Shown: positions 1 to 64,000 of the stretch, piece by piece
Position numbering within the stretch: the first letter of the stretch is position 1
Layout of the letters: each line of letters opens with the position of its first letter
Assembly: GCF_009735685.1 (NCBI RefSeq)
Contig: NZ_WHPN01000391.1
Span: 1-64,000, forward strand
DNA from: Streptomyces lycii
Lineage (GTDB): Bacteria; Actinomycetota; Actinomycetes; Streptomycetales; Streptomycetaceae
DNA length: 64,000 nucleotides
Direction of reading: 5' to 3'
The notes under the pieces: model-generated
Databases searched by the model: none
Seen by the model: only the letters and a program-made list of their open reading frames with translations
Told to the model about the DNA's origin: nothing
Position numbers and translations under genes: made by a program

Positions 1-126
1 CCGACCGGGCAGGTCGGCTGTGCCGGCCCACCGTGCGGATCGGCCGTACGGCCGCGCTGTGCGGCAGCGCTGTACGGGCGCGATCCCGGCGCGGCGGTCC
101 GTACGACGCCCGGACCGCCGTACGGC

Positions 127-1158
127 TCAGCGGTCGACGACCCGGTCGAACTGCGTCGTGGTGTGCCGCAGGTGCGCCACCAGCTCGTCGCCCACCTGCG
201 GCGGCGGCACGTCGCCCGGGATGAAGAGGATCGACACCTGCATGTGCGGCGGCTCGGCGAACCAGCGCTGCTTGCCCTGCCAGACGAACGGCGACAGATT
301 GCGGTTGACGGTCGCCAGCCCGGCCCGGGCCACGCCCTTCGCCCGCGGCATCACGCCGTGCAGCGCCTTCGGGGACTCCAGGCCCACCCCGTGCGAGGTG
401 CCGCCCGAGACGACCACCAGGGCGCCGTCGGAGGTCGCCCGCTGCTGCCGGTAGCCGAAGCGGTCCCCCTTGGCGACCCGGACGACGTCCAGCACCGAGC
501 CGCGGTACTCCGTCGCGTCGTGGTCCCCCAGCCACAGCCGGGTGCCGATGCGCGCCCGGAAACGGGTCTGCGGGAACTGCTGCTGAAGCCGCGCCAGCTC
601 CCCCGCGGCCAGATGGCTGACGAACATCGTGTGCAGCGGCAGCCGGGCCGCGCGCAGCCGGTCCATCCAGCCGATGACCTCCTCGACCGCGTCCGAGCCG
701 TCCGTACGGTCCAGCGGCAGGTGCAGCGCGAAGCCCTCCAGCCGTACGTCCTCGATCGCGGCGTGCAGCTTCGGCAGGTCCTCCTCGGTGACGCCGTGCC
801 GCTTCATGCTGCTCATGACCTCGATGACGACCCGGGCGCCGACCAGGCCGCGCACCCCGTCCACCGACGACACCGAGCGGATCGCCCGGTCCGGCAGCGG
901 CACCGGTTCCTCGCCCAGCCGGAACGGGGTGAGCACCAGCAGGTCGCCGCTGAAGTAGTCCTTCATCCGGGCGGCCTCGTAGGTGGTGCCGACCGCGAGG
1001 ATGTCGGAGTCGAAGCGGGTCACCTCCTCGGAGAGCCGCTCGTGGCCGAAGCCGTAGCCGTTCCCCTTGCACACCGGGACCAGCCCGGGGAACTGCTGGA
1101 GAACGGCACTCTGATGCGCCCGCCAGCGAGCGGTGTCCACGTAAAGGGTGAGCGCCAT
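127..1158 (-). CDS. Alanine racemase-like PLP-dependent protein (fold type III)
   Basis: This 343-residue protein belongs to the alanine racemase N-terminal (PLP-binding TIM barrel) family. The segment CKGNGYGFG near residue 30 holds the expected PLP lysine, and the C-terminal half has the conserved small-residue pattern GGTSHGVG. The ATG start follows GGAA; a longer in-frame reading upstream runs through non-coding-looking sequence. It lies 116 bp downstream of femX on the same strand, so a role in peptidoglycan or amino-acid supply for the cell wall is an inference from context. The substrate cannot be told from sequence; it is shorter than housekeeping Alr (about 370-390 residues) and may not be the main alanine racemase. 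Confidence 0.85.
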   Translation of the reverse strand: MALTLYVDTARWRAHQSAVLQQFPGLVPVCKGNGYGFGHERLSEEVTRFDSDILAVGTTYEAARMKDYFSGDLLVLTPFRLGEEPVPLPDRAIRSVSSVDGVRGLVGARVVIEVMSSMKRHGVTEEDLPKLHAAIEDVRLEGFALHLPLDRTDGSDAVEEVIGWMDRLRAARLPLHTMFVSHLAAGELARLQQQFPQTRFRARIGTRLWLGDHDATEYRGSVLDVVRVAKGDRFGYRQQRATSDGALVVVSGGTSHGVGLESPKALHGVMPRAKGVARAGLATVNRNLSPFVWQGKQRWFAEPPHMQVSILFIPGDVPPPQVGDELVAHLRHTTTQFDRVVDR

Positions 1159-1274
1159 GGCCGTTCCGGAACCTCTCTTGTGTCTGGGGTCGGGATCGTG
1201 CGGTGTGGGGCCGCGGGTGCCCGCGGGGTGGTCCGCGGGGTGGAGCGGGTGCCGCCAGGGGGAGCGGCGGGGGT

Positions 1275-2393
1275 TCAGCGGCGCGACATGTAGATGTCGA
1301 GTGCCTTGTGCAGCAGCTTGTTGAGCGGGAAGTCCCACTCGCCGAGATACTCGGCAGCCTGCCCACCCGTGCCCACCTTGAACTGGATGAGCCCGAAGAG
1401 GTGGTCGTTCTCGTCGAGGGAGTCGCTGATGCCGCGGAGGTCGTAGACGCTCGCGCCGAGCGCGTACGCGTCGCGGAGCATGCGCCACTGCATGGCGTTC
1501 GACGGGCGCACCTCGCGCTTGTGGTTGGCCGAGGCCCCGTAGGAGTACCAGACGTGCCCGCCGACGATCAGCATCGTGGCCGCGGCGACGTTCTCCCCCT
1601 CGTGCCGGGCGAAGTAGAGCCGCATCCGGTTGGGGTCCTCGGAGTTCAGCGCCGTCCACTGGCGCTGGAAGTAGCTCAGCGGCCGCGGCCGGAACCGGTC
1701 CCGCTCGGCCGTGATCTCGTACAGCCGCTGCCACTCGGCCAGGTCGTCGTAGCCGCCCTGGACGACCTCGACACCGGCCTTCTCGGCCTTCTTGATGTTC
1801 CGCCGCCACAGCTGGTTGAAGCCCTTGTGGACGTCCTCCAGGGAACGGTTCTCCAGCGGCACCTGGAAGACGTAGCGCGGCTGTACGTCACCGAAGCCGG
1901 CCCCGCCGTCCTCGCCCTGCTGCCAGCCCATCCGGCGCAGCCGGTCCGCGACCTCGAAGGCGCGCGGCTCGATGTGCGTGGCCTCGACGTCCCGCAGCCG
2001 CTTGACGTCGGGGTTCTGGATGCCGGCCTTGATGGCGGGCGCGTCCCAGCGGCGGATGACGACCGGCGGGCCCATCTTCACCGAGAAGGCGCCCTGCTGC
2101 TTGAGATGCGCCAGCATCGGCTGGAGCCAGTCCTCCAGATTGGGGGCGTACCAGTTGATGACCGGGCCCTCGGGGAGATAGGCGAGATAGCGCTTGACCT
2201 TCGGCAGCTGGCGGTACAGCACGAGCGCCGCGCCGACCATCTGCCCGGCGGCGTCGAACCAGCCGAGGTTCTCCGAGCGCCATTCGGCCTTCACGTCCGC
2301 CCACGCCGGCACCTGGCAGTGGCTGGCCGAGGGCAGGCTCTGGATGTACGCCAGATGCTGCTCGCGGCTGATGGTCCTCAGGGTCAAGCTCAT
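1275..2393 (-). CDS. femX: FemAB-family lipid II:glycine glycyltransferase (FemX-like)
   Basis: This is a 372-residue member of the FemABX family, which uses aminoacyl-tRNA to add the first bridge residue (glycine in Streptomyces) to the peptidoglycan stem peptide at the inner face of the membrane. Two GNAT-like halves are visible, with the C-terminal signature YSYGASANHKREVRPSNAMQW followed by a YDLRGIS stretch, both typical of the family. The ATG is preceded by GAGGAG at nine bases. It sits between a small membrane protein and an alanine-racemase-like gene on the same strand, which fits a cell-wall unit. The match to Streptomyces FemX rests on family pattern and gene order, not on an alignment. 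Confidence 0.9.
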   Translation of the reverse strand: MSLTLRTISREQHLAYIQSLPSASHCQVPAWADVKAEWRSENLGWFDAAGQMVGAALVLYRQLPKVKRYLAYLPEGPVINWYAPNLEDWLQPMLAHLKQQGAFSVKMGPPVVIRRWDAPAIKAGIQNPDVKRLRDVEATHIEPRAFEVADRLRRMGWQQGEDGGAGFGDVQPRYVFQVPLENRSLEDVHKGFNQLWRRNIKKAEKAGVEVVQGGYDDLAEWQRLYEITAERDRFRPRPLSYFQRQWTALNSEDPNRMRLYFARHEGENVAAATMLIVGGHVWYSYGASANHKREVRPSNAMQWRMLRDAYALGASVYDLRGISDSLDENDHLFGLIQFKVGTGGQAAEYLGEWDFPLNKLLHKALDIYMSRR

Positions 2394-2587
2394 TGCGGGG
2401 CGCTCCTCGGCAGGTGTGTCCCCGGGTTGGCGGGGCTCCGGCTCTCGCGGCGAAGCCTACTGCGCGCGGGAGCGCCGCGTTTCGGGCACACGGGGCCCTC
2501 CCCCGGACTCCGGCCGGGGGAGGGCCCCGCGCGCCCGGTGGGGCCGCGGGAACGGTGGACACGGGAGGCCGGCCGGCGCCGGCCCGG

Positions 2588-2914
2588 TCAGCCGAACATG
2601 CCTCCGAAGAGCCCCCCGTGGGCCATGCCGAGGAAGAAGCCGAGAGCGGCGGCACCGAGGCCGACGATCAGCAGGAAGCGCTCCGCCGTGGTCGCGGAGA
2701 TCATCTGGCCCCACGCGCCGGTCACGATGCCGATCAGCCCGGTCCACGAGCTGAGGATGTGCAGCCCGTGGAACTGCGCCGTGACGACGGCCACCAGGCC
2801 GAGGACGATCGTCGCCGCGGCGAAGCCGTTCTCGACGGGATGAGCCCTGCCGTCGCTGTTCAGCAGCGAGCCGATACGGGAGAGGGGACTGCGATGCCGT
2901 GCTGCCTGTGCCAT
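2588..2914 (-). CDS. Small conserved membrane protein of unknown function
   Basis: This 108-residue protein has three likely membrane segments: about residues 30-48, 55-72 and 80-100. It ends in a glycine-rich tail (GGLFGGMFG). An AGGAGGT ribosome binding site lies six bases before the ATG, so it is very probably translated. It diverges from rpsF and is the first gene of the minus-strand run leading to femX. No enzymatic motif is visible, and I do not recognise a named family. Confidence 0.8.
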
Positions 2915-3191
2915 GAAGACACCTCCTGGCGGGAACCGCGGAAAGGCCCGGCGCTGTAGCGCCGGTCACACCCGATGTGTCCAGGTTGCGGTGTCCCGCG
3001 GCCGGATTTCAACCGGAAGCACGGGTACGGGTACTCTGGTCGGTCTGCATCGGTGTCCGCCTCGCGGCCGCCCCGGACCGGAAACTCCCGGGCCGGGATT
3101 GTCAGTGCCGGCCGGTACCGTTGCGTACGCATCACGACCCTCCTGCCACGGAAAGACCGTGGCCGCTGAGTCCAGAGGAGGTGGGTTCCAC

Positions 3192-3482
3192 ATGCGTCAC
3201 TACGAGGTGATGGTCATCCTCGACCCCGATCTCGAGGAGCGAGCAGTCTCCCCGCTGATCGAGAACTTCCTTTCCGTCGTCCGTGAGGGCAACGGCAAGG
3301 TCGAGAAGGTCGACACCTGGGGCCGTCGTCGTCTCTCGTACGAGATCAACAAGAAGCCCGAGGGCATCTACTCGGTCATCGACCTGCAGGCCGAGCCCGC
3401 AGTCGTCAAGGAGCTCGACCGTCAGATGAACCTGAACGAGTCGGTCCTCCGGACCAAGGTCCTCCGTCCCGAGACCCACTGA
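3192..3482 (+). CDS. rpsF: 30S ribosomal protein S6
   Basis: The 96-residue product begins [16 protein letters not shown] and contains [17 protein letters not shown], both hallmarks of S6, which binds the central domain of 16S rRNA with S18. The length is normal for actinobacteria. The ATG follows the purine-rich site GAGGAGGTGGG. It is the first gene of the conserved rpsF-ssb-rpsR-rplI operon, all on the plus strand with gaps of about 20-100 bp. The intergenic DNA upstream is the likely promoter region for the whole unit. Confidence 0.98.
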
Positions 3483-3584
3483 GCGCTCCCAGCTCAGCGG
3501 TGATGCCCGGGACCTCGGGCACCCCCGAGTAGTCCGGTACACCCAGCAACCCGCAGCCAGCAGCACCCGCCGAGAGGTTCCCCA

Positions 3585-4175
3585 ATGGCAGGCGAGACCG
3601 TCATCACGGTCGTCGGCAATCTCGTCGACGACCCCGAGCTGCGCTTCACCCCGTCCGGTGCGGCGGTCGCGAAGTTCCGCGTCGCGTCCACTCCCCGCAC
3701 CTTCGACCGGCAGACCAACGAGTGGAAGGACGGCGAGAGCCTCTTCCTCACGTGCTCGGTCTGGCGGCAGGCGGCGGAGAACGTCGCCGAGTCGCTCCAG
3801 CGCGGCACGCGCGTCATCGTGCAGGGCCGGCTGAAGCAGCGGTCCTACGAGGACCGTGAGGGCGTCAAGCGCACGGTCTACGAGCTGGACGTCGACGAGG
3901 TCGGCGCCAGCCTGCGCAACGCCACGGCCAAGGTCACCAAGACCACCGGCCGCGGTGGCCAGGGGGGCTACGGCGGCGGTGGCGGCGGCGGCCAGGGTGG
4001 CGGCGGCTGGGGCGGCGGCCCCGGTGGCGGCCAGCAGGGCGGCGGCGGTGCACCCGCCGACGACCCCTGGGCGACCGGCGCGCCGGCCGGCGGCGGCCAG
4101 CAGCAGGGTGGCGGCGGTGGCTGGGGCGGCGGCTCCGGCTCCGGCGGCGGCTACTCGGACGAGCCGCCCTTCTAG
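3585..4175 (+). CDS. ssb: Single-stranded DNA-binding protein
   Basis: This 196-residue SSB coats single-stranded DNA during replication and repair. Residues 1-110 form the OB fold ([21 protein letters not shown] at the start, [18 protein letters not shown] in the middle). A glycine-rich disordered linker spans about residues 118-185. The C-terminus is DEPPF, the acidic tip that recruits partner proteins. The linker is longer and more Gly/Gln/Trp-rich than in Escherichia coli SSB, as is usual in Streptomyces. It lies between rpsF and rpsR in the classic operon. Confidence 0.98.
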
Positions 4176-4233
4176 GCCCGGGCGGGCCTGGTCGGGCGAT
4201 CGACACACTTTTTGATCACACTGGAGAGAGACA

Positions 4234-4470
4234 ATGGCGAAGCCGCCTCCGCGCAAGCCGAAGAAGAAGGTCTGCGCGTTCTGCAAGGACAAGACCGCGT
4301 ACGTGGACTACAAGGACACGAACATGCTGCGGAAGTTCATTTCCGACCGCGGCAAGATCCGTGCCCGCCGCGTCACCGGCAACTGCACACAGCACCAGCG
4401 CGACGTCGCCACGGCCGTGAAGAACAGCCGTGAGATGGCGCTGCTGCCCTACACCTCGTCCGCGCGATAA
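4234..4470 (+). CDS. rpsR: 30S ribosomal protein S18
   Basis: The 78-residue product has the S18 core ([22 protein letters not shown]) and partners S6 on the small subunit. The N-terminus carries CAFCKD, a pair of cysteines typical of zinc-binding (C+) ribosomal protein paralogues, although a full four-cysteine site is not evident. Streptomyces genomes often carry a second, zinc-free S18 elsewhere; this copy in the ssb operon is the housekeeping position. The start follows GGAGAGAG. Confidence 0.97.
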
Positions 4471-4488
4471 GGGAAGGGTGACCGAGAA

Positions 4489-4935
4489 ATGAAGATCATC
4501 CTCACCCACGAGGTCTCCGGCCTCGGTGCCGCGGGCGACGTCGTGGACGTCAAGGACGGCTACGCTCGCAACTACCTGGTCCCGCGCGGTTTCGCGATCC
4601 GCTGGACCAAGGGCGGCGAGAAGGACGTGGAGCAGATCCGCCGGGGTCGCAAGATCCGCGAGATCGCCACGATCGAGCAGGCCAACGAGGTCAAGGCCAA
4701 GCTCGAGGCCGTGAAGGTCCGTCTGGCCACCCGTTCGGGTGACGCCGGTCGGCTGTTCGGCTCCGTCACCCCGGCCGACATCGCTTCGGCGATCAAGCAG
4801 GCCGGCGGTCCGGACGTGGACAAGCGCCGCATCGAACTCGGTTCGCCGATCAAGACCCTGGGCGCGCACCAGGTGTCCGTGCGGCTGCACTCCGACGTTT
4901 CCGCCAAGGTGGGCGTCGAGGTCGTCGCGGCCTGA
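4489..4935 (+). CDS. rplI: 50S ribosomal protein L9
   Basis: The 148-residue protein begins [30 protein letters not shown], the L9 N-terminal domain that binds 23S rRNA domain V. A long helix (about residues 40-75) connects to the C-terminal domain ([16 protein letters not shown]). It is the last gene of the rpsF operon, only 18 bp after rpsR, and a strong hairpin terminator follows 25 bp after its stop codon. Confidence 0.98.
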
Positions 4936-4960
4936 CCGGCCGCGCTCGGCAGAGCAGTGA

Positions 4961-4994
4961 CGAAGGGCCGCATCCGGCGGGATGCGGCCCTTCG
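4961..4994 (+). terminator. Intrinsic terminator of the rpsF-ssb-rpsR-rplI operon
   Basis: A perfect 14-bp stem (CGAAGGGCCGCATC and its complement) closes a six-base loop CGGCGG just after rplI. There is no long T-run, as is common for Streptomyces terminators. It also faces the 3' end of the convergent MATE gene and could end both transcripts. Confidence 0.9.
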
Positions 4995-5080
4995 CCTTGT
5001 CCGGGGGGTGGTCCGGTGCGGGCGGTGGCTGACCGGGCGAGCGGGCGGAGGACGAGGTGCGGGCGGCGCGCCCGGCCGGG

Positions 5081-6418
5081 TCAGGCGCGCACCGCGCCGG
5101 TGACGAGCCAGCGGCCGGAGCGTGCCCGCAGGGCCAGGGTGAGCAGCCGGACCGCCATCATCAGGCCCATCACCCACCACAGCGCCGTGAGCCCGCCGCC
5201 CAGCGCGGGAACCGCGAAGGCGGCCGGGACGAAGACGGCCAGGGTCACCAGCATCGCCCACGCCAGGTACGGCCCGTCGCCCGCGCCCATCAGCACCCCG
5301 TCCAGCACGAAGACGACGCCCGAGACCGGCTGGACCAGCGCCACCACCAGCAGCGCCGGGAACAGCAGGTCCCGCACCGCCTCGTCGCCGGTGAACAGCG
5401 GCAGGATCAGCGGGCGGGCCAGCACCAGCAGCAGTCCGAACACGACTCCGGATGCCACGCCCCACAGCACCATGCGGCGGCACACGGCCCGGGCCCCGTC
5501 CGCGTCGTTCGCGCCGAGATACCGGCCGATGATCGCCTGCCCGGCGATCGCGATGGCGTCAAGGGCGAAGGCGAGCAGCGACCAGATGGCCAGAACGACC
5601 TGGTGAGCGGCGACATCGGCGTCACCGAGCCGCGCGGCGACAGCGGTCGCGATCATCAGAATGGCGCGCAGCGACAGCGTACGGACCAGCAGCGGCGCCC
5701 CGGCGTGGGCGCAGGCCCGGATTCCTGCGGCGTCGGGTCGCAGCGAGGCGCCGTGCCGCCGGGCGCCGCGGACGACCACGGTGAGATAGACGGCCGCCAT
5801 GCCGCACTGGGCGACGACCGTGCCCCAGGCGGAACCGGCGAGGCCGAGGCCGGCGCCGTACACGAGCAGGACGTTGAGCACGGCGTTCGCGGTGAAGCCG
5901 GCGACGGCCACGTAGAGCGGGGTGCGGGTGTTCTGGAGGCCGCGGAGCACGCCGGTGGCGGCGAGTACCACCAGCATGGCGGGAATGCCGAGGGCGCTGA
6001 TGCGCAGATAGGTGACGGCGTGCGGGGCCGCCGTGCGGGAGGCGCCGAGGAGATCGGCCATCGCCGGGGCGGCCGGGACGACGACCGCGATCACGAGGGC
6101 GCCGAGCAGCAGGGCGAGCCAGACGCCGTCCATTCCCTGCTTGATGGCGGCCCCGAGGTCCCCGGCGCCGACGCGGCGGGCGACGGCCGCCGTGGTGGCG
6201 TAGGCGAGGAAGACGAAGACGCCGACGGCGGTCGTGAGGAAGGCCGCGGCGACACCGAACCCGGCCAGTTGCGGGGTGCCGAGGTGGCCGACGATGGCGC
6301 TGTCGGCCATGACGAAGAGGGGTTCCGCGACCAGTGCGCCGAAGGCGGGGACGGCGAGGGCGAGGATCTCGCGGTCGTGGCGGCGGCCGGGCCGGACGGG
6401 CGCGGGTGCCTCGGTCAT
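5081..6418 (-). CDS. MATE-family multidrug efflux transporter
   Basis: This 445-residue integral membrane protein has about twelve hydrophobic segments in two related halves, as in the MATE family, which exports drugs or metabolites using H+ or Na+ gradients. The N-terminal motif PAFGALVAEPLFVMADSAIVGHLG and the mid-protein GVLRGLQNTRTPLY agree with the NorM/DinF branch. It is in the same position next to dnaB as in S. coelicolor (recalled gene order). It diverges from dnaB across a region holding DnaA boxes. The substrate cannot be inferred. Confidence 0.92.
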   Translation of the reverse strand: MTEAPAPVRPGRRHDREILALAVPAFGALVAEPLFVMADSAIVGHLGTPQLAGFGVAAAFLTTAVGVFVFLAYATTAAVARRVGAGDLGAAIKQGMDGVWLALLLGALVIAVVVPAAPAMADLLGASRTAAPHAVTYLRISALGIPAMLVVLAATGVLRGLQNTRTPLYVAVAGFTANAVLNVLLVYGAGLGLAGSAWGTVVAQCGMAAVYLTVVVRGARRHGASLRPDAAGIRACAHAGAPLLVRTLSLRAILMIATAVAARLGDADVAAHQVVLAIWSLLAFALDAIAIAGQAIIGRYLGANDADGARAVCRRMVLWGVASGVVFGLLLVLARPLILPLFTGDEAVRDLLFPALLVVALVQPVSGVVFVLDGVLMGAGDGPYLAWAMLVTLAVFVPAAFAVPALGGGLTALWWVMGLMMAVRLLTLALRARSGRWLVTGAVRA

Positions 6419-6875
6419 GGGGGTGCGTCCAATCTTCCACAGGTAAGAGTCGTAATCCTATGCCACTCCTTACTTTCGTGTCCGTCCCGTGATGCCTTGC
6501 GGGTCGGTTGCCGCGATCTCGTCACAGATGGGGGATTTTTTCTTCTGCACAGCCGGTGGATGACAAAAGGGCAGGTCAGCGCGGTGTGAATGGTGTGATT
6601 GGCAGGTTGTCCACAGCGCTTTCCCCCGTGTCGTACACAGGTTGGGGCGTGTTCTCCACAGGGCGGGACCGGCCGTCCACACACCCTGTGGATAACTTTC
6701 TTGGTCCTCCGGCTCCGCGGCCCTACCGTGGTGCGGCCACCCCTGCCGAACCCGGCGTGCCGAAGGCCGCGTCGCGGCCCCGACTGTCAGTGCCGTGCCG
6801 TAGGAAAGAGTCGCACGGCGAGTGGGTGAGCCGGGTGAAGAACAGTCCGCGCCGCGGACGGGAGGAGGTGCCGGG
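6419..6875. other. Intergenic region between MATE gene and dnaB, lower GC, with DnaA boxes
   Basis: This gap is visibly poorer in GC than its neighbours in its first 300 bases and contains no credible gene. It must hold the promoters of the divergent MATE and dnaB genes. Its most distinct content is a group of DnaA-box-like nonamers listed separately. The dnaB ribosome binding site GGAGGAGG starts at 6861. Confidence 0.7.
6607..6695. promoter_or_regulatory. Cluster of four DnaA-box-like sequences upstream of dnaB
   Basis: Within 90 bp there are TTGTCCACA (6607-6615, the preferred Streptomyces DnaA box), TTCTCCACA (6652-6660), CCGTCCACA (6673-6681) and, on the minus strand, TTATCCACA (6687-6695). 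The last lies inside a longer motif, CCTGTGGATAACTTT. The group is about 180 bp before the dnaB start. It could regulate dnaB or serve as a DnaA-binding cluster outside oriC; the sequence alone shows only the boxes. Confidence 0.75.
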
Positions 6876-9515
6876 ATGACCCAGCCGGACATGGAAGACC
6901 CCTGGGCCCCGGACGTCGTTCCCGGCGACCGGCTGCCCGCTTCCCGGTCCGCCCAGCGGGCCGACCGCGGGCGGCTGGACCAGCACGAGCGCGGCCGGGA
7001 CGACTGGTCCGGGCCGGGCGCGGCCTCCGGTTTCGAACGGGTGCCTCCGCAGGACCTCGACGCCGAGCAGTCGGTGCTCGGCGGCATGATGCTCTCCAAG
7101 GATGCCATCGCCGATGTGGTGGAGGTCCTCAAGGGCAACGACTTCTACCGCCCCGCGCACGAGACGGTCTATCAGGCGGTCCTCGACCTCTACGCCAAGG
7201 GTGAGCCGGCCGACCCGATCACCGTCGCCGCCGAGCTGACCAAGCGCGGCGAGATCAACAAGGTCGGCGGGGCCTCCTACCTGCACACCCTGGTCCAGTC
7301 GGTCCCGACCGCCGCCAACGCCGAGTATTACGCCGAGATCGTCCACGAGCGCGCCGTGCTCCGCAGGCTCGTCGAGGCCGGCACCCGCATCACCCAGATG
7401 GGATACGCGGCCGACGGCGACGTCGACGAGATCGTCAACAGCGCCCAGGCGGAGATCTACGCCGTCACCGAGCAGCGCACCAGCGAGGACTATCTCCCGC
7501 TCGGCGACATCATGGAGGGCGCGCTCGACGAGATCGAGGCGATCGGCTCCCGCAGCGGCCAGATGTCCGGGGTGCCCACCGGCTTCACCGATCTGGACTC
7601 GCTGACGAACGGCCTGCACCCCGGGCAGATGGTTGTCATCGCGGCCCGTCCGGCCATGGGCAAGGCGCTCGCCCTGGACACTCCGCTGCCCACGCCCCGC
7701 GGCTGGACCACCATGGGAGCGGTGCAGACCGGCGACGAGCTGCTCGACGCGCACGGCAGGCCGACCCGGGTGACGGCCGCCACCGAAGTCATGACGGACC
7801 GCCCGTGCTACGAGGTGACGTTCGACGACGGCACCAGCGTGATCGCCGACGCGGAACACCAATGGCTCACCGACACCCGCGCCTCCCGGCGTTCCGCCCG
7901 AGAAGCCGCCACCGGACACCACGACTCCCGCAACCGGCGCGACGTGCCGACGGTGAAGACGACCCGGGAGATCGCGGAAACCTTGCGCTGCCGGACGGCC
8001 GGCCGGCGGCTGAACCACTCGGTCGGCAATGCCGCACCCCTGGAACTCCCCGAACGGGAGCTGCCGGTTCCGCCCTACACCCTCGGAGCCTGGCTGGGCG
8101 ACGGCCATGGCGGCTCCGCGTCCGCGGACATCACCACAGTCGACCCCGAGATCCTTCTGCACATCGAGGACGACGGTTTCACGACCCTCCGCGTCGGCGA
8201 TTCGGCCGACTACAGCATTCTCTTGCCGGAGCAGCGGTTCATCTCCGCTCCGGTCGGACAAGCGGTCTGCGCCGACTGCGGCGGGAAGCGTCATTCGTCC
8301 CCCGTTCCGGCGCGCTGCCCGAGGTGCGCCGGGGAGAACGGCGGTCTACAGGCGATCCTGCGGAGCCTGGGCCTGCCCGGGAACAAGCACATTCCCCAGG
8401 CCTACCTGCGCGGCTCGATCGAGCAGCGTCGCGCGCTCCTCGCCGGGCTGATGGACACGGACGGCACCGTTGACGAGGCCGGTCGTGTCGGACTCACCGT
8501 GGCCGGCCAACGGCTTGCTGAGGATTTCCGCGAGCTGGTCGTGAGCCTGGGGTACCGCTGCGACTGGTCCACCCGGCAGACCAAGGGGAGGACGGAGGCG
8601 GCGTCCATCCTGTATTCGGTCACCTTCACCGCCCCCGACGAGGTGTTCCGCCTGGAGCGCAAGCGGCTGGCCCACAAGGAGCGCGGGAGGGACAGTCATC
8701 CCGGCACGGGTTCCCGTTTCATCACCGACGTACGTCCCGTCCCGTCCGTGCCCGTCCGCTGCGTCCAGGTGGACAATCCCGACCACCTGTATCTGGCCAC
8801 CCGGTCGATGGTCCCCACGCACAACAGCACGCTCGCTCTGGACTTCGCCCGTGCCTGCTCGATCAAGAGCAATCTGCCCAGCGTCATCTTCTCCCTCGAG
8901 ATGGGGCGCAACGAGATCGCGATGCGCCTGCTGTCGGCCGAGGCGCGCGTCGCGCTGCACCACATGCGGTCCGGCTCCATGACCGACGAGGACTGGACCC
9001 GGCTCGCGCGCCGGATGCCCGACGTCTCGCAGGCTCCGCTCTACATCGACGACTCGCCGAACCTCTCGATGATGGAGATCCGGGCCAAGTGCCGCCGCCT
9101 CAAGCAGCGGAACGACCTCCAGCTTGTCGTCATCGACTATCTCCAGCTGATGCAGTCCGGCGGGGCCAGGCGCCCCGAGAGCCGGCAGCAGGAGGTCTCC
9201 GAGATGTCCCGTAACCTCAAGCTCCTCGCCAAGGAGCTCGAAGTGCCCGTCGTGGCGCTCTCCCAGCTGAACCGAGGGCCGGAGCAGCGCACGGACAAGA
9301 AACCGATGGTCTCCGACCTGCGTGAGTCCGGTTCGATCGAGCAGGACGCCGACATGGTGATCCTGCTGCACCGCGAGGACGCGTACGAGAAGGAGTCGCC
9401 GCGGGCGGGTGAGGCCGACCTGATCGTGGCCAAGCACCGCAACGGTCCGACGGCGACCATCACCGTCGCCTTCCAGGGGCACTACTCGCGCTTCGTGGAC
9501 ATGGCGCAGATCTGA
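6876..9515 (+). CDS. dnaB: Replicative DNA helicase DnaB containing an intein
   Basis: The 879-residue precursor encodes the hexameric 5'-3' replication-fork helicase interrupted by a 387-residue intein. The N-terminal primase-interaction domain starts at about residue 48 (VPPQDLDAEQSVLGGMML). The RecA-like domain follows, with Walker A split as ARPAMGK / STLALDFARA and Walker B VVIDYLQLM. After splicing the mature helicase is 492 residues, normal for actinobacteria. I chose the ATG at 6876 because GGAGGAGG lies eight bases before it; the frame is open 18 codons further upstream. Downstream comes a serine hydrolase 13 bp away, possibly cotranscribed. Confidence 0.97.
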   Translation: MTQPDMEDPWAPDVVPGDRLPASRSAQRADRGRLDQHERGRDDWSGPGAASGFERVPPQDLDAEQSVLGGMMLSKDAIADVVEVLKGNDFYRPAHETVYQAVLDLYAKGEPADPITVAAELTKRGEINKVGGASYLHTLVQSVPTAANAEYYAEIVHERAVLRRLVEAGTRITQMGYAADGDVDEIVNSAQAEIYAVTEQRTSEDYLPLGDIMEGALDEIEAIGSRSGQMSGVPTGFTDLDSLTNGLHPGQMVVIAARPAMGKALALDTPLPTPRGWTTMGAVQTGDELLDAHGRPTRVTAATEVMTDRPCYEVTFDDGTSVIADAEHQWLTDTRASRRSAREAATGHHDSRNRRDVPTVKTTREIAETLRCRTAGRRLNHSVGNAAPLELPERELPVPPYTLGAWLGDGHGGSASADITTVDPEILLHIEDDGFTTLRVGDSADYSILLPEQRFISAPVGQAVCADCGGKRHSSPVPARCPRCAGENGGLQAILRSLGLPGNKHIPQAYLRGSIEQRRALLAGLMDTDGTVDEAGRVGLTVAGQRLAEDFRELVVSLGYRCDWSTRQTKGRTEAASILYSVTFTAPDEVFRLERKRLAHKERGRDSHPGTGSRFITDVRPVPSVPVRCVQVDNPDHLYLATRSMVPTHNSTLALDFARACSIKSNLPSVIFSLEMGRNEIAMRLLSAEARVALHHMRSGSMTDEDWTRLARRMPDVSQAPLYIDDSPNLSMMEIRAKCRRLKQRNDLQLVVIDYLQLMQSGGARRPESRQQEVSEMSRNLKLLAKELEVPVVALSQLNRGPEQRTDKKPMVSDLRESGSIEQDADMVILLHREDAYEKESPRAGEADLIVAKHRNGPTATITVAFQGHYSRFVDMAQI
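7665..8825 (+). mobile_element. Class 3-type intein with LAGLIDADG homing endonuclease in DnaB
   Basis: The insertion splits the Walker A motif between Lys263 and Ser651 of the precursor. It starts with Ala264 rather than Cys or Ser and ends Thr648-His649-Asn650 before Ser+1. It has the triplet that defines class 3 inteins: Trp330 at block B position 12 (ADAEHQW), Cys629 at block F position 4 (VPVRC) and Thr648 at block G position 5. Two dodecapeptide motifs (LGAWLGDG and LLAGLMDTDG) indicate an apparently intact LAGLIDADG endonuclease. Between them is a four-cysteine zinc-ribbon-like segment (CADC ... CPRC). Class 3 chemistry starts from the internal Cys instead of residue 1; this assignment is from known motif rules. 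Confidence 0.93.
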
Positions 9516-9528
9516 CGAGGCTGTTGTA

Positions 9529-10917
9529 GTGGTGCGCATGAGCGCACCCTTCGAAGAACTGCTGCCGGGCACGGCCCGCGCCCTCTACCACCGGATCGCC
9601 GTCGCACAGGCCAAGGGGCGGGCCCCGTCCCTGGTCGCTGCCGTCGCCCGGGACGGCGGGACGGTGTGGACGGGGGCGCGCAGCTGTGTCGAGGGGGAGG
9701 TGCCGACGGCGGACACGCAGTACCGCATCGGTTCGCTCACCAAGGTGTTCACGGCGGTGCTGGTGCTGCGGCTGCGGGACGAGGGACTGCTGGACCTCGG
9801 GGACCGGCTGGAGACGCATCTGCCCGGTACGGGCGTCGGCGGCGTGACGATCGCTCAACTGCTCTCCCACAGCGCCGGGCTGGCGGCCGAGGCACCGGGT
9901 CCGTGGTGGGAGCGGACCCCGGGCGAACTGCGGCCCGGGCTGCCGGACGTACTGGGGGAGAAGCCGGTACTGCATCCCGCGGGACGGCTGCACCACTACT
10001 CCAACCCCGGTTACACGCTGCTCGGTTCGCTCGTCGAGAAGCTGCGCGGCGAGTCCTGGGAAGCGGCGCTGCGCCGGGAGGTCCTGGAGCCGCTGGGCCT
10101 GGCACGGACCACCGTACGGCCAGAGGCGCCGCACGCCGGGGGGTGGGCCGTGCATCCGTGGGCCGATGTGCTGCTGCCCGAACCGGCCGAGGACCTCGGG
10201 CTGATGGGCCCGGCAGGGGTGCTGTGGTCGACGGCCGGGGACCTGGCCCGGTTCGCCGTCTTCCTGACCCGGGGGGACGAGCGGGTGCTGCGCCGGGAGT
10301 CGGTCGAGGAGATGCGGGTGCCGGCCGTACCGCCGGGCTCCGGTGGCTGGGACGCCGGTTACGGGCTCGGGGTGCAGCTGCTCCGGGCGGAGGGCCGGGC
10401 GCTGTTCGGGCACACCGGGTCGCTCCCGGGGTTTCTGGCGACGCTGTGGATCGACGCCGAGGAGGACGTCGCGGGGATGGTGCTCGCCAACACCACGTCC
10501 GGGCCCGCCGTCCCGGCGGTCGCCGCGGACCTGGTGGCGATCGTGGCCGAGCGGGAGCCCCGTATCCCGGAGCCCTGGCGGCCGCTGCCCGCGGCCGATC
10601 CGGCGGTGCTGGAGCTGACCGGCCCCTGGTACTGGGGTCCCACGCCGTTCGCCCTGCGGCTGGGCGCCGGCCGGGGGCTGGAGCTGACGGCCCTCGCGGG
10701 CGGGGGCCGCACGTCCCGGTTCCGCGCCGAGCCGGACGGCACCTGGACCGGACTCGACGGTTACTACCTCGGTGAGACGCTCCGCGCGGTGCGCACGCCC
10801 GACGGCCGGGTCAGCCATCTCGACCTGGGATCCTTCGTGTTCACCAGGGAGCCCTACGACCCGTCGGCTCCGGTCCCCGGCGGCGTGGACCCGCAGGGAT
10901 GGCGTCCCCTGCCGTGA
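9529..10917 (+). CDS. Serine hydrolase of the class C beta-lactamase family
   Basis: The 462-residue protein has the three active-site motifs of penicillin-recognising serine hydrolases: Ser69-Leu-Thr-Lys72, Tyr157-Ser-Asn159 and His295-Thr-Gly297. Such proteins include beta-lactamases, D,D-peptidases and esterases; which one this is cannot be told. No signal peptide is visible, so a cytoplasmic esterase or peptidase is likely. A C-terminal domain (about residues 350-440) follows the catalytic part. I chose GTG 9529 because CGAGG lies eight bases upstream; an ATG three codons later is possible. It starts 13 bp after dnaB. Confidence 0.9.
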   Translation: MVRMSAPFEELLPGTARALYHRIAVAQAKGRAPSLVAAVARDGGTVWTGARSCVEGEVPTADTQYRIGSLTKVFTAVLVLRLRDEGLLDLGDRLETHLPGTGVGGVTIAQLLSHSAGLAAEAPGPWWERTPGELRPGLPDVLGEKPVLHPAGRLHHYSNPGYTLLGSLVEKLRGESWEAALRREVLEPLGLARTTVRPEAPHAGGWAVHPWADVLLPEPAEDLGLMGPAGVLWSTAGDLARFAVFLTRGDERVLRRESVEEMRVPAVPPGSGGWDAGYGLGVQLLRAEGRALFGHTGSLPGFLATLWIDAEEDVAGMVLANTTSGPAVPAVAADLVAIVAEREPRIPEPWRPLPAADPAVLELTGPWYWGPTPFALRLGAGRGLELTALAGGGRTSRFRAEPDGTWTGLDGYYLGETLRAVRTPDGRVSHLDLGSFVFTREPYDPSAPVPGGVDPQGWRPLP

Positions 10918-11037
10918 GCCCGCTCGTGAACCCGGCTCGCGTCCGGTGGTGAACCCGGCTTCGAGCCCGGTGGCGGGCCCGGCTTCGAGTCCGTTTGGCG
11001 CGGCCGGTTTTGAGTCCGGCTGTGCCCGTCCCGCGCG

Positions 11038-11490
11038 TCAGAGCTGGAGCTTGAACCCGACGTGCGAAGCGGTGAAGCCCAGCCGCTCGTAGAAGCGGTG
11101 GGCGTCGGTTCGGGAGGCGTCCGAGGTCAGCTGCACCAGGAGACAGCCCTCACGGCGCGAGGTGTCGACCGCCCATTCGATCAGCCGGCTGCCGAGGCCG
11201 CTGCCCCGCTCGTCGGCGTGGATGCGCACCGCCTCGATGAGCGACCGGGTGGCGCCTCGCCGGGAGAGCCCCGGGATGATCGTGAGCTGGAGCGTGCCGA
11301 CCGTACGTCCGCCCCGTACCGCGACGACGAGGCGCTGGTTCGGGTCGGCGGCGATCCGTTCGAACGCGGCGCGGTAGGGCGTCAGGTCGCCCGGGGACTC
11401 GCGCCGGGCGCCCAGCGGGTCATCGGCCAGCATCGCCACGACGGCTGCCAGATCGTCGGCGGTGGCGGGGCGTATCTCGAGGTCGCTCAT
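11038..11490 (-). CDS. GNAT-family N-acetyltransferase
   Basis: This 150-residue protein has the GNAT acetyl-CoA-binding motif A (HADERGSGLGSRLIEWAV) and a C-terminal YERLGFTASHVGF typical of the fold. It transfers an acetyl group to an unknown amine. Upstream of the ATG there is no purine-rich site; instead a -10-like TAAGCT lies seven bases before the start, which suggests a leaderless mRNA. Two parS-like sites lie just upstream (11530-11569). Confidence 0.9.
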   Translation of the reverse strand: MSDLEIRPATADDLAAVVAMLADDPLGARRESPGDLTPYRAAFERIAADPNQRLVVAVRGGRTVGTLQLTIIPGLSRRGATRSLIEAVRIHADERGSGLGSRLIEWAVDTSRREGCLLVQLTSDASRTDAHRFYERLGFTASHVGFKLQL

Positions 11491-11529
11491 GATCGGGAGC
11501 TTAGGCGGAGGGCGGCACGACGCCCGTTT

Positions 11530-11543
11530 GTTTCACGTGAATC
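11530..11543. promoter_or_regulatory. parS-like ParB binding site (13 of 14)
   Basis: GTTTCACGTGAATC differs from the Streptomyces parS consensus GTTTCACGTGAAAC only at position 13. It is in the intergenic region 40 bp upstream of the GNAT gene and 26 bp (centre to centre) from a perfect site. Confidence 0.75.
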
Positions 11544-11555
11544 ATGGCTGGTCCT

Positions 11556-11569
11556 GTTTCACGTGAAAC
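11556..11569. promoter_or_regulatory. parS ParB binding site (perfect consensus)
   Basis: This is an exact 14-bp match to the palindromic parS consensus GTTTCACGTGAAAC used by ParB to segregate Streptomyces chromosomes. Such sites cluster around oriC, which agrees with the gene content of the window. Confidence 0.92.
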
Positions 11570-11587
11570 GGAGCTTGTCCGTCACGG

Positions 11588-11652
11588 TCCACCGTCGCCG
11601 GTCGCCGGTCGCCTGTCGCCTGTCGCCTGTCACCGGTCACCAGTCACTGGCC
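11588..11652. repeat. Degenerate heptamer tandem repeat
   Basis: About eight to nine tandem copies of a 7-bp unit, CGCC(G/T)GT with CACC(G/A)GT variants, fill the gap next to the parS pair. No gene is present here. Confidence 0.7.
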
Positions 11653-11703
11653 GCCGGTCATCGCCCATTGGGCACCGGGCACCGGGGTACCGGGCGCGCC
11701 GAT

Positions 11704-12393
11704 TCACCGGGCCGCTCGTACGGCCGGGGCCGGAGCCGGGCGCGAATCCGTGGCGGAGGACGGGTCGGAGGACGGGTTCGAGGGGGAGGCGGAGGATGTG
11801 GGCGACGCGGCAGCGGGGGCCGTGGCTGCGGCCGTGGCGGAGGGCGGGGCCGGAGTGCCGGTCCGGCCGCCGGTCCGGCCGGTTCCGCTCCCGCGTGCGG
11901 ACTCGCGCGACCGGCGTCCCCACCGGGTGAGCCCCCAGGGCTTGAGAACCGAGATCGCCGTCATGAACGTATAGGCGGTCAGCGACACCGAGGGCGCGGC
12001 GACCAGGGAACTCGCCGCCTCCCCGGCCGCGTCCCCGGCGGCGACCGCTGCCGCCGCCTGGTCGATGGTGCCGCGCAACGCGAAGATCGAGGCGGCCGTG
12101 GTTGCCAGCGTGAGCCAGAACTTGACCACCACCCATCGGTGGCGGAGAAGGCCCCAGGGCGTGCCGAGGGACAGGACGAGTCCGCTCACCAGGGTGAGCA
12201 GCGAGACGGGCACGATCAGCCAGTCGCCGAAGATCTTCATGGCGCGGTAGGCCGCCTCGGCCGTCGCCGTGGACCCCGTTCCGGCGGCGGTGGCGCCCAG
12301 GGCGAGCAGCCCGACGGTCAGGCCGAGCCAGCCGGCGGACGCCGAGACATGGACAACGAGGACCGCCCTGCGGGCGGGACGTGGTAGGCGCAT
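11704..12393 (-). CDS. DUF2269-like integral membrane protein
   Basis: The 229-residue protein has four hydrophobic segments: about residues 8-32, 52-72, 84-102 and 132-152. The first contains the pattern VVHVSASAGWLGLTVG, like DUF2269/CopD-related small membrane proteins in which a histidine near the membrane surface is conserved. The last 70 residues are a disordered Ala/Pro/Ser/Arg tail. I place the start at the ATG with AAGG upstream; the frame runs much further upstream through non-coding sequence. Function unknown. Confidence 0.8.
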   Translation of the reverse strand: MRLPRPARRAVLVVHVSASAGWLGLTVGLLALGATAAGTGSTATAEAAYRAMKIFGDWLIVPVSLLTLVSGLVLSLGTPWGLLRHRWVVVKFWLTLATTAASIFALRGTIDQAAAAVAAGDAAGEAASSLVAAPSVSLTAYTFMTAISVLKPWGLTRWGRRSRESARGSGTGRTGGRTGTPAPPSATAAATAPAAASPTSSASPSNPSSDPSSATDSRPAPAPAVRAAR

Positions 12394-12945
12394 GCCCTTA
12401 CGGTCCCGCCGGGGGACGCGCGGGGCATCGCACAGCGGGAGTATCCGCGGGGCCTCCCCGTGGAGCACACGATCCGTGTGGTCTCGGGAGCGGGACGGTG
12501 TGCATCCCCGGCACCTTCTGTGAAGAAGGTGCGGAGAATGTTCCGGCCGGCCCGGGGTCCGCGGGGAAATGATCTCCGTGCCGGTGGAACCGGGATATGT
12601 GCGCGGGGCAGCATGTAGGAGGTAACTGGTGGTAATGGCGGATTTGCCCGGGAGTCCTGCGCGGTGAATTGTCGTCGAGTCGCGCAGGGTAATGGGTAAC
12701 GTTCCTGCCCGGACGGTCTTCCCAGAGCGGGACTTGTGGATTCGGGGACTGCCGGTAAGGTCGAATCCGGCTCGACGCCGGAGAGCTGCCCCGGAATCGG
12801 GGCGATTCCGGAACCGTAGCGGGGCAGGGGGATGCCGGGGGTTTCCGGCGCGTAAAAGAACGCGAACCCCAGCGGTCTTGTGCGTGCCGAATTCCATGGC
12901 GGAAGTGTCAGGACCGACTGAAAGACGTTCGAGGCGAGGCAGACC
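12394..12945. other. Long 5' leader region of the globin-reductase gene with a hairpin
   Basis: This 552-bp divergent gap is less GC-rich than its neighbours and has no credible gene. At 12786-12827 a nested structure can form: an outer stem CTGCCCC/GGGGCAG and an inner eight-bp stem CCGGAATC/GATTCCGG around a five-base loop. The region must hold promoters for both flanking genes. It did not match a riboswitch class that I know. Confidence 0.5.
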
Positions 12946-14403
12946 ATGGACGCTCCGACCACCACGCCGGCGGACGGCGGAGGCCCCGGCGGAGGCAGTG
13001 GGGGCGGGGGCTGGTTCACGCCGACCCGGGACACGACCCGGAGGCCGCCCGAGACGGACCCCCGGAGCGCGGATCCCGCGGCCGCGGGCCAGGCCCGCCC
13101 GGCGCCGCCGCGGCCCGGTCCGCAAGGGTCCGGTCCGCAGGGGCCGGGCCCGCAGGGCTCCGACCAGCGGCGGCCCGGCACGCGGAGTCCCGGTTCACCG
13201 GCCGCCGGTCCGCAGCAGCCCGGTCCGCAGCAGCCCGGCCCGCAGCGCCGTCCCGCTTCCGGGAACGCCCCGCGGCCCAGCGCCGACGCGCTGATCATCC
13301 GCCGGACGCTGGCCGAGGTCGAGCCGTCGGCCGACGCGGTCACCGCGTACTTCTACGGGCTCCTCTTCAGCCGCCATCCGCATCTGCGGAGCCTCTTCCC
13401 GGTCGCCATGGACGCCCAGCGCGACCGCCTCTTCAAAGCGCTGGTCACCGCGGCCACACGGATCGACGACCTGCCCGCGCTCACCGAATACCTCTCCCAT
13501 CTCGGCCGGGGCCACCGGAAGTACGGCACACAGCCCGAGCACTACCCCGCCGTCGGCGAGTGCCTGATCGGCACGCTCATGGAGCACGCGACCGAGACCT
13601 GGAGCGGTGAGGCGGAGGCCGCCTGGGTGCGCGCCTACACCAAGATTTCCCAGATCATGATCGACGCGGCCGCGGAGAACGAGCGGCACGCACCGGCCTG
13701 GTGGAACGCCGAGATCGTCTCCCACGAGCTGCGCAGGCGCGACATAGCGGTTGTCACGGTCCGCCCCGACCAGCCGTATCCGTTCCGGGCCGGCCAGTAC
13801 ACGACCGTGGAGACTCCCTGGTGGCCGCGGGTGTGGCGGCACTACTCCTTCTCCTCGGCGCCCCGGGCGGACGGTCTGCTCACCTTCCACATCAAGGCGG
13901 TCCCGGCCGGCTGGGTCTCCGGGGCGCTGGTCAACAAGGCCCGCCCGGGTGACGTCATCCGGCTCGGCCCGCCCGCCGGTTCCATGACGGTCGACCACAG
14001 CACCGACAGCGGCCTGCTCTGCCTGGGCGGCGGCACCGGGATAGCGCCGATCAAGGCTCTCGTCGAGGACGTCGCCGAGCACGGCCGGCAGCGCCCGGTC
14101 GAGGTCTTCTACGGAGCCCGCAGCGACCAGGATCTGTACGACATCGACACCATGCTGCGGCTCCAGAAGACGCACCGCTGGCTGTCGGTCCGCCCGGTCG
14201 TCGCCCACGGGCCGTCGACCGGACTCACCGGCGATCTCCCCGACGCCGTACGGAAGTACGGCCCGTGGAACGCCTTCGACGCCTATCTGTCCGGGCCGCC
14301 CGGGCTGATCCGCAGCGGCGTCGACACCCTGGTGGGCATCGGGATACCGGCCCACCGCATACGGCACGACTCGATAGAAGAACTGGTTGCGGCAGGGGAA
14401 TGA
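12946..14403 (+). CDS. Globin-FAD/NAD(P)H reductase fusion (flavohaemoglobin-like)
   Basis: The 485-residue protein resembles flavohaemoglobins, which oxidise nitric oxide to nitrate using haem, FAD and NAD(P)H. Residues 1-108 are a disordered Gly/Pro/Gln-rich extension absent from Hmp. The globin domain spans about 110-240 with the likely proximal His190 (GRGHRKYG). The reductase has the FAD motif RHYS at about residue 303 and the NAD-binding GGGTGIAP near 365. The core is similar in size to Hmp (about 396 residues). The PPOX gene starts inside its stop codon (ATGA overlap), so the two are translationally coupled. NO dioxygenase activity is inferred. Confidence 0.9.
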   Translation: MDAPTTTPADGGGPGGGSGGGGWFTPTRDTTRRPPETDPRSADPAAAGQARPAPPRPGPQGSGPQGPGPQGSDQRRPGTRSPGSPAAGPQQPGPQQPGPQRRPASGNAPRPSADALIIRRTLAEVEPSADAVTAYFYGLLFSRHPHLRSLFPVAMDAQRDRLFKALVTAATRIDDLPALTEYLSHLGRGHRKYGTQPEHYPAVGECLIGTLMEHATETWSGEAEAAWVRAYTKISQIMIDAAAENERHAPAWWNAEIVSHELRRRDIAVVTVRPDQPYPFRAGQYTTVETPWWPRVWRHYSFSSAPRADGLLTFHIKAVPAGWVSGALVNKARPGDVIRLGPPAGSMTVDHSTDSGLLCLGGGTGIAPIKALVEDVAEHGRQRPVEVFYGARSDQDLYDIDTMLRLQKTHRWLSVRPVVAHGPSTGLTGDLPDAVRKYGPWNAFDAYLSGPPGLIRSGVDTLVGIGIPAHRIRHDSIEELVAAGE

Positions 14404-15479
14404 GCATGTGGGACGACGTCGAGCACCAGCGTCCGGGAGCCCCGGGATCCGCCCGCCGGCCCGGCAGCGACGGCGAGCACCGGCTCCAGCGGCGGATGGG
14501 CACGACGGACCGCGCCAACCGGTTCTACGACGAGCAGGTGCTCGACCGGCTCAACCCGCGGATGATGGAGTTCGTCGGCCGCCAGGAGATGTTCTTCCTG
14601 GCCACGGCCGACCGCAACGGTGAGTGCGACAACACCTTCCGGGCGGGCCCGCCCGGCTTCCTCCGGGTCCTCGACGAGCGCACGCTCGCCTATCCCGAGT
14701 ACCGGGGCAACGGCGTCCTCGCCAGCATCGGCAACATCGAGGAGAACCCGCACCTCGGCATCCTGATGGTCGACTTCCTGCGGGACCGGATCGGGCTGCA
14801 CGTCAACGGCCGTGCCCGGACCATCCCGGACGAGGAGATGCGCCGCGCGTTCCCCGGGCTGCCCACCGACCCGGTGCCCGGCCGGCGCCCCCAGCTGTGG
14901 GTCGAGGTCGCGGTGGAGGAGGCGTACATCCACTGCGCCAAGCACATCCCGCATCTGCAGAAGGTCTCCCAGCAGGAGCGTGCGAGCTGGGGAACCGACG
15001 ACCACAAGCGCAAGGGCGGCGACTACTTCGGTGCGGCCGCCGATGCCGCGGGCCGGGTGCGGCAGGAGAACCCGGCGCGCGAGCACGCACCCCGCGGAGC
15101 GCCGCAGCCGCCACCCGCCGAACACCCGGCGGCGGCCCCGGCGCCGACGCGCGCACCGGCACCCGCACCGACGCCGACACCGGCACAGGCACAGGCACCG
15201 GCACCGGCATCCGGACCTGCGCACACTCCCGCGCCCGCGCACGCGTCCGCACAGGCACCTGGCGCAACGTCCGCGCAGGCACCGGCGCCGGTGTCCGCGG
15301 CAGTCGCCCCGTCCCCGAGCACCCCCGTCGCCGACTCCCCGGTCCCGCCGGCTCCCCGGGCCCCCGCGGGCCCGGCAGCAGCCGCCTGGCAGCAGGAGGC
15401 GGAGCGGGCTCTGGCAGCCGCGCGGAGCGCCGCGGCACGAGGCGGCGGGCAGCAGCCGTTCAGCGGCTGGTTCGGCTGA
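14400..15479 (+). CDS. Pyridoxamine 5'-phosphate oxidase-family flavin protein with Ala/Pro-rich tail
   Basis: The 359-residue product has a PPOX-type split-barrel domain at about residues 45-215. Its motifs include MEFVGRQEMFFLATADRNGECDNTFRAG, as in FMN- or F420-dependent oxidoreductases of this superfamily. Residues 225-340 are a low-complexity Ala/Pro/Gln stretch with many repeated AP units, and the protein ends with a short conserved-looking GGGQQPFSGWFG. The ATG overlaps the stop of the globin-reductase gene by four bases, so both are probably made together. Substrate is unknown; a shared redox role with the globin is an inference from the coupling. Confidence 0.87.
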   Translation: MSMWDDVEHQRPGAPGSARRPGSDGEHRLQRRMGTTDRANRFYDEQVLDRLNPRMMEFVGRQEMFFLATADRNGECDNTFRAGPPGFLRVLDERTLAYPEYRGNGVLASIGNIEENPHLGILMVDFLRDRIGLHVNGRARTIPDEEMRRAFPGLPTDPVPGRRPQLWVEVAVEEAYIHCAKHIPHLQKVSQQERASWGTDDHKRKGGDYFGAAADAAGRVRQENPAREHAPRGAPQPPPAEHPAAAPAPTRAPAPAPTPTPAQAQAPAPASGPAHTPAPAHASAQAPGATSAQAPAPVSAAVAPSPSTPVADSPVPPAPRAPAGPAAAAWQQEAERALAAARSAAARGGGQQPFSGWFG

Positions 15480-15884
15480 GGCGAGAGCTTCGGACCAGTC
15501 CGCGCGGGCTGCGCAGGTCGCGCAGGTCGCGCAGGGCCGTGCACGTCGTGTCAGGCATGCGGGCCCGGGCGGCTTCGGCAGACGGCCCGCTGCCGCAGGC
15601 CGAGCCGAACGGCCGGGCGGCAAGAGCGGTCGAGCGGGGCGGTGAGGGCGGCCGAACGGCAACGGTCTCCCGGAAGGCCGCCGCGCCGAGCACACCCGCG
15701 CCCGAGCACATGCGCGCCCAGCACACCCGAGCACACCGCGCCCGAGCTTGGCGCCCGGATCATGCGGTGCCAAGATCATGCGGCTCCCGGATCTCGCCGC
15801 GCCAGGACCGGGACGTCAGGTCCGGGACGTCAGCCCAGGTCTGAGCCGTCAGCCCGGCCTGAGCCGTCAGCCCGGCCTGAGCCG
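15480..15884. repeat. Gene-free gap ending in 18-bp tandem repeats
   Basis: No gene is visible between the PPOX gene and the convergent NUDIX gene. From about 15838 an 18-bp unit (GAGCCGTCAGCCCGGCCT) occurs about three times, and the last copy runs into the stop codon of the NUDIX gene. A smaller duplication of GATCATGCGG is at about 15757-15783. Confidence 0.6.
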
Positions 15885-16364
15885 TCAGCCCAGGTCCGGG
15901 GCGTGCAGTGCCCGTACGCCCTCGATGTTGCCGTCGAGGTAGTGCCGCAGCGACAGCGGAACGACCTCGACCGACGCGAGCCCGACCCGGGTGAAGGGGA
16001 TCCGCACGATCTCGTACTCCCCGCAGGGCTCGTCGACCTCGGGGCCGTGCCGCCGCGCGGGGTCCATCGACTCCAGCCGGCAGACGAAGAAATGCTGCAC
16101 CTTCACCCCGCAGGCGCCGTCCTCGCGGGTGTGTTCGACGGTGTCGACGAAGGCCGGGACGATGTCGGAGACCTTGGCGCCCAACTCCTCGTCGACCTCC
16201 CGGTGCAGGGCGTCGACCACGGTGGCGTCCTCCAGCTCGACGCCGCCACCAGGGGTGATCCAGTACGGCGGACGGTCCGGCTTCGTCCGCTTGATCAGGA
16301 TCATGTCGTCACCGTCGAGCAGGATGGCGCGGGCCGTGCGCTTGACCACGAACCGTTCGGTCAT
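15885..16364 (-). CDS. NUDIX hydrolase
   Basis: This 159-residue protein carries the NUDIX box GGGVELEDATVVDALHREVDEELG at about residues 37-60, for Mg-dependent cleavage of nucleoside diphosphate derivatives. The REVDEELG catalytic helix is intact, while the first glutamate of the consensus GX5EX7 is replaced by alanine. The ATG start begins MTERFVVKRTARAIL, a good family N-terminus. It is a single gene with repeats at its 3' end. Substrate unknown. Confidence 0.9.
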   Translation of the reverse strand: MTERFVVKRTARAILLDGDDMILIKRTKPDRPPYWITPGGGVELEDATVVDALHREVDEELGAKVSDIVPAFVDTVEHTREDGACGVKVQHFFVCRLESMDPARRHGPEVDEPCGEYEIVRIPFTRVGLASVEVVPLSLRHYLDGNIEGVRALHAPDLG

Positions 16365-16740
16365 GGGGAAGATGTCGCCCGCGGAACAGCCTCCGAAACT
16401 CCCCGCGAACAGGTTGTTCCGAGGCGCGCGCGGCCGGGACGCCCCGCCCGTCGGCAGACCCCGTCCCCGGACCCGTCCGCAGCCCCTGTCCGCGAACCGC
16501 CCGACCACCGGCCGGTCCGCGCCCCGCCCGCAGGCCCTGCCCGCGAACCCCCCGTCCACAGGCCCTCGGAACCGTCCGACCGCCCGGGCCACCGGGCCCG
16601 CCCCCGGGAACAGCCCCAGCCGCCCGCCCAGCGAGCCCCGCGAACAGCCCGAGCCTCCGGCCCGCCCCGCCAACCGCCGAGTCGCGCCGCCGCTCCGACC
16701 GCGCGCCGCCTCGTCGCCGTGCGCCGCCGCGCACCGCGTT
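16365..16740. other. Gene-free GC-rich gap
   Basis: I see no credible gene, terminator or regulatory motif here. The sequence is a run of Pro/Arg/Ala-coding-like triplets typical of degenerate Streptomyces intergenic DNA. Confidence 0.5.
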
Positions 16741-17895
16741 TCAGCCGCGCGCCGCCTCGTCCAGCGCCGCCAGCACGTCCGCCACCAGGTCCGCCGTGTC
16801 CTCGACGCCCACCGAGAAGCGGATGAAGCCCTCCGGCACGGCGTCACCGCCCCACCGTCCGCGGCGCTCGGCCGTGGACCGTACGCCGCCGAAGCTCGTC
16901 GCGTCGTCCACCAGCCGCAGCGCGGCCAGAAAGCGCTCCGCGCGGTCCTTGTCCGGCAGCGTGAAGGACACCACACAGCCGAAGCGCCCGCCCCGCATCT
17001 GTGCCTTCGCCATCCGGTGCGCCGGGTCGTCCGGCAGCCCCGGGTGGCGCAGCCCCGTGACGTCGGGCCGTTCGCGCAGCGCCTCGGCGAGCGCGAGCGC
17101 GGTGGCGGCCTGCCGGTCGACCCGCAGCTGGAGGGTGGACAGCGAACGGTGCGCGAGCCAGGCCTCCATGGGCCCGAGAATGGCGCCCGCGGTCTTCCGC
17201 CAGAGGCGGACGGCCGCCGCGAGTTCCGGGTCGCGGCAGGTGACGTAGCCGAGCAGGACGTCGCCGTGTCCGGTCAGCGCCTTGGTGCCGCTGGCCACGG
17301 AGAAGTCGGCGCCGAGTTCCAGCGGACGCTGGCCGAGCGGGGTGGCGAGGGTGTTGTCGACGGCGACGAGGGCGCCCCGGTCGTGCGCCGCGGCGGCGAG
17401 CCGCCGGATGTCGCACACGTCCAGGCCCGGGTTGGAGGGCGTCTCGATCCACAGCAGCTTCGCGCCGTCGAGGACGTCCAGCTGCGCGTCGCCGGCCGTC
17501 GGGGCGGTGCGCACCTCGACGCCGTACGTCTCCAGCCGCTCACGTACCAGGGGCAGCGCCTGATAGCCGTCGTCGGGCAGGACGACCGCGTCCCCCGTCC
17601 GCGCCTGGGACAGCAGGACGGCCGAGATGGCGCCCATGCCGGAGGGGAAGACCACGGTCTCCGTGTCGCCACCGGGGTGTTCCAGCTCGCCGATGGCCGC
17701 TTCGAGCCCGGTCCAGGTGGGGTTGTTCTCGCGGCCGTAGGTGTACGGGCCGGCCGGCTCGCCGGGCAGGTGGTAGTGGGCGGCGAACACCGGCCCCGGC
17801 ATGGTCGGCTCGTGGGCCACGGGCTCGGGCAGTCCTGCCCGTACGGCGCGGGTTCCGTCTCCGGTCGTGTTGCTCATACGGCCATCATCGGCCAT
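16741..17895 (-). CDS. Cystathionine gamma-lyase-type PLP enzyme of Cys/Met metabolism
   Basis: The 384-residue protein belongs to the Cys/Met metabolism PLP family (cystathionine gamma-lyase or gamma-synthase type). PLP Lys205 lies in ASGTKALTGHGD, the YTYGREN motif near residue 52 contacts the neighbouring subunit's cofactor, and VDNTLATPLGQRPLELGAD is typical of the family. It would act on sulfur amino acids in the cytosol. An alternative start six codons later (MSNTTGDG) is possible, as neither start has a strong ribosome binding site. Which reaction it catalyses cannot be told from motifs alone. Confidence 0.9.
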   Translation of the reverse strand: MADDGRMSNTTGDGTRAVRAGLPEPVAHEPTMPGPVFAAHYHLPGEPAGPYTYGRENNPTWTGLEAAIGELEHPGGDTETVVFPSGMGAISAVLLSQARTGDAVVLPDDGYQALPLVRERLETYGVEVRTAPTAGDAQLDVLDGAKLLWIETPSNPGLDVCDIRRLAAAAHDRGALVAVDNTLATPLGQRPLELGADFSVASGTKALTGHGDVLLGYVTCRDPELAAAVRLWRKTAGAILGPMEAWLAHRSLSTLQLRVDRQAATALALAEALRERPDVTGLRHPGLPDDPAHRMAKAQMRGGRFGCVVSFTLPDKDRAERFLAALRLVDDATSFGGVRSTAERRGRWGGDAVPEGFIRFSVGVEDTADLVADVLAALDEAARG

Positions 17896-17924
17896 CGGTT
17901 CTCAGCCATTGCCCTTGGGAGGCG

Positions 17925-18305
17925 TCAGTCCTTGCCGTCGGGCAGGGCCACGTTCACCGCCCAGGACACCACGGCGATGATCAGGCCGCCGAGCACCGCC
18001 GTCCAGAAGCCGTCCACGTGGAACGCGAGGTCGACCTGGTCCGCGAGCCAGGAGGTGAGCAGCAGCATCAGCGCGTTCACGACGAGCGTGAACAGGCCGA
18101 GGGTGAGGATGAAGAGGGGCAGCGACAGCAGTTTCACGATCGGCTTGACCACGAGGTTGACCAGCCCGAAGATCAGCGCGACGAGAATCAGCGCGAGGGC
18201 CTTCTCCCCGGTGCTGTTGCCGGTCAGCGTGATGTCCTGGAGCAGCCAGGTGGCCACGGCCAGGGCGCAGGCGTTGGCGATCGTCTTGACTACGAAGTTC
18301 AGCAT
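17925..18305 (-). CDS. Phage holin family IV-type small membrane protein
   Basis: This 126-residue protein is almost wholly hydrophobic, with four membrane segments and the conserved pattern ALILVALIFGLVNLVVKPIVKLLSLPL characteristic of the widespread phage-holin superfamily IV (YvlD-like). In Streptomyces it is a chromosomal housekeeping-type gene of unknown function and not a sign of a prophage. It lies 29 bp upstream of the Cys/Met lyase gene on the same strand, and diverges from the cupin gene. Confidence 0.9.
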   Translation of the reverse strand: MLNFVVKTIANACALAVATWLLQDITLTGNSTGEKALALILVALIFGLVNLVVKPIVKLLSLPLFILTLGLFTLVVNALMLLLTSWLADQVDLAFHVDGFWTAVLGGLIIAVVSWAVNVALPDGKD

Positions 18306-18363
18306 GGTGTGATCGTCCCAGACGGGGGCGGGCGAGTGGGAGACCGAGGGGACAGGGGTGGAG

Positions 18364-18681
18364 ATGAAGGCGTTCCGGCTGGACGACCTGGAGGCCGAGC
18401 GGGCGGCCAACAACGGCGCGTATCTGCAGTTCCTGCGGGAGCGGAACATGTCGGTCGGGCTGTACGCCCTCGACGCGGGCACCGTGGACCCGCAGCAGCC
18501 GCACCGGCAGGACGAGGTCTACTTCGTCGTCAGCGGACGGGGCGTGATCACGGTCGGCACGGAGACCACCCCGGTCGCCCGGGGCAGCGTCGTCTACGTG
18601 CCCGCGGGGGTCCCGCACAAGTTCCACCACATCAGCGAGGATCTGCGGGTCATGGTGGTGTTCTCTCCCCCGGAGAGCTGA
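18364..18681 (+). CDS. Single-domain cupin protein
   Basis: The 105-residue protein has both cupin motifs: HRQDEVYFVVSGRGVITVG (metal-binding His and Glu) and GSVVYVPAGVPHKFHHI. Such small cupins bind a metal ion and may be isomerases, dioxygenases or sensors; the role here is unknown. I chose the ATG at 18364, which has GGGGTGGAG in front; a GTG two codons earlier is equally open. It starts 58 bp from the divergent holin-family gene. Confidence 0.88.
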   Translation: MKAFRLDDLEAERAANNGAYLQFLRERNMSVGLYALDAGTVDPQQPHRQDEVYFVVSGRGVITVGTETTPVARGSVVYVPAGVPHKFHHISEDLRVMVVFSPPES

Positions 18682-18817
18682 GCCGCCCGGGTCCGGGCCC
18701 TAGGGGGCGGATCAGGGGACGACCGGGGATGCGGGCCCTCCGCCGGGGGCGGGTCCGCGGCTAGCATCGGAAGCAGCCGGAGAGCCCGGTGCCGGATGTG
18801 GGAAGCAGGGGACGACA

Positions 18818-19039
18818 GTGGCAGTCAAGGAGATCTTCGAGGGCCTGCCGTGGTGGGTGAAGTGGATCGCTGTGCCGGTCCTCGCGATCATCATCTTCGG
18901 TGGCCTGGTCATGAATGTGGTCGGCTTCGTCATAGGCCTGCTCTTCAAGCTGCTGGTCTTCGTGGCGCTCGTCGGCGGAGTGGTCTACGTCGTGCGGAAA
19001 TTCAGCTCCTCGTCGTCCTCCTCGCGCGGCGACTGGTGA
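18818..19039 (+). CDS. DUF5326-type small membrane protein
   Basis: This 73-residue protein starts MAVKEIFEGLPWWVKWIAVPV and has two membrane segments (about 15-35 and 38-58) followed by a serine-rich tail ending SSRGDW. I recognise the pattern as the Streptomyces family DUF5326, of unknown function. The start is GTG, with AGGGGA about seven bases upstream. A textbook terminator follows immediately. Confidence 0.85.
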   Translation: MAVKEIFEGLPWWVKWIAVPVLAIIIFGGLVMNVVGFVIGLLFKLLVFVALVGGVVYVVRKFSSSSSSSRGDW

Positions 19040-19044
19040 ACGAC

Positions 19045-19078
19045 GGAGCCGGCGTCCCCCGCCGGCTCCTCGTTTTTC
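19045..19078 (+). terminator. Intrinsic terminator with T-run after the DUF5326 gene
   Basis: A perfect ten-bp stem (GGAGCCGGCG/CGCCGGCTCC) with a five-base loop is followed by TCGTTTTT. This is the clearest classical terminator in the window. Confidence 0.93.
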
Positions 19079-19355
19079 GCAGCCGCGTACGGCCGTTCGC
19101 ACTCATGTCGGAGCGCGGGCGGCCGTTCGCGTTGCGCGGGCGCGTACGCGGACATTTCTTTCCGCGCCGGTCGGCTACTCCACGCGCATGAGCGGCTACG
19201 CTCCATAGCGGGCGGACCGCTCGGCGGTCCCGTCCTCTCTCGCGGTATCAGAAATATCACTCCTTGTAATTCCTGGGTGCACTGCGGACGGTAGTGACGA
19301 AAGGGATCAATCAGGCTCAATCGAAGCCACTTCGAGCGACACGGGGCAGTGGACC

Positions 19356-19793
19356 ATGCGCGACACGATTCAGGCAGAGCTGATGATGAGCTTCCTCGTC
19401 TCCGAGGAGCTCTCCTTCCGGATTCCGGTGGAGCTGGAGTACGACCCGGTCGATCCGTACGCGGTGCGCTTCACCTTCCACCTGCCCGGCGATACGCCGG
19501 TGACCTGGGCGTTCGCCCGGGACTTGCTGTTGGACGGGCTGAGCGCGCCGACCGGGGACGGTGACGTGCACATCGCGCCCGTCTCCGCCGGTCTCCTCTC
19601 GGACGTGTACATCCGGCTCCAGGTCGGCGACGAACGCGCCACCTTCCGGGCCAGTGCGGCCCCGCTGGTGGCGTTCCTCGACCGCGCCGACCGGATCGTC
19701 CCGATGGGACAGGAGCAGACGGTCGGCGACTTCGACGGCCGGCTCGTCGAGACCCTCGACCGGATCCTGACCCAGGCCCGCAACGCGGGCTGA
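19356..19793 (+). CDS. ssgA: Sporulation/cell division regulator SsgA
   Basis: The 145-residue protein belongs to the actinomycete-specific SALP family, which controls septum placement and FtsZ recruitment during sporulation. It contains MMSFLVSEELSFRIPVELEY, DPYAVRFTFHLPGD and PLVAFLDRADRIVPMGQE, which match SsgA rather than SsgB as I remember them. The start at 19356 aligns with the SsgB N-terminus (M-x-x-T-V/I-x-x-E); a shorter start at MSFLVSEE is possible. YibE/F and thiC follow, as in S. coelicolor. There the IclR-type activator gene ssgR lies directly upstream; it is absent here, where DUF5326 and a terminator precede ssgA. Confidence 0.92.
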   Translation: MRDTIQAELMMSFLVSEELSFRIPVELEYDPVDPYAVRFTFHLPGDTPVTWAFARDLLLDGLSAPTGDGDVHIAPVSAGLLSDVYIRLQVGDERATFRASAAPLVAFLDRADRIVPMGQEQTVGDFDGRLVETLDRILTQARNAG

Positions 19794-19848
19794 ACCGGTC
19801 CGGCCCCTCCCTCGGCGCCCTCAGGGGCCCGGGGCGGGCCGGGCCGGT

Positions 19849-21306
19849 TCAGTGCTTGCGGCGCCTGCCGCGCCCCCGGCTCCCGCGGGCCGCGCCCTCA
19901 CGGCGGGCCGGACCCGGCTCCCCGTGCTGCGGGACCGCGTTCGCCGCCCCCTCCCGCCCCGCTCCGGACTGCCCCGGAAGAACGGCCCCGCCGCCGAACC
20001 CGCCCCGGTCCGCCGAGACGACCAGCGCGGCGAGCCCCGTGGTCACCGGCACCGACGCGATCAGTCCGATGCTGCCGACGAGCGTACGGACGATCTCCTC
20101 CGCGACGATCTCGCTGTTGGCCACCGTGCCGACCCCGGCCTGCGCCACGGAGAACAGCAGCAGCAGCGGCAGCGCGGCACCCGCGTAGGCGAGGACCAGG
20201 GTGTTCACCACCGAGGCGATGTGATCCCGGCCGATCCGTATGCCGGCCCGGTACAACTGCCGCACGGTCATCGACGGGTCCGCCTGCTTCAGCTCCCACA
20301 CCGCCGAGGTCTGGGTGACCGTCACGTCGTCGAGGACCCCCAACGAGCCGATGATGACCCCGGACAGCAGCAGACCGCTCATCTCGATGTCCGGATACAG
20401 CCCGTGGATCAGCCCGGTCTCGTCCGAGGTGTTGCCGCCCAGCGCCGCCCAGCCGATGAAGACGGAGCCCAGCAGGCCGATCAGCAGCAGCGACACCAGG
20501 GTGCCGAGCACCGCGACGGACGTACGGGCCGTCAGCCCGTGGCACAGATAGAGCGCGGCCAGCATGATGGCGCTGCTGCCGACCACCGCGACCAGCAGCG
20601 GATCCGAGCCCTGGAGTATGGCGGGCAGGATGAACAGCGTCAGCACGGCGAAGCTCACCACCAGGGCGACCAGCGCGAACACCCCGCGCAGCCGGCCGAC
20701 CGCGACGACCGCGAGCGCGAAGATCCCCGCCAGCAGCGCCATCGGGAACTTCCGGTCCACGTCCGTGACGGAGTACTGGAGCGCCCGGGGCGCGTCCGGG
20801 GCGTGGGCGACGACCACGCCCTGGCCCTCGGTCAGCTTGCGGGTGGAGTCGGGCCGGACGATCTCGGTGAAGGTGCGCCCCTTGTCCTTGCCCGTGGTGA
20901 CCTCGACGGTCGCCTTGTCGCATACGCCGCCCTCGGCCTTCCCGCCGGACCCCTCTCCCCCGGCCGCCGGGGCGCCGCCCGCCGCCTCGCCCGGCGGTGC
21001 CTCGGCACCCGGCCCGCCCTGGCCGCCGCCCCCGGCACCGGTCTTCGAGCAGTCGACCCGCTCGACGGCCGTGACCTTCGCCTGTTCCATCTGCCGGTCC
21101 ATGCCGACACCGCTGGGCTCGTGGCCGGGCGTGCCGCTGGGCCACAGCACGGCCAGCCCGACGACCACGGCCGTCGCGAAGGGGATCAGCACGGCGGCGA
21201 TCACCCGGCGCAGCCGCCGGGAGACGGGCGCGGCCGGACCGTGGCCGTGGCTGTGCCCGTGCGCGTGGCCGGACGGGTGGGCGGGAGCTTCGGACGTCTG
21301 AGTCAC
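19849..21306 (-). CDS. YibE/F-like integral membrane protein
   Basis: This 485-residue protein has a histidine-rich N-terminus (HAHGHSHGHG), one membrane segment, a 100-residue extracytoplasmic region and then seven or eight membrane helices. The core includes GVLDDVTVTQTSAVWEL, typical of YibE/F-like proteins. The family's function is not established. GTG start. A Gly/Arg-rich tail ends the protein. It diverges from thiC and sits downstream of ssgA in convergent orientation, a gene order conserved in Streptomyces. Confidence 0.9.
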   Translation of the reverse strand: MTQTSEAPAHPSGHAHGHSHGHGPAAPVSRRLRRVIAAVLIPFATAVVVGLAVLWPSGTPGHEPSGVGMDRQMEQAKVTAVERVDCSKTGAGGGGQGGPGAEAPPGEAAGGAPAAGGEGSGGKAEGGVCDKATVEVTTGKDKGRTFTEIVRPDSTRKLTEGQGVVVAHAPDAPRALQYSVTDVDRKFPMALLAGIFALAVVAVGRLRGVFALVALVVSFAVLTLFILPAILQGSDPLLVAVVGSSAIMLAALYLCHGLTARTSVAVLGTLVSLLLIGLLGSVFIGWAALGGNTSDETGLIHGLYPDIEMSGLLLSGVIIGSLGVLDDVTVTQTSAVWELKQADPSMTVRQLYRAGIRIGRDHIASVVNTLVLAYAGAALPLLLLFSVAQAGVGTVANSEIVAEEIVRTLVGSIGLIASVPVTTGLAALVVSADRGGFGGGAVLPGQSGAGREGAANAVPQHGEPGPARREGAARGSRGRGRRRKH

Positions 21307-21379
21307 CCCCCGATCATCGCAAGAACCGAGGCCCCCTGTTCAGTGCGGAGGGAAGGCCGTTAGCGTGGGGGTGCTGTTG

Positions 21380-23318
<1,939 letters not shown>

Positions 23319-23338
23319 CCGGGACGGCCGGGTGAGGG

Positions 23339-23364
23339 GTGACCGGGCCGGGGCGCCCGGTCAC
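23339..23364. terminator. Likely bidirectional terminator between thiC and the kinase gene
   Basis: A perfect ten-bp stem GTGACCGGGC/GCCCGGTCAC with a six-base loop lies 20 bp after thiC and overlaps the last codons of the convergent kinase gene. Confidence 0.7.
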
Positions 23365-24782
23365 TGCCTCGTGCCCTGCCCCTCGGTGCCCTTCCGGCCG
23401 GCTTCCTCCCGCTGTTCGCGTCCCCGCTCCCCCGCCCCGTCGGCGTGTCCGGTCGCGTTCCCGGTGGCGTTGCCCGCGGCGTTGTCGGTGGGGTTCCCGG
23501 CGTTGTCGGTGGGATTTCCCGCGGATCCCTCCGCGGGAGCGCCGTGGGTCTCCTCCGCCGGCGGCCCGTCCGTGGTGTCCTGCGGTGCCGGTTCGCTCTC
23601 CGCCGGACCGGACGGTGACTCGTCCGGTGTCTGCGGCTGGTGCTCCAGCGCCGCCCGCCCGTCTCCGGGCCCGCTCTGCTGATCGCCGTCCGCGGGCGTC
23701 CGGCCGGGCTCGGAGGACGTCGGCGGGCCGGACTCGCCCGGGACGGGGCCGCGGAGCGTGTCTCCCGGACCGGAGCCGAGGTGGAACCCGAGATAGCCCG
23801 CGGCCAGCAGGGCGGCGGCCGCGGCCGCGGCGACGGGCACCGCCGCCCGGCGGGAACGGCGGCCCCGCCCGGGCGGGGCCGGGGTCTCCGGGCTTCCCGG
23901 CTCAGCCGCCGCTGCCGCTGCCGTGGCCGTGGCGGCGGGGGCCGTGGCGGCGGCCACGGTGGCGGGTGCCACGGCCACCGTCTCCGCGGACTCCCCGGCG
24001 AGGAAGCGTGCCGTCTCCGCGGCGGTCGGGCGGGCGAGGGGGTCCTTCGCCAGCATCCGCAGCACGAAGCCCGCCAGGGCCGCGGGCACTCCCGAGCGCA
24101 GTTCGTCGGGGGACTGCGGCTGGGCGTTGACGTGCTGATAGGCGACGGCGGCCGGCTCGCCGAAGAACGGGGGGCGGCCGCACAGCGTCTCGTACAGCAC
24201 GCAGCCCAGCGCGTAGACGTCGCTCGGCGGCCCGGAGTCCCGGCTCCGGAGGCGCTCCGGGGCGAGATAGGCGCTGGTGCCCAGGAGCGCGTTCTTCCGG
24301 GTCAGGGACGAGGAGGACGCGGTCGCCCGGGCGATGCCGAAGTCGGCGATCTTGACCGTGCCGTCGTCGGCCAGCAGCAGGTTGGCGGGCTTGATGTCCC
24401 GGTGCACCACGTCGCAGGCGTGGGCGGCGACCAGTCCGGTGGCGGCCTGTCCCACGACCCGGCGGGCCTCGCCGAGAGCGAGCGGGCCGTACGCCTCGAG
24501 TTCCTTCCGCAGGCTGTGTCCGGAGACCAGCTCCATCACCAGATAGCAGCGGCCGTCCTCGTCCCCGAAGTCGTACGCGGCGACCACGTTCGGATGGTTG
24601 AGCCGGGCGGAGATACGGGCCTCCTGGCGGAAGCGCTCCGCGGCGTCGTCCACCGCCGCGTGTTCGAGCAGCAGCTTGACGGCGACCTCACGTCCGAGTT
24701 CGGTGTCCTCGGCCCGCCACACCTCTCCCATGGCGCCGCGGCCGATCAGCTCCACCAAGCGGTACCGCTCAGCTGTCAGCAC
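23361..24782 (-). CDS. Membrane-anchored serine/threonine protein kinase (PknB-like, no PASTA domains)
   Basis: The 473-residue protein has a complete Hanks-type kinase domain at about residues 5-265: glycine loop GRGAMGEVW, VAVKLL lysine, HRDIKPANLLL catalytic loop, DFGIA and LAPERL. A single membrane helix (about 318-338) is followed by a disordered extracellular tail of about 135 residues. That tail contains Asn/Gly-rich repeats (GNPTDNAGNPTDN) instead of PASTA domains. The GTG start has GGAGG at seven bases. Targets are unknown. The gene converges with thiC and may share its terminator. Confidence 0.94.
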   Translation of the reverse strand: MLTAERYRLVELIGRGAMGEVWRAEDTELGREVAVKLLLEHAAVDDAAERFRQEARISARLNHPNVVAAYDFGDEDGRCYLVMELVSGHSLRKELEAYGPLALGEARRVVGQAATGLVAAHACDVVHRDIKPANLLLADDGTVKIADFGIARATASSSSLTRKNALLGTSAYLAPERLRSRDSGPPSDVYALGCVLYETLCGRPPFFGEPAAVAYQHVNAQPQSPDELRSGVPAALAGFVLRMLAKDPLARPTAAETARFLAGESAETVAVAPATVAAATAPAATATAAAAAAEPGSPETPAPPGRGRRSRRAAVPVAAAAAAALLAAGYLGFHLGSGPGDTLRGPVPGESGPPTSSEPGRTPADGDQQSGPGDGRAALEHQPQTPDESPSGPAESEPAPQDTTDGPPAEETHGAPAEGSAGNPTDNAGNPTDNAAGNATGNATGHADGAGERGREQREEAGRKGTEGQGTRQ

Positions 24783-25183
24783 GACGTCGCCTCCTTCACC
24801 GGCTGCCGGAACGCGCGATGCCGGGCCCGGGCGCGCCCGGGAGCCCCGCCTGCGGGTGGAAGCGTGATTCTGCCCGCACCCCGCCCGTCCGGCGAGGGCG
24901 CGCGGCCGCAATTCCCACCGCGGCACCGCGGCGCCCAATCGTCACACAAATCCTGTGGACGGGGTGTGAAGTTTCCATGACCGGTATCTCCGGGGGAATG
25001 CGCGGCTACGAGTAACGGGTGCGGAGCGGAACTCGCAGTGAGGAATACGCGCGGGACGGAGCCGTCCGTGCGCCGGCACGGCGGAAAGCCGGGACGGCCG
25101 GCCGAAGAGGCGGAGCCGCCCGGCCCGGGAGTGACTGTCCCACCTTGCCTCCGGTACATCGCACCACAGCCGATTGGATCAGC
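24783..25183. other. Divergent intergenic region upstream of the kinase gene
   Basis: No gene is visible. The region must carry the promoter of the kinase gene and of the small membrane protein. The less GC-rich segment around 24935-25020 is the most promoter-like part, and includes one TGTGGACGG, a weak DnaA-box variant. I see no operator. Confidence 0.45.
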
Positions 25184-25519
25184 ATGAGCCACATACACGA
25201 GCCCGCCCCCCTGCCCACCCGGGAACCCGAACCCCGAGGTGAGACGGCGTCCCGCCGCACCGCTCTGGTCATCCACACGATCGCCGACATCGCCGCCGCT
25301 TTCCTCGGGCTCTGGATCCTGCTCCACCTCCTGGAGGCGAACGAGGGCAATGTGTTCGTGCAGTTCGTGGAGGCCGTGGCCGACTGGCTCGCCGGCTGGT
25401 CACAGGACATCTTCACCATGGAGAGCGAAAGCGTGCGTTTCGTTCTCAATTACGGCCTGCCCGCCGTCGTCTATCTCGCGGTCGGCCACGGCATAGCGGC
25501 GCGGCTCCGCCGGGCCTGA
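25184..25519 (+). CDS. Small membrane protein of unknown function
   Basis: The 111-residue protein has two hydrophobic segments (about residues 28-50 and 90-107) separated by an acidic amphipathic stretch. The N-terminal 25 residues are polar and proline-rich. The GC pattern in this frame is coding-like, and the frame ends at a clean stop, but no good ribosome binding site precedes the ATG. I do not recognise a family. Confidence 0.65.
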   Translation: MSHIHEPAPLPTREPEPRGETASRRTALVIHTIADIAAAFLGLWILLHLLEANEGNVFVQFVEAVADWLAGWSQDIFTMESESVRFVLNYGLPAVVYLAVGHGIAARLRRA

Positions 25520-26110
25520 CCGGACCGGACAGGCCCGGAACCGACAGGCCGGGAACCGGCAGGCCAGAACCGGCAGGCCCGGAACCGACAGGGCCGACCG
25601 GAACGGACGGGCCCGCGCCGGAGGCCGTTCGCGTGTGGATCGGGTGAACACCCGGCGCTTTTGCCGGGCGGATTTTCACCGGATCGATACGGTCCGCAAG
25701 GTTGCTCACGCGCAGCAGCTTTGCGGGCCGTATCGCCTTCTCGCGGCGCCCGCGCACCGAGCGGGGCTCCTGCACGGCATTTCCGGACGGGGCGTGGCTC
25801 CCATGCGGCGCTTGCGGACCGGGGCGCGGCTTCTGCGCGGCGCTTCCTCACTTCTTCTCCGCGGCGCTGCGGTATTCCTTCTCCGCGGCGCCGCCGCACG
25901 GCGCCGTGGCTTTCCCGCGGCTTCCCACGGTTTTCCCGCGGCTTCCCCAGGGCTTCCCCAGGGCTTGGCAGCGTTTCCCGTCGGCCCGTCGGCCCGTCGG
26001 CCCGTCGGCCCGTCGGCCCGTCGGGCCCGTCGCGCCTCGCGCCTCACTCCTTGCCGCCGTCGTCCCGGACACGGGCTTCCCGGGGTCGCGAGCACGCCGC
26101 CCCGGGGCCG
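25520..26110. repeat. Gene-free gap with several short tandem repeats
   Basis: The 590-bp gap contains degenerate copies of a GGAACCG(A/G)CAGGCC unit at about 25535-25600. Further on are paired copies of CTTCTCCGCGGCG at about 25853-25890 and a clean 9-bp array CCCGTCGGC (about six copies) at about 25978-26030. None of the open frames in it has a ribosome binding site or a recognisable motif. Confidence 0.6.
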
Positions 26111-27022
26111 TCAGCCCGAGCGCGCGAGGCCCTCCATCGCGATGCGCTCGAATATCTTCTCGTCGGCGGCGAACAGCGAGTCCTGGATCGGCCAGTGCAG
26201 CACGATCTCGGTGAAGCCCAACTCCGCGTGGCGTCCGGCGAAGTCCCGGAAGGCCTCGACGGAGTCCAGCGGACGGTCCGGTGTGAAGCCCGTGAGCAGG
26301 ATCCTGTCCAGCTCCGCCGGGTCGCGCTCCACCTCGGCGCAGGCGTCGGCCAGGCGCTCCGTCTGGCGGCGGATCGCGGCCAGGGACTCGTCCGGGGTGC
26401 CCGTCTCGAAGACCTTCGGGTCGCCGGTCGTCACCCAGGCCTGCCCGTGCCGGGCGGCCAGCCGCAGCCCGCGCGGGCCCGTCGCCGCGACGGCGAACGG
26501 CAGCCGGGGGCGCTGGACACAGCCGGGGATGTTCCGCACCTCGTGGGCGGAGTAGAAGTCGCCCTCGTAGGAGACGACGTCCTCGGACAGCAGGCGGTCC
26601 AGCAGGGCGGTGAACTCCCCGAAGCGGTCGGCGCGCTCGCGCGGGGACCACGGGTCACGGCCGAGGGCGGTGGCGTCGAAGCCGGTGCCGCCCGCGCCGA
26701 TGCCCAGGGTGACACGGCCGCCACTGATGTCGTCCAGGGAGATCAGCTCCTTGGCGAGGGTCACCGGGTGGCGGAAGTTCGGGGACGTCACCAGGGTCCC
26801 CAGGCGCATCCGCCGGGTCGCGGCCGCGGCGGCGGTGAGGGTCGGCAGGGCGCCGAACCAGGGGCCGTCGCGGAAGGTACGCCAGGACAGGTGGTCGTAG
26901 GTGTAAGCGGTGTGGAAGCCGAGCTCCTCGGCGCGGCGCCACACCTCACCGCCGCCCTCGTGCCAGCGGCGGACGGGCAGGATCACGGTGCTGAGGCGCG
27001 GTGGACGCGGAGAGGAAGCCAT
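26111..27022 (-). CDS. LLM-class F420-dependent oxidoreductase
   Basis: The 303-residue protein has the luciferase-like monooxygenase fold, with YTYDHLSWR, RLGTLVTSPNFRHPVTLAKE and GGRVTLGIGAGGTG, as in actinobacterial F420- or flavin-dependent family members. The substrate is unknown. No ribosome binding site precedes the ATG, but a -10-like TAAGCT is exactly seven bases upstream, so the mRNA may be leaderless. It is divergent from the HAD phosphatase gene. Confidence 0.9.
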   Translation of the reverse strand: MASSPRPPRLSTVILPVRRWHEGGGEVWRRAEELGFHTAYTYDHLSWRTFRDGPWFGALPTLTAAAAATRRMRLGTLVTSPNFRHPVTLAKELISLDDISGGRVTLGIGAGGTGFDATALGRDPWSPRERADRFGEFTALLDRLLSEDVVSYEGDFYSAHEVRNIPGCVQRPRLPFAVAATGPRGLRLAARHGQAWVTTGDPKVFETGTPDESLAAIRRQTERLADACAEVERDPAELDRILLTGFTPDRPLDSVEAFRDFAGRHAELGFTEIVLHWPIQDSLFAADEKIFERIAMEGLARSG

Positions 27023-27207
27023 GGCGCCGAGCTTAGGACGGGGTCGTGACAGCCCGGGCCCCCGTCTGTGGAGAATCGTTTATGCACAGGCGCGCGGAAG
27101 CGCAAGACCCCAGAGGCGTCGTACCGGCGCACACCCCGGACGGCGTGTGCTGCTCCTCTGCGCGCCCCGTCGCACGCCTGTGCGCGCATATGCGGGAGGA
27201 TGGAGCG

Positions 27208-28104
27208 GTGACGTCTGCTACCGAGCGGCCAGAGCCGCACCAACCGGATCCGCCCGGGTCCACCGGCCCGTCGGTCCGCGCCCCCCGGCCCGTACGGATG
27301 ATCGCCACGGACCTCGACGGCACCCTGCTGCGCGACGACAAATCGGTCTCGCCCCGCACGGTCGCGGCCCTGGCCGCCGCGGAAGAGGCGGGTGTCGAGG
27401 TGTTCTTCGTCACCGGCCGGCCGGCCCGCTGGATGGACGTGGTCAGCGACCACGTGCACGGCCACGGCCTCGCCATCTGCGCCAACGGTGCCGCGGTCGT
27501 CGACCTGCACCGCGGCGGCGAGGTCCTGGAGGTCCGCCCGCTGCACCGCCCCGACGCCCTGGAGGTGGTCGCCGCGCTGCGCACGGCCGCGCCCGGCACC
27601 TCCTTCGCCGTCGAGCTGACCACCGGCATCCACTACGAGGCCGAATACCCGCCGTTCCACCTCGATCCCGGCGCCACGGTGGCCGCCGCCGAGAAGCTGC
27701 TGGCCGAGGACGCCCGGGACGCGGACCAGCCGGTGCTCAAACTGCTCGCGCACCACCCCGAGCTGACCCCGGACTCCTATCTGTCGCTCGCCCGGTCGGT
27801 GGCCGGCGCGCACGCCTCGTTCACCCGTTCCAGCCCCACCGCGCTGCTGGAGATCAGCGGACTCGGGGTCAGCAAGGCGTCGACACTCGCGCACTGCTGC
27901 GCCGAGCGCGGGATCGCGCCGGAGGAGGTGGTCGCATTCGGCGACATGCCCAACGACGTGGAGATGCTCACCTGGGCGGGCACCTCGTACGCCATGGCCA
28001 ACGCGCATCCCGACGTGCTGGCGGCGACCTCGGCCCACACGGTCGCGAACAACGAGGACGGCGTGGCCGTCGTCATCGAACGGATCCTGGCCGGTCGCGG
28101 CTAG
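27208..28104 (+). CDS. HAD-superfamily phosphatase (Cof type)
   Basis: The 298-residue protein begins its core with [11 protein letters not shown] (nucleophile and acid aspartates) and has VTGRP, and GDMPNDVEML near the end, as in Cof-type HAD phosphatases that act on sugar phosphates or nucleotides. The GTG start follows GGGAGGA at seven bases. The first 33 residues are a polar extension. It is a clear paralogue of the HAD gene that overlaps serS at 45.7-46.6 kb in this window. Confidence 0.92.
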   Translation: MTSATERPEPHQPDPPGSTGPSVRAPRPVRMIATDLDGTLLRDDKSVSPRTVAALAAAEEAGVEVFFVTGRPARWMDVVSDHVHGHGLAICANGAAVVDLHRGGEVLEVRPLHRPDALEVVAALRTAAPGTSFAVELTTGIHYEAEYPPFHLDPGATVAAAEKLLAEDARDADQPVLKLLAHHPELTPDSYLSLARSVAGAHASFTRSSPTALLEISGLGVSKASTLAHCCAERGIAPEEVVAFGDMPNDVEMLTWAGTSYAMANAHPDVLAATSAHTVANNEDGVAVVIERILAGRG

Positions 28105-28268
28105 CGCGGGAACGCGGCGCCGGACGACGTGCCCGGCCGGGACGGCTCACGCAGTACCGGCCGCGGAGCCGGCTCACGGCCCGCGGTACGGGCTCACGGA
28201 CCGCGGTACGGGTTCGCCCGGCGGGCACCGCAGTACCGGTTCGCCCGGCGGGCATCGCACGAACCGGC
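28105..28268. repeat. Intergenic direct repeats
   Basis: Units around GGTTCGCCCGGCGGGCA and CGCGGTACGGGCTCACGG repeat two to three times each in this convergent gap. No gene is present. Confidence 0.55.
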
Positions 28269-31200
28269 TCACGCGGTGGGGACCGACGCCGCCCGGCCGC
28301 CGCCGTGCGGGCTGCCCGTGCCGTTCGTGCCGTTCATGCGACCCGTGCCGCCCGTGCTGTCCGTGCTGTCCGTGCTGTTCGAGCGGTTCGTGCCGTCCGG
28401 GGCGCTCGCGCGGGCAGGTTGCGGAGCGTCCGGAGCGCCCGCCGCACCAGCACAGGCCTCCGCACCGGCCCCGTCCTCCGCACCGGCTCCGGCCCCCGCA
28501 GCCGCCCCCTCATTGTCCGCTCCCCCCGGCGGAATCCGCCGGTCGTCCGCTTCCCGCTCCCGGTCGAGCATCCGCCGGAACGGCCCGTCGGCCGCCGCCA
28601 GCGCGTCGTACGCACCGCGCTGCACGGCGCGCCCCGCCTCCAGGACGACGATCTCGTCGACCGCGTCGAGCCCCGCCAACCGGTGGGTGATGAGCACGGT
28701 GGCCCGGCCCTCGGTCGCGGCCAGCAGATCGGCCGTGAGGGCGTCCGCCGTGGCCAGGTCCAGGTGCTCGGCGGGCTCGTCCAGCACCAGTACGGGGAAG
28801 TCGGCGAGCAGCGCGCGGGCCAGCGCGAGGCGCTGCCGCTGGCCGCCGGAGAGCCGTGCGCCGTGCTCGCCGACCAGCGTGTCCAGCCCGTCGGGAAGCC
28901 CGTCGGCCCAGTCGAGCAGCCGGGCGCGCCGCAGCGCCGCGCGCAGTTCGGACTCGTCCGCGGCGGGCCGGGCGAGCCGGAGGTTCTCGCGCAGTGAACT
29001 GTCGAAGAGGTGGGCGTCCTGCGCGCACAGCCCGACCAGCCGGCGTACGGCGTCGCCGTCGAGCGCCGCGGCGTCGGTGCCCGCGAGGGTGTATGTGCCG
29101 GACTCGGCGTCGAGGAAGCGCAGCAGTACCTGGGCGAGGGTCGTCTTGCCCGAGCCGGAGGGTCCGACGACGGCGATCCGCCGTCCGGGGCCGAGATCCA
29201 GGCCGATCCCGTCGAGGGCGGGGGACCGCTGTCCCGGGTGGCGTGCCGTCAGGTTCCGTACGGCCAGCGGGAACGGTGTCGCGGGCGGTCCGGCCGGCCG
29301 CTCCGGTTCGCGTACGGGCTCGGGCGCGGTCAGCACCTCCTGCACCCGCCCGGCCGCCCGGTGGGCCCGCTGCCGGTAGCGCACGGCGAGCGGCAGCCCG
29401 GACACCGCCTCGAACGCCGCGAGCGGAGTGAGCACCACGACGGCGAGGGCCACCCCGGCGAGCCGCCCGTCGTGCACGGCCCGCACACCGGTCCAGGCCG
29501 ACGCGGCCACGGTGAGCCCGCAGATCAGCGAGGCGAGCCCGGCCCCGGCCCCGGCGGCGGTCGCGGAGCGGGCCGCGAGAGAGGTGAGCAGCACGTCGGC
29601 GCGGCGTACGTCCTCCGTACGGGCGGGAAGGGCGCCGGCGACGGTCAGTTCGGCGGTGCCGGTCAGGAGGTCCAGCACTCGTACGGACAGGGCGCCGCGG
29701 GCCGGGGCCAGCCGGCGCTCGGCCCGCCGGGAGACCGCGGCCGAGAGCAGGGGCACCCCGGCCCCGGCGGCGAGCAGCCCGGCGGCGAGCACCGCCCCGG
29801 CCTCCGGCAGCAGCCAGGCCGTGAAGCCGACGGCGCCCGTGCCCACCAGGAGCGCCGCGCCGACCGGGAGCCGCCAGCGCAGGAAGTAGTCCTGCAACGA
29901 GTCGACGTCGGCGACGAGCCGTGACAGCAGGTCACCGCGGCGGGTGTCGCGGAGCCCGGCGGGGGCGAGCCGTTCGAGCCGCCGGAAGACGGCCACCCGG
30001 AGGTCGGCGAGCATGCGGAAGACGGCGTCGTGCGCCACGAGCCGCTCGGCGTAGCGGAAGACGGCCCGTCCGATGCCGAACGCCCGGGTCGCCGTGACGG
30101 CCACCATCAGATAGAGGATCGGGGGCTGCTCCGATGCCCGGGAGATCAGATAGCCGGACACGGCCATGAGCCCGACGGCGCTGCCCAGCGCGAGACTTCC
30201 GAGGAGCAGCGCCAGCGCGAACCGGCCGCGGCGTGCCTTGGCCATCCACCGCACCCGGCGCAACGGGTCACTGGCCCGGTCACCGCCGGTCCGGTCACCG
30301 CCGGCCCGGACAACGCGCGCCCGATCCGGGACCGCCGAGCCCGGGACCGCCGAACCCGGCACCCCGGAACTCGGTACCCCCGAGCCCGCGGCCCCCGAAT
30401 CCGGGACCGTCGAGCCCGGGGTCGCCGAACCCGGCACCCCCGAGCCCGGGGTCGCCGAACCCGGCACCCCCGAGCCCGCGATCCCCGAACCCACGTCCGT
30501 CGAGCCGGGTACCACTGAATCCGGCACCCTCGAACCCGGTGCCACCGAACCCGGCGCCACCGGACCAGCGCTGTCCGCGTCCGCCGTCACCGCACGCGCG
30601 ATCCCCCCGGCACCGTACGCGGCAGGTGATGCGGTGATCCGCTCCGGACGCGGACGGCCGGAGCCCTCCGGCGAGGGCCCGCCGGTCCTGCCGGCGGCGG
30701 ACGGGGCAGGGATGACGGAGACCGGACCACGGATGACGGAGGCCGGGGCCGAGTCGGCGGGCCGGGGGAGGGCGACCACCCGGTCCGCGACCGCGAGCAG
30801 TGCGGGCCGGTGCACCGTCATCAGGACCGTGCGCCCCGCCGCGAGTCGCCGTACGGAGTCCACGACGGCCGACTCCGTCTCCCCGTCCAGGTTCGCGGTC
30901 GGCTCGTCCAGCAGCAGCACCGGCCGGTCCGCGAGGAACGCCCTGGCCAGCGCGATCCGCTGCCGCTGCCCGGCCGACAGCCCGGCGCCGCCCTCACCGA
31001 TCGTCGCCTCCGGTCCGTCGGGAAGCTCCGATACGAAGCCGAGCGCGCCCGCGTCGCGCAGAGCGGCCCGTACCGCCGTGTCGTCGGCGTCCGGCACGGC
31101 CAGCCGTACGTTCTCGGCGATCGTCCCGGCGAAGAGGTAGGGATGCTGCGGTACCCAGGCGATCTGCCGCCGCCAGCTGTCCGGGGCGACCGTCCGCAGA

Positions 31201-32720
31201 TCGGTGCCGTCGAGCAGCACCCGGCCGGCCGCGGGCTCCGCGAAACCGAGGACGGCGGCCAGCAGCGTCGACTTCCCGGCCCCGCTGGGTCCGGTCACGG
31301 CGACCGTCTCGCCGGGCGTGATCTCCAGCGTCGTCTCCGGCAGCGAAGGACCGGGGCGCCCGGGGTGCCGCACCACCAGCCCTTCGATCCGCAGGGCCGC
31401 CCGCCGCGCGTCGGGGGCCGGGAGGGGACCGGTCCGGGCCGAGTGGCCGGCACCGCACGACGCGGCACCGGGACCGCCCGCCGCCGGATCGTGGCTGCCC
31501 GACGCCGTACCGGAGCCGGCCGCCGGTGCCGTACCCGCACCGTTGACCGCGGCCCTTGAACCCCGCGCCCCCGAGCGGTCCGCCGTCCTCCCCGAGCCTT
31601 GCGCCTCCGAACCGTCCGCCTCCGAACCGTCCGCCTCCGAACCGTCCGCCCCCGAACCGTCCGCCCCCGAAGCTTCGACCCCCGAACCTGCACCCCCCGA
31701 GCCGTCCGCCGTCCTCTCCGAGCCCCGCGCCCCCGGATCTCCAGCCCCCGTGCCCGTCCCCGTCGGCTCCGTCTCCAGGACCGCGAACACCTCCTCCGCC
31801 GCGGCCACCCCCTCGGCGGCCGCGTGGTACTGCGCACCGACCTGCCGCAGCGGCAGATACGCCTCCGGCGCGAGAATCAGCACCACCAGCCCGGTGGTGA
31901 GGTCCAGATCGCCGTGGACCAGCCGCATGCCGATGCCGACGGCGACCAGGGCCACGGACAGCGTCGACAGCAGTTCGAGCGCGAAGGAGGACAGGAAGGC
32001 GACCCGCAGCGTGCGCAGCGTCGCCCGCCGGTAGTCGGCCGTGACGGCGCGGATCGAGTCGGCCTGCGCACGGGCCCGTCCGAAGACCTTCAGGGTGGGC
32101 AGACCGGCGACGACATCGAGGAAGTGCCCGGAGAGACGGGCGAGTTGGCGCCACTGCCGGTCCATCATCGAGCGCGTGGCCCAGCCGATCAGGACCATGA
32201 ACACCGGTATCAGCGGGAGGGTGGCCACGATGACCGCCGCGGACACCCAGTCGTCCAGGACGATCCGGCTGAGCACGGCTGCCGGTACGACGACCGCCAG
32301 CCCGAGCTGGGGCAGATAGCGCGCGAAGTAGTCGTCCAGCGCGTCGACACCGCGGGTGGCCAGTGCCGACAGTTCACCGCTGCGCCGCGATCCCAGCCAG
32401 CCCGGTCCGAGGCGTGTGGCGTGCCGCAGCAGCCGCATCCGCAGCTCGGACTTGGCCGCCGCGCTCGCCCGGTGCGCGGCGAGTTCGGTCAGCCAGGACA
32501 CGATGCCGCGCCCGGCGGACACGGCGACCAGCAAGAGCAGCTGGGTGTTCAGCGCGCCGGTGTCCAGGCCGCGCTGGAACGCCCCGACGACGATCTCGGC
32601 GAGCAGCACGGCCTGGGCCACGACCAGCCCCGCCCCGGCCAGCCCGAGCGCGACGACCGCCGCGAGGAAGACGCGGGTCGCGCGTGCGTAGCGCAGCAGT
32701 CGCGGGTCGACGGGTTTCAC
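28269..32720 (-). CDS. cydCD: Fused CydD-CydC thiol reductant ABC exporter
   Basis: The 1483-residue protein fuses both halves of the exporter of cysteine/glutathione-type thiols needed to assemble cytochrome bd. The first half has membrane helices (1-300) and an ATPase with GPSGAGKST and LSAGQRQR. The second has membrane helices (about 820-1120) and GPSGSGKTT with LSGGQRQR. Two low-complexity stretches interrupt it: about 318-437, inside half one, and a Pro/Gly/Ser-rich linker at 653-818 made of [10 protein letters not shown]-type repeats. The start is GTG with GGAGG at nine bases; the upstream TTG abuts that site and is not usable. A parS site overlaps this start codon. Third gene of the cyd operon. 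Confidence 0.96.
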
Positions 32721-32727
32721 GTGAAAC
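32714..32727. promoter_or_regulatory. parS site overlapping the cydCD start codon
   Basis: A perfect GTTTCACGTGAAAC lies across the GTG start codon of cydCD and seven of the nine bases separating it from its ribosome binding site. ParB binding here would occupy the start region of the gene. Confidence 0.92.
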
Positions 32728-32793
32728 AACCTCCTCTTCCGGGTCCCAGCAGGCCGAGTCCCGGCGGGCCGAGTCGTCGGGGCGGACAGAGAC

Positions 32794-33795
32794 TCAGTGC
32801 GCGTCCGCGATGTGCTGTGTGCCGATCCGCTTGCGGAAGACCCAGTAGGTCCAGCCCTGGTAGAGCATCACCAGCGGAGTCGCCACCGCGGCGCACCAGG
32901 TCATGATCTTCAGCGTGTACGGAGTGGAGGAGGCGTTGTCGACCGTCAGGCTCCACTCCTCGTTGAGCGAGGACGGCATGACGTCCGGGAACAGCACCAG
33001 GAAGAGCATGGCGACGGCGGCCACGATCGTGACCCCGGACAGAGCGAACGCCCAGCCCTCCCGGCCACGTGCGTTCATCACGATCGCCGCCACCAGCGCG
33101 ACGGCGGCGACCAGCATCGCCGCGAGGCTCACCCCGTCACCGCCGTCCGCCTGCGTGAGGCCGAGGAAGGCGACCGCGAGCACGGCCGCGGCCGAGCCGA
33201 CGCCCGTCGCCAGCCTGCGCGCCCGCACCCGGATGTCGCCGAGCGTCTTGAGCGCGATGAACACGGCCCCGTGGAAGGTGAAGAGGGTGAGCGTGACCGC
33301 GCCGCCGAGCAGGGCGTACGGGTTCAGCAGATCCAGCAGGCCGCCGGTGTACTCCATCCGGGCGTCGATCTCCACACCGCGCACGATGTTGCCGAAGGCC
33401 ACGCCCCACAGCACGGCGGGCAGCAGCGAGCACCAGAAGATGGCGTGCTCCCAGTTGGTCTGCCAGCGGTCCTCGTCCCGCTTGTGCCGGTACTCGAAGG
33501 CGACACCGCGCACGATCAGGCAGACCAGGACGGCCAGCAGCGGCACGTAGAAACCGGAGAAGAGGGTGGCGTACCACTCGGGAAAGGCGGCGAAGGTGGC
33601 GCCGCCGGCGGCGATCAGCCAGACCTCGTTGCCGTCCCAGACCGGCCCGATGGTGTTGATGAGGACGCGCCGCTCCTTGCGGTTCCGGGCCAGTCCCTTG
33701 GTGAGCACACCGACCCCGAAGTCGAAGCCCTCCAGGAAGAAGTAGCCGGTCCACAGGACGGCGATGACGACGAACCAAAGATCGTTGAGTTCCAT
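32794..33795 (-). CDS. cydB: Cytochrome bd ubiquinol/menaquinol oxidase subunit II
   Basis: The 333-residue protein has about eight to nine membrane helices and the CydB signatures FLEGFDFGVG near the N-terminus, GPVWDGNEVWLIAAGGATFAAFPEWYA and SGFYVPL. It forms the terminal oxidase with CydA, reducing oxygen with high affinity at the plasma membrane. It lies 39 bp after cydA and 73 bp before cydCD, in one operon. Confidence 0.97.
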   Translation of the reverse strand: MELNDLWFVVIAVLWTGYFFLEGFDFGVGVLTKGLARNRKERRVLINTIGPVWDGNEVWLIAAGGATFAAFPEWYATLFSGFYVPLLAVLVCLIVRGVAFEYRHKRDEDRWQTNWEHAIFWCSLLPAVLWGVAFGNIVRGVEIDARMEYTGGLLDLLNPYALLGGAVTLTLFTFHGAVFIALKTLGDIRVRARRLATGVGSAAAVLAVAFLGLTQADGGDGVSLAAMLVAAVALVAAIVMNARGREGWAFALSGVTIVAAVAMLFLVLFPDVMPSSLNEEWSLTVDNASSTPYTLKIMTWCAAVATPLVMLYQGWTYWVFRKRIGTQHIADAH

Positions 33796-33834
33796 GCCTC
33801 GCTCCCCAGCAGTTCAGTACGAGAAGGCCGACGG

Positions 33835-35415
33835 TCAGTACGAGAAGGCCATCGGCCGGTCGGCCTCGGCGGCGCCGTCCCCGGAGCCGGAACCGGGGCC
33901 GGAACCGGGGCCGGGACCGGAGCGCGGGCCGCCGTGGCCGCCGATCCGGGTGGGCGGGTCGAGGTCGGCCGCGGTCAGCTCGGGCGGTCCGGCCTTGGCG
34001 TACTTCACCAGGAGCCGGACCTCGATCACCGCCAGCACCGCGTAGAGCAGGGTGAAGACGCTCATCGACAGCAGGACCTCGGCCTGGGAGGTGCCGGGGG
34101 AGACCGCGTCCTCGGTGCGCAGGACCCCGTAGACGACCCAGGGCTGCCGGCCCATCTCGGTGAAGATCCAGCCCCAGGAGCTGGCGATCAGCGGGAAACC
34201 GATGGTCAGCACGGCGACGCGCCAGTACCAGTCGGTCAGCGCGGGGCCGAGCGTCCGGCGGCGGGTGAGCGCGAGTCGCGGCACCTCGTCCTCGGTGGTA
34301 CGGAGTTCCGGGGCGAGCCAGAGCCGCTTGCGGGTGAGATACAGGCCGGCGAGGCCGATGGCGAAGGAGGTCATGCCGAAGCCGATCATCCAGCGGAAGC
34401 CCCAGTAGGCGACGGGGATGTTGGGCCGGTAGTCGCCGGGGCCGTACCGCTCCTGCTCGGCCTCGTTGACGTCGTTGATGCCGGGGACCTCGGATTCCAG
34501 GTCGCCGTGCGCGAGGAAGGACAGCAGCCCCGGGATCTCGACGGCGACGTCGTTGTGGCCCTCGTCCACGTCCCCGTAGGCGAACACGGAGAACGGCGCC
34601 GGTGCCTCGCTCTCCCAGAGCGCCTCCGCCGAGGCCATCTTCATCGGCTGCTGCTCGAACATGACCTTGCTGAGCTGGTCGCCGCTGACCGCGGTGAGCA
34701 GGCCGCCGGCGACCAGCGTCACCAGCCCGAGGCGCAACGAGGTCCGCATCACCGGCACATGCCGCCCGCGCCGCAGATGGACGGCGGCGATGCCGGTCAT
34801 GAAGGCACCGCCCGCCAGGAAGGCCGCGGTGAGGGTGTGGAAGACGACGACGAGCGTGGTGTCCTGGGTGAGCACCGCCAGGAAGTCGGTCAGCTCGGCC
34901 CGGCCGGTCCGCTCGTTGATGCGGTAGCCGACCGGGTGCTGCATCCAGGAGTTCGCCGCGAGGATGAAGTAGGCGGAGAGCACGGTGCCGATCGCGACCA
35001 TCCACATGCATCCGGCGTGGATCCGCTTCGGCAGCTTGTCCCAGCCGAAGATCCACAGGCCGATGAAGGTCGACTCGAAGAAGAAGGCGATCAGGGCCTC
35101 GAAGGCAAGCGGGGCGCCGAAGACGTCCCCGACGAAGCGCGAGTAGTCGGACCAGTTCATGCCGAACTGGAACTCCTGCACGATCCCGGTGACCACGCCG
35201 AGGGCGATGTTGATCAGGAAGAGCTTGCCCCAGAACTTGGTCGCGCGGAGGTACTTCTCCTTGCCCGTCCGCACCCAGGCGGTCTCGAGCCCGGCCACCA
35301 GGGAGGCGAGGGAGATCGTCAGTGGGACGAAGAGGAAGTGGTAGACGGTGGTGATACCGAACTGCCAGCGGGCCAGCGTCTCGGGCGCCAGCGCCAGGGT
35401 CATGTCCGCGGTCAC
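33835..35415 (-). CDS. cydA: Cytochrome bd ubiquinol/menaquinol oxidase subunit I
   Basis: The 526-residue protein carries the haem ligands expected for CydA: His26 (YHFLFVPLTI), His193 (FHTLTAA) and Met421 (TEMGRQPW). The quinol-binding loop is of the short type seen in actinobacteria. The C-terminal 45 residues are a Gly/Pro/Ser-rich tail. The GTG start has GGAG at about nine bases; an ATG four codons later lacks such a site. It is the first gene of cydA-cydB-cydCD. A Rex-type operator 85 bp upstream and a long palindrome in the leader point to redox control. Confidence 0.97.
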   Translation of the reverse strand: MTADMTLALAPETLARWQFGITTVYHFLFVPLTISLASLVAGLETAWVRTGKEKYLRATKFWGKLFLINIALGVVTGIVQEFQFGMNWSDYSRFVGDVFGAPLAFEALIAFFFESTFIGLWIFGWDKLPKRIHAGCMWMVAIGTVLSAYFILAANSWMQHPVGYRINERTGRAELTDFLAVLTQDTTLVVVFHTLTAAFLAGGAFMTGIAAVHLRRGRHVPVMRTSLRLGLVTLVAGGLLTAVSGDQLSKVMFEQQPMKMASAEALWESEAPAPFSVFAYGDVDEGHNDVAVEIPGLLSFLAHGDLESEVPGINDVNEAEQERYGPGDYRPNIPVAYWGFRWMIGFGMTSFAIGLAGLYLTRKRLWLAPELRTTEDEVPRLALTRRRTLGPALTDWYWRVAVLTIGFPLIASSWGWIFTEMGRQPWVVYGVLRTEDAVSPGTSQAEVLLSMSVFTLLYAVLAVIEVRLLVKYAKAGPPELTAADLDPPTRIGGHGGPRSGPGPGSGPGSGSGDGAAEADRPMAFSY

Positions 35416-35457
35416 GGTCGTTGCTCCTCACATCGCTGCGAAACCGGCGCGACGTAT

Positions 35458-35495
35458 CACCTGCTTCGTCCCGTACATACGGGGCAAAGCAGGTG
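35458..35495. repeat. Long imperfect palindrome in the cydA leader
   Basis: Two 18-base arms, CACCTGCTTCGTCCCGTA and its near complement, are separated by two bases, with one mismatch and one G-T pair. It lies between the Rex-type operator and the cydA start, about 43-80 bases before the gene. It could form an RNA hairpin in the mRNA leader or bind a dimeric regulator. Confidence 0.8.
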
Positions 35496-35499
35496 CGCT

Positions 35500-35523
35500 T
35501 GTGAACGCGTTCACATTCACAAG
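35500..35523. promoter_or_regulatory. Rex-type operator of the cyd operon
   Basis: TGTGAACGCGTTCACA is a perfect 16-bp palindrome matching the Streptomyces Rex operator known upstream of cydA. Rex is an NADH/NAD-sensing repressor encoded elsewhere. A further half-site TTCACAAG follows directly (35516-35523) and is the inverse of CTTGTGAA at 35498, so a second, wider palindrome overlaps the first. Confidence 0.92.
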
Positions 35524-35877
35524 CCCAGTATGCCGCACAGCTTTTCCGTAGATGTGACCGGGGGTGTGTGCCCTGTGACACACACCCCCGCAGACGCCGC
35601 GGACCGGCGGGCTCCGGTCGGCCCTCGGCCACGGCCGGCATGCCCGGGCAGTTGCCCGGCCGTGGTCAGGCAGTTGCCCGGCCACTGTGCGGCCGTGGTC
35701 AAGCCGTGCCCGGCCCTGTGTCGGTCCTGCTCCGGTTCCGGCCCGCGGGCCGCCGCGCGAAGCGCCTCGTAAACCGGCTCGCGAACGCCCCGCGAACCAC
35801 CCCGTGAAACACCTCTCAAACCGCCCCGCGAACCACCCCGCGAGCCGCTTCCGGCCGGCACCCGCCGGTACCGCCCG
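35524..35877. other. Gene-free gap between cydA and hisC
   Basis: No gene is visible. The part nearest the operator should contain the cyd promoter. CAGTTGCCCGGCC repeats twice at about 35650-35685 and CGCGAACCACCCCG-type units repeat at 35780-35845, at the 3' end of hisC. Confidence 0.5.
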
Positions 35878-36990
35878 CTACAGCTCCTTGCGGAACGCCT
35901 CGGCCGCGCCCAGCAGCAGGTCGTTCGCCTCCGCCTCGCCGACCGTGATCCGTACGCCCTCCCCCGGGAACGGGCGGACGACCACTCCGGCGCGCTCACA
36001 GGCCGCCGCGAACTCGGCCGTCCGCTCCCCCAGCCGCAGCCAGACGAAGTTCGCCTGCGACTCCGGCACCGTCCAGCCCTGTTCCCGCAGTGCCGCCGAG
36101 ACCCGGTCCCGCTCCGTGACCAGCGCGTCGACCCGCTCCAGCAGGGCGGCCTCGCTGCGCAGCGACGCCACCGCGGCGTCCTGCGCCAGCTGGCTCACCC
36201 CGAAGGGCACCGCCGTCTTCCGCAGCGCCGCCGCGACCGGCTCGTGCGCCACCGCGAAGCCGACCCGCAGCCCGGCCAGCCCGTACGCCTTGGAGAAGGT
36301 GCGCAGCACACAGACGTTCGGCCGGTCCCGGTAGAGCTCGACGCCGTCCGGCACCGCGGGGTCACGGATGAACTCGCGGTAGGCCTCGTCCAGCACCACC
36401 AGGACGTTCCGCGGCACCCGGTCCAGGAACTCCTCCAGCTCCGCGCGCCGGACGACCGTGCCGGTCGGGTTGTTCGGGTTGCAGACGAAGACCAGCCGGG
36501 TGCGTTCGGTCACCGCGCGGGCGATCGCGTCCAGGTCGTGCACCTCGCCGCCGGTCAGCGGGACCTGGACGGACGAGGCGCCGGAGATCTGCGTGATGAT
36601 GGGGTACGCCTCGAACGACCGCCAGGCGTAGATCACCTCGTCGCCGGGGCCCGCGGTCGCCTGGAGCAGCTGCTGGGCGACGCCCACCGATCCGGTGCCG
36701 GTCGCCAGGTGCGTGGCCGGCACGTCGAAGCGCTCCGACAGCTCCGCCATCAGGCCGCTGCACGCCATGTCCGGGTAGCGGTTGAAGGAACCGGCCGCGG
36801 CGATCGTGCTCTCCAGCACACCCGGCAGCGGGGGATACGGATTCTCGTTGGAGGACAGCTTGTACGTCACCGGCCCGTCACCGGCGGCGGCCGGCTTGCC
36901 CGGCTTGTACGTCGGGACACCCTCCAGCACCTCGCGCAGCTTCGGGCCCACCGGGGGCTCGGGGGTCTTCCCCCGGGAATCAGTGCTCAC
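35878..36990 (-). CDS. hisC: Histidinol-phosphate aminotransferase-type PLP enzyme
   Basis: The 370-residue class II aminotransferase has [35 protein letters not shown] and the PLP-lysine motif [15 protein letters not shown]. These fit histidinol-phosphate aminotransferase; some actinobacterial members prefer aromatic amino acids. The GTG start has GGAGG at six bases. It is outside the main his operon and stands next to cydA, as the second hisC copy does in S. coelicolor (recalled), so it may be hisC2 or an aromatic aminotransferase. Confidence 0.9.
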
Positions 36991-37357
36991 CGCAGTCCTC
37001 CTCGACCGTCCCGTCGTCGCCAATGCTGCATACCTTATGAGGATTGCGGCGCCGGGCCCACGGGGGACGGAATCCCGGCCGAAGAGGCCCGCAACGGGGG
37101 CGTGCGCGCCCGGTTCTCCGTGCGCCGACGGCGTGCGCCGAGGGCGCTTCACCCGTCCGGGTGACTTGAGACCTCTTCGAAACAAACACCGTTCAGTGGG
37201 CATGAGTCCCTACAGGCTGCTGAGAGTGCCCACAAAGTGCACAACAGCCTGTGTTTTCAAGCCGGTTGGTGTTATGTGATCTTGCAAAAACGTACCTCTT
37301 GACGCTTCTTCACGGGCCACTACCGGGACGCCTTCGGGCCCCTACTATCGGCTGGCC
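36991..37357. other. Divergent promoter region hisC / LacI-family regulator
   Basis: This gap is notably poorer in GC from about 37160 to 37310, with no gene. It contains an inverted repeat ACAGGCTG/CAGCCTGT (about 37212 and 37246). A TTGACG hexamer is at 37299 and a -10-like TACTAT at 37343, nine bases before the LacI start. The inverted repeat could be an operator; that is inference. Confidence 0.5.
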
Positions 37358-38461
37358 ATGACAGCAGCAGGGAAGCACCAGGTGAGCCGGTCGACCGGAC
37401 GCCGGCTGGGGCGGGCGGGCATCCGGGACGTGGCCGCCGCGGCCGGTGTCTCGATCACGACTGTCTCCGACGCACTCAACGGCAAGGGCCGGCTCCCCGA
37501 CGCCACACGCCGGCATGTCCGGGAAGTGGCCGAGCGGCTGGGGTACCGCCCGTCCGCCGCCGCCCGCACCCTCCGTACCGGCAGATCCGGCCTGATCGGC
37601 CTGACCGTGACCACCTACGGGGACGAGCCCTTCACCTTCACGGAATTCGCGTATTTCGCGGAGATGGCCCGGGCCGCCACCTCCGCCGCGCTCGCCCGCG
37701 GCTACGCCCTGGTGATCCTCCCCGCCACGTCCCGGCACGACGTCTGGTCCAACGTCGCTCTCGACGGCACCGTCGTCATCGACCCCTCCGACCACGATCC
37801 GGTCGTCTCCGAACTCGTCCGCCAGGGCATCCCCGTCGTCTCCGACGGCCGCCCGGCCGGCTCCCTTCCCGTCACCGCCTGGGTCGACAACGACCACGAG
37901 GCCGCGGTCCTCGGCCTGCTCGACCACCTCTCGGAGGCCGGAGCCCGCCGGATCGGCCTGCTCACCGGCACCACCACGGACACGTACACCCGGCTGTCCA
38001 CCACCGCCTACCTCTCCTGGTGCGAGCGGACCGGGCAGGACCCGGTCTACGAGGAGTACCCGGCCCACGACCCGTGCGCGGGCGCGATGGCCGCCGACCG
38101 GCTGCTGGCCCGCCCGGACCGCCCCGACGCCGTATACGGTCTCTTCGACCCCAACGGCACCGACCTGCTCGCCGCCGCCCGCCGCTACGGCCTGCGGATC
38201 CCGGACGACCTGCTCCTCGTCTGCTGCAGCGAGTCGAACGTCTACGACAACACCGAACCGCCCGTGACGACGCTCTCCCTCAAGCCGCGCCGCATCGGGA
38301 CCGCGGTCGTGCAGCTGCTGATCGACGCCATCGAGGGCCTGGACGCGGGCGGCCCCACGCAGCAGGTGATACCGACGGAGCTCATCGTGCGGTCCTCCTC
38401 GCGGCGGCGCCCCCCGCGCACGACGGTGAGCGCGCCCCGGCCTCCGGGCGACCGCTCCTGA
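37358..38461 (+). CDS. LacI-family transcriptional regulator
   Basis: The 367-residue protein has the LacI helix-turn-helix at about residues 22-48 (IRDVAAAAGVSITTVSDALNGKG), the hinge helix YRPSAAARTLRTGRSG, and a periplasmic-binding-protein-like effector domain. No ribosome binding site precedes the ATG; the TACTAT hexamer nine bases upstream suggests a leaderless or nearly leaderless mRNA. The effector and targets are unknown. An early basic extension of 20 residues precedes the DNA-binding domain. Confidence 0.93.
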   Translation: MTAAGKHQVSRSTGRRLGRAGIRDVAAAAGVSITTVSDALNGKGRLPDATRRHVREVAERLGYRPSAAARTLRTGRSGLIGLTVTTYGDEPFTFTEFAYFAEMARAATSAALARGYALVILPATSRHDVWSNVALDGTVVIDPSDHDPVVSELVRQGIPVVSDGRPAGSLPVTAWVDNDHEAAVLGLLDHLSEAGARRIGLLTGTTTDTYTRLSTTAYLSWCERTGQDPVYEEYPAHDPCAGAMAADRLLARPDRPDAVYGLFDPNGTDLLAAARRYGLRIPDDLLLVCCSESNVYDNTEPPVTTLSLKPRRIGTAVVQLLIDAIEGLDAGGPTQQVIPTELIVRSSSRRRPPRTTVSAPRPPGDRS

Positions 38462-38706
38462 CGGAGCGCGGACGGCCGGCGGAGGGCCCGTTCGTTCCGC
38501 CGCGGTGTGCTACCAGGACAATCCGGGAGGAAATTCCGGCGATTCCCCCGGCGGCCACGATTGGCAGCCCCCTGGTGCGTCACAACCCGCGAGCGACATT
38601 CCTATGATGGGCGCACGACATCGCGGACCTCGCTGGCCATGGGCCCATGCCGACCGGCGCAGGGGGAGTCCGAGCGGTGCACGGCGGCGCGATGGTGGAG
38701 GGGTCG

Positions 38707-39738
38707 ATGACTCAGGGGGCCGGTCAGGGACCCGTGGTGCGAGGCATGATGATCATGCCGGTCGTGCCCATGGACACGGTGACACCGACGGAGCCCCCCG
38801 ACGACGGCTACACCCCGACCCGGCGGGACCTCCCGGTCATCGGACGCGCCCCCGCCCCGGAAGCGCCCACGGTCGCCTTCACCCCCGTGCCCGAGCCGGA
38901 GCCCGGCCACGCCCCCGTGGACGGCCCCGGCCCGCTGTACGTCGTCGGGGACGTGCACGGCTATCTCGACGAATTGCTCGCGGCGCTGGCCGAGAAGGGA
39001 CTCATCGACGCCGAGGGCCGCTGGTCGGCCGGGAACGCCCGGGTGTGGTTCCTCGGCGACTTCACCGACCGCGGCCCCGACGGCATCGGCGTCATCGACC
39101 TGGTGATGCGGCTGTCGGCCGAGGCCGCCGCGGCGGGCGGCTACTGCAAGGCCCTGATGGGCAATCACGAGCTGCTGCTGCTCGGCGCGAAGCGGTTCGG
39201 CGACACCCCGGTCAACTCCGGGGCGGGCACGGCCAGCTTCCAGGCGGCGTGGCTGCTCAACGGCGGCCAGCGCACCGACATGGAGCGGCTGCGCGACCAC
39301 CACCTCCAGTGGATGTCCCGGCTCGACGCGATGACCGCCGAGGACGGCCACCTGCTGGTGCACTCGGACACCACGGCCTATCTGGAGTACGGCGACTCCA
39401 TCGAGGCCGTCAACGACCGGGTCACCGAGATCCTCCAGCGCAGCGACCCCGACGAGTGCTGGGACCTCTTCCGGAAGTTCACCAAGCGCTTCGCCTTCCG
39501 CGACGACGGTTCCCGGGCCGCCCAGGAGCTGATGGGCATCTACGGCGGCCGGCGCGTCGTACACGGCCACAGCCCGATTCCGTACCTCACCGGAGAGGTC
39601 GGCTCCGAGGACGAGGACGGCGGTTCTCCCGTGGTCAACGGCCCGCACGTGTACGCCGACGGGCTGGCGATCGCCATGGACGGGGGCGTCACCATGGCCG
39701 GAAAACTGCTTGTTCAACAACTTCCCCTGGCCGACTGA
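38707..39738 (+). CDS. Calcineurin-like metallophosphoesterase
   Basis: The 343-residue protein has the dinuclear metal motifs GDVHGYLDE, GDFTDRGPDG, GNHELLLL and GHSPIPYL, in the order expected for serine/threonine or diadenosine tetraphosphate phosphatases. The first 75 residues are a proline-rich extension. The start is the ATG with GGAGGGG three to five bases upstream. No signal peptide is present, so it is cytosolic. Substrate unknown. Confidence 0.92.
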   Translation: MTQGAGQGPVVRGMMIMPVVPMDTVTPTEPPDDGYTPTRRDLPVIGRAPAPEAPTVAFTPVPEPEPGHAPVDGPGPLYVVGDVHGYLDELLAALAEKGLIDAEGRWSAGNARVWFLGDFTDRGPDGIGVIDLVMRLSAEAAAAGGYCKALMGNHELLLLGAKRFGDTPVNSGAGTASFQAAWLLNGGQRTDMERLRDHHLQWMSRLDAMTAEDGHLLVHSDTTAYLEYGDSIEAVNDRVTEILQRSDPDECWDLFRKFTKRFAFRDDGSRAAQELMGIYGGRRVVHGHSPIPYLTGEVGSEDEDGGSPVVNGPHVYADGLAIAMDGGVTMAGKLLVQQLPLAD

Positions 39739-39922
39739 GGATTGAACCGGCCGCGGCCTGGGCAGGTGATCAGGTCCGACGGCGCGGGCCGATTTTCCGG
39801 CAACACCTGTCACCCCGTGCCGTTGGCGCTCTACCATCGGCTTATCCGTAGCAGGCTCTCCTCCGTTTCCGCCCGCCCGGTGAGAGCCGGCATGCAGGCC
39901 TACGGAGCATCGGGGGATGCAC

Positions 39923-40783
39923 ATGAAAAGCGCTCCGCATCTGCTTCCCGAGGACCGCCCGGAGTTCGACCGGGTCCTCGACGAGGCGCTGCGTTCGGCC
40001 CATCGGCGGCCCGATCTGGCCGCCGTCGGACAGCGGCTCAACGCCGAGCAGCTGCGCACCATGGCCCTCGGGGCCGCCGCGGCCATCTCGGCCTGCGCCG
40101 CCGCCGAGTACCAGGCGTACGTCAAACTCCGCGACGAGCTGCGCAGACCGGCCTCCGGCGGCGGATACCGCCCGGGCGACTCCGAGGGCGGTGAACAGCG
40201 CGGTGGTCTCGGCTTCGCCACCAGCGTCGGCGAGGTCGCCGAGGCGTCCGGGGCGGGGCTCATCGCGGTGTTCGCGGTGCTCGCGCCGGTGCTCGCCGGA
40301 TCCGCCGCCGCGATCTTCCTGGTGATCGGTTATGTGCTGCACGCCCTCAGCCCCGACGAACCGATGGCCGACTCGATCATCAACGCCGGCTGGGTCTTCA
40401 CGGCACTGACCGCCGCGGCCATCCTGGTCGCCATCTGCGGGCTGCTGCTCACGGCCCGGCGCGACGGCTCGGGGTCGCTGCGGGCCTCCGGCGGCGAGGA
40501 CCGCACCAGCGAGGTCGCCCGGGCACGGGAGGCCTGGCGGCAGGCGCTGCTGGAGCGCGGCGTCGTACCGTTCCTCCGGCAGGCCCTCGGCGAGCCCGCC
40601 GCGGCCGGTGCGGACGGCCCCGACGAGGGCCGTACGCCACCGCTCGGCTACAGCCGCCCCGGGTTCAGCAGCCCCGCAGTGGAGTCCGGTGACGAGGCGG
40701 GCCGGGGCAGCACCCGGCCGACGTTCGACAGCCCCGGCTTCTCCAGCCCCGACTACGGCGGCCCCGACCACCAGCCGGAATGA
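39923..40783 (+). CDS. Membrane protein of unknown function with N-terminal helical domain
   Basis: This 286-residue protein has an N-terminal helical region (about 1-65), two membrane segments (about 110-135 and 150-172) and a basic amphipathic stretch. Its disordered tail has repeated PGFSSP motifs. The start at 39923 has GGGGGA five bases before it; an ATG two codons earlier abuts that site. It precedes the ABC transporter operon by 127 bp. I do not recognise a family. Confidence 0.78.
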   Translation: MKSAPHLLPEDRPEFDRVLDEALRSAHRRPDLAAVGQRLNAEQLRTMALGAAAAISACAAAEYQAYVKLRDELRRPASGGGYRPGDSEGGEQRGGLGFATSVGEVAEASGAGLIAVFAVLAPVLAGSAAAIFLVIGYVLHALSPDEPMADSIINAGWVFTALTAAAILVAICGLLLTARRDGSGSLRASGGEDRTSEVARAREAWRQALLERGVVPFLRQALGEPAAAGADGPDEGRTPPLGYSRPGFSSPAVESGDEAGRGSTRPTFDSPGFSSPDYGGPDHQPE

Positions 40784-40910
40784 CGGCACCCCTGCCTTCC
40801 GGCAACGACTTTCGATGACAGCCCCTACGGGCTCGTACGCCTCCAGGCTGACGCGGAAGCAGCCGCCTGGTCTGACGACGGCACCGGGAGGCGGCACTAG
40901 CGTCGTCCAC

Positions 40911-41948
40911 GTGACTGTGATCGCGACCGAAAGCCTCAGCAAGCGGTTCCCCGGGGTGACCGCGCTCGACCGGCTCTCCATGACCATCACACCGGGTGTG
41001 ACCGGTCTGGTGGGCGCCAACGGAGCCGGCAAGTCGACCCTGATCAAGATTCTCCTCGGCCTGTCCCCCGCCACCGAGGGCCGGGCCGCCGTGCTCGGCC
41101 TCGACGTGTCCACCGAGGGCGGCGCGATCCGGGAGAGCGTCGGCTACATGCCGGAACACGACTGCCTGCCACCGGACGTCTCGGCCACCGAGTTCGTCGT
41201 CCACATGGCGCGCATGTCCGGCCTGCCGCCGAGCGCCGCCCGCGAGCGCACCGCCGACACCCTCCGCCACGTCGGCCTGTACGAGGAGCGGTACCGGCCC
41301 ATCGGCGGCTACTCGACGGGCATGAAACAGCGGGTGAAGCTCGCCCAGGCGCTCGTCCACGACCCGAAGCTGGTCCTCCTCGACGAGCCGACGAACGGCC
41401 TCGACCCGGCCGGCCGGGACGAGATGCTGGGCCTGATCCGCCGGGTCCACACCGACTTCGGCATCTCCGTGCTGGTGACCTCGCACCTGCTCGGCGAGCT
41501 GGAGCGCACCTGCGACCACGTCGTCGTCATCGACGGCGGGGCCCTGCTGCGGTCCAGCTCCACCAGCGACTTCACCCAGGCCACCGCGACCCTCGCGGTC
41601 GAGGTCACCGACACCGACCGGCATCCGGACGGGGCCGCGGCGCTCGCCGCGGCGCTGGCCGGCGCGGGCGTGGAGACGGAGGCCGGCGGCCGCGCTCCGG
41701 GCGCGGGCCGGGTGCTGCTCCTCCAGGCCGACGGCGAGAGCACGTACGACATCGTCCGCGACACCGTCGCCGGGCTCGGCCTCGGGCTGGTGCGCATGGA
41801 GCAGCGCCGCCACCACATCTCCGAGGTCTTCCGCTCCGAGAACTCCAACGGCTCCGGAAGCTCCGGGAATTCCGGCAGCCCCGGGCGCCCCGAGGGTCCC
41901 GACAGCAGCCCGGCCGGGCAGAACGGAGGTGGCCGCGATGCCGCCTGA
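40911..41948 (+). CDS. ABC transporter ATP-binding protein
   Basis: The 345-residue ATPase has Walker A GANGAGKST, signature YSTGMKQRVKLAQ and Walker B LVLLDEPTNGLD, like DrrA/CcmA-type exporters. A Ser/Gly-rich tail ends the protein. I chose GTG 40911: a -10-like TAGCGT lies exactly seven bases upstream, suggesting leaderless expression, and the family core begins soon after (VIATESLSKRFPGV). It is the first gene of a four-gene ATPase-permease-ATPase-permease operon. Its stop overlaps the next gene. Confidence 0.92.
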   Translation: MTVIATESLSKRFPGVTALDRLSMTITPGVTGLVGANGAGKSTLIKILLGLSPATEGRAAVLGLDVSTEGGAIRESVGYMPEHDCLPPDVSATEFVVHMARMSGLPPSAARERTADTLRHVGLYEERYRPIGGYSTGMKQRVKLAQALVHDPKLVLLDEPTNGLDPAGRDEMLGLIRRVHTDFGISVLVTSHLLGELERTCDHVVVIDGGALLRSSSTSDFTQATATLAVEVTDTDRHPDGAAALAAALAGAGVETEAGGRAPGAGRVLLLQADGESTYDIVRDTVAGLGLGLVRMEQRRHHISEVFRSENSNGSGSSGNSGSPGRPEGPDSSPAGQNGGGRDAA

Positions 41949-42855
41949 GACGACGACCGCCGCGGCGGCGGGCACCGCCGGCGCCACCCGCATCCACAAC
42001 ATCGGCTACCGGAACTACGACGGACCGCGGCTGGGCCGCGCCTACGCCCGCCGCTCGCTCTTCGTGCAGAGCCTGCGCGGCGCGTACGGACTCGGCCGCT
42101 CGGCCAAGTCCAAGGTGCTGCCGATGATGCTGCTGGCCGTGATGTGCCTGCCCGCGGGCATCATCGTCGCCGTCGCCGTCGCGACGAACGCCGACGACCT
42201 GCCGCTGAAGTACACCAGCTACGCGCTCTACCTCCAGGCCGTGATCGGGCTCTACGTGGCCTCGCAGGCCCCGCAGGCCGTCTCGCGCGATCTGAGGTTC
42301 CGCACCGTTCCGCTGTACTTCTCCCGGCCCGTCGAGCGGGTCGACTACGTCGCGTCGAAGCTCGCGGCGATGTCCTCGGCGCTGTTCGTGCTGACCGCGC
42401 TGCCGCTGGTGGTCCTCTACGCCGGTGCGCTGCTGGCGAAGCTCGACTTCGCCGACCAGACCGAGGGGTTCGGGCAGGCGCTGGTGTCCGCGGCGCTGCT
42501 GTCCGTCCTGTTCGCCTGCGTCGGGCTGGTCGTCGCCGCGCTCACCCCGCGGCGCGGCTTCGGCGTGGCCGCGGTCATCGCCGTGCTGACCATTCCCTAC
42601 GGGGCCGTGAGCACCGTCCAGGTCATCGCCTGGGAGCAGGGCAGCCAGGCCGCCGTCGGCTGGCTCGGCCTGTTCTCGCCGATCACGCTGATCGACGGGG
42701 TGCAGACCCGGTTCCTCGGCGCCGACTCCGCCTTCCCCGGCGCCCAGGGACCGGACGGAGCGCTGGGCGGCCTGGTCTACCTCGCCGTCGTCCTCGCGCT
42801 CATCGCCGGCTCGTACTTCCTGCTGATGCGCCGCTACCGAAAGGTCGGGCTGTAG
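41938..42855 (+). CDS. ABC transporter permease
   Basis: The 305-residue protein has six membrane segments and belongs to the ABC-2 / NosY-like permease type (SRDLRFRTVPLYFSRPVERVDYVASKL). The ATG at 41938 has GGAGG eight bases upstream and overlaps the end of the preceding ATPase gene by 11 bases, so translation is coupled. The exported substrate is unknown. Confidence 0.92.
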   Translation: MPPETTTAAAAGTAGATRIHNIGYRNYDGPRLGRAYARRSLFVQSLRGAYGLGRSAKSKVLPMMLLAVMCLPAGIIVAVAVATNADDLPLKYTSYALYLQAVIGLYVASQAPQAVSRDLRFRTVPLYFSRPVERVDYVASKLAAMSSALFVLTALPLVVLYAGALLAKLDFADQTEGFGQALVSAALLSVLFACVGLVVAALTPRRGFGVAAVIAVLTIPYGAVSTVQVIAWEQGSQAAVGWLGLFSPITLIDGVQTRFLGADSAFPGAQGPDGALGGLVYLAVVLALIAGSYFLLMRRYRKVGL

Positions 42856-42857
42856 CC

Positions 42858-43775
42858 ATGACGACCCTCACCATCGACCACGTCTCCCGCTGGTTCGGCA
42901 ACGTCGTCGCGGTCAACGACATCACCATGAGCATCGACCCCGGCGTGACCGGGCTGCTGGGCCCCAACGGCGCCGGGAAGTCGACGCTCATCAACATGAT
43001 GGGCGGCTTCCTGGCCCCCTCGGCCGGCAAAGTCTCCCTCGACGGCCGGCAGGTGTGGCGCAACGAGGACAGCTACCGGCACATCGGCATCGTCCCCGAG
43101 CGCGAGTCCATGTACGACTTCCTGACGGGCAAGGAGTTCGTGCTCGCCAACGCCGAGCTGCACGGACTGCCCGATCCCGGTGCCGCCGCCCGCCGGGCGC
43201 TGGCCACCGTCGAGATGGAGTACGCCGAGAGCCGGAAGATCGCGACGTACAGCAAGGGCATGCGGCAGCGCGTGAAGATGGCCTCCGCGCTGGTCCACGA
43301 CCCGTCCGTGCTGCTGCTGGACGAGCCGTTCAACGGCATGGACCCGCGGCAGCGGATGCAGCTGATGGAACTGCTACGGCGGATGGGCGAGGACGGCCGC
43401 ACGGTGTTGTTCTCCTCTCACATCCTGGAGGAGGTCGAGCAGCTCGCCGACCACATCGAGGTCGTCGTCGCCGGACGGCACGCCGCCTCCGGCAACTTCC
43501 GCGAGATCCGCCGCCTGATGACGGACCGGCCGCACCGCTATCTCCTGCGGTCCAGCGACGACCGGGCGCTGGCGGCCGCGCTGATCGCCGATCCGTCCAC
43601 GGCCGGCATCGAGGTCGATCTGGCCGAGGGCGCGCTGCGCGTCCAGGCGGTCGACTTCCCGCGCTTCACCGAGCTGCTGCCGCGGGTCGCCCGCGAGCAC
43701 GGCATCCGGCTCCTCACGGTCTCGCCCTCCGACGAGTCCCTGGAGAGCGTCTTCTCCTATCTCGTAGCGGCCTAG
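42858..43775 (+). CDS. ABC transporter ATP-binding protein
   Basis: The 305-residue ATPase has Walker A GPNGAGKST, signature YSKGMRQRVKMAS and Walker B LLLDEPFNGMD. It starts two bases after the preceding permease gene and is a paralogue of the first ATPase of the operon. In the Walker B region Phe replaces the usual Thr after Pro (DEPFNGMD). It presumably pairs with the permease that follows. Confidence 0.93.
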   Translation: MTTLTIDHVSRWFGNVVAVNDITMSIDPGVTGLLGPNGAGKSTLINMMGGFLAPSAGKVSLDGRQVWRNEDSYRHIGIVPERESMYDFLTGKEFVLANAELHGLPDPGAAARRALATVEMEYAESRKIATYSKGMRQRVKMASALVHDPSVLLLDEPFNGMDPRQRMQLMELLRRMGEDGRTVLFSSHILEEVEQLADHIEVVVAGRHAASGNFREIRRLMTDRPHRYLLRSSDDRALAAALIADPSTAGIEVDLAEGALRVQAVDFPRFTELLPRVAREHGIRLLTVSPSDESLESVFSYLVAA

Positions 43776-43802
43776 TGGCCCGGTCCCAAGGAGCCTGAAC
43801 CG

Positions 43803-44522
43803 ATGTACAACCCCACGGTCGCCCGGCTCACCTACCGGGCCCTGCTCGGCCGCCGCCGGGCACTCATCCTCTTCATCCTGCCGGGTCTGCTGCTGGTCAC
43901 CGCGATCGCGGTGCGGCTGCTGACCGGCGCCGACGACCAGACGACCGCCGATCTGCTGGGCGGCTTCGCGCTGGGCACGATGGTCCCGCTGATCGGCGTG
44001 ATCGCCGGTACCGGAGCGATCGGTCCGGAGATCGACGACGGGTCGATCGTCTATCTGCTCGCCAAGCCGGTGAAGCGGCCGGTGATCATATGCACCAAGC
44101 TGCTCGTGGCCGTCGGTGTGACGATCGTCTTCTCGGCGGTGCCCACGCTGATCGCGGGCCTCGTCCTGGGCGGCAACAGCCAGAACCTCGCGGTGGCCTA
44201 CGCGCTCTCCGCCGCGGTCGCCTCGGTGGCCTACAGCGCCGTCTTCCTGCTGCTCGGCACGGTGACCCGGCACGCGGTCGTCGCCGGTCTCGTGTACGCG
44301 CTGGTGTGGGAGTCGCTCTTCGGCAGCCTGGTGGCCGGGGCGCGGACCCTCAGCGTGCAGCAGTGGGCGCTGGCGCTGGGCGGGAAGGTCGCGGACGGCG
44401 GCCTGGTGACCTCCGACGTCGGGCTGCCGGCGGCGGTGGTGCTGCTGGCGGTCGTCACCGCGGGCGCGACCTGGTACGCGGGACAGAAGCTCCGCGGACT
44501 GACGATCGCGGGCGAGGAGTGA
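43803..44522 (+). CDS. ABC transporter permease
   Basis: This 239-residue protein has six hydrophobic segments and the ABC-2-type motif GPEIDDGSIVYLLAKPVKRPVIICTKLL, as in NosY-like permeases. It starts 27 bp after the second ATPase with AAGGAG in front, and ends the operon. Tandem repeats and a strong terminator follow. Confidence 0.92.
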   Translation: MYNPTVARLTYRALLGRRRALILFILPGLLLVTAIAVRLLTGADDQTTADLLGGFALGTMVPLIGVIAGTGAIGPEIDDGSIVYLLAKPVKRPVIICTKLLVAVGVTIVFSAVPTLIAGLVLGGNSQNLAVAYALSAAVASVAYSAVFLLLGTVTRHAVVAGLVYALVWESLFGSLVAGARTLSVQQWALALGGKVADGGLVTSDVGLPAAVVLLAVVTAGATWYAGQKLRGLTIAGEE

Positions 44523-44612
44523 CGGCCCGCCGGTGATCTCCACGACCCGCCGGTGATCTCCACGGCCTGCCGGTGAACTCCTCGACCAGTCGGTGATCTC
44601 CCGACCCGTTGG
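44523..44612. repeat. Tandem repeat of about 21-22 bp
   Basis: Four degenerate copies of GCCGGTGATCTCCACGACC follow the last permease gene and precede its terminator. Confidence 0.75.
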
Positions 44613-44621
44613 TGAAGTTCA

Positions 44622-44659
44622 CGAAGGGGGCGCGCACGACTGGGTGCGCGCCCCCTTCG
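44622..44659 (+). terminator. Terminator of the ABC transporter operon
   Basis: A perfect 16-bp stem (CGAAGGGGGCGCGCAC and its complement) closes a six-base loop GACTGG. It starts with the same CGAAGGG as the rplI terminator. Confidence 0.92.
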
Positions 44660-44780
44660 TCATGGCCGGACGGGGCCGTCCCGGGCGACGGGCCCGTCAT
44701 GGGCGACCGGCCGTCACCGGCGGCCCGGTCCGCCGGGGGGCGGGCCGGGCCGTTACGGGCGTACCGGGCGTCCCGGTCCG

Positions 44781-45530
44781 TTACGGGCGGCTCTCCCCGG
44801 GCAGCCGCGGCCTGACGGCCTCGGTCCGCAGCTCGCGCAGCCGGGTGTCCATGTCGGCCATGCGCTCACTCATCGCGCAGACGACGTGGTGGGTGTTGTC
44901 CAGCCGCCGGTCCATGAAGGCCATCCTGCTGTCCATGGTGTCCAGCCGCTGATCGATCCGGTCGAGCCGCGCCGACGTCCTCCGCAGCACCGGCCCCAGA
45001 TCGCGCAGCGCCTCCCCGACGTCGCCGAGGCAGGACTCGACGACCGTCAGCCGGGCGTCGAGCGAACGGCCGCGGTGGTGCTCCCGCCCCCGGTTCCGGC
45101 CACTCGCCGCGGGGTGCGGCCGGGACCGCTCCTCCGTGTCGAGGAGATACGTCCGGACCCGGCGCGCGACCTCGCTGTCGCGGAGCAGCATCGCGACGCA
45201 GAGGACGGCGCGACGGGGGAGAACGGTGAGGTGCGCACGACCCTGTGGATAACTTTCCTTTGAAAGGTCCAAGTTGGACCTTTCAAAGAAGTGCAGCTCA
45301 GAGCCCCTGAGCGTGTGCATCCCATGGGACGCGAGTTCGTCACGGTGCCGTTTGACGAGAGTCTTCGCGGTGTTCTCCGGAACCTCGAAGTACTCGGCGA
45401 CCATGCGCGTCGTGACGTGCAGCCCGTCCGGCAGCGTCACCAGTGTCTTGACCTTGTCGAGCGCCTCGGTGCGGGCGGCGACGCTGTCGCGCAGCGAGCG
45501 GGACTCGGTCAGGGCGGATTCGGGTGGCAT
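44781..45530 (-). CDS. Phage-type DNA-binding protein with C-terminal coiled coil
   Basis: The 249-residue protein has an N-terminal helix-turn-helix-like region (VTTRMVAEYFEVPENTAKTLVKRHRDEL, about residues 40-67). The segment SELHFFERSN and the motif LPRRAVLCVAMLLRDSEVARRVRTYLLDTEE (about 104-134) follow; I remember that motif from phage-borne and Firmicutes DNA-binding proteins. Residues 160-240 form heptad-like repeats (coiled coil). The ATG has GGAGGG at seven bases. A 31-bp AT-rich palindrome and a DnaA box lie inside the gene. Function unknown; DNA binding is inferred. Confidence 0.8.
   Translation of the reverse strand: MPPESALTESRSLRDSVAARTEALDKVKTLVTLPDGLHVTTRMVAEYFEVPENTAKTLVKRHRDELASHGMHTLRGSELHFFERSNLDLSKESYPQGRAHLTVLPRRAVLCVAMLLRDSEVARRVRTYLLDTEERSRPHPAASGRNRGREHHRGRSLDARLTVVESCLGDVGEALRDLGPVLRRTSARLDRIDQRLDTMDSRMAFMDRRLDNTHHVVCAMSERMADMDTRLRELRTEAVRPRLPGESRP
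45244..45252 (-). promoter_or_regulatory. DnaA box (TTATCCACA) inside the DNA-binding protein gene
   Basis: The nonamer sits in the longer sequence CCTGTGGATAACTTT, which also occurs upstream of dnaB and between serS and pheA. It is six bases from the 31-bp palindrome. Confidence 0.6.
45258..45288. repeat. Perfect 31-bp palindrome
   Basis: Arms CTTTGAAAGGTCCAA and TTGGACCTTTCAAAG flank one central G. The sequence is much richer in A and T than the surrounding gene and codes for FERSNLDLSK in the DNA-binding protein. It may be an operator, possibly for autoregulation. Confidence 0.85.
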
Positions 45531-45741
45531 GAGGATGCCCTCCATCTGTCTGGAACGGTTGAGGAAACTGCCCGTATCCAGGGACCAGGAGCGAAGACTG
45601 CTCACGTAGCCACATACTCGCCCACCGGATGCTCAGTCCGGCCACCACCACTTCACATGCCCTCGACGCCTCGAACTCCAGTTGCCTTCGCGCGATCTGT
45701 CCAACGAGCGCCGGTGCGAGAAGTCACCCGCCGGAGCAGCG

Positions 45742-46560
45742 TCAGCCGTACAGGCGTTCCAGTACGACCGCGATGCCGTGCTCCTCCTGGGAGCCGGTGA
45801 TCTCGTCGGCCACGGCCTTCAGCTGGTGGTGGGCGTTGCCCATGGCCACCCCGTGGGCCGCCCAGTCGAACATCGGGATGTCGTTCGGCATGTCGCCGAA
45901 GGCGATCGTGTCGGCGGGCCCGAGGCCGAGCCGGCGGGCCGCCAGCGAGAGCCCGGTCGCCTTGGTCAGCCCGAGCGGCAGCAGTTCGACGGTGCCGGGG
46001 CCCGCCATGGTCACCCCGACCAGGCCGCCGGCCGCGGCGAGCGCGGCCGCGGCGAGTTGGTCGTCGTCGAGCCGGGGGTGCTGGATGTAGATCTTGTTGA
46101 GCGGCGCGGCCCAGATCTCCTCCGGGTCCCGGAAGGCGACGCTGGGCAGCATGCCCCCGGGCTCCCGGTAGCCGGGGCCGACCAGCACCTCGCCGTCCAG
46201 CCCGTCGCGGCTCGCGGCCAACAGCAGCGGGCCGGTCTCCGCCTCGATCTTGGCCAGCGCCAGCCCGGCGACCTGCCGGTCCAGGGTGACGGAGGTCAGC
46301 AACCGGTGTTCGCCCGCGTGGTAGACCTGGGCGCCCTGGCCGCACACCGCCAGTCCGTTGTAGTCGAGGTCGTCGAGGACGTGCCGGACCCAGGGCACGG
46401 CCCGTCCGGTGACGACGATGTGGGCCGCCCCCGCCGCGGCGGCCGCGGCGAGCGCGTCCCGGTCGCGCCACGAGACGGTCTCGTCCCGGCGCAGCAGCGT
46501 GCCGTCGAGGTCGGTCGCGATCAGCCGGTACGGGACGCCGGCGGCGGAGGGCGGACTCAC
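45742..46560 (-). CDS. HAD-superfamily phosphatase (Cof type), coupled to serS
   Basis: The 272-residue protein has [22 protein letters not shown] and [13 protein letters not shown], the Cof-type HAD motifs. Its GTG start overlaps the serS stop codon as GTGA, so the two are translated together. It is a paralogue of the HAD phosphatase at 27.2 kb. The substrate is unknown; pairing with serS is conserved in Streptomyces by my recollection. Confidence 0.92.
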
Positions 46561-47894
46561 TTGGCGCCGGGCTCCAGAAGCTCCCGGCCGCCGAGGTGGG
46601 GCCGCAGGACCTCGGGCACCCGCACCGAGCCGTCGGCCCGCTGGTGGTTCTCCAGGAGCGCCACGATGGTGCGGGGTACGGCGCACAGCGTGCCGTTCAG
46701 CGTGGCCAGCGGCCGGACGTGCCCGCCCGTGCGCCCGCCGCCACCGGAAGACGGGGTGGACGCGGAAGCCGCCGCCCCCGGCCATTCACCGCGCATCCGC
46801 ACCGACAGCCGCCGGGCCTGGAACTCGTCGCAGTTGGAGGCCGAGGTCAGCTCGCGGTACTTGCCCTGGGTGGGGATCCAGGCCTCGCAGTCGTACTTGC
46901 GGGAGGCCGAGGCGCCCAGGTCGCCGGTCGCCACGTCGATCACCCGGAAGGGCAGCTCCAGGCCGGTCAGCCACTGCTTCTCCCACTCCAGGAGCCGCAT
47001 GTGCTCGGCCTCGGCGTCCTCCGGCGCGACGTACGAGAACATCTCGACCTTGTCGAACTGGTGCACCCGGAAGATGCCCCGGGTGTCCTTGCCGTACGTC
47101 CCGGCCTCGCGGCGGAAGCAGGGCGAGAAGCCCGCGTAGCGGAGCGGCAGCCGGTCGGCGTCGATGATCTCGTCCATGTGGTAGGCCGCGAGCGGGACCT
47201 CGGAGGTGCCGACCAGGTAGTAGTCGTCCTTCTCCAGGTGGTAGACGTTCTCGGCGGCCTGGCCGAGGAATCCGGTGCCCTCCATGGCCCGCGGCTTGAC
47301 CAGCGCGGGGGTCAGCATCGGCACGAAGCCGGCCTCGGTGGCCTGCGCGACGGCGGCGTTGACCAGGGCCAGCTCCAGCAGCGCGCCGATGCCCGTCAGG
47401 TAGTAGAAGCGCGATCCGGAGACCTTGGCGCCGCGCTCGGTGTCGATCGCGCCGAGCAGCTGGCCGAGCTCCAGGTGGTCCTTGGGGGTGAAGCCCTCGG
47501 CCGTGAAGTCGCGGGGTTCGCCGACGGTCTCGCGGACGGTGAAGTCGTCCTCGCCGCCGACGGGCACCTCGGGGTGGACGAGGTTGCCGAGCTGGGCCAG
47601 CAGTCGCTGGGTCTCCTCGGCGGCCTGGTCCTGCTCGGCGTCCGCGGCCTTGACGGCCGCGGACAGCTCGCCCGCCTTCTTCAGCAGCTCGGTCTTCTCC
47701 TCGCCGGCCGCCTTGGGGATGAGCTTGCCGAGCGCCTTCTGCTCGGAGCGGAGGGCGTCGAAGCGGACGCTGGAGGACCGGCGCCGCTCGTCGGCGGAGA
47801 GCAGGGCGTCGACGAGGGCGACGTCCTCTCCACGGGCGCGCTGGGAGGCGCGGACACGGTCGGGATCCTCACGGAGCAGGCGAAGGTCAATCAC
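46557..47894 (-). CDS. serS: Seryl-tRNA synthetase
   Basis: The 445-residue enzyme charges tRNA-Ser. The N-terminal coiled coil (about 25-105) binds the tRNA. Motif 2 reads [26 protein letters not shown], and motif 3 [20 protein letters not shown]. It is about 20 residues longer than usual because of an insertion just before motif 3, a Gly/Ser/Ala/Thr-rich stretch ([16 protein letters not shown]), where other actinobacterial enzymes have a short loop. The HAD phosphatase gene overlaps its stop codon. Confidence 0.97.
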
Positions 47895-48591
47895 CGCTCC
47901 AGGCTACCGGTGTCCGGAGCGGGTGCTCGAACCTGTTATGGAACTGCGTGTCTTTTGACCGTTTTCGACTGAAAAGAGAATTTCTTTGAAAAGGTAGCCG
48001 AAGGGCGGCAGGGAGCGGTCAAAAGTGATCAAAGGGCGGTCGAATGGCGGTCGAAGGGCCGCCTGAAGCGGGGCGCGGAGCGGGCGGTGCGGAAATGCGG
48101 AATGCCGGCTCCCGGTCGCCGGAGGTGGTGCCGGGCCCGGCGCCGGTCCGGCACCGACTGGGCGCCGACCCGGTACCGGAAGCGGTGCGGAACGGCCGCC
48201 CGGCCCGACGCCGTACGCGGCCCGCACCGGGCCGAGTCGCCGTGGTCCGCGTGCGGTTGTCCACAGGGGTGCCCGTGGGTGGATGTGTTATCCACAGGCT
48301 GTGACCTGGAACTGTGGAAGTCGGAATTGATCATTCCTGCGGCCTTGTGAAAGGCGGAGAATTCCCCGCCCAAACCCGTTCCACACACTCTTTCGGGCGG
48401 TAATGTCTCACCCCAAAGAGTTGATCGATGGAATTGGGGTGACGAAGACCTATCCGGCCCCCTGTGGGAAAACTGCGATCGCTAGAGCGCTTTGTCGACC
48501 TTGTCCGGTTCCGGAGTTGAGTTTTCCCCAGGCCGTACTCATTGCCTGTGGATAACTTTTTCGAGCTGTGCACATCCGGTGAAAGGGACGG
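47895..48591. other. Gene-free region between serS and pheA with DnaA boxes and an inverted repeat
   Basis: No gene is visible in about 700 bp. An inverted repeat CTTTTGACCG/CGGTCAAAAG (47952-47961 and 48016-48025) flanks a less GC-rich segment just upstream of serS. The second half (from about 48300) is also relatively AT-rich. Three exact DnaA boxes lie here and are listed separately. Confidence 0.65.
48257..48555. promoter_or_regulatory. Group of three DnaA boxes between serS and pheA
   Basis: The boxes are TTGTCCACA (48257-48265), TTATCCACA (48288-48296) and, on the minus strand, TTATCCACA (48547-48555). The last lies within CCTGTGGATAACTTT, the motif shared with the dnaB upstream region. 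The first two are 31 bp apart, about three helical turns. They could bind DnaA outside oriC. Confidence 0.72.
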
Positions 48592-49527
48592 TCACGCCCT
48601 GCCGTCGAGGCAGCGGGCCAGCCAGTCCGAGGCGGCCGCGAACTCCCCGTCCGAGGTGCCGTGCCGGAGCGCCGGCAGCTCCGCGGGATCCACCCCGGCC
48701 CGCGGATAGGAGCCGAGGAAGCGCACCTTCGGGCAGATCCGCTTCAGCCCCATCAGCGCCTCCCCCACCCGCCGGTCCGTGATGTGCCCCTCACAGTCGA
48801 CGGAGAAGCAGTAACGGCCGATGCCCTCGCCCGTGGGCCGCGACTCGATCCGCATCATGTTGACCCCGCGGGCCGCGAACTCCTGGAGCAGTTCCAGCAG
48901 CGCGCCCGGGTGGTCGTCGCCCAGCCAGATCACCACGGACGTCTTGTCCGCCCCGGTCCGTGCCGCGGGCCGGGCGGGCCGGCCGACCAGCACGAAGCGG
49001 GTCGCGGCGTTGTCCGCGTCGTGGATGTCGGTGACCAGCGGCTCCAGACCGTACGCCGCCGCCGCGAACTCCCCCGCGAACGCCGCGTCGTACCGGCCCT
49101 CCTGCACCAGCCGGGCGCCGTCGGCGTTCGACGCAGCCGACTCCCACAGCGCGTCCGGCAGATGACGCGCCAGCCACTTGCGGACCTGGGGCTGCGCCAC
49201 CGGGTGCCCGGTCACCGTCTTGACGTCACCGAGCAGCGTCCCCGGCCGCACCAGCAGCGCGAACGCGATCGGCAGCAGCACCTCGCGGTAGATCATCAGC
49301 GGCTCACCCGTGGCCAGCTCGTCGAGCGTGGCCGTCACCCCGCCCTCGACGGAGTTCTCGATCGGGACCAGCGCGCCGCCCGCCTCACCGGCCCGTACGG
49401 CGTCGAGGGTGGCGGGCACCGAGACCATCGGGACCAGCTCCCGCGTCGCCGCCTCGGGCAGGGTCCGCAGGGCGGCTTCGGTGAAGGTGCCCTCGGGCCC
49501 GAGGTACGTGTAGCGGCTTGCCGACAT
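48592..49527 (-). CDS. pheA: Prephenate dehydratase
   Basis: The 311-residue monofunctional enzyme converts prephenate to phenylpyruvate for phenylalanine synthesis. It begins YTYLGPEGTFTEAAL, has the catalytic TRF motif (NAATRFVLVG) near residue 170, and ends in an ACT regulatory domain with IESRPTGEG, the phenylalanine-binding ESRP motif. It stands alone on the minus strand, downstream of efeB by 72 bp. Confidence 0.96.
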   Translation of the reverse strand: MSASRYTYLGPEGTFTEAALRTLPEAATRELVPMVSVPATLDAVRAGEAGGALVPIENSVEGGVTATLDELATGEPLMIYREVLLPIAFALLVRPGTLLGDVKTVTGHPVAQPQVRKWLARHLPDALWESAASNADGARLVQEGRYDAAFAGEFAAAAYGLEPLVTDIHDADNAATRFVLVGRPARPAARTGADKTSVVIWLGDDHPGALLELLQEFAARGVNMMRIESRPTGEGIGRYCFSVDCEGHITDRRVGEALMGLKRICPKVRFLGSYPRAGVDPAELPALRHGTSDGEFAAASDWLARCLDGRA

Positions 49528-49599
49528 GCTGCGCAGCTCCCTTGTCCCGACGGGCTCCCACGATACCGGCGCGCGCGGGTGCGCCGGTCCGGGAGCTGA

Positions 49600-50868
49600 T
49601 CAGCCCTCCAGCAGCCGCTGGCCCACGTACTCGCCCGGCGCGCAGCCGCCCGGCACCGCGTACAGCCCGCTGGCCTCGTGCCGGATGAACGCCGAGAGCG
49701 CGTCGCCCCGGTCCAGCTTCCGCTGCACCGGCACGAAGCCGCGCAGCGGATCGGCCTGCCAGCAGATGAACAGCAGCCCGGCGTCCGGTGCCCCCTTCTC
49801 GTCGTAGCCGTCGTGGAAGGAGAACGGCCGGCGCAGCATCGCCGCGCCGCCGTTCGTCTCCGGCGCCGCGACACGGGCGTGCGCGTTGGCGGCGATCACC
49901 GGCCTGCCGTCCGCGTCCCGCGCCTCCAGGTCCGGGAGCGTGGTCTCGCTGCCGCCCGTGAGCGGCGAGCCGTCGGACTTCCGCCGGCCGATGACCTGCT
50001 CCTGGTCGCCGACGGACAGGCCGTCCCAGTCGTCGAGCAGCATCCGGATGCGCCGGACGACGGCGTACGAGCCGCCGGCCATCCACGCCGGGTCCTTCGC
50101 GCCACCGCCGTCGGGTACGAAGATCCGCTCGTCGAAGTCCTCGTCCTCGGGGCGCGGATTGCGGGTGCCGTCGACCTGGCCCATCAGGTTGCGGGTCGTC
50201 ATGGGCTCGGCCGTTGCCCCGGACGAGCGGTTGAACCCGTTCATCTGCCAGCGCACCCTCGCGGTGTCCGCGGCGTCCTTCTGCAGGGCACGCAGGGCGT
50301 GGAAGGCGACGAGGGCGTCGTCGGCCCCGATCCGTACCCAGAGGTCGCCGTTGCTCCGGTCCGCGTCGAGGGCGTCGGAGGAGAAGTCGGGAAGCGGGTC
50401 GAGCGAGGCGGGCCGCTGCTTCTCCAGGCCGGTGCGATCGAAGAACGTCCGCCCGAAGCCGAAGGTGACGGTGAGCGAGGACGGGCCCGCGTCGAGCGCG
50501 ATCCCGGTGTCGTCCGTCGTGGTCCGCCCCGCCGCCAGCCGCTCGGCCGTTCCCGTCCACCGGCGCAGCAGGGCGGCGGCGGCCTTCCGGTCCGCGCCGG
50601 GAGCGAGGTCGAACGCGATCAGATGCCCGCAGGCCTGCGGGGCGACGGTGATGCCGGGCTGATGTTTCCCGTGAAACGGCACGGCGGTCGAACCGACGGT
50701 GCTCAGCGCGACGGGGGTGTCCCGGGTCACGGCGGTGCCGACGGCGCCACCGGTCGCGCCGATCGCGGCGCCGGCGGCTCCGATCGTGCCCAGCAGCCGT
50801 CGCCGGGAGAGCCGGGGGAGGCGCGGCACCCGCGAGCTGCGGGGGCCGGGGTGGTGCTCGTGCGTCAT
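49600..50868 (-). CDS. efeB: EfeB-type DyP peroxidase / deferrochelatase, Tat-exported
   Basis: The 422-residue haem peroxidase has a twin-arginine signal (SRRRLLGTIGAAGAAIG), the DyP motif GQVDGTRNP and FSFHDGYD. EfeB usually works with EfeU and EfeO in ferrous iron uptake, but neither is next to it here. Its ATG overlaps the stop of the CopC-CopD gene by one base (TGATG), so it is made together with copper proteins. A parS-like sequence (13 of 14) lies inside the gene near its 5' end. Confidence 0.93.
   Translation of the reverse strand: MTHEHHPGPRSSRVPRLPRLSRRRLLGTIGAAGAAIGATGGAVGTAVTRDTPVALSTVGSTAVPFHGKHQPGITVAPQACGHLIAFDLAPGADRKAAAALLRRWTGTAERLAAGRTTTDDTGIALDAGPSSLTVTFGFGRTFFDRTGLEKQRPASLDPLPDFSSDALDADRSNGDLWVRIGADDALVAFHALRALQKDAADTARVRWQMNGFNRSSGATAEPMTTRNLMGQVDGTRNPRPEDEDFDERIFVPDGGGAKDPAWMAGGSYAVVRRIRMLLDDWDGLSVGDQEQVIGRRKSDGSPLTGGSETTLPDLEARDADGRPVIAANAHARVAAPETNGGAAMLRRPFSFHDGYDEKGAPDAGLLFICWQADPLRGFVPVQRKLDRGDALSAFIRHEASGLYAVPGGCAPGEYVGQRLLEG
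50664..50677. promoter_or_regulatory. parS-like site inside efeB (13 of 14)
   Basis: GTTTCCCGTGAAAC differs from the parS consensus at one position (A to C at position 6). It codes for part of the EfeB N-terminal region. One-mismatch sites may bind ParB weakly. Confidence 0.5.
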
Positions 50869-53666
50869 CAGCCGATCTTCACGTTTCTGGTCTCCGTCAC
50901 CTGGTCGATGTCGGAGGTCCGTACGGTCAGGGACAGTTTCCAGGTGCCGGCCATCGGGAGCCGCACCTCGGTCGCGATCCAGTGGTCCGGGGTGATCCTC
51001 TTCAGCGGCACGGCGATCGGGCCGAGATCCTTGTCCGGCAGGGTGAAGGACAGCTTCACCTCCGGGGCGCCGAGGGGCGCGCCGTCCTTGTGCTCGGTCC
51101 TCAGATGCACCGTGTTCTCCCCGGCGAAGCCGGGGTCCACGTCGAGGAAGGCGTTGCCCTGCCCGTTCTCGCCTCCGGTGTCAAAGGGTATGTCGACCGC
51201 GACGGGACGGTGCGGTGCGGTGGCGGAGGCGCCTGTCGCCGCCCGGGCGGAGTCCTCGGTACGGGCCGGCTCGGTGCCGGTCAGCACGGTCGTGACGGCC
51301 AGTACGAGCACGGCGACCGCTGCCTCGGCGAGCACCGAGCGGCGCAGCCCGGTGCGCTCGGGATCGGCGTCGCGGGCCCGCTTGTCGCGAGCGGTCGCGA
51401 GCGCGGCACGCTGCCGGGCGAGCTGGGCGGCCCGCGCGGGGTCGATGGGGTCTGCGGGGCTCATGGGGCCAGCGGGGCCGGCGGGGCCGGTGAGGTCTAC
51501 GGGGCCGGTGTGGCCGGTGGGGGCAGAGCCTTCGGATACGCGGCCACCCGAGGCGGAATCGGCGGGTCCGGGGCCGTCGGGTCCGGGGGAGTGCGCGGTG
51601 GCGTCCGGGGCGACCGTGGCTTTGATGGCCTCCGCCGGTGCCGGGGCCTCTGCCTCGGTGGCCTCCGCCGGTGCCGGTGCTTCCGCCTCGGCGGCCTCCG
51701 TCCCGGCGGCCTCCGTCCCGGCGGTCCCCGTCCCGGCGGCCTCCGCCCCGGCGGTCCCCGTCCCGGCCGCGCCGTCGGCACGGGCCGCGCCGGCCGTACC
51801 GTCCGCCAGGCGTGCCGTCCAGCGCCGGGAGTACCGGGCCAGCGCGACCATCAGCAGCACCAGCGCGATCTTCGCCAGCAGCAGCCTGCCGTACGCCGTG
51901 GAGACCAGCGGGTCCCAGCTGCCGACCTGCCGCCAGGACTGGTAGAGCCCCGTCACCACCAGCGCGATCACACTGCCGAAGGCGATCCGGGAGAAGCGGC
52001 GCACCGCCTCCCGGTCCACGGCCGGTCCCCGGTACAGCGCCACCAGCAGAGCCGTCAGCCCGCCCAGCCAGGCGGCGACGGCCAGCAGATGGACGACGTC
52101 CACCGGCATGGCCAGCTGCGGCTGGATCCCGGTCGAGGCGTGCTCGGACATCGCCCAGGTCCCGGCGAGTCCGGCGGACACGACCAGCCCGCCGATCGCC
52201 AGGCCGCGGAAGAGATCGCGCCGGTCCGTTCCGTCACCGTCGCCGTCACGGTCACCGTCGCCGCCGAGCGGCCCGGGCCCGTCCAGCCGGTCCTCCGCCG
52301 CGTCCTGCCGTTCCTTCGCCGTGTCCCGCCGGTCCTCGGGTACGTCCTGCCGGTCCTCGGACACGGCCCGCCGGTCCTCGGGTACGTCCTGCCCGGCCTC
52401 CGCCGCGTCCCGCCGGTCCTCCCGTACGCCAGGCGGGCCCGCGCGATCCTGCGCGTCCGCTCCGTCCCGCCCGGGGGCCGGCTCGTCCTCCCCGGGGTCC
52501 GGCGCGTTCCGCACGGAGCCCGGCGCGTTTTTCCCGCTCCGCTCCCCCTCCCGGCTTGCGTCCCCGTCCCCGTCCCCGTTCCCGTTCCCGTTCCCTTTCG
52601 TGTCCGGCTCCCCGCCCCCGCCGGACGCGGCGAGCCGCCGCCCGTAGGTGCCGAAGAGCACGCCGACGAAGAGCGCGGCGGCGGCGAGCAGCAGCAGCCG
52701 GGAGAGCAGCGCCCCGCCCGTCTTCGTCTCCAGCACGTCGCGCAGCCCGTCGAGGTCGAACGCGTCGGCCAACTCGCCCGATCCGGTGTACGGGGTGCGG
52801 AGCAGCAGCAGTGCGAGGGTGGCCGCGGTCAGCGTGATCCAGCTCCGCACCACGAGCCGTTGCAGGGCCCGTACGCCCGTCCCGCGCGGCCAGCAGACGA
52901 GGACGAAGGCGGCACCGCCGGTGAGCACGACGAAGCTCCCGTACGAGGCGTACCGCGCGATGTCGTGGAGGAGGCCGACCAGGCCGCCGCCCGCCTCCTG
53001 TTCGGGGATCTCGGCGGTGCTCTCGGACGGCGCCCCGACGGCGAAGGTGAACGCTCCGGAGATGGGGTGGCTGTCGGTGGACACGACCTGCCAGGCGACG
53101 GTGAAGGTGCCGTCGGGCAGGCCTGGGCGCAGCTCGACGCCGTACCGGGCGGCACCGCCGCCGAGCGCCTTCGGCTCGCCGGCGTCGACACGCCGTCCCT
53201 CGGGGTCGAACACCCGGATCGAGTCGTCCGCGAGGGACACGCCCTCGGAGAAGGTCAGGGTGACCTGCTCCGGGGCGCTGTCGGTCACCGCACCGTCCTC
53301 GGGTGTGCTCGCGGTCAGCGCCGCGTGCGCCGCCGCCGGAGGGGCGCCCGTGAGGAGCAGGCCGAGCAGGGCCGCCGCCGCGAGCAGCAGCTGCGCGGCC
53401 GTACGCCGTGCCGTTCGCCGTGCCGTCCGCGCTGCCGTACGCCCCGCCGAGCGGCGTGCCGACCGGCGGCAGGCACGACCGTCGGGGCAGGCGCCACCGT
53501 CGGGGACGGCACGACCGGCGAGGACCGCGGAATCGCCGCGGCGCGCTGTCTCCTCGCGGCCTTGGCGGCCTTGGCGGCCCGGGTGGCCCTGACAACCCTG
53601 ACGGCCCGGGTGGCTCTGGCGGCCCGGGCGGTCGGCGGCGGGCGGGGGAGGTGCGGTGACGGGCAT
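50868..53666 (-). CDS. CopC-CopD fusion copper transport protein with C-terminal extracytoplasmic domain
   Basis: This 932-residue protein has a long basic leader and signal helix; mature CopC would start at the copper-binding histidine of AHAALTASTPEDGAV (about residue 113). CopC is followed by CopD membrane helices with VHLLAVAAWLGGLTALLVALYRG. A final domain (about 800-932, VDIPFDTGGENGQGNAFLDV) resembles a FixH/YtkA-like beta domain. Two low-complexity stretches interrupt CopD: a charged run with repeats of EDRRD/EDRQD (about 360-480), and an Ala/Glu/Thr/Pro stretch (about 615-745). It is one base from efeB and 13 bp from the PCuAC gene. Copper uptake or delivery is inferred from family. 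Confidence 0.92.
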   Translation of the reverse strand: MPVTAPPPPAADRPGRQSHPGRQGCQGHPGRQGRQGREETARRGDSAVLAGRAVPDGGACPDGRACRRSARRSAGRTAARTARRTARRTAAQLLLAAAALLGLLLTGAPPAAAHAALTASTPEDGAVTDSAPEQVTLTFSEGVSLADDSIRVFDPEGRRVDAGEPKALGGGAARYGVELRPGLPDGTFTVAWQVVSTDSHPISGAFTFAVGAPSESTAEIPEQEAGGGLVGLLHDIARYASYGSFVVLTGGAAFVLVCWPRGTGVRALQRLVVRSWITLTAATLALLLLRTPYTGSGELADAFDLDGLRDVLETKTGGALLSRLLLLAAAALFVGVLFGTYGRRLAASGGGGEPDTKGNGNGNGDGDGDASREGERSGKNAPGSVRNAPDPGEDEPAPGRDGADAQDRAGPPGVREDRRDAAEAGQDVPEDRRAVSEDRQDVPEDRRDTAKERQDAAEDRLDGPGPLGGDGDRDGDGDGTDRRDLFRGLAIGGLVVSAGLAGTWAMSEHASTGIQPQLAMPVDVVHLLAVAAWLGGLTALLVALYRGPAVDREAVRRFSRIAFGSVIALVVTGLYQSWRQVGSWDPLVSTAYGRLLLAKIALVLLMVALARYSRRWTARLADGTAGAARADGAAGTGTAGAEAAGTGTAGTEAAGTEAAEAEAPAPAEATEAEAPAPAEAIKATVAPDATAHSPGPDGPGPADSASGGRVSEGSAPTGHTGPVDLTGPAGPAGPMSPADPIDPARAAQLARQRAALATARDKRARDADPERTGLRRSVLAEAAVAVLVLAVTTVLTGTEPARTEDSARAATGASATAPHRPVAVDIPFDTGGENGQGNAFLDVDPGFAGENTVHLRTEHKDGAPLGAPEVKLSFTLPDKDLGPIAVPLKRITPDHWIATEVRLPMAGTWKLSLTVRTSDIDQVTETRNVKIG

Positions 53667-53679
53667 GGTGGTCGGTCCC

Positions 53680-54147
53680 TCACTGCCGGGGATGGTGGTT
53701 GGTCGCCTCGACCGGCACGTCCAGCCCGATGGGGCCGGACTCGGCGAAGTGGAGTTCGAGCGACACCTTCTCGCCCTCGACGGGTTTCCGTTTGAGGTCC
53801 TGGAACATCAGGTGACTGCCGCCGCGGGTCAGTTCGAGCTTTCCGCCGGCCGGTACGGGAAGGGAGTCGACCTGCCGCATCGTGTTGCCGGTGGTCCGGT
53901 GCAGTTGGACGTCGTCGGAGATGTCGCTGGTCACCCCGGTCAGCTCGTCGTCGGTGCCGCCGGAGTTGGTCAGCGTCAGATAGCCGGCGGCCATGTCGGC
54001 CATCACCGGCTGCGGGACGTACGCCCCGCCGGCCTTCACCTCGGGACCGTCGGGTGCCGTGGAACACCCGGTCAGGGCGGCCCCGCCGGACAGCACCAGG
54101 GCGGCGGCGAGGCTTCCGGCGCGGCGCGCGGTGAGCCGGCGGGTCAC
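53680..54147 (-). CDS. PCu(A)C copper chaperone lipoprotein
   Basis: The 155-residue lipoprotein has a lipobox LTGC at about residues 25-28 and the PCuAC metal pattern with HRTTGNTMRQV and SHLMFQDLK (His and Met ligands). Such proteins deliver Cu(I) to the CuA or CuB site of cytochrome oxidase. The GTG start overlaps the stop of the SCO gene (GTGA). It ends 13 bp before the CopC-CopD gene. Confidence 0.93.
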   Translation of the reverse strand: MTRRLTARRAGSLAAALVLSGGAALTGCSTAPDGPEVKAGGAYVPQPVMADMAAGYLTLTNSGGTDDELTGVTSDISDDVQLHRTTGNTMRQVDSLPVPAGGKLELTRGGSHLMFQDLKRKPVEGEKVSLELHFAESGPIGLDVPVEATNHHPRQ

Positions 54148-54827
54148 GGGGTCTTCCCCTTGACGAGCTTCGGCAGGTCCTCGGTGTACGCGTCGACGGA
54201 GGTGTCCTCGCCGTAGAGCACGTGGGCCTTGTCGTCCTTCGGCGAGAAGGCCAGGACCTGGGCGCCGTGGGTGGACTCGATCTCGCCGTCCTTGTTCTTC
54301 TTCGGCGGCGCGATGCCGATGCCGACGCTGCGGGCACCGGCCTGGATGGTTTCGAAGTCCCCGGTCAGGCCGATGAAGTCGGGGCTCTGCCCGCGCAGCC
54401 AGGAGCCGAGCCGCTTCGGGGTGTCGCGCTCGGGGTCGGAGGTGACGAAGACGACCCGCAGGTCCTTGCGCTCGGACTCGGGGAGCGACTTGGCCGCCAC
54501 GGCGATGTTGCTCATGGTGAGCGGGCAGATGTCGGGGCAGTTGGTGTAGCCGAAGTAGAGCAGCGTCGGGTGGCCCTTGGTCTCCTTCACCAGGTCGTAC
54601 TTCTCACCGGAGGTGTCGGTGAGGGTGAGGTCCGGCTTGGTGAAGGGGGTGTCGAGGACGGTCGCGGCCCGGGCGGGCTGCGTGGAGACCTCGGCGGCGG
54701 GCTCGGCGCTGTCGCCACCTCCGCCGCAGGAGGTGAGGGCGAGCACGGCGGCGGCTGCCAGCGCGGCACCGGAGAGGGTGCGACGCCGGGTGTGGGAGGC
54801 GCGCGTGACGCCGGGGGTGGTGCGCAT
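54144..54827 (-). CDS. SCO1/SenC-family copper chaperone lipoprotein
   Basis: The 227-residue protein has a lipobox (LTSC), the thioredoxin-like copper site TNCPDICPLT (Cys-x3-Cys) and the distal His in STHGAQVLAF. It acts outside the membrane in assembly of the CuA centre of cytochrome c oxidase. Its gene overlaps the PCuAC gene by four bases; the two families commonly work together. Confidence 0.95.
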   Translation of the reverse strand: MRTTPGVTRASHTRRRTLSGAALAAAAVLALTSCGGGGDSAEPAAEVSTQPARAATVLDTPFTKPDLTLTDTSGEKYDLVKETKGHPTLLYFGYTNCPDICPLTMSNIAVAAKSLPESERKDLRVVFVTSDPERDTPKRLGSWLRGQSPDFIGLTGDFETIQAGARSVGIGIAPPKKNKDGEIESTHGAQVLAFSPKDDKAHVLYGEDTSVDAYTEDLPKLVKGKTP

Positions 54828-55139
54828 GTGAGTCTTCCCTGGGGGTTGTTCTGTCGGTGGTACGGGCCCGGTGGCGGCACGCCGCCGGGCCGCCCGCCCG
54901 GACCGGTGCGGCCCGGGCGGGCGGCGGTCGCAGCGTGGTCCGCCCGCCGGGTGGCGATGCCGCTGCCGTGGCCGGGCGGTGAACCCGCTCCCGGACCGGC
55001 GGCGACGCCGTGGCCGGGCGGCCGTGGCGACACGGCCGCCCGGCTGGCGGGACGGCTGCCGTCGGACGGACCGGCGGCCGTGTCAAGCGGTACGACGGCC
55101 GTCAGGCGGTACGACGGCCGTCAAGCGGCCGGGTGGCCG
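54828..55139. repeat. Intergenic tandem repeats between ycnI and the SCO gene
   Basis: From about 55083 a unit CGGTACGACGGCCGTCA(A/G)G is repeated three times. Upstream are copies of GTGGCCGGGCGG. No gene is visible; the SCO promoter may be here, or transcription may continue from ycnI. Confidence 0.65.
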
Positions 55140-55895
55140 TCACGTGGTCCGGCGGCGGCCCGCGAGGACGCCGAACGCGACACCCGCGACGCCCGCGACG
55201 ATCCCGACGATCCCGAGGGCCCGCGCGGTGGTGTCACCGCTGTCGGCCGCCGCGGTCTCCTGCCCGTCGGACTCCGGGCCGCCCGCGGCCTCGTCCTCGG
55301 CGTCGCCGGTGTTCGCGGCGTCGGCCGACGCCGCGGCGCCGTCGTCCTCCTCGGGTTCGGTGAGCCGGAGGACCGGTGCGGGGCTCTCGACCTCTCCGCC
55401 GTCCGCCTTCGGCTCCTCGATCCAGCGGACGACCTCGTCGTTGTCGTACGTCTGGACGGCCTTGAAGACCAGCTGGTCGGCGTCCTCGGGCAGCGCGCCG
55501 ACGGACAGCGGGAACTGCTGGAAGGTGCCCGGTTCGATCTTCCCGCCCGACCAGGTGACCTTGGTGACGGCTTCGTCGATCTTGTTGCCGTGCGACTCGA
55601 TCGGCTTGTCGAGCTGGGACTTGGTCACGTCCACGTCCCAGCCGGGCACCGGCTGCGGCATGACGGAGGCCAGCGGATGGTCGGCCGGCAGGGTCACCTC
55701 GAGCTTGACGGTCGAGGCCTTGTCCCGCTCGTTGGGGACCTTGAAGGCGATCGTGCTGTAGCCGCCCTTCTCCGCCTCGCCGGGCTGCACGGACACATGG
55801 GCGAAGGCGGGGGCGGCGAGCAGCAGGACGGTACCGGCCGCGGCGCCGCCGAGAAGCGGAAGACGGCGGACGAATCGGGCGCGTGATGCGTTCAT
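55140..55895 (-). CDS. ycnI: YcnI-family copper-binding membrane-anchored protein
   Basis: The 251-residue protein has a signal peptide ending AFA, so the mature protein starts with His (HVSVQPGEAEKGGYSTIAFKVPNE). An N-terminal His is the copper-binding feature of YcnI (DUF1775). A beta domain to about residue 165 is followed by a disordered acidic stretch and a C-terminal membrane helix (about 226-244) with a basic end. It opens the copper gene run shared with SCO, PCuAC, CopC-CopD and EfeB. Confidence 0.93.
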   Translation of the reverse strand: MNASRARFVRRLPLLGGAAAGTVLLLAAPAFAHVSVQPGEAEKGGYSTIAFKVPNERDKASTVKLEVTLPADHPLASVMPQPVPGWDVDVTKSQLDKPIESHGNKIDEAVTKVTWSGGKIEPGTFQQFPLSVGALPEDADQLVFKAVQTYDNDEVVRWIEEPKADGGEVESPAPVLRLTEPEEDDGAAASADAANTGDAEDEAAGGPESDGQETAAADSGDTTARALGIVGIVAGVAGVAFGVLAGRRRTT

Positions 55896-55995
55896 CGGGA
55901 AGACACTCCACAGGCAGTGCTGACAGGGGGACGGTCCGGCGCACGGATGGCGGCGGCGCGGACCCGCCCCGGCGGAAAGCCGGTGGAGGACCGCG

Positions 55996-56796
55996 TCAGG
56001 CCGCCAGTCCGAGGGCCGGCGGTCCCCGCCTGCTGACGGAGTGCTCCAGGGCCAGGACCTGGGGTCCGGCGGTGCCGGGTCCGTACGCCCCCGAGATCCC
56101 GGCCCGGGGCCCGCGGCAGTCCGGGAGCCCGCCGTGCAGGGCGCGCGCCAGCGCGAGAGCCGCGCGCAGCGCCCGTACGGGCGCCCCCGCGGCGAGTTCG
56201 CGCACCGACAGCCGTACGAGCCGGAACAGCGCGGCCTCACCGCGCCGCAGCAGCAGGCCGAGCACGACCGCGGCCAGCAGATGCGCGAGCAGCATGGGCA
56301 GCGAGGGCAGCAGCGCCCCGGTGAGCGCGTCACCGCCGGAGAGGGCCGCGGGTGCGCCGCCCGCCCCGGGGGCGCCGGTCGCGGGCGTGATTCCGGCCGC
56401 GGCGACGACCCGGCCGGCCTCCGCGGGGGAGATCGGGCCCCCGTTGCAGAGCAGGCTCTGCGCGAGCGCCGTCACCTGGTGGTGCGAGGTCCCGCCGTGC
56501 CCGGGCGGCGCGGCGGGAGTGGCGGCACCGTGCTGGGCGTAGCCGAAGACCGTGTGCAGGGCCAGCTGGCCCGCGGCCAGGGCGCCCGCGATCCCGGGCA
56601 GCGACCGCTCCCGGCCGGCGAACGACGCGGCCGCCGCCAGCGCGGCGAGAAATCCCGCGCCGAGCGCCCACAGCGGTACGTGGCCGAGGGACGCGAGGGC
56701 GTGACCACCGCCGGACAGCACGACACAGACCGCGGCGAACACCGCGGCCCGGACGAGACGCAGACCGGCGCCTGCGCGTGCTGGGGGGACGGACAT
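55996..56796 (-). CDS. Membrane protein of unknown function next to copper genes
   Basis: The 266-residue protein has about five hydrophobic segments and a His/Gly/Pro-containing loop (PPGHGGTSHHQ, about residue 102). The arrangement resembles small membrane proteins often found beside ycnI in Streptomyces. It starts at the ATG giving MSVPPARAG, without a strong ribosome binding site. It lies 100 bp upstream of ycnI on the same strand, which suggests a role in copper handling, but no family is recognised. Confidence 0.75.
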   Translation of the reverse strand: MSVPPARAGAGLRLVRAAVFAAVCVVLSGGGHALASLGHVPLWALGAGFLAALAAAASFAGRERSLPGIAGALAAGQLALHTVFGYAQHGAATPAAPPGHGGTSHHQVTALAQSLLCNGGPISPAEAGRVVAAAGITPATGAPGAGGAPAALSGGDALTGALLPSLPMLLAHLLAAVVLGLLLRRGEAALFRLVRLSVRELAAGAPVRALRAALALARALHGGLPDCRGPRAGISGAYGPGTAGPQVLALEHSVSRRGPPALGLAA

Positions 56797-56999
56797 GGCC
56801 GCGCCATCATCCCACCGAGCCGTTCCGTATTTCACGCCAGGGTCGAAACGTGGGGATAGGCGAGCAGCGCCGGTCGTGTACGGATACGCCCGCTCCGTGC
56901 CCGCCCGGATGACCGGAGTCACGTCGTTCGTACGCTTACGGAAGGTGAGGACGGGCAATACGTATCGATATGCCGAGTCGCAGCCAGGAGGCCGGATCG

Positions 57000-57515
57000 A
57001 TGAGCATCTGGTGGACACTCCACTTGCGGCGCGAGGCCGCGAGCGTTCCGCTCGCCCGCCGGCTGCTCGCCGGTGCCATGGAGACAGCGGGGGTCGACCC
57101 CGAGACGTCCTGGGAGATTTCACTCGCGCTCTCCGAGGCATGCGCCAACGCCGTCGAACACGGTGGCCACGCCACCGGTGACGAGGACGGCAGCTACCGC
57201 GTCACCGCGCATCTCGACGGTGAGAGATGCCGGATCGAGGTCACCGACACGGGGCCCGGTTTCCCCGAGGAGCGGCCGGAGCCACCGGGCCGGGCGGTCC
57301 GCGACGAGGCCGTGCCGGCGGGCGGCGGGCGGGCGCGGCGGCGGCCGGAGCCGCGTCGCGCGGAGGAGCACGCCGAGGGCGGCCGGGGGCTTTTCCTGAT
57401 CGAGGCGCTCGCCGACCACGTACGGGTCGGCAACCGTCCGGGCAGCGGAGCCGTGGTCGCCTTCGACAAGATCGTGAAGTGGCGGGACGACGCGCTGCTG
57501 GCGGCCACCGCCTGA
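57000..57515 (+). CDS. Anti-sigma-factor-type ATP-binding protein (GHKL/HATPase_c)
   Basis: The 171-residue protein has the SpoIIAB/RsbW-like fold with N box (LALSEACANAVEHGG), G1 box DTGPGF and G2 box GGRGLFLIEALAD. A charged loop of 30 residues (about 92-122) is inserted before the G2 box. Such proteins regulate sigma factors or anti-anti-sigma proteins in Streptomyces. The ATG at 57000 has AGGAGG nine bases upstream. No partner is encoded next to it. Confidence 0.9.
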   Translation: MSIWWTLHLRREAASVPLARRLLAGAMETAGVDPETSWEISLALSEACANAVEHGGHATGDEDGSYRVTAHLDGERCRIEVTDTGPGFPEERPEPPGRAVRDEAVPAGGGRARRRPEPRRAEEHAEGGRGLFLIEALADHVRVGNRPGSGAVVAFDKIVKWRDDALLAATA

Positions 57516-58198
57516 ACACGGGCGGCCGGGCCGCCGCGCCGCGCCCAGCCGGGGCACCGGCCGGAGTGGCGGGCCGGAGGGCCGGTGCCCGACGGGACGC
57601 GGTGTCCTACGGAGCGCGGTGCCGACGGGGCGGCGGGACCACGGAGGGCCGGGGCACGGACGGCCGCAGCACGGGCAGCCGGACCGCAGACGGCCGGACC
57701 GCAGACGGCCGGGCCGCAGACGGCTGGACCGCAGACGGCCGGGCCGCGGATGTCGGGACCACGTTCGGCCGGCCGCGGTCGGGCCCACCGCGAGGCGGCC
57801 GGGCAGGTGCCACAGATGGTCGGGCCGATCCACAGCAGGCCGGCCACAGACACCCGAGCCACAGTCCGCCGACCTGCGGACGACCGAACCGCGGGCGACC
57901 GAACCGCGGGCGACCAACCGCGCACGACCGCAGCACGGGCGACTGAACCGGGGGCGACCGAACCGCGGGCGACCGCAGCACGGACTGCCGGAACCGCGGA
58001 CCCCCGGCCTGCCGCGCAGCCCGCGGAGTCCCGCAGCCCGTGAGACCTGCGGAGCCCCATGAGACCTGCGGAGCCCGTGAGACCTGCGGAGCCCGTGAGG
58101 CCCGCGCGGCGGTGCAGCGCATGTGGCCGGTGCGGCCCGTTGGCCAGTGCGGGTCCGGCCCGCCACCAGGCCCCCGGCCCGTCACACGGTCAGCACGG
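57516..58198. repeat. Gene-free gap made largely of tandem repeats
   Basis: Three degenerate arrays fill this convergent gap: a 15-bp unit GACGGCCGGACCGCA (about 57655-57755), a unit around CGGGCGACCGAACCG (about 57885-57975), and an 18-bp unit GAGACCTGCGGAGCCCC/GT (about 58040-58100). No credible gene is present on either strand. Confidence 0.75.
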
Positions 58199-59680
58199 TC
58201 AGCCCTTCAGACGCGCCATCCAGGACTCCACCTCGTCGGCGGCCCGAGGCAGCGCGGCCGACAGGTTCCGGTTGCCGTCCTCGGTGACGAGGATGTCGTC
58301 CTCGATCCGGACCCCGATGCCGCGGTACTCCTCCGGCACCGTCAGGTCGTCGGACTGGAAGTACAGCCCCGGCTCCACGGTCAGGCACATGCCCGGCTCC
58401 AGCGTGCCGTCCACATACGTCTCGGTGCGGGCGACCGCGCAGTCGTGCACGTCCATGCCCAGCATGTGACCGGTGCCGTGCAGCGTCCACCGGCGCTGGA
58501 GTCCCAGTTCCAGGACGCGCTCCACCGGGCCCTCGATCAGGCCCCACTCCACCAGCTTCGTGGCGAGCACGCGCTGCGCCGCGTCGTGGAAGTCGCGGTA
58601 CTTCGCGCCCGGGCGGACGGCGGCGATACCGGCCTCCTGCGCCTCGTACACGGCGTCGTAGATCTTCCGCTGCAGTTCGCTGTAGCGGCCGTTCACCGGA
58701 AGCGTGCGGGTGACGTCGGCGGTGTAGAGCGTGTGGGTCTCCACGCCCGCGTCGAGCAGCAGCAGCTCGCCGGAGCGGACCGGCCCGTCGTTGCGCACCC
58801 AGTGCAGGGTGGTGGCGTGCGGCCCGGCGGCGCAGATGGAGCCGTAGCCGATGTCGTTGCCCTCGACGCGGGCCCGCAGGAAGAACGTGCCCTCGATGTA
58901 CCGCTCGGAGGTCGCCTCCGCCCTGTCGAGCACCTTCACGACGTCCTCGAAACCGCGGACGGTGGAGTCGACGGCCTTCTGCAGTTCGCCGATCTCGAAG
59001 TCGTCCTTCACCAGCCGCAGCTCGCTCAGGAACGTCTTCAGCTCCTCGTCGCGCTTCTCGTCGAGCCGGTCCGCGAGGGCGGCTTCCAGGCCGGCGTCGT
59101 GGCCCCGGACGATCCGGACCGGGCCGTCCGGGGCGGCCAGCTCGCCGGCGGCCTTGCGGACGTCGCGGCAGGGGATGCCGAGCAGCTGCTCGCCCTCGGC
59201 CAGGCTGTGCCGGCGGCCGACCCACAGCTCGCCCTGGCCGTCCAGCCAGAACTCGCCGTTCTCCCGGTTGGAGCGCGGCATCAGGTACAGCACGGCCTCG
59301 TGGCCGTCGCCCGCCGGCTCCAGGACGAGCACGCCGTCCTCGGTCCGGTCGCCGGTCAGATGCGCGTACTCGGTGGCCGCGCGGAAGGGGTACTCGGTGT
59401 CGTTGGAGCGGGTGCGGAGGTTGCCGGCCGGGACGACGAGGCGCTCCCCGGGGAAGCGCGCCGAGAGCGCGGCCCGCCGCCGGGCGGTCTCGGCGGCCTG
59501 CGGAATCGGCTCCAGGCCGCGCAGCTCGGTGTCGGCCCAGCCGCTCTTCATGTTGGCGGCCAGTTCCTCGGAGACGGCCGGGTAGAGCCCGTTCTTCCGC
59601 TGCTTGATCGGCGCGCTCTCCGTGTCCGGGCCCGCCGGGGCGGTTTCGCTGTGCTGTGCCGGTACGGGCTGATCGGTCAC
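58199..59680 (-). CDS. pepP: Xaa-Pro aminopeptidase (aminopeptidase P)
   Basis: The 493-residue metallopeptidase removes an N-terminal residue preceding proline. The five dimetal ligands fit: Asp in LLLDAGVETH, Asp in YTADVTR, His in LHGTGHMLGMDVHD, Glu in VEPGLYF and Glu in RIEDDILVT. An N-terminal creatinase-like domain spans about 55-230. The GTG start has AAGGAGG six bases upstream. It is a single gene flanked by repeat-rich gaps on both sides. Confidence 0.95.
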   Translation of the reverse strand: MTDQPVPAQHSETAPAGPDTESAPIKQRKNGLYPAVSEELAANMKSGWADTELRGLEPIPQAAETARRRAALSARFPGERLVVPAGNLRTRSNDTEYPFRAATEYAHLTGDRTEDGVLVLEPAGDGHEAVLYLMPRSNRENGEFWLDGQGELWVGRRHSLAEGEQLLGIPCRDVRKAAGELAAPDGPVRIVRGHDAGLEAALADRLDEKRDEELKTFLSELRLVKDDFEIGELQKAVDSTVRGFEDVVKVLDRAEATSERYIEGTFFLRARVEGNDIGYGSICAAGPHATTLHWVRNDGPVRSGELLLLDAGVETHTLYTADVTRTLPVNGRYSELQRKIYDAVYEAQEAGIAAVRPGAKYRDFHDAAQRVLATKLVEWGLIEGPVERVLELGLQRRWTLHGTGHMLGMDVHDCAVARTETYVDGTLEPGMCLTVEPGLYFQSDDLTVPEEYRGIGVRIEDDILVTEDGNRNLSAALPRAADEVESWMARLKG

Positions 59681-60196
59681 GTTTTCCTCCTTGAATGGAC
59701 CTCAATCCATCGTATGGGTGACCGGAAGGGGGCGCCCCGGGCCGGTCGCGGCAGGCCGGCCGGGGACTGCCGCAGACCCGTACGGGACTGCCGCAGACCC
59801 GTACAGGCGCACTGCCGGAGACCCGTACAGGCGGTATCGGTCACCCGGCGGCCCGCGGCCCGCGAGGCCCGGCCTCCGGCCTCCGGCCCGCGAAGCCCGG
59901 CTCGCGGCAGCCGCGCCTCCCGGGCCTTCGGCAGCCGCGCCGCCCGGGCCTGCCGCAGCCGTCCCGCGCGGCTCGCGGCGACCGCTCCGGCCGGGCTGCC
60001 GCGACCGGCCAAGGTGTTCTGATTGCCGCGACCGGCCCGGGCCCTGGTTGCCGCGACCGGCCTGCGGTACCGCCCGGCCTGCGGTACCGCCCGGCCTGCG
60101 GTACCGCCCGGCCTGCGGTACCGACCGGCCCGCGGAACCGCCCGGCCCGCGGCAGCAGGGCCGTACCGTACGGAGCCGCGGAGCCGGCCCCGGGGC
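59681..60196. repeat. Gene-free gap with tandem repeats
   Basis: Copies of GGGACTGCCGCAGACCCGTAC lie at about 59763-59830. A clean 17-bp array CTGCGGTACCGCCCGGC (four to five copies) lies at about 60063-60135 next to the PP2C stop codon. No gene seen. Confidence 0.75.
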
Positions 60197-61771
60197 TCAC
60201 CCGAAGCAGGCGGCGAGCAGCACGACATCCTCCGGGTCGTCGTCGGAGTACGCCCCTCCGCCGCGGCCCGGAACACCCGGCCCTCCCGGAGCGGTCCTGC
60301 CCGGGCCACCCGGACCGCTCGGACCACCCGGACCGCTCGGACCCCCGGAACCGTTCGGCCCGGGCGCGCCCGCAACGGCCCGACCGGCGGCCTGACCGCC
60401 CTGACCATCGTCCGGGAGAACCGTGCGCAGTACGTGGTCCGCCACGGCCTCCGGGTCGGCGCGCAGCGCCGCGGGCACCGAGGCGGCCGCGGCCCGCAGC
60501 CGCCCCAGCGCCTCGTCCGCCGGCCTGCCGGTGCGGTGCAGCAGCCCGTCGGTGTAGAGCAGCAGCGCCTGTCCGGGCGCGGGCTCGACGACGACGCTCG
60601 GCGCCTCCCAAGCCGACAGCATGCCGAGCGGCGCCGACAGCGAGGTCTCGACGAACTCGGTGCCGTCGGGACCGGTCAGCAGCGGCGGGCAGTGCCCGGC
60701 GCCCGCCAGCACGACCCGGTGCCGCGCGGGTCCCGGCTCGCAGTGGGCGAACAGGGCGGTCGCGGAACGGGCGGGCTCGGTCAGCCGCAGCAGCAGCTCC
60801 AGGTCGGAGAGCACGGCGACCGGGTCCTCGCCCTCCATCACGGCGTACGCCCGCAGGGATGCCCGCAGCCGTCCCATGGCGGCCACCGCGCTCGGCCCGG
60901 TGCCGGTGACGCCGCCGACGCAGAGGCCGAGGGCACCCTCGGGCAGCGGCAGCGCGTCGTACCAGTCGCCGCCGCCGCGCGGGCCGGTGCGGTGCCGGAC
61001 GGCGAGCCGGACGCCCGCGGCCCGCGGCAGCCTGCTGGGCAGCAGCTCCTCCCGGAGCGTGGCCACGGTGGCGCGGGCCCGGGCGAGCTCCAACTGCCGG
61101 GCGACGTGCTCGCCGGCGTGCCGGACGTAACGGTCGAGGAGGTCCCGCTGCCGGCCTGTGGGCTCGGTCGGCTCGTCGTAGAGCCAGACCACGGCGCCCA
61201 GCCGGCCGGCCGCCCCGGTGCCGAGGGGCATCGCGTAACTGGCGGCGAAGCCGAGCCGGGCGGCGACCTCGCGGTGGCGCGGGTCGAGATCGGGCTCGTG
61301 CAGCAGGTCGGGGTGGGCGATGCCGGTCCGGGAGCGTTCCTCGTCGGTGCGGTCGTCGCGTTCGGGCAGGCCGTCGAGGATCCGCCCGTACGAGACGGCG
61401 CCGCGCGGGACCGTCTCCATGGTGCCGATGTCGGCCCGGCCCAGACCGAGACCGATGGTGGTCCGCGGGCCTTCGCCGTCGGCCGGTTCGAGGACGGCCA
61501 TGCCGCGCCGCGCGCCCGCGAGCGAGGCCCCGGCGCGCAGCAGTTCGTGCAGCGCGGCGTCGAGGCCGTCGGTGCGGGCGAGCTGTTCGGTCAGCTCGTG
61601 CAGGGTGGTGAGGTCGGACACCCAGCCGGCGAGCCGGTCCCGGACGTCCGGGCCGGGGCCGTCGGTGTGCTCCGCCGGACCGGGTACATCGTGACCGGCG
61701 GGGGCATTGTGCGCCGGAGAGGGAACTGCGGGATGGATTCCGGCCACTTTCGGCCCATGGGGGTTGTTCAT
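60197..61771 (-). CDS. GAF-PP2C (SpoIIE-type) phosphatase-like protein with a missing metal ligand
   Basis: The 524-residue protein has a GAF-like sensor domain (about 50-215) and a SpoIIE-type PP2C domain (about 250-465). GGDWYD is present, but the usual VGDVxGHG reads VGGVTGTG, so the aspartate expected at position 287 is glycine. Later acidic positions (LYTDGLL and SDDDPEDVVLL) are kept. A Gly/Pro-rich insertion (about 470-510) sits before the last strand. Such proteins normally dephosphorylate anti-anti-sigma factors. Activity may be weak or lost. Confidence 0.9.
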   Translation of the reverse strand: MNNPHGPKVAGIHPAVPSPAHNAPAGHDVPGPAEHTDGPGPDVRDRLAGWVSDLTTLHELTEQLARTDGLDAALHELLRAGASLAGARRGMAVLEPADGEGPRTTIGLGLGRADIGTMETVPRGAVSYGRILDGLPERDDRTDEERSRTGIAHPDLLHEPDLDPRHREVAARLGFAASYAMPLGTGAAGRLGAVVWLYDEPTEPTGRQRDLLDRYVRHAGEHVARQLELARARATVATLREELLPSRLPRAAGVRLAVRHRTGPRGGGDWYDALPLPEGALGLCVGGVTGTGPSAVAAMGRLRASLRAYAVMEGEDPVAVLSDLELLLRLTEPARSATALFAHCEPGPARHRVVLAGAGHCPPLLTGPDGTEFVETSLSAPLGMLSAWEAPSVVVEPAPGQALLLYTDGLLHRTGRPADEALGRLRAAAASVPAALRADPEAVADHVLRTVLPDDGQGGQAAGRAVAGAPGPNGSGGPSGPGGPSGPGGPGRTAPGGPGVPGRGGGAYSDDDPEDVVLLAACFG

Positions 61772-62410
61772 GGCTGCAGACCTTGGAACGGAAGCGCCGG
61801 GGTGGGGGCGCTTCGCCGAAATTCGCCCCGGACGACGGGGGCTGTACTGGGGTTTTCCGGCGGTCGGCCGGGGACGGCGGCGCGCTCCGCGGGTGACTGC
61901 GGATGGTGTTGCCGCACGGGCATCGCCTGCCTCGGGTGATGGGCGTCACTGCCCATGCCTCCAGATGTACACGCCATGGTGTGGTGTGTCCAGCATTGTG
62001 CTGTCGGGGTTGCCGGGGCGGAAGTGAATGATAAGTTGGCCGGAAATTTCCTCGGCTCGGCCGGTTCACGATCGACTGAGGTCATTCGGCAACGCGTCAT
62101 ATCGAACGTGGTGGGTACGTAGTCGGAAGACATGGCGAGGCCATTCCGGGGGCAGTCGGGGCGTGTCGGAACCCAGCTGCGGCCGGAAGCGTCCTAGCCG
62201 ACGAAGGTCATGCCTCCTCCCCGAGCGGGCGGAGGCCGGGTGTTCCCACCACCCGGGAGCACGGGGACGGGCAAGCGCCAGGTGTGCGCCACCCCACGCC
62301 ACGTTCCCCGCCCGGGCTGCGACGTGATGCGCTGACGTGTACGCACGGTTACTTCCGATCCGCGTGGTGTGTACGGCTGAACCCGCCGGAACGGTGCCAC
62401 GTAGTGCCAT
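61772..62410. other. Less GC-rich promoter region upstream of the prim-pol gene
   Basis: This region between the PP2C and prim-pol genes has no convincing gene. The segment at about 61990-62130 is strongly lower in GC and is the best candidate for divergent promoters. A 21-codon open frame starting at 62132 (MARPFRGQSG) has a purine-rich GGAAG too close to its start, and is doubtful. Confidence 0.45.
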
Positions 62411-62520
62411 GCAGTTCGGTGCAGTTGGGTGCAGTTCGGTTCCAGGCAGTTCGCTCCACGCAGTTCCGCACGGTTGCACGCAGTTCCATACGCAACACGC
62501 ACTTCCATACGCAGTTCGAT
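62411..62520. repeat. Iteron-like direct repeats of GCAGTTC upstream of the prim-pol gene
   Basis: GCAGTT occurs exactly at 62411, 62421, 62431, 62446, 62460, 62480 and 62511, with a one-mismatch copy at 62499. The first three are spaced 10 bp apart, one helical turn, and several extend to GCAGTTC(C/G). TTCCATACGCA is also duplicated (62484 and 62503). The array ends 45 bp before the gene. Confidence 0.8.
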
Positions 62521-62565
62521 GCGACGGAAACAGCCCTCGGCGTTAACGGAAAGGAACGAGCGCTC

Positions 62566-63246
62566 ATGCGCGAGATCCCCGGAATGCGACGCAGGCTCCT
62601 GCCCAGGCGCAGGCGCAGTGGGAAGCCGGTCCTCCCCGACACGGCGCTGACCTGCGCCGCCGAGTGGCAGTGGCCCGTGGTTCCCGGAGTGGGGCAGCGG
62701 CCCGGCAGCGGCCGCAGGGGCGGCTGCGGCTGCCCGCACCCCGACTGCGCCGCTCCCGCCGCGCACCCGTTCGATCCGGGGCTGCTCGCGGCGACCACGG
62801 ACGCCCGGATGGTGCGCTGGTGGTGGACGAACCGGCCGACGGCACCGATCATCCTGGCCACCGGCGGCCGCGCCCCGTGCGCGGTCAGCCTGCCCGCGGT
62901 CGCGGCGGCGTCGGCGGTCGCCGAGCTGGAGCGGACGGGTGTCCGGCTCGGCCCGGTCGTCGCCACCCCGGACCGGTGGTCGCTGCTGGTGGCGCCGTAC
63001 TCCCTGCCCGAGCTGGGCGAGCTGCTCTACAGCCAGGACTGGGTCCCGGGTTCGCTGCGCTTCCACGGCGAGGGCGGCTATCTGGCGCTGCCGCCGTCCC
63101 GTACCGGGGCCGGTCAGGTCCGCTGGGAGCGGGCGCCGGGGACGGACGGCGGCGCGCCGTGGCTGCCGGAGGTGCAGACCGTCGTGGAGGCCCTGGTGGA
63201 GGCGAGCGCCGGCTCCCCGGGCGGCGGCAGCAGACTTCCGTACTGA
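62566..63246 (+). CDS. Bifunctional DNA primase/polymerase-like (prim-pol N-terminal) protein
   Basis: The 226-residue protein resembles the N-terminal prim-pol domain found in Streptomyces chromosomes and integrative elements: ALTCAAEWQWPVVPGV, GCGCPHPDCAAPAAHPFD (possible metal-binding Cys/His), then ARMVRWWWTNRPTAPIILATGG. The acidic hhhDhD motif of an active archaeo-eukaryotic primase is not visible; at that position is CAVSLPAVAAA. No helicase domain follows. The ATG is preceded by AAGGAA at about ten bases. Iteron-like repeats lie upstream. It may be a non-catalytic relative. Confidence 0.82.
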   Translation: MREIPGMRRRLLPRRRRSGKPVLPDTALTCAAEWQWPVVPGVGQRPGSGRRGGCGCPHPDCAAPAAHPFDPGLLAATTDARMVRWWWTNRPTAPIILATGGRAPCAVSLPAVAAASAVAELERTGVRLGPVVATPDRWSLLVAPYSLPELGELLYSQDWVPGSLRFHGEGGYLALPPSRTGAGQVRWERAPGTDGGAPWLPEVQTVVEALVEASAGSPGGGSRLPY

Positions 63247-63748
63247 ACCGCCGCCGTACTGAACCGCCGCGCCGGCCCCGTCCCCGTACCGATCGCTTCC
63301 CGAGCCTCGCTTTCCCCACCGATGGCGGCCGCGCACCGGCCGGCCACCGGGCCGATCTGCTCGCTGCGGACTTGCTCGTTGCGGACTTGCTCGTTGCGGA
63401 TCTGTTCCAGCGGACCGGCTCTCCGCGGATCTCTTCACGCGGACCTGCTCGCTGCGGACGGGTTCCCTGTCGCTCCGGGCTCCGGGTCGGCCGGCTCTCG
63501 TGCCGAGGCGTGGGGACGGGGCGAGGACCGGGACCGGCTCGTCGGCCGGGCCCCGGCCGGTCCGGCGCAGCGGCCCGGCGCAGGATTCGCGTGGACGGCG
63601 TGGACGGCGTGCGGGGTGCTGTGTGCGGCCGGGCAGCTGACTCCGAAGTGCCCTGGCGGGCCGGTGACCGGCCGGCCGTTGTTCCGTTGCGAGGCGTGCC
63701 GGGGAACCGCAAATCCGGAACTCAAGCTTCCGTCATCCGAATCCGGAC
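63247..63748. repeat. Gene-free gap with 18-bp tandem repeats
   Basis: About three copies of GACTTGCTCGTTGCG lie at about 63357-63405, with weaker copies to 63460. Immediately after the prim-pol stop the unit GTACTGAACCGCCGC is duplicated. I see no gene. Confidence 0.6.
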
Positions 63749-63802
63749 ATGGAAACGCCCGGTCGCTGGCGACGGGGGATGCACCAGCGACCGGGCTTCT
63801 AG
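63749..63802 (+). CDS. Possible 17-codon small ORF overlapping a hairpin
   Basis: An ATG-to-TAG frame encodes METPGRWRRGMHQRPGF. Its codons form a 13-bp perfect stem, GCCCGGTCGCTGG (63757-63769) with CCAGCGACCGGGC (63784-63796), around a 14-base loop that contains GGGGGATG. No ribosome binding site precedes the first ATG; the inner ATG at 63779 has GGGGG directly before it. It could be a leader peptide with an attenuator, or simply a terminator hairpin. The DNA after it is lower in GC. Confidence 0.3.
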   Translation: METPGRWRRGMHQRPGF

Positions 63803-63920
63803 AACCGTAACAAGAGATTGGCTGTTCGCAAATTCGATCGCGGATATCCGTGAAGGAATTTACTGGTCGGTAGAGCCGGTGTGACGGGAGTCACGCGCGA
63901 CACCTCACCGTCCGTCACTT

Positions 63921-64000
63921 TCAGCTCAGCGTCACCTGACGGTTCGTGAGGCCGCCGCGCGCCCGGCGCTCCTCGGCCGTCAGCGGCGCGTCCGACGCCA
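63921..64000 (-). CDS. C-terminal end of an unidentified gene (partial)
   Basis: The minus-strand frame reads ASDAPLTAEERRARGGL then TNRQVTLS and a TGA stop. The rest of the gene is outside the window. The pattern is coding-like, but too short to identify. Confidence 0.6.
   Translation of the reverse strand, partial: ASDAPLTAEERRARGGLTNRQVTLS

Follow-up and report, generated by a model that had tools for sequence, protein, structure and literature searches.

On balance, we consider it probable that the inverted repeat in the leader of the Streptomyces lycii cydA gene is a stem-loop of the cydA mRNA, transcribed and under selection, rather than a DNA operator, and that its role is a structural or stabilizing one. 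The gene, which codes for subunit I of the high-affinity respiratory enzyme cytochrome bd oxidase (526 aa, with a GTG start; 33835–35415, minus strand; Pfam PF01654, E 4.2e-170), lies together with cydB on the minus strand of the window, as we term the whole 64-kb stretch of DNA that was analyzed. Upstream of cydA is an aminotransferase gene (35878–37203; Pfam Aminotran_1_2), which we take to be hisC. Toward cydA on the minus strand come, in this order, the Rex operator, the palindrome and the start codon, with a putative ribosome-binding site, GAGGAG, at 35424–35429 (minus strand).

The Rex operator and its third half-site

The sequence TGTGAACGCGTTCACA occurs a single time in the window, at 35500–35515. 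Here, ATGTGAACGCGTTCACAA (35516–35499, minus strand) matches the TTGTGAANNNNTTCACAA-like palindrome by which a Rex operator is recognized, and this predicted operator has the same letters as the ROP footprinted at S. avermitilis cydA1 (PMC5355995). Next to it is an additional half-site, TTGTGAA (35516–35522, minus strand), which together with TTCACAA (35505–35499) forms a wider inverted repeat with 12-nt arms (35494–35505 and 35516–35527) that are 92% complementary. The earlier note had described a third half-site creating a second, overlapping palindrome: the half-site is borne out, but what it creates is this wider repeat, which lacks the N4 spacing that a second Rex operator would have.

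At S. avermitilis cydA1, DNase I footprinting reveals protection from −3 to +25, the ROP ATGTGAACGCGTTCACAA is situated downstream of the transcription start with the half-site TTGTGAA lying across that start, and gel shifts with Rex give two bands; an ROP with a half-site is likewise found at wblE, and Rex binding of the three-half-site operator has been demonstrated in this species (PMC5355995). The window shares with S. avermitilis cydA1 the operator letters, the TTGTGAA and their place beside the transcription start. The extra half-site is part of this already known three-half-site Rex operator and is not new.

The operator is present in all 211 cydA leaders that we collected, because the operator pattern was itself the collection criterion. 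The extra half-site lies on the same side as in the window in 202 of them and is mirrored in 9; since the collection required either form, these numbers give the split between the two arrangements and not a frequency. The mirrored arrangement, TTGTGAA-N4-TTCAC-N-TTCACAA, is seen in L054, L059, L061, L067, L068, L070, L073, L080 and L081, and its occurrence suggests that the half-site matters on either side. A 24-letter pattern comprising operator and half-site was found in every one of the 61 family genomes searched. The S. lycii genome has two copies of it, one at cydA and one before a WhiB-family gene (PF02467, E 1.2e-28). The latter copy, TTGTGAATGTGAACGCTTTCACGA (L252, 772–795; G000:C190:21971–21994), is a second three-half-site operator; its 24 letters match the S. 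avermitilis wblE site (PMC5355995) and recur in many of the 61 genomes. From the letters given in that account, the WhiB-family gene behind it is presumably wblE. By eye, none of the five wblE-type leaders inspected has a comparable hairpin.

Probable transcription start and upstream elements

A −10-like hexamer, CATACT at 35527–35532 (minus strand) in the window and CATAAT in many relatives, stands 2–5 nt ahead of the half-site in 203 of the 211 leaders. In S. avermitilis the cydA1 transcription start falls within the half-site; in the parts of that account available to us, 5′ RACE is named for rex and wblE only, not for cydA1 (PMC5355995). Since the hexamer and the S. avermitilis footprint both place the start in the half-site, transcription of S. 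lycii cydA probably begins at about 35518–35521 (minus strand), and the palindrome, at about +26 to +63, should be transcribed.

Further upstream, a CCCCC run (consensus gGgACCCCCc; 35560–35564 in the window) lies 29–37 nt ahead of the −10 element in 173 of the 202 leaders with a recognized −10; the one fully valid control, the interval 60–80 nt before the −10, contains such a run in 3 of the same 202. This strongly conserved element, at about −43, could be an activator site. In the window, and likewise in L050, L074 and L102, the element serves as the right arm of a longer inverted repeat, the arms of which differ between species; in the window this repeat (CGGGGGTGTGTG / CACACACCCCCG; 35559–35590, minus strand) adjoins the leader hairpin and is separate from it. 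OsdR was rejected as the owner of the CCCCC element, its consensus AGGGCCGATCGGCCCT, as given in the available part of PMC5069765, being dissimilar. GTGAC-N4-GTCAC is seen directly before the CCCCC run in L008, L078, L084, L086, L090 and L095, which belong to the CTTTATG-type leader group. On the upstream side of the cydA promoter, L003, L009, L013, L016, L023, L025, L029 and others share a TTCAACAATATGTTGAA-like palindrome; by eye, it stands before a divergently oriented gene with a predicted product starting MKIRI-WPAG.

The palindrome of the cydA leader

The palindrome (35495–35458, minus strand) is a 38-nt repeat of two 18-nt arms separated by 2 nt, of which 16 of 18 positions pair. We thus confirm the 18-base-arm repeat that the earlier note had placed between the operator and the cydA start codon (35458–35495, 89% complementary). 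Its predicted fold is a stem-loop with 11 pairs, one C×A mismatch, 5 further pairs and a 4-nt loop. When the whole window was scanned for 18-nt arms that are complementary at 16 or more positions and 0–8 nt apart, it yielded 15 registers at 6 places, the cydA palindrome being one of them, versus a mean of 0.25 hits in 20 shuffled copies (shuffled in 200-nt blocks, preserving letters and not dinucleotides), 18 of which had none. It is therefore beyond chance, though not unique in the window. The five other repeats, also at least 16/18 complementary, are at 2489–2531, 4958–4997, 44619–44662, 45255–45291 and 54888–54926. The 131-nt RNA 35530–35400 folds at −62.2 kcal/mol, compared with −44.0 ± 3.6 for 200 dinucleotide shuffles (z −5.1).

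Distribution of the hairpin

A total of 211 leaders were gathered from 220 records. The 9 records left out comprise L064, L077 and L082, which have no operator pattern; L149, L157, L161 and L190, which are real cydA leaders missed by the search patterns; and L199 and L200, which are second model hits with no operator. In an earlier set, 6 of 110 records had yielded no leader, and L041, L045 and L070 were then added for a total of 107. A covariance model built from 36 leaders matches 102 of 150 genomes of the genus (E ≤ 0.001). Inspection of all 104 model hits placed 102 at cydA, the other two being weak second hits (in G081 and G123) with no operator; since scoring covered the top 30 candidates of each genome, weak copies at other loci may have escaped. 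Upstream DNA was taken from 20 of the 48 genomes with no model match, and yielded 15 short and 5 long leaders.

Short leaders, in which the SD follows soon after the operator, constitute 37 of the 211 collected and, among 80 named loci, 12, with 2 more loci having no operator; because the genomes were picked partly for and partly against a model match, 37 of 211 should not be read as the frequency in the genus. Of the leaders belonging to the 106 CydA proteins placed on a tree, 22 are short and have no hairpin, and their distribution needs 11 changes, 9 of which are forced by supported branches. The hairpin has been gained and lost repeatedly among species. Absence from close relatives, which the earlier note had held to count against the palindrome, is indeed observed in the genus genomes closest by CydA identity, G198 (86%) and G008 (84%, with a short leader), but not in L050 and L002, the nearest rows of the tree. 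The G198 record (L082), with the closest CydA at 86%, also has no Rex operator pattern before that cydA copy.

Pairing of the arms between species

Short leaders were excluded from the folding, arm-swap, window-map, sister-pair and G·U tests. In 72 non-redundant leaders with 75–110 nt after the operator, the 48 nt following the operator have a mean folding z of −1.86, with 39% below −2, compared with means of −0.29 to −0.80 in four upstream control windows. Alignment-based tests were negative: RNAalifold on a 36-row alignment predicted no pair; 324 of 500 letter shuffles scored as high as a hand-drawn structure; and column mutual information over 128 rows (from 144 after redundancy removal) found no stacked pairs, its top columns being scattered and some of them near the SD. 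A multi-helix conserved RNA drawn from a MAFFT alignment, with an outer stem, an inner stem and a GCCG/CGGC hairpin before the SD, was accordingly rejected, as RNAalifold gave no pair and the shuffles were not beaten.

As leader lengths and stems vary, we used an alignment-free arm-swap test, in which the energy of each 5′ arm with its own 3′ arm is compared with that obtained with the 3′ arms of other species. Among 143 non-redundant long leaders, own arms average −20.43 kcal/mol and swapped arms −17.45, a difference reached in 0 of 2000 permutations; the result is the same with 108, 68 and 44 sequences, so that 0 of 2000 holds at four redundancy levels. Neither of two controls was significant, namely that with the 3′ letters reversed (107–213 of 2000) and that pairing the 5′ arm with the end of the leader (780 of 1000). 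The effect is one of averages: own arms rank on average no better than the 32nd percentile, 22 of 143 fall in the best 5%, and in the rows of the window and four others the own arm ranks first.

When pairing between 10-nt windows was mapped over 86 sequences, a single antidiagonal emerged (z −6.0 to −7.4) at the position of the palindrome, running from nt 0–9 × 36–47 to nt 12–21 × 24–35 after the operator. With positions numbered from the start codon instead, just two further values lie beyond −3, namely −5.0 and −3.1, both at the far end, and we take them to be this hairpin again. The third hairpin, GCCG/CGGC, has no clear co-variation in this map, and a competing register of GGUU.GCUCC with GGGGCAAAC, suspected from single folds, was rejected as it gives no signal there.

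Among 65 disjoint sister pairs, there are 23 two-sided changes against 10.8 expected, of which 13 pair and 10 do not (shuffled mean 8.6; 113 of 5000 shuffles as high), while one-sided changes break the pair in 85 instances and keep it in 74. Selection on pairing thus looks real but lenient. The compensatory arm changes across Streptomyces that the earlier note had pointed to as a check appear in the alignment-free swap test but not in the alignment-based covariation tests. A neutral palindrome due to chance or to local base composition would fit with the ease with which GC-rich leaders fold and with those negative alignment-based results; nevertheless, the permutation outcome at four redundancy levels and the composition controls, which show no difference, make it very unlikely.

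RNA stem-loop or DNA operator

On the sense strand the pairing excess amounts to −3.8 kcal/mol (z −10.6); on the antisense strand it is smaller (−2.2, z −6.4). In the sister pairs, Watson–Crick pairs change to G·U 99 times and to A·C 43 times, as against 206 and 167 in a slid control (p 0.0035), a count that is tilted somewhat toward G·U by the choice of cells from predicted folds; a strand-symmetric count shows the G·U preference weakly (136 versus 43, against a swapped ratio of 2.18; p 0.039). The inner stems of L041, L197, L011, L030 and L002 are wholly different in sequence and yet still paired. In the clade of the window (with L050 and L002; support 100), each of the three leaders has a predicted hairpin at the same place, and when the folds of the window and L050 are set side by side, the outer stem has a C–G to U–A and an A–U to U–A change. 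The arms co-vary, and they very probably do so under selection as a hairpin of the sense-strand RNA.

The earlier note had left the choice between an RNA element and the site of a second regulator of cytochrome bd. A second dimeric regulator binding the palindrome just downstream of the promoter would account for an inverted repeat beside a known operator, and the keeping of two half-sites alike would also give co-varying arms; moreover, a loose consensus (GTCCCGGTT..TCCC / GGGA..AA.GGGGCA) is common to many relatives. However, the wholesale change of stem sequence with pairing kept disfavors it, and a DNA palindrome offers no reason for the sense-strand excess or for G·U over A·C. The downstream palindrome, present in the window, is absent from the available part of the S. 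avermitilis Rex account, in which the cydA1 footprint ends at +25, before the palindrome (PMC5355995). We therefore consider such an operator quite unlikely. A single hairpin that is stronger on the sense strand and lies downstream of the probable start, with G·U favored over A·C and variable stem letters, fits an RNA stem-loop, so that the RNA half of the earlier proposal is supported and the second regulator is disfavored.

Possible functions of the stem-loop

In the mechanism that we propose, Rex would sit over the start and the early transcribed region. Once Rex leaves, the mRNA would begin with the transcribed operator, which is predicted to form a short hairpin of its own; the strong hairpin would come 3 nt after it, with the ribosome-binding site farther downstream. 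The stem-loop would work after transcription, setting the lifetime or the translation of the cyd mRNA once Rex is gone. The simplest reading is a structural or stabilizing role, or a double-stranded RNA offered to a nuclease; that stabilization is the main role of the hairpin we put forward only tentatively.

In predicted folds the stem-loop leaves the SD uncovered (unpaired 0.54 in the window). For the 137 of 211 leaders with enough downstream sequence, the mean unpaired value of the SD is 0.59 for the 115 long leaders and 0.51 for the 22 short ones, and masking of the SD by the hairpin was rejected on these values. Long leaders have a somewhat more closed start codon (openness 0.26) than short ones (0.35), so an effect on translation may exist. 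The hairpin in the 5′ leader of E. coli ompA is known to stabilize its mRNA. The cydA hairpin resembles the ompA type in its place near the 5′ end, in keeping structure over sequence and in the fairly open predicted SD. It differs from it in following a transcribed repressor operator and in being lost in many relatives.

It is also conceivable, although rather unlikely, that the hairpin provides a second, post-transcriptional layer of control independent of Rex, which would be specific to cydA, be read by an RNA-binding protein or a nuclease, and tie the fate of cyd mRNA to respiration; candidates include cleavage of the RNase III type and an RNA-binding protein linked to redox state or haem. 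We regard as unlikely a sensing RNA, either a riboswitch or a protein-bound leader, that refolds on a ligand to control cyd expression. The presence of a selected structure ahead of a tightly controlled gene, the competing registers that single folds suggest in some species and the fairly conserved sequence 3′ of the hairpin in many relatives would be consistent with one, but the window map has one co-varying helix with no competing pairing, the stem sequences vary widely and the hairpin has been lost repeatedly with no replacement. A search with Rfam 15 further recovered no family at the cydA leader, its one sub-threshold hit being elsewhere in the window, and nothing at gathering thresholds in the leaders of 16 relatives. 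Actinobacterial cis-regulatory RNAs in Rfam 15 likewise form structured leaders before one gene, but no family matches the cydA hairpin. No Streptomyces cydA leader RNA was found among the open-licence matches listed in our literature search; the primary S. coelicolor paper of Brekasis and Paget (2003), which is not among them, may describe one.

A strong hairpin between promoter and gene might also suggest attenuation or termination of transcription, or a leader peptide, and some leaders have a frame running from the operator GTG through the hairpin. Against this, 35380–35900 contains 0 terminator-like sites (a GC-rich hairpin plus a T run); the frames of the cydA start relative to the operator GTG are random (61, 60 and 53 in 174 long leaders); and an ATG at nt 15–36 after the operator is present in only 88 of those 174. 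Control of this kind is extremely unlikely.

Implications

Among the targets of the redox sensor Rex, the cyd operon is a standard one. Should the selected hairpin be real, mRNA levels on their own would be a mixed measure of Rex control at this operon, reflecting mRNA stability as well as transcription. Species have lost the hairpin repeatedly in nature, so that pairs suited to testing its role are already at hand.
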